Shown in pieces: positions 1 to 14,902 of a DNA stretch of 14,902 bases. Source of the stretch: Desulfobacterales bacterium (GTDB lineage Bacteria; Desulfobacterota; Desulfobacteria; Desulfobacterales; JAUCGF01); assembly GCA_029940345.1 (NCBI GenBank), contig JAOZRC010000053.1, positions 1 to 14,902 on the forward strand. The letters run 5' to 3'. The first letter of the stretch is position 1, and every line of letters starts with the position of its first letter. A program made the position numbers and the translations under genes. Under the pieces are notes generated by a model, which was not told the origin of the DNA, did no database searches, and saw only the letters and a list, made by a program, of their open reading frames with translations.

Positions 1-190
1 TGAATTAAGGTATTGATCAATTATAAAATCACCAATTATGGCCTTCGCGAGTATACTTTAGCTGTCTTATGAAGGATGCCCAATTTGTGCCATATTTTCC
101 CCAAAACGGTTGTTTTGGTAGGGAGGCAATTTTTGTGCCAGAACAAACCAAAATCTGACAACTATACCTACATAAGGCGGGACACATTAA
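1..190. other. Intergenic left end, no gene
   Basis: I see no coding region here. The stretch holds the 12-mer ATGAAGGATGCC at 69-80, which recurs at the ends of the repeat elements near 4200-4345 and 6122-6133. It also holds a perfect 7-bp hairpin at 101-118 (CCAAAAC, loop GGTT, GTTTTGG) and two leftward sigma54-like promoter matches (77-92 and 125-140). Any gene driven from here would start to the left of the window. Confidence 0.5.
125..140 (-). promoter_or_regulatory. Candidate sigma54 (-24/-12) promoter, leftward
   Basis: On the minus strand the sequence reads TGGCACAAAAATTGCC. It matches the sigma54 consensus TGGCAC-N5-TTGC in every conserved base, with exactly ten bases between the invariant GG and GC. 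Transcription would start near position 114 and run out of the left edge. A second, weaker match (TGGCACAAATTGGGCA, same spacing but GG instead of TT before the GC) lies at 77-92. A sigma54 activator is encoded about 1 kb away, but whether it acts here is inference. No target gene is visible in the window. Confidence 0.5.
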
Positions 191-370
191 TTTAAAAATG
201 CCGTGATGACTCTGGCAGATGAAGCGGCCATTTTGCTTCCCGATGATCCCCAGACTGCCGCAAGGATATTCATAGAAGTATTAGAAGAAATTGCCAGAGT
301 CATATACTATAGGCCAAAGAAAGCTCGGCCATCACAACCGCGAGTAACTAAAAAACCTAATAATAAATAG
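191..370 (+). pseudogene. C-terminal remnant of a transposase-like protein
   Basis: An in-frame stop at 188-190 is followed by an open stretch to a TAG at 368-370; the first ATG is at 206. The 54-residue product from that ATG has an acidic, Ala/Leu-rich start and a basic tail (RPKKARPSQPRVTKKPNNK). Such tails close many IS4-like DDE transposases, so I read this as the last part of a degraded insertion-sequence transposase. No catalytic domain is present. The call rests on pattern recognition of the tail only; a small unrelated gene is possible, but no good ribosome binding site precedes the ATG. Confidence 0.4.
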
Positions 371-393
371 TGTAAGGCTAAATCAAAAAAGAG

Positions 394-430
394 CCGTTCA
401 CCTTAATTCAACAGTATTGGGAGTGAACGG
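394..430. repeat. Inverted repeat, 8-bp arms
   Basis: CCGTTCAC (394-401) is the exact reverse complement of GTGAACGG (423-430), with a 21-base loop. It lies just after the transposase-like remnant and could be a terminal structure of that lost element or a weak terminator. There is no T-run next to it. Function unknown. Confidence 0.35.
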
Positions 431-466
431 TTACCATAGCGCCCCTTCCAGGGGTAATTTATCAAG

Positions 467-488
467 ATACCACCTCTGGTGGTGGTAT
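467..488. terminator. Hairpin terminator candidate after the archaemetzincin gene
   Basis: ATACCACC (467-474) and GGTGGTAT (481-488) form a perfect 8-bp stem with loop TCTGGT. The hairpin lies 21 bases past the archaemetzincin stop, where a terminator of the leftward operon would be expected. The better T-rich tail (TTTTGACTTTT) is on the rightward side, so it may work mainly against rightward transcription. A smaller CCCC/GGGG hairpin lies at 442-454. Confidence 0.45.
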
Positions 489-509
489 TTTGACTTTTAT
501 GATTTCTTT

Positions 510-1058
510 TTATAGCCGCCTGACTTCATCTTCAAGCATAATCCGGCAATAGCGGCACAGGCTGTCGGTTTTGCGGTCAACATCCCGAATGCTGCGGCAA
601 TAATGCATGATACACTTATGATCCTTACAGTGGATCAGTTTGAAAGTGTGTCCGAGTTCGTGAATGGCTTCCTTTTCGATTCTTTGCTTAAAAGCCTCGG
701 TTGTAAACACCTTCAAATCTTCTTTTAATCGAAAAGTTGAAACGATGGCCGCCTTGCCCCCGAGCTGGGCTTCCCCGTATACATGGGTAAGAATGGGGAT
801 AAACAGATCCACATCGGTTATCGCAAGGACTTTAAGCGCCCTTGCAGGTGCTGTCATCTCCAATTTTTCCAGGATTGGTGTGGAGTGGTGCTGGCTGCGT
901 TCCGTGTTTAAAGCAAACGCTATGTCGTCTAATAAATCAACGACATCGGTTTCAAAATCGAATTGTTGTCGGATCTGGTCGCCGACATACTCGCAAAGCG
1001 TGTTTTCCACCTTTCCGATGGGAGTGACGATAATGGTATGGTTTGATGCCAAGGTCAA
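510..1058 (-). CDS. amzA: Archaemetzincin-family zinc metalloprotease
   Basis: A predicted soluble zinc peptidase of 182 residues with no signal peptide. The signature is clear: H133-E134-x-x-H137 with third zinc ligand H143, then C144, C149, M151 (Met-turn) and a CxxC at 168-171. This matches the archaemetzincin pattern of HExxHxxGxxHC, C, M and a distant CxxC; the four Cys probably bind a second zinc. One deviation is visible: Lys140 sits where the family usually has Gly (HELGHTFK). The start is a TTG at 1056-1058 overlapping the stop of the upstream response regulator (TTGA). No Shine-Dalgarno is visible, so translational coupling is likely. A TTG at codon 3 is an alternative. It is the last gene of a kinase-regulator-protease operon. 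Archaemetzincins are mostly archaeal and vertebrate and sparse in bacteria; substrates are generally unknown. Confidence 0.88.
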   Translation of the reverse strand: MTLASNHTIIVTPIGKVENTLCEYVGDQIRQQFDFETDVVDLLDDIAFALNTERSQHHSTPILEKLEMTAPARALKVLAITDVDLFIPILTHVYGEAQLGGKAAIVSTFRLKEDLKVFTTEAFKQRIEKEAIHELGHTFKLIHCKDHKCIMHYCRSIRDVDRKTDSLCRYCRIMLEDEVRRL

Positions 1059-2398
1059 TTTGATTTTCGGAGGTTATAACGTTTGATTTTATTGTAGAGG
1101 GTCGTCCGGTCGATCTCCAGGATTTTTGAGCTTTTGGCGATGTTCCAGTCGTTATTGATCAGTACACTCATTATGTGCGCTTTTTCAACAGCCTTTAGCG
1201 AATGATCTTCCCGAGAGGCCATGCCATCGATATTAAATATCGGCAGATCCCGGTCTGTAATTTTGGCCGATTTGCCCACGACCACCGCCCTTTCAATGGC
1301 ATTTTCAAGTTCCCGGATGTTGCCCGGCCATTCATGGAGCATCATTTCATCCATAGCTTCACGGCTGATCCCGGATATGGACTTGTTCGTCTCCTGGATA
1401 AACCGTTGAAGAAAATGATTCGCCAACAGGGGGATATCCTCTTTGCGTCCCCGCAACGGCGGCATTTCAAACGTGATGACATTCACACGATAATAGAGGT
1501 CTTCGCGAAACTCGCCCGTTTTTACCGCCTCCCGGATATTTTTATTCGTAGCGGCCACCACACGGAAATCGGTTTCAATGGGCTGTGTGCCACCGACCCT
1601 GTAAAACACCCGATCTTCGATCACCCTGAGCAGATCAATCTGCATTCTCATACTGATCTCACCGATTTCATCCAGGAACAGCGTCCCGCCGTTGGCCATT
1701 TCCAAACGACCTTTTCTGTTCTCTTTGGCATCCGTAAACGCTCCTTTTTGATGCCCGAAAAGTTCGCTTTCCATCAGATGTTCGGGAATCGCTCCACAGT
1801 TGACACCCACAAAGGGACCGTTTCGTCTTGGGCTGTTCGTATGGATCGCTTTGGCGGCAAGCCCTTTTCCCGTGCCGGTTTCACCGGTGATCAGAACAGT
1901 GGAATCCACGGGGGCCGCATCCCGTATCAGATCGAATACTTTTTGCATGGATTGAGATTGACCGATCATACTTTCGAAGCGGACTGATTCTTTATGCCGT
2001 TCCCTGAGATAAAGGTTTTCGCGAGCCTGGGCCTGACAATCCAGGATTTTTTCAATCACCACCCCAAGCTCATTGGGATCAAAGGGTTTGAGGAGATAGT
2101 CATGCGCCCCGTTTTTCATGGCTTCGATGGTGCTCTGAATCGATCCGTAAGCGGTAATCATGACCACCGCCACATCCGGATCGTTTTCATTGATATGTTT
2201 CAGAACCTCCAGTCCGCTCATCCCCTCCATTTTGATATCCAACAGTACGATATCAAATCGATTGACGGCCAGTTTTTCCAGCCCCTCCTCGCCGCTCTCG
2301 GCTTTTTCCACCTGGTGGCCGTCGCGTTCGAGCCATCCGCCAAGAGATTCCCTCATTACCAGTTCATCATCCACAATGAGTATTTTGGTTCGTGTCAT
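1055..2398 (-). CDS. NtrC-family sigma54-dependent response regulator
   Basis: 447 residues with three domains in order. The receiver (about 1-120) has acidic pocket D10/D11, phosphoacceptor D54, T82 and K104. The AAA+ sigma54-interaction domain (about 143-375) has Walker A GETGTGKG at 172-179, a GAFTDA loop at 219-224 and Walker B LFLDEIGE near 240. A Fis-type helix-turn-helix lies at about 400-442. It should be a phosphorylation-controlled activator of sigma54 promoters. The GAFTGA loop reads GAFTDA, a variant found in some enhancer-binding proteins. The ATG at 2398 is preceded by AGGA at suitable distance. It lies 105 bases after the kinase stop and its stop overlaps the protease start, so the three are probably one operon. 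The kinase is the likely partner. Target promoters are not known. Confidence 0.93.
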   Translation of the reverse strand: MTRTKILIVDDELVMRESLGGWLERDGHQVEKAESGEEGLEKLAVNRFDIVLLDIKMEGMSGLEVLKHINENDPDVAVVMITAYGSIQSTIEAMKNGAHDYLLKPFDPNELGVVIEKILDCQAQARENLYLRERHKESVRFESMIGQSQSMQKVFDLIRDAAPVDSTVLITGETGTGKGLAAKAIHTNSPRRNGPFVGVNCGAIPEHLMESELFGHQKGAFTDAKENRKGRLEMANGGTLFLDEIGEISMRMQIDLLRVIEDRVFYRVGGTQPIETDFRVVAATNKNIREAVKTGEFREDLYYRVNVITFEMPPLRGRKEDIPLLANHFLQRFIQETNKSISGISREAMDEMMLHEWPGNIRELENAIERAVVVGKSAKITDRDLPIFNIDGMASREDHSLKAVEKAHIMSVLINNDWNIAKSSKILEIDRTTLYNKIKRYNLRKSN

Positions 2399-2503
2399 AT
2401 CATTATCGTCCTGTAATCCATCAAAGTGATTAGCATCCCGTTTCTTATACCATTGTCTGAATTAGGATTTGTCAGATTCAATGATTTTAGGATTATGATT
2501 TTG

Positions 2504-4063
2504 TTATTTGGTTTTTGGATTTTTTTGTATCAATTGTCGTTTGATCGGAAGCTCAATGGTAAATGTCGCACCTTGTCCGACCTCGGACTTCACATGGATA
2601 CATCCGCCATGATCTTTAATAATCCCGTAGGCAACCGATAGGCCCAGCCCGATGCCTTTACCCCGTTTCTTGGTTGTGAAAAAAGGCTCGAAAAGCTTTG
2701 AAATATTTTCCCTTGGGATGCCCACTCCTGTATCAGAAAAAGATACGATCAATTTGCTCATCCCAGGGTTACAGTGGGTCTTAATATTTAAAATACTATC
2801 GCTGGTTGATTTCATGGATTCTGCGGCATTGGAAACAAAATTCATAAAAACTTGCTCCAACTGGTCTTGGGATCCGGTAAATTCCGGAAGGTCCGGGGCC
2901 GTTGATTTTTCAACTTTGACCCCATTGAGTTTTAAAAGATTGGAATTCATGAAAAGCGTAATATCAATCAGTTGATTGATATCCAGCGGCTTGAGTTCCA
3001 CGCCGGATTGCCTCGAAAAAGCCAGCAGGTTGGATACGATCTTGCCGATCCGCCGTGTTTCGGTTTCCATGAGATTCAAATACTGTCTGAACTGCTTGAT
3101 CTCTTTTTCCCGCACGGGGCCTTCTTTACATATTCGTTGGACGAGCATGACCAGGTTCAATATCCCGGCAATGGGATTGTTGATTTCATGAACTACGGAA
3201 GCGGACAGCTTTCCCAAAGAGGCCATTTTATCTTGGTGGAGCAGTTTTTCATGTGTTTCTTTCAACTGCCGCGTGCGCTCTTCCACCATCTTTTCCAGTT
3301 TTCGGGTGATCTCAAGCTCCTGGCGTTTCCTGTCTGTCACATTCCTGCTGATATGGATGAATTTAGAAATTTTACCGTTTTTTTCCCATATCGGATACAC
3401 ATCGACTTCATAGTACCGCGAGCTTCCGTCCGGCATCGTTCGAGTCTGTACCATCCGGCTTTTGCGTTTATTGCGGATTACATCCGGAAGCGGGCAGCAA
3501 GAATCGTGAGCCATGCATTGATTATAACTTTTCTGATAAATATCATAGCATTTCATTCCGATTATCTGTTGAGACGTATATCCCATTTTATCTAAAAAGG
3601 CCCCATTCACTTCGACAACTTCCATTTCCGGCGTTATAACCAGGATAAAATCCTGGATGCCGTTGAATATGGTTTTCATCTCTTCGTTTTGCGCCTTCAA
3701 TTTCCGCTCTTCGAACCGAATGGCCTTCCAGAAAAGGTTGAATACATGGTAGTTCATAATCCGAATATGCGGAGGGCGGGTTTCGAGAATATCCTTAAAG
3801 ATTTGCTGTTTCGGTTGGCTGACAATAATCAGAGCAATATCGTACTCGGGCAAGTAAAGGTCATGGTAGTCTTTCAGCGTTTTCAGTCCCAAATCCTCGG
3901 CCATTTTTATTCCGGGAGTTTCCCGATCGGGATCAGCCACTGCCGTAAAGCGTGCATTCACGCCTTTTCCCTCGAAGTTCAAGGTCGCTATATCAAGGAT
4001 TTCTTTACAGAACTGGCCGCCGCCGACAATAGCAATATTCAACATGGATGGTTTGGTGCGCAT
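2504..4063 (-). CDS. PAS sensor histidine kinase with N-terminal Rossmann-like domain
   Basis: 519 residues without membrane segments, hence cytoplasmic. Residues 8-110 look like a nucleotide-binding Rossmann fold: a beta-strand and Gly-rich loop (IAIVGGGQFC), then an ADP-like strand (FTAVADPD), resembling the NAD-binding half of oxidoreductases. A PAS domain follows (about 125-245) with a Cys cluster at 172, 183, 189 and 190, then a coiled linker, a HisKA dimerisation helix with phospho-His H292 (VVHEINNP), and the HATPase domain: N-box N408/N412, DTGVGIP at 444-450 and GKGIGLGLS at 468-476. The ATG at 4063 has AAGGG about 8 bases upstream; an internal Met7 is the other possible start. First gene of the operon with the sigma54 regulator and archaemetzincin. 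The front domain suggests sensing of NAD(P)(H) or redox state, but this is inference. Confidence 0.9.
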   Translation of the reverse strand: MRTKPSMLNIAIVGGGQFCKEILDIATLNFEGKGVNARFTAVADPDRETPGIKMAEDLGLKTLKDYHDLYLPEYDIALIIVSQPKQQIFKDILETRPPHIRIMNYHVFNLFWKAIRFEERKLKAQNEEMKTIFNGIQDFILVITPEMEVVEVNGAFLDKMGYTSQQIIGMKCYDIYQKSYNQCMAHDSCCPLPDVIRNKRKSRMVQTRTMPDGSSRYYEVDVYPIWEKNGKISKFIHISRNVTDRKRQELEITRKLEKMVEERTRQLKETHEKLLHQDKMASLGKLSASVVHEINNPIAGILNLVMLVQRICKEGPVREKEIKQFRQYLNLMETETRRIGKIVSNLLAFSRQSGVELKPLDINQLIDITLFMNSNLLKLNGVKVEKSTAPDLPEFTGSQDQLEQVFMNFVSNAAESMKSTSDSILNIKTHCNPGMSKLIVSFSDTGVGIPRENISKLFEPFFTTKKRGKGIGLGLSVAYGIIKDHGGCIHVKSEVGQGATFTIELPIKRQLIQKNPKTK

Positions 4064-4199
4064 AATGGTCGCCCTTTATGAAAAATGGTGTGAAAATCTG
4101 ACTTTAAGAAGATACGGATGCGCCGAATGCATCGCCATTTGGTGTAATCTAGCACGATTGGGCAGGTTATTCAAGAATCCCTTGAGTCAATTCATAAAA

Positions 4200-4352
4200 A
4201 AGAATTGGCATCCTTCATTTGTCGGTTTACACTTTGTCCCGTTGGGACAGGATATCTATAGAAAGAAAGCCTGCTGCCAGGGCAAGTCCCGTAGGGACGA
4301 AATAGAAAAAGTGTAAACTTCTTTTGGACTGATATGAAGGATGCCAAAGAAT
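4200..4352. repeat. Palindromic repeat element A (paired REP-like unit)
   Basis: The two ends are inverted copies. GGCATCCTTCAT (4207-4218) and its reverse complement (4334-4345) flank GTTTACACTTT and its inverse (4225-4235 and near 4308-4318). Two small palindromes lie inside, GTCCCGTTGGGAC (4236-4248) and GTCCCGTAGGGAC (4286-4298), plus a CCTG/CAGG hairpin at 4270-4281. This architecture resembles a pair of REP units or a miniature inverted-repeat element. No protein is encoded; open frames across it are by-products. It separates the kinase start from the truncated channel gene. Confidence 0.75.
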
Positions 4353-4370
4353 TATTTTTAAAAGTTCAAG

Positions 4371-5181
4371 ATGAAGTTTAGAACAGGCATCACCATTACC
4401 GCGGAGCGAGAGAGACGAGTTGATTTTTCCCAGCCGTTTTTTGATTCCGGATTGGCGATTGCCGTCAGGAATGAAACCTCCGCAGGGCACACAGACACCT
4501 TTATCACGATAATGAAAGTCATCAGCTATTCGGTGATCCTGTTTTTTATCGGCCTTACCGGCGTTGCGCATCTTATATGGTTTATTGAAAAAAATGACAG
4601 CAAACCCAAGAGCTTCAATACACGCTACGCAAAGGGAATTTGGGAAGCCTACTGGTGGGCGGTGGTCACCATGACAACTGTCGGATATGGGGATAAGTGT
4701 CCGCAAAAGTTGAAAGGCAGGTTCGTGGCGTCGATCTGGATGTTTATCGGTATTATATGGTTTGCCGGTTTTACAGCCACGCTTACATCGTCGTTAACCG
4801 TGAGCAAGATCGACCCCGGAAAGATCAAAAACCTGACGGATATTAACAATAAATACGTCGCCGTGATCAGGGACACTACCAGCGAACAATACCTTCGCTT
4901 CCATAATGCTAAGATGGTGTTGGCTGATAACCTGGATGACTTGATCGGTAATTTAAAAAATATGAATGTGGATGCTATCGTTTACGATGCACCTACGTTG
5001 ATGTATATAGACAAAAATGACCCATCTGTCAAAGTAGTGGGGGAGATGTTCGACAAACAGAAATACGGCATTGTTTTCCCCCAAGAAGGGCTTGAATTTT
5101 ACAAGGAATTATTTAACATTGCTATCATCGACATGCAGCGAAATGGGGGAGTACCAGCGAATTTATGATAAGTGGTTTTAG
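4371..5181 (+). pseudogene. Truncated, frameshifted glutamate-receptor-like ion channel with periplasmic binding domain
   Basis: The product resembles prokaryotic ionotropic glutamate receptors (GluR0 type): a periplasmic amino-acid-binding domain interrupted by a potassium-type pore. Residues 5-35 match the end of the first lobe segment (GITITAERE, ligand Arg region, VDFSQPFF). A membrane helix follows at about 46-72, then a pore loop with filter TVGYGD at 103-108, a second helix at 116-140 and the second lobe segment to the end. The signal peptide and roughly the first 100 residues are missing, an in-frame stop lies at 4359-4361, and no ribosome binding site precedes the ATG. At the 3' end the open frame stops at 5168 with an odd tail. 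Removing one G from the run at 5145-5149 restores a typical ending, NGEYQRIYDKWF, stopping at 5181. I therefore call it a pseudogene, or a sequencing error at the 3' end plus a real 5' loss. Confidence 0.82.
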
Positions 5182-5476
5182 TGCAGCCTTTTCAAGGTCG
5201 TACTCATATAGCTTAAACAATTTGATTTTGTTATGTTTTAATCCAAATTTACGAGAAATATGGGATTTAAAATTACCCCAAAAAGTAGCTTCTGATTACT
5301 CAAATCAAATAAATTGAATTTAATTCATAATTTAAATAGCTCTTAATTTATCGAAATGTAATATAATTAAAGTAAAGTAAAGTAAAGTAAAGTAAAGTAG
5401 GGAAAAACAATAAATATGAGAACGACCATGAAAGGGCTGATGGGTTCAAACCTATATACTCCTCATATTGAAGAAT
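5182..5476. other. AT-rich intergenic region
   Basis: No gene is visible between the channel pseudogene and the nucleotidyltransferase. The stretch is strongly AT-rich and contains the AGTAA microsatellite at 5371-5400. GGGTTCAAACC at 5443-5453 recalls a tRNA T-arm, but no cloverleaf can be built around it. Confidence 0.5.
5371..5400. repeat. AGTAA pentanucleotide microsatellite
   Basis: Five exact copies of AGTAA are followed by one AGTAG variant, in tandem without spacers, in a noncoding AT-rich stretch. Slippage could change the copy number. There is no gene nearby in an orientation where it would obviously act as a phase-variable promoter spacer. Confidence 0.85.
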
Positions 5477-5794
5477 TCAAACTATTCTTATGCCTGTTTT
5501 TAAAATTTCTTTCACAAACGGGTTTTGCAAATTAAAATCATTAGGCGAAAAAGGAATTACTTCTAATTCACTGCTTATAGACAGCGTAATTTTTCTTATC
5601 TTGTCCTTGTCATCAATTCGATTTCCCCCAAATATATCAGAAACTAAAGCGATATCAATATCACTCCATTTCTGATAATTTCCTCTTGCATAGCTGCCAA
5701 AAAGGATCGCTTCTTTGATTGGAATATCATTGTTGATTAATGCCAGAAGATAGCTGTCTGTGATTTTTTTTACTTTAGCAGGGAGTTGAGCCAT
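5477..5794 (-). CDS. MNT-type minimal nucleotidyltransferase (antitoxin-like)
   Basis: 105 residues. The nucleotidyltransferase core is clear: GSYARGNYQKWSDIDI at 33-48, i.e. the G-S motif, R37-G38 and the two metal-binding Asp D45 and D47, with a possible third acidic residue near E76/E78 in the strand before IPFSP. In HEPN/MNT toxin-antitoxin pairs this kind of protein AMPylates and silences the HEPN RNase. I chose the ATG at 5794 because AGGA precedes it by about ten bases; the longer frame reaching 5902 merely overlaps the HEPN gene. Its start overlaps the last 20 bases of the HEPN remnant, the expected layout for such pairs. With its partner truncated, it may be an orphan antitoxin. Confidence 0.85.
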   Translation of the reverse strand: MAQLPAKVKKITDSYLLALINNDIPIKEAILFGSYARGNYQKWSDIDIALVSDIFGGNRIDDKDKIRKITLSISSELEVIPFSPNDFNLQNPFVKEILKTGIRIV

Positions 5795-5981
5795 GTATAA
5801 AATTCCTGTATTTTCCCAAATATTCGTTCGTATATTCAGTATTGCATTGTTTATAAAATTCAAGTTTATAATCAGGGTAACGTGTCTGAATATAAAAAAC
5901 ATTTATTTTGTCTAAAATAAGTTTTTGCTCGTCATCTATTTCTATTTCAGATAATTCTGCCTTCATTAAAGGGCAAAGTAG
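5775..5981 (-). pseudogene. C-terminal half of a HEPN-domain protein
   Basis: The frame carries the C-terminal part of a HEPN-domain protein of the kind that pairs with MNT nucleotidyltransferases: an acidic helix (SEIEIDDEQKLILDKIN), then the hallmark YIQTRYPDYK and a helix with EYTNEYLGKYRNF. Intact relatives are about 120-130 residues; only about the last 65 are recognisable here. The N-terminal half is replaced by repeat element B, whose GTTTACAC end lies at 5981. The frame stays open through the repeat, so a chimeric product is conceivable; an ATG at 5964-5966 would give 63 residues. It overlaps the nucleotidyltransferase start by 20 bases. Confidence 0.72.
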
Positions 5982-6140
5982 TTTACACTTTTTTCGCGTC
6001 CTTAATGGTGCGAAAAATTCTTCGTACTCGGTTTTATGCCAGAACTTGGGATCGGTCACGAAAATTTTGCGCACCCTACATGTTGAAAAACGATTATATA
6101 TGGAAAAGTATAAACTGACAAATGAAGGATGCCGTTTCTT
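5981..6140. repeat. Palindromic repeat element B (paired REP-like unit)
   Basis: The left end GTTTACACTTTTTT (5981-5994) faces an inverted AAAAGTATAAAC (6104-6115), followed by ATGAAGGATGCC (6122-6133). The outer right arm (6105-6140, read on the minus strand) matches the left arm of element A (4200-4235) at 32 of 36 positions. The core differs: arms GGTGCGAAAAAT (6007-6018) and ATTTTGCGCACC (6064-6075) are imperfect inverted copies, with similarity extending inward to about 6031 and 6052. No protein is encoded. Confidence 0.7.
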
Positions 6141-6191
6141 GCTTATGGCTTTGAAGAAGAAGCCGCTATTCAGATGTGGTGGGGTAAGCCA

Positions 6192-6248
6192 GTGGGCATC
6201 ACCAACATAAATATTGCTTAATACTAAAAATTTACAGGCGATGCCCAC
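6192..6248. repeat. Inverted repeat, 12-bp arms, downstream of dctP
   Basis: GTGGGCATCACC (6192-6203) and GGCGATGCCCAC (6237-6248) pair with one mismatch around a 33-base AT-rich loop. The right arm continues as CCTGCG, similar to GCCCACCC-type REP sequences seen in many bacteria. It starts 54 bases past the stop of the TRAP binding-protein gene; without a T-run it is an unlikely intrinsic terminator. Confidence 0.6.
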
Positions 6249-6302
6249 CCTGCGACGGACAACATACGGACAAAGTGCTTTTTATTCGGTTTGCAACCGC
6301 AA

Positions 6303-7292
6303 TTACTTACCGGCGGCTTTGTAATACGCATCTAAAATCGTTTTGGCATCTGCACCGACTTTTTTAGCCCACTCGGCGCGTAATTTGACGCCCAAGGCAT
6401 CTAATTCAGCGCGGAATTCTTTACTGACCGTGCTAACGGCCATGCCTTTCTCTTTCAGTGTGGCCAAGCTCTTGGCATCCATGTCACCGGCAAGTTTCCA
6501 CATTTCATCTTCCATTTTGGCAGCGATTTCCGTTACCGTTTTGCGGGTATTTTCAGGAAGCTTATTCCAGGCGTCAAGGTTGACGTTAATCATATTGACG
6601 GGTCCGACGATATTGATAGGCGTAAAAAACTTGAGTATTTCCCAGGCCTTGGCATCAACACCGGATACGGATGACGTATACATGGAATCTAAAAGCCCGG
6701 CTTTCATGGCCGGATACACTTCGCTAAAAGGCATTTTACGAGCCGCTATGCCGGTGGCTTTGCCAAAAGCCAGGCCGGTTCCGTCATACACGCGCATTTT
6801 AAGCCCTTTAAGATCGGATGCTGATTTGATCTCACGCTGGGTGTAAATCCCTGAAAATGGCCATACGGAAGTATACAGCGTGAATTGGTTGAATTTTTTC
6901 AGCACCTTGGCGTAGGTCGATTTGGCTTTTTCATAGAGAAGCCGTTGTTCGGCCGCAGTGGCAGAGATAAATGGCTGGGCTGTCAGCGCCAGAACCGGCG
7001 CATCGCCTTCAACCATACCGGTAGGCACTTCGGCAATGGCAAGCTGTCCTTCCGCGACGGACCTCAGTAATTCAGGCCCTTTGAATCCCAAAGCGGCGCC
7101 GGCATGAAGAACGATGTTAAGTTCTCCACCAGTCGCTTTTTTGACTGCATCAGCAAATCGCTGGGCTCCCTGGGAATGAAAATTACCGGCCGGATAGTTC
7201 AAATGCATGTCCCATTTGGTTTTTGCCATCACGTCTGATAACGCTCCGAAAGTAAAAACCACACAAATCAATACCAAAAAAACTTTTTTCAT
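6303..7292 (-). CDS. dctP: TRAP transporter solute-binding protein, DctP family
   Basis: 329 residues. The first 23 or so form a typical Sec signal peptide (MKK start, hydrophobic stretch, cleavage after VMA). The mature part is a DctP/DctP7-like periplasmic binding protein: FHSQGAQRFADAV, the GxLxI strand, FISATAAEQRLLYE, and the conserved KMRVYDG segment, in which R167 is the likely carboxylate-binding Arg. It would deliver a small organic acid to a TRAP permease. A strong ribosome binding site (GGGAGGT, about 8 bases before the ATG) supports the start. No DctQ or DctM membrane partner lies in the window, so it is an orphan here and should use a permease encoded elsewhere. It is divergent from the amidohydrolase gene. 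The ligand cannot be read from the sequence. Confidence 0.93.
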   Translation of the reverse strand: MKKVFLVLICVVFTFGALSDVMAKTKWDMHLNYPAGNFHSQGAQRFADAVKKATGGELNIVLHAGAALGFKGPELLRSVAEGQLAIAEVPTGMVEGDAPVLALTAQPFISATAAEQRLLYEKAKSTYAKVLKKFNQFTLYTSVWPFSGIYTQREIKSASDLKGLKMRVYDGTGLAFGKATGIAARKMPFSEVYPAMKAGLLDSMYTSSVSGVDAKAWEILKFFTPINIVGPVNMINVNLDAWNKLPENTRKTVTEIAAKMEDEMWKLAGDMDAKSLATLKEKGMAVSTVSKEFRAELDALGVKLRAEWAKKVGADAKTILDAYYKAAGK

Positions 7293-7377
7293 CTTACTTA
7301 CCTCCCTTGGTTTTTAGTGTCTGATGAAAAGCATAAAATTGCGTTCTTCAAAAAACGGTTAATAAAAATAGGCCGCT

Positions 7378-7406
7378 ATTATAAGGTATGACAGATTTAA
7401 ACCATT
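7378..7406 (-). promoter_or_regulatory. Candidate sigma70 promoter for dctP
   Basis: A perfect -10 hexamer TATAAT lies on the minus strand at 7378-7383, 85 bases before the dctP start codon. The -35 region is weak (AATGGT at 7401-7406 with 17-base spacing). The adjacent inverted repeat AACCATT/AATGGTT suggests regulation. Confidence 0.4.
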
Positions 7407-7679
7407 TGAATCGTTATAATAATAGACTCTTAATGGTTAAAATGTCTTGACTCATTTTAGCAACCGAAAAATTCATCGAAATCGTATTTTTTTAAGGTTA
7501 CAAATTTAAATATTAAAGCTAAAATATTATCAGATATGGTGGGATTGTCAAGATTAAACAAAAATTTCAACACCTATTCGGATCTAACATTCCAATCTTG
7601 ATTTTCCCATGTAACACACGCAGGCTAAAACTTCCATTTTGGATAGGCCAGCTATTGGGTTACAATTACTAAATAAATA

Positions 7680-7707
7680 TTGCATCCTTTGAAAAACCTG
7701 CTAAAAT
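7680..7707 (+). promoter_or_regulatory. Candidate sigma70 promoter for the amidohydrolase-glycosyltransferase pair
   Basis: TTGCAT (7680-7685) and TAAAAT (7702-7707) are 16 bases apart, leaving a leader of about 35 bases before the ATG at 7749. The -10 matches five of six consensus bases; the -35 matches only the TTG strongly. Confidence 0.35.
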
Positions 7708-7748
7708 ATTATTTTTAAAATTGTGGATATAACAAAGGTGTAAAGAGA

Positions 7749-9059
7749 ATGCCAACGTTTGATAGCGTTATTTATAATGCCTCAATTATTACAGTGAATC
7801 CTGATTTCGACATTATTCCCGACGGTGTGATTGGCATTAAAGATGGCCGAATCGCAACAGTGGAAGCACGAGATGTGAATCCGACATTACCTTCGGCATC
7901 AGAGAGGATAGACGGCCAGGGCGGAATTGTCATGCCGGGCTTGGTCAACACGCACACGCATCTGCCCATGACGCTGTTTCGGGGCCTGGCCGATGATTTG
8001 CCGCTTCTGACCTGGTTGAATGAACATATCTTTCCGGCTGAAAAAACAATGCTTTGTCCTGAAACCGTTTATGCCGGAGCGCTTTTGGCGTGTGCGGAGA
8101 TGCTGCTTTCCGGAACCACCTGCTGCTGTGATGGCTATTTTTATGAAGATGATGCTGCCAAAGCGATTGCGATTTCCGGTATTCGCGCCGTCGCCGCCCA
8201 GGGCGTCATTGATTTTCCCGCACCGGGTGTTCCGGATCCGAGCTTAAACATTCAGGCCGCATCCGCGTTTGTGGACAAGTGGCAAGGCGTATCTCCTACA
8301 ATTACGCCTTCAATTTTTTGTCATTCCCCCTACACCTGCTCATCTGAAACCTTGAAAGCGGCTAAAAAAGCAACGCGTGAATATGATGTACTCTTTCAAA
8401 TTCACGTTGCTGAAACCAAGGCCGAAAGAGAGCATTGTCTGGCGGAACACGGGGTCACACCGGTCAGGTATCTGGCCAATCTTGGGATGCTGGATCAGAA
8501 AACACTTTTGGTTCATGCTATATGGGTGGATGATGAAGATATTGAAATCATCGCCCAAAATGGCGCCAATGTTTCAGTTACAACGGAAAGCGAAATGAAA
8601 CTGGCTTCCGGGATAGCGCCGTTGCCTGAATTTATAAAGTCCGGGGTGACTGTCGGGCTTGGAACCGATGGCTGCGCCAGTAATAACGATCTTGATCTTT
8701 TCCGGGAAATGGATGTAACGGCCAAACTTCATAAAGTGAATTCTTGCGACCCCTGTGTGGCGGATGCGCAAACTATCCTTAAACTGGCAACAATCGGCGG
8801 CGCCAATGCAATCGGCCTGGATCACCTGATCGGCTCGGTCGAACCCGGGAAACAGGCTGATCTGATTATTATTGACACGAATAAACCGCACTTGACGCCG
8901 GTTTATAACCTCCCGTCTCTTATTGTTTATAGCGCAAGCGGAGCCGATGTCAGGGATGTACTGGTGGACGGAAAAACAGTGTTGCGTAATCGACAATTGC
9001 TAACATCCGATGTCAACAAAATTATGGCCAATGTTAATCGGATGCGGATTACCGATTGA
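7749..9059 (+). CDS. mtaD: Amidohydrolase, 5-methylthioadenosine/S-adenosylhomocysteine deaminase type
   Basis: 436 residues, usual length for the TrzA/MTA-SAH deaminase group of metal-dependent amidohydrolases. It would deaminate the adenine ring of methylthioadenosine or S-adenosylhomocysteine to the inosine form. Metal ligands are in place: H69 and H71 (VNTHTH), H219 (QIHVAET) and D307 (GLGTDG), with catalytic E222 and H256. The segment HLPMTLFRGLADDLPLLTWL is diagnostic. Two deviations: the conserved H-x-P-x-S-N-x-K-L motif reads VTTESEMKL near 277-285, and GTT is followed by three Cys (C125-C127). AGGTG precedes the ATG by about nine bases. A glycosyltransferase follows 34 bases downstream, probably in the same transcript. 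Substrate is uncertain within the family (SAH, MTA, guanine or related). Confidence 0.85.
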   Translation: MPTFDSVIYNASIITVNPDFDIIPDGVIGIKDGRIATVEARDVNPTLPSASERIDGQGGIVMPGLVNTHTHLPMTLFRGLADDLPLLTWLNEHIFPAEKTMLCPETVYAGALLACAEMLLSGTTCCCDGYFYEDDAAKAIAISGIRAVAAQGVIDFPAPGVPDPSLNIQAASAFVDKWQGVSPTITPSIFCHSPYTCSSETLKAAKKATREYDVLFQIHVAETKAEREHCLAEHGVTPVRYLANLGMLDQKTLLVHAIWVDDEDIEIIAQNGANVSVTTESEMKLASGIAPLPEFIKSGVTVGLGTDGCASNNDLDLFREMDVTAKLHKVNSCDPCVADAQTILKLATIGGANAIGLDHLIGSVEPGKQADLIIIDTNKPHLTPVYNLPSLIVYSASGADVRDVLVDGKTVLRNRQLLTSDVNKIMANVNRMRITD

Positions 9060-9093
9060 TTTTCAAACGATTTAAAAAAAAAGGAAAATAAAA

Positions 9094-10383
9094 ATGAAAA
9101 TTTGTCCGATTTGCGGCAAAAAACACCATGCCGGATTTATCTCTACACGTTTTGAAGGCACAGATGGCGTTTCTTTGGAGACCGAAAAATGGGTGCAAAT
9201 CTTTGAAAAGGAAGAGATTACCTGCTGCTATTTTGCCGGCGCTTTGGATCGGCCTGAGGGACAGTCCTATCAGGTTCCCGAAGCCCATTTCGATCATCCT
9301 GAAATCAGGGCGATTTACAACAGTTGCTTCGGTGTAATACGGCGTGAGCGCCATATTACGCAGCAAATTTATGCAATCAAACGCAAATTAAAGGATCATC
9401 TTTATCGGTTTATCGATAAATTTGATATTGAATTTTTAGTGCCTCAAAACGCCCTGACCATACCATTAAATATCCCCCTGGGCATTGCAATCACCGAAGT
9501 GATTTCGGAAACCGGCATTCCGGTTATTGCGCATCATCACGATTTTTTTTGGGAACGCAAACATTTTACCACCAATGCGGTTTGGGAATATTTAAACATG
9601 GCGTTTCCACCCCATTTGCCGTCTATCCGTCATGTGGTCATTAACTCATCCCAGGATAACCAGTTAAGCCTGCGCACCGGCATATCCGGCACGGTCATTC
9701 CCAATGTGATGGATTTTGGAAGCCCGCCGCCCCTGCCGGATGAGTATGCAGCGGATATTCGGGATGCCTTGGGCGTTGCCGATGATGAAACGCTCGTTCT
9801 TCAACCGACCCGAATCGTTAAGCGCAAAGGAATCGAACATGCCATTGAATTGGTACGGCGTCTCGGCAAAAAAGCCAAGCTGGTTATTTCCCACGCCTCA
9901 GGTGATGAAGGCTACGACTACGCGCGAAGATTGCGCAATTATTCGGAATTGATGAACGTGCATACCATTTTTGCATCGGACATCATTGGTGACAAACGGG
10001 GGCGCACTCCGGACGGCCAAAAAATATATACGTTGGCGGATATCTATCATTATGCCGATCTGGTGACGTATCCTTCCAATATTGAGGGGTTTGGCAACGC
10101 TTTTCTAGAGGCGATCTATTTTTGCAAACCGATTGTGGTCAATAATTATTCCATTTATGCAACCGATATTAAGCCAAAAGGGTTTGATGTGATCGAAATT
10201 GATGGGTATGTCGATGAGGGCGCAATGCGCCGCACCAGGGAAGTGTTGCGGGATCCCGAACTGTGTGTGAAAATGACGAAGCATAATTATGATATCGCCA
10301 AAAGGTTTTTCTCTTATGCCGTTCTGGAGCAGAAACTGAAAACAATTCTGGCCGATTGCCTGGGGTGCCGCTCAATTGCCTAA
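9094..10383 (+). CDS. GT4-family glycosyltransferase with N-terminal CxxC
   Basis: 429 residues, GT-B fold, cytoplasmic. The N-terminal acceptor domain has FISTRFEGTDGVSLE and the HHHDFFWER segment (147-155). The C-terminal nucleotide-sugar domain begins near 235 with LQPTRIVKRKGIE and carries the retaining-GT E-x7-E motif E331...E339 in EGFGNAFLEA. It likely transfers a sugar from a nucleotide donor to a small acceptor or glycan; which one cannot be read. Odd: the protein opens with MKICPICGKKHH, a CxxC plus HH that could bind metal and that I do not know from this family. The start is well supported by AAGGA about nine bases before the ATG. It follows the amidohydrolase by 34 bases and converges on the GT2 gene with 12 bases between stops. 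Confidence 0.85.
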   Translation: MKICPICGKKHHAGFISTRFEGTDGVSLETEKWVQIFEKEEITCCYFAGALDRPEGQSYQVPEAHFDHPEIRAIYNSCFGVIRRERHITQQIYAIKRKLKDHLYRFIDKFDIEFLVPQNALTIPLNIPLGIAITEVISETGIPVIAHHHDFFWERKHFTTNAVWEYLNMAFPPHLPSIRHVVINSSQDNQLSLRTGISGTVIPNVMDFGSPPPLPDEYAADIRDALGVADDETLVLQPTRIVKRKGIEHAIELVRRLGKKAKLVISHASGDEGYDYARRLRNYSELMNVHTIFASDIIGDKRGRTPDGQKIYTLADIYHYADLVTYPSNIEGFGNAFLEAIYFCKPIVVNNYSIYATDIKPKGFDVIEIDGYVDEGAMRRTREVLRDPELCVKMTKHNYDIAKRFFSYAVLEQKLKTILADCLGCRSIA

Positions 10384-10410
10384 AAATTATAAAACCTAAA
10401 AATTATAAAA
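10379..10410. repeat. Perfect 16-bp tandem duplication carrying two opposing stop codons
   Basis: CCTAAAAATTATAAAA occurs twice without spacer (10379-10394 and 10395-10410). The first copy contains the TAA stop of the rightward GT4 gene; the second contains the TAG stop of the leftward GT2 gene. A single copy would have made the two genes end within the same few bases. No hairpin terminator is visible between them. Confidence 0.9.
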
Positions 10411-11139
10411 ACGGATCAATCTTGCCGGTGATACACCCGCCAGATAAAGCAGTATAATCGACCAGTTTCTTAAGGTGCCATATAATACGCCTTCTTTTTG
10501 CCAACGCCGGGGAGAAGTCTTAACCTTATCAGGTATAATTTTTATTTTGTATCGTTTTTTTTTAATGCGCCGCATCAGTTCGACATCTTCCATAATAGGG
10601 ATATCTTGGAAGCCGCCCATGCGGGAAAAAAAACTTTTTCTGATGAAAATGGCCTGATCACCATAAGGGATTCGTGTGATGCGGGATCTGAGGGATGCGG
10701 CTGCGGCAATAATTTTATAAACCTGACGCTCGGATTGAATGCCTAGATCGAAAGCACCGCCCATGACATTATGGTCGGCTAAAGCGCTACGAATTGCGCT
10801 GGCGGCATTGTTCGGCAAACAGGTGTCGCTATGCAAAAAAATAAGCACATCGCCGTTTGCGGCAATTGCGCCGTTATTCATCTGAAGGCCGCGCCCTTTG
10901 GGCGATTTAACCTTCACAATATCCGGATCGTTAACGACTTTTAACGTATTTCCCCAAGAATCGCCATCTACAACGATAATTTCAAAATCAACCCCTTGGA
11001 AGTACCTTTTTAAATGCGCCAAGGTCGTATTGATCGTTTCCGCTTCGTTTAAAACCGGTATGATAACAGAAATCAGAAAAGCGGAATTGTCCCTATTCAC
11101 GATTTCCAATTTTTCTATTCCAATTGTTTTGACGCCCAA
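10396..11139 (-). CDS. GT2-family glycosyltransferase (rSAM/selenodomain-associated transferase 2-like)
   Basis: 247 residues, GT-A fold. Visible are ISVIIPVLNEAETI (23-36), IIVVDGDS (54-61), LIFLHSDT with the DxD-like SDT (104-106), GGAFDLG, IPYGDQAIF and the MEDVELMRRIKK segment; the overall pattern is that of the TIGR04283 group. The usual DGGSxDxT motif reads DGDSWGNT, so the second Asp is replaced by Gly63. The frame opens at a TTG (11139) inside the end of oleC, a 25-base overlap; a GTG at 11098-11100 is an equally reasonable start and would remove the overlap. It follows oleC in the same direction, where oleD is often found. No radical-SAM partner is in the window. Acceptor and donor unknown. 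Confidence 0.82.
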   Translation of the reverse strand: MGVKTIGIEKLEIVNRDNSAFLISVIIPVLNEAETINTTLAHLKRYFQGVDFEIIVVDGDSWGNTLKVVNDPDIVKVKSPKGRGLQMNNGAIAANGDVLIFLHSDTCLPNNAASAIRSALADHNVMGGAFDLGIQSERQVYKIIAAAASLRSRITRIPYGDQAIFIRKSFFSRMGGFQDIPIMEDVELMRRIKKKRYKIKIIPDKVKTSPRRWQKEGVLYGTLRNWSIILLYLAGVSPARLIRFYNF

Positions 11140-12785
11140 ACGGCTAACTTTTCCCTGAAAATCTTGGAGTTATGGCGTACATCAACCGGAAAGCCATGGT
11201 GAAACAGGATCGTATCAATATCCTTAGTTTGCACATTCAGAGTGGCAAGTTCAAGGAGTTCCTGTCTGATTTGAGATTCACCGTTGTGATCCCGGTCAGG
11301 TTCCAGTTCAACAATAATAACCGGTGTTTGTTCAGGAGGGTCCCCTATGCCGACTAAAGCGCTGCGGAATACGTTGGAATGATTGTTAAATATGGATTCA
11401 CAAGGAATCGTAAAAAGGGTTTCCTGCGGTGTGACCACGCGATGATTTTTACGGCCGCAGAACCAAATACGGCCGCGATTATCTTGCCATCCCAAGTCTC
11501 CCATGCGATGCCACACCGTGTTGCCGGATTTGATTTTGGCCAACAGATCTTCCATGGGATCTTCAAAATAGGTTTGGGTGACCACGTCGCCTTTAACGGT
11601 GATTTCCCCGATTTCACCATTAGGCAGTACTAAATCATCAGACCAGATACGGATCGGATCATCATAAATGCTGATTATTTTAACTTCAATTCCTTTAACG
11701 GGACGTCCCACACAAATTCCGTATCCTTTGTCGCTTAGTTTGGCTGTTTCCGTGAGGATTTCCTTGGAGCCGATAACGATTACGGGCATGGCCTCGGTGG
11801 CACCATAAGGTGTGAAAATTTCGGCATCCTCATCCAAAACCGAAGTAAACTTGTCAAGAATATCAGGCGTTACCGGAGCACCGGCGCTAATAATGCGCTT
11901 TAATGACGGGAGTTTGATGTTTTTGCGATTACTATAAGCGCCAAGACGGCGAAGCAGCGCTGGTGAAGCAAATATATTGGTTACGCCATGATTAGAGATG
12001 GCTTCAACCAGTTTCCGGGGTTCAGCTTGCGCTGGTTTGGTCGGGTCCATATCCGGTATGACGGCTGTCATTCCCATAGCGGGATCGAAAAGGGCGAAAA
12101 GCGGAAAGGTGGGAAGATCGACTTCATCGGAACTGATCTCGAAACGGGAACGGATGTGACGGACCTGGGCGTCAAAGGTTGCGTGCGTATAAACAACCCC
12201 TTTGGCCGGCCCGGTGCTGCCGCTGGTAAAAAGAATCGCGGCGGTTTCATTATTATCAACCTGCGCCAAAGGATACGGTTTCCATGGTCGATAGCGCAGA
12301 TCATCAAGTTTTAGCCCCCCCCAGAACCAGCGGCGTCCGACAGTCACCCATTTTCTGACCGTTTTAAAATGTTTGGGATAAATTTTTCGCATTAAATGGG
12401 CGCGGGGAATGCCGATAAACACTTCCGGACGACTGACCCGCAGACATCGAAGCATCGGTCGAAGCCCCATTCCCGGATCGACAATAACCGGAATGATTCC
12501 CGCTTTAAAAAGCGCGAAAGTTAACGCAATAAAATCCAAGCCGGGCGTCACCATCAAAATGGTTCGCATCCCTCGTGTGACACCGACTGCCTCCAGTCCA
12601 TGCGCCAGGCAGTCCGATTCTTTATCCAGTTGACGTAAAGTCAGATGGATATAGCGAGCAAGACCGTCTTCATTCCTTCCGGAAGGAGACACCACCGCTT
12701 TTTTATACGGTTGCATTTTGGCCATTGTACGCAAATGACCGGCAATATTGATAATATTGTTTAAATCAGATGGTTTTTCAGGCAT
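11115..12785 (-). CDS. oleC: OleC-type acyl-CoA synthetase-like enzyme (beta-lactone synthetase)
   Basis: 556 residues, ANL superfamily of adenylating enzymes. The ATP-binding P-loop is TSGSTGPAKG (187-196); YGATEAMP lies at 327-334, the adenosine-binding Asp is D430 (HRMGDLGW) and the C-terminal catalytic Lys is probably K541. The segment MVTPGLDFIALTFALFKAG is characteristic of OleC. In olefin synthesis OleC uses ATP to convert a beta-hydroxy acid (made by OleA and OleD) to a beta-lactone. It lies 101 bases after oleB and overlaps the following GT2 frame. The ATG at 12785 has no clear Shine-Dalgarno. Because oleA and oleB are adjacent, the OleC call is stronger than the sequence alone would allow. 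Confidence 0.9.
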   Translation of the reverse strand: MPEKPSDLNNIINIAGHLRTMAKMQPYKKAVVSPSGRNEDGLARYIHLTLRQLDKESDCLAHGLEAVGVTRGMRTILMVTPGLDFIALTFALFKAGIIPVIVDPGMGLRPMLRCLRVSRPEVFIGIPRAHLMRKIYPKHFKTVRKWVTVGRRWFWGGLKLDDLRYRPWKPYPLAQVDNNETAAILFTSGSTGPAKGVVYTHATFDAQVRHIRSRFEISSDEVDLPTFPLFALFDPAMGMTAVIPDMDPTKPAQAEPRKLVEAISNHGVTNIFASPALLRRLGAYSNRKNIKLPSLKRIISAGAPVTPDILDKFTSVLDEDAEIFTPYGATEAMPVIVIGSKEILTETAKLSDKGYGICVGRPVKGIEVKIISIYDDPIRIWSDDLVLPNGEIGEITVKGDVVTQTYFEDPMEDLLAKIKSGNTVWHRMGDLGWQDNRGRIWFCGRKNHRVVTPQETLFTIPCESIFNNHSNVFRSALVGIGDPPEQTPVIIVELEPDRDHNGESQIRQELLELATLNVQTKDIDTILFHHGFPVDVRHNSKIFREKLAVWASKQLE

Positions 12786-12806
12786 AGCATTGAAATTGAG
12801 TCTTTA

Positions 12807-12835
12807 CAATTAGAGGGTCGTTTTAAAAATGTCAA
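12807..12835 (-). promoter_or_regulatory. Candidate internal promoter before oleC
   Basis: On the minus strand a perfect -35 TTGACA (12830-12835) is followed after 17 bases by TAATTG (12807-12812), a poor -10. Transcription would start only about 15 bases before the oleC ATG, giving a very short leader, which fits the lack of a ribosome binding site there. Confidence 0.3.
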
Positions 12836-12886
12836 TTGTGCAAGTCATACTTTTATTAATTAAATCTATAATCGTATTCGTTATCA

Positions 12887-13813
12887 TCAAACAGGATTGT
12901 TTTTCAAGAAACCTTTGATAATGAGAAGAATTTCGCGTGGTTTATCCTCTAAAATATAGTGTCCGGCATCTGCAAAGGCATGGACCTGGGCATGGGGAAA
13001 ACGCCGACGCCATTCATTAAGATATGTCAGGTCAAAAACAAAATCCTGCATTCCCCAGCAAATCAACATGGGAAGATGGGCAAGATGAGATAAATTCGAG
13101 TCTGTCGCACTTACCAAAGCATAACTGGGATCTCTGGATTTCATCGGGATATCACGTACAAAATTAAAAACGGCAATACGGTTGGCCCAACTATTATAAG
13201 GTGCGATTAGCCCCATTCGTACCGCTTGGGGCAGGTTTCTCACGGAAGCCATATATAAAGCGGCATAAGCAAACAGATTCAATCCTTGCACGGCCGGTTT
13301 CGACAACAAGGTGAAATTGCGCACCAGCGCCAATCGTAAGGGAAGTTTTTTCCGCTGGTTTCCATGCCAGGGCGGATGAAAAGCAGCCGTATTCATCAAG
13401 ACAATACGGGCAATCATACCCGGATTTCTTAACGCAAACGCCATCGCAATCATTCCGCCCCAATCATGGCATACCAGCGTAATTCCGGTGTTAATTCCCA
13501 AACGGTGAAGAAATTCTTCCAGATTATCCACACGGTTTTTTAATGTGTAAGTATAACGATCAGAACCCGGTTTTTCAGAAAGACCGCAACCGATATGATC
13601 CGGAACGATCATACGGTGATTGGAAGAAAGCCCCTTGATGAGTGTACGAAAATAGAATGACCATGTCGGATTGCCATGAACCGCCACTACCGGTTCGCCG
13701 TCACCTTCATCAATATAATGATACTGCAAAGAGGAGCTGAGTTCCATATAATGCGACGGGAACGGATAGAGATGGCGGAAAGGTGCCAGATTAATCGGTT
13801 TCGTTTTTACCAT
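12887..13813 (-). CDS. oleB: OleB-type alpha/beta-hydrolase (beta-lactone decarboxylase)
   Basis: 308 residues, haloalkane-dehalogenase-like alpha/beta-hydrolase. The oxyanion motif HGNPTWSFYFR starts at H46; the nucleophile is D117 in CHDWGG; a catalytic acid is likely near D257 (GMQDFVFD); the catalytic His is H285 (AGHYILED). The cap domain lies between about 145 and 225. In the Ole pathway OleB decarboxylates the cis-beta-lactone to a cis-olefin. Without its neighbours it would be called a haloalkane dehalogenase; between oleA and oleC, OleB is far more likely. The ATG at 13813 overlaps the oleA stop by seven bases and is preceded by a GGGG. Confidence 0.9.
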   Translation of the reverse strand: MVKTKPINLAPFRHLYPFPSHYMELSSSLQYHYIDEGDGEPVVAVHGNPTWSFYFRTLIKGLSSNHRMIVPDHIGCGLSEKPGSDRYTYTLKNRVDNLEEFLHRLGINTGITLVCHDWGGMIAMAFALRNPGMIARIVLMNTAAFHPPWHGNQRKKLPLRLALVRNFTLLSKPAVQGLNLFAYAALYMASVRNLPQAVRMGLIAPYNSWANRIAVFNFVRDIPMKSRDPSYALVSATDSNLSHLAHLPMLICWGMQDFVFDLTYLNEWRRRFPHAQVHAFADAGHYILEDKPREILLIIKGFLKNNPV

Positions 13814-14874
13814 TGAAGCCCCAGCATGATACAGTTTAGCCCGCTGCCGATTCCCAGGAACCCGACCGAATCGCCATGTTGCAGAAATTCACGCTCTTGG
13901 GCGATAGCCGCGGTAATGGGTAGGGAAACCGTGCCGATATTGCCTAAATGTTTGAAAGTGGAAAAATCTTTTTTTTCCGGCACGCCAATGGCTTGGAGGA
14001 TAGTTCTTTGATGAGCGGCGCCTACCTGGTGTGTAATAACTTTGTCCGGCTTGTCATGCTTCCAGCCCATCTCTTGGGTAAACGCCTTATATGTCTCTAT
14101 GCCCAAATTAACTCCGTTGGTTAAAACAGCGACCGAATCGGTTTCCATGATATTACAGCCACTATCCGGATTATCGGGATCTGGCCCCCATCGGCAAAGA
14201 TCATGGTGCTGAGATGCATTTCGGACGATGCCGCCCAAAAGTTGGCGGCGATGATTTGAAACTGATTGTCGCTGGGTCTCAGGTCCTTGGGTCCCGTCAC
14301 TTAAAAGCACGGCTACCGCACCAGAGCCGCCGGTTAAGGTGGCAATTGAATTTTTAAACGTGTGCATGTCACGGTTAAGGAGCATACGCTCAATCGTATG
14401 ATCGACAATTTGACGAGCCGATTCACAGGAAACGACCAGTCCCGCCCTGATCTGATTCAATTCAATGGCATTGGCAATTTGAATCATTCCGTTGATTACA
14501 CCCAAGCAGGCATTGGAGACATCATATATCTGGGTGGCAGGATTCAGCTTAAGGCCATGCGCCACAGCGCAGGCGGCAGCGGGTTCAAGATTTTCACGAC
14601 ACACCCCCCCATAAATCAGGGTGCCGATATCTTCAACCGGGATAGCGGCCGCATGAATCGCCTTTTGCCCCGCTTCAATGGCACCTTCCTGTATGGGAAA
14701 TCCGGGTGGCCAAAACCGACGTTCACGGATGCCGGTCAGTGATTCCAATTGCCCTTTTTGAAGATGCAGCGCCAGATAGAGCGGTTCAAGGCGCTTTTCA
14801 ATATCATCCGAGGTCACGATATAGGGCGCTAGCTCATAACCGAAGGATTCAATGTATACTTTAGAATATCGCAT
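13807..14874 (-). CDS. oleA: OleA-type thiolase-superfamily acyl-CoA condensing enzyme
   Basis: 355 residues, FabH-like thiolase fold. The catalytic Cys is C123 (SNACLGVING). H282 (THQVG) and N312 (GNIGTVSLP) complete the thiolase triad, and E97 (ENLEP), 26 residues before the Cys, matches the OleA-specific catalytic Glu. OleA condenses two fatty acyl-CoAs head to head to a beta-keto acid, the first step of long-chain olefin synthesis; spontaneous decarboxylation gives ketones. It is the first gene visible in the leftward ole operon. The ATG at 14874 is 28 bases from the window edge with only a weak AAGCAGA in front, so a further upstream start is possible. The gene is intact and unfused. Confidence 0.92.
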   Translation of the reverse strand: MRYSKVYIESFGYELAPYIVTSDDIEKRLEPLYLALHLQKGQLESLTGIRERRFWPPGFPIQEGAIEAGQKAIHAAAIPVEDIGTLIYGGVCRENLEPAAACAVAHGLKLNPATQIYDVSNACLGVINGMIQIANAIELNQIRAGLVVSCESARQIVDHTIERMLLNRDMHTFKNSIATLTGGSGAVAVLLSDGTQGPETQRQSVSNHRRQLLGGIVRNASQHHDLCRWGPDPDNPDSGCNIMETDSVAVLTNGVNLGIETYKAFTQEMGWKHDKPDKVITHQVGAAHQRTILQAIGVPEKKDFSTFKHLGNIGTVSLPITAAIAQEREFLQHGDSVGFLGIGSGLNCIMLGLQW

Positions 14875-14902
14875 TCTGCTTGTAAATGGAAGCCAATTAT
14901 AA

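Follow-up and report, generated by a model that had tools for sequence, protein, structure and literature searches.

A probable three-component signaling module of histidine kinase, sigma54 activator, and archaemetzincin in Desulfobacterota, with cysteine-rich GcvH-like proteins as likely targets

A histidine kinase, an NtrC-type sigma54 activator, and an archaemetzincin appear to form a three-component signaling module that is conserved in Desulfobacterota. We describe it from one contig of a Desulfobacterales bacterium (the whole 14,902-nucleotide stretch analyzed, hereafter the window), whose host group is credited in PMC11887813 with much of marine-sediment sulfate reduction. The circuit of sensor, activator, and cysteine-rich GcvH-like (Cys-GcvH) target is well supported, and the best explanation in our view, one we hold to be rather probable, is that the archaemetzincin tunes this circuit at the protein level; what it does there we infer. 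We judge the module to be a new three-component form of two-component signaling. A preliminary description of this DNA had proposed a signal-controlled protease system, and this first interpretation is partly borne out. The grouping of the three genes is conserved; its likely target, the Cys-GcvH proteins, had been missed. The three genes, read at the outset as running in one direction, are intact open reading frames on the minus strand, with the following features:

2504..4063, minus strand: histidine kinase of 519 aa with predicted Rossmann, PAS, HisKA, and HATPase_c domains (intact open reading frame and profiles)
3725..4063, minus strand: predicted Rossmann (NAD-binding-like) domain, kinase residues 1-113, with the motif GGGxxC and a nearly invariant Cys19
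3338..3658, minus strand: PAS domain of the kinase, residues 136-242, with Cys172, Cys183, and Cys190 conserved
2399..2503, minus strand: gap of 105 bp between kinase and activator (open reading frame coordinates and a simple terminator scan)
1055..2398, minus strand: NtrC-type response regulator of 447 aa with receiver, sigma54-interacting AAA+, and Fis-type HTH domains (profiles)
1055..1058, minus strand: TTGA, the TTG start of the archaemetzincin overlapping the TGA stop of the activator
510..1058, minus strand: archaemetzincin family (M54) protein of 182 aa (profiles)
546..662, minus strand: zinc/catalytic motif HELGHTFKLIHCx4CIM...CRYC, archaemetzincin residues 133-171, with Lys at the metzincin Gly position

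The family assignments first made from the letters alone stand. PAS, HisKA, and HATPase_c domains are found in the kinase, the archaemetzincin reaches the cut-offs of both PF07998 (72.2 bits, cut-off 24.4) and NF033823 (150.7, cut-off 145), and the activator has all three domains that mark an NtrC-type regulator: a receiver (112 bits), Sigma54_activat (237.9), and a Fis-type HTH, HTH_8 (37.1). The genome itself carries a gene with a Sigma54_DBD domain (rpoN). In the close named relative Desulfococcaceae bacterium HSG9, the archaemetzincin is 79% identical, the activator 91%, and the kinase 85%. With a kinase-activator gap of this length, co-transcription is likely, and a simple scan of the gap found no terminator-like site on the minus strand. 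The archaemetzincin start had been described as overlapping the activator stop and as having no ribosome binding site of its own, and both points hold on inspection, with no GGAGG-like stretch seen just upstream of the TTG on the minus strand. An in-frame ATGA, GTGA, or TTGA overlap recurs in 57 of the 101 distinct loci where an activator lies alongside, 41 of these being TTGA, and translation of the archaemetzincin appears to be coupled to that of the activator.

Archaemetzincins occur in archaea, bacteria, and eukaryotes, and their biological role is described as unsettled (PMC3427221, PMC4681839). Reports on the archaeal enzymes conflict: AmzA of M. kandleri and A. fulgidus had no activity in standard assays (PMC3427221), and AMZ-tk degrades casein (PMC4681839). 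The window protein belongs to the same family as AmzA (PDB 2x7m, 4axq, 3zvs) by profile, at 141-148 bits, and keeps the zinc ligands, the catalytic Glu, and all four cysteines. The residues H133, E134, H137, H143, C144, C149, C168, and C171, which make up the HExxH, the third His, and the Cys4 zinc site, are invariant in 35 of 35 sequences, and the catalytic Glu is kept in 168 of the 168 distinct archaemetzincins examined. Unlike AmzA, the protein is encoded in a two-component operon, its lineage is distinct from that of most stand-alone archaemetzincins of the phylum, and the Gly of the metzincin consensus HExxHxxGxxH, which is Lys in the window, is replaced in 58 of 60 close homologs. This Gly is kept in 2 of those 60, in 35 of 72 in a wider set of linked proteins, and in 31 of 36 solo archaemetzincins. 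With its profile matches and zinc ligands present and this Gly lost, the protein is thus a family member that diverges from the metzincin consensus.

Conservation was examined at the level of the order, the class, and the phylum. The order sample comprised 58 genomes from 57 genera, the window's own included, and M54 matches occurred in 34 of the 58, at 49 places; together with 100 of the 192 genomes of the class and 146 of the 395 of the phylum, this contradicts, for Desulfobacterota, the earlier remark that archaemetzincins are sparse in bacteria. Forty of the 49 places were fetched, the others being the window itself and 8 that scored lower, and 32 of the 40 loci have kinase, activator, and archaemetzincin in the same order and on the same strand. 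The remainder consist of 2 with activator and archaemetzincin near a contig end, 2 at a contig edge, and 4 with neither partner (L046, L067, L068, and L070), whose proteins are divergent. At L158, the count of order loci found no adjacent activator; the first such count sought an activator upstream only, and the recount covered either side. Named loci were then added, namely the 80 most similar to the window archaemetzincin family out of 503, a choice biased to close homologs. Some of them are on the same contigs as order loci, and removal of duplicates left 108 distinct loci. Ninety of these have all three genes, 11 have activator and archaemetzincin, 5 have neither kinase nor activator, and 2 lie at an edge.

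The partners also travel together. Among at most 25 or 29 candidates scored per genome, a window-type kinase (E <=1e-90) and a window-type activator (>=65% identity) occur in the same 20 of the 58 genomes. Five genomes (G017, G020, G025, G034, and G051) hold two module classes, and each archaemetzincin adjoins the activator of its own class. At three loci (L229, L234, and L256) the order is kinase-archaemetzincin-activator, and the archaemetzincin still lies beside the activator.

The 60 places fetched across the phylum give a more mixed picture: in 24 an activator is found no further than 400 bp away, upstream or downstream; in 28 the surrounding 2.5 kb holds no kinase or activator on the same strand; 1 has only a kinase, 1 has a more distant activator, and 6 lie at edges. 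Because these places come mostly from the high-scoring end of the M54 matches listed, stand-alone types may be over-represented among them. Taken at face value, the 28 unaccompanied loci could suggest a housekeeping peptidase that has nothing to do with the circuit and is simply carried along in the operon, an explanation that we consider improbable. In a tree of 110 rows, 74 archaemetzincins with an activator or GcvH-like gene nearby are set against 36 solo ones, and the two states are separated by 3 changes, compared with a mean of 30.5 when shuffled; a single clade with support of 100/99 takes in 34 of the 36 solo rows, in a tree without an assigned root, whose bootstrap had not settled. 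This separation indicates that the signaling-linked archaemetzincins are a lineage distinct from the stand-alone one, and within the linked lineage the pairing persists across many families, through duplications and reordering, which argues against a passive rider.

The candidate targets of the circuit are one or two cysteine-rich GcvH-like proteins that have no lipoyl lysine. In the two encoded by the window's own genome, the lipoyl lysine position aligns to Asp/Asn. They differ from GcvH in this replacement, in scores below the NCBIfam GcvH cut-offs (e.g., 54.6-81.7 bits against 117), and in an added N-terminal region with two four-cysteine motifs; a fold search on this cysteine-rich N-terminus, a region that the test barely covered, returned no match. 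Full-length Cys-GcvH proteins are present in 27 of 30 genomes with a linked archaemetzincin versus 1 of 28 without (Fisher p=4e-12, genomes taken as independent). The exceptions are G018 and G045, which have the module and no full-length Cys-GcvH, G032, which also has none and is 65% complete, and G035, which has a target with sigma54 site and palindromes and no M54 match. Within the DNA fetched around each locus, a GcvH-like gene of the Cys type is present at 28 of the 40 order loci and at 54 of the 80 named ones (the 80 most similar out of 503).

The promoters of these genes have a consistent anatomy. Scored against what we take to be the sigma54 consensus, a site of at least 12 bits is found upstream of the first Cys-GcvH gene in 42 of 62 distinct regions, compared with 0.3% and 0.8% in two sets of shuffles and with 1/75, 0/96, and 1/38 in control regions upstream of the kinase, the activator, and an hdrA-like gene. 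Further upstream of the sigma54 site lies a 17-bp palindrome, TGTnGnAnATTnCnACA, which, when half of the promoters served to fit the matrix and the other half to test it, matched 49 of 56 sigma54-positive promoters against 8 of 1120 shuffles. In 30 of the 56, the palindrome occurs at least twice at 13 bits or more. Palindrome starts cluster near 117 and 207 bp upstream of the -24 element, with ends roughly 100 and 190 bp before it, and the spacings between copies cluster at 21, 32, 80, 90/91, 101, 112, and 122 bp. The periodicity exceeded that of 2000/2000 jittered controls, with best periods of 10.0 and 11.3 bp, although the grid of periods was coarser for the controls than for the data, which slightly favors the data. 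Enhancers distal to the sigma54 promoter are characteristic of NtrBC/AtoSC/ZraSR-type systems, and phased distal enhancers are the expected anatomy for NtrC-type activators. In the window's own genome, the GcvH-like gene pair lies on another contig (C214), preceded by the best-scoring sigma54 match, near position 2113 of that contig, and by palindromes at 2212 and 2303, 91 bp from each other; the same layout of gene pair, sigma54 site, and palindromes is present in the same-genus relative G001, also on a contig away from the module. Among ten loci of other lineages, sigma54 site and palindrome both precede the GcvH-like gene only at L228, L230, L233, and L237; L229 has just the sigma54 site and L234 just the palindrome, and the scan found no sigma54 site of at least 13 bits at L219, L243, L255, and L256.

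It is unlikely, in our estimation, that the activator has other targets and that the GcvH-like genes answer to a different activator beside which the module lies by coincidence. The genome offers many activator-like places (246 candidates at first look, 29 of them scored), so the assignment of activator to promoter rests on co-occurrence and synteny, and the location of the gene pair on a separate contig here and in G001 would fit such a coincidence. Set against this are the co-occurrence of Cys-GcvH with the linked archaemetzincin, its proximity at most order and named loci, and the palindrome itself, which scores 14 bits or more in 33 of the 36 promoters of class I (with a matrix fitted on the same set). 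Seven of 20 class II promoters have palindromes below 14 bits.

The most probable circuit runs as follows. The kinase, with its Rossmann domain and cysteine-bearing PAS domain, may sense NAD or redox state and, judging from its domains, would phosphorylate the NtrC-type activator; the activator would bind the computed palindromes ahead of the sigma54 promoter and switch on one or two of the cysteine-rich, lipoyl-lysine-less GcvH-like proteins. The archaemetzincin, putatively coupled in translation to the activator, would be the third component and would tune the circuit at the protein level; most likely it is a selective zinc peptidase whose substrate is the activator, the kinase, or the GcvH-like proteins that are induced. 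Gene order links it to the activator and not to the target promoter, given that sigma54 sites are not enriched upstream of the kinase or activator, where autoregulation would have placed them, and a tie of this kind favors a modulator that works on proteins. A more specific version, in which a signal-gated archaemetzincin cuts the very Cys-GcvH proteins that its own module induces, or the activator, and so closes a sense-transcribe-cleave loop, we put forward only tentatively.

The main competitor to a proteolytic modulator is a partner protein that does not cleave at all, as with CarG of Myxococcus xanthus, which we regard as the best precedent for the window archaemetzincin. CarG and CarD, in a tight complex, act as one regulatory unit, and carG, an archaemetzincin-like gene, is translationally coupled just downstream of the gene for its regulator (PMC8156234), the same gene logic as the overlapping start seen here. 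The persistence of the archaemetzincin beside the activator in reordered loci would suit such a partnership, as would the loss of the metzincin Gly from most close homologs, a position at which CarG has Glu (PMC8156234). However, CarG lacks the catalytic Glu, its motif being an inactive HQxxH (PMC8156234), whereas HExxH is intact in the window protein and kept throughout the archaemetzincins compared here; the window protein also scores 119.5 bits on the CarG model NF033824, under its cut-off of 250, and CarG's partner is an HMGA-type protein associated with ECF sigma factors rather than a sigma54 activator. We hold a CarG-like role to be the less likely one and a proteolytic protein-level modulator to be the probable reading of these sequences.

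The window resembles the NtrBC, AtoSC, and ZraSR systems in its PAS kinase and receiver-AAA+-Fis activator, and differs in the addition of a third, protease-like component. In the titles and abstract openings of the open-licence papers listed, we found neither a GcvH-like target tied to a system of this type nor any report joining archaemetzincin, two-component, GcvH-like, HmcB, and sigma54 genes; "GcvH" and "glycine cleavage" are absent from the main texts, as available, of PMC12316311 and PMC11887813, on sigma54 and Desulfobacteraceae. The circuit proposed here would describe three-component sigma54 signaling together with a new class of H-protein-like proteins. It places one archaemetzincin subfamily among a candidate sensor, activator, enhancer sequence, and target, turning what an archaemetzincin cuts into a testable question with three candidate substrates. 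If the sense-transcribe-cleave loop were true, it would give the family a natural substrate and a role.

Several neighbors were considered as further targets. One cluster of 45 loci has a gene of the GltD/HdrA type upstream, in most cases on the other strand, and this hdrA-like gene was dropped as a second target because it has almost no signal upstream, the palindrome being found in 2 of 38 regions and the sigma54 site in 1. Neighboring MTHFR genes were dropped at 1 of 11 for each. HmcB- and HmcC-like genes occur in the DNA fetched for 10 of the 28 linked phylum loci, with HmcC alone at 1 more; this link is not applied to the window, since the count is zero at the 36 linked order, 80 named, and 36 solo loci. 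An activator-like gene in G033, a genome without M54, lies beside an open reading frame judged by eye to be uvrC and was taken as a stand-alone paralog. Searching whole genomes for single palindromes was too unspecific in the window's own genome (8 matches, 8 in the control) and was above control in some relatives, such as G001 (15 versus 3). Upstream of the kinase, the palindrome is in slight excess, with 5 of 75 regions at 13 bits or more and 0.3% in shuffles.

A Cys-GcvH gene with a sigma54 site and two copies of the palindrome lies on contig C46 of a relative's genome (G035, locus L306), and an M54 match was not found in the genome, which is 97% complete; either an assembly gap or loss of the archaemetzincin could account for its absence. 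At archaemetzincin loci of other Desulfobacterota lineages (L219, L228, L229, L234 and L256), the block runs on into HmcB/HmcC-like redox genes and into more genes of the GcvH-like kind, of which some encode a hydrophobic N-terminus. Beside the Cys-GcvH promoter of the window's own genome (locus L304) is a long reading frame that, judged by eye from its start, may encode a membrane sensor.

L304 2407-5808, minus strand: 1133-aa ORF, directly upstream of the promoter and on the same strand

At the window edge, sites directed off the contig end were found without an accompanying palindrome and may be chance matches.

77-140, minus strand: a pair of sigma54-like sites, scoring 14.8 and 11.7 bits

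Further genes and repeats occupy other parts of the window.

4371-5168, plus strand: ligand-gated ion-channel-like gene (domain matches Lig_chan, Ion_trans_2)
4193-4345 and 5975-6147: similar repeat pieces, inverted and direct (43 nt, 86%)
11115-14874, minus strand: consecutive genes for an acyl-CoA ligase, an alpha/beta hydrolase and a KAS III-like protein
10396-11139, minus strand: glycosyltransferase of the arsenosugar type, matching TIGR04283 at 252.5 bits against a cut-off of 182

Because the profile match to its solute-binding part starts mid-profile, the channel-like gene appears to be 5'-truncated. The repeat pieces, from which ATGAAGGATGCC is present again at 69-80, are possibly remnants of small mobile elements on both sides of the ion-channel region.

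The ligase, hydrolase and KAS III-like row resembles an ole-type olefin cluster (OleABC); the ligase is similar to olefin beta-lactone synthetase, scoring 631 bits against that model, below the cut-off of 900. The glycosyltransferase and ligase genes overlap.
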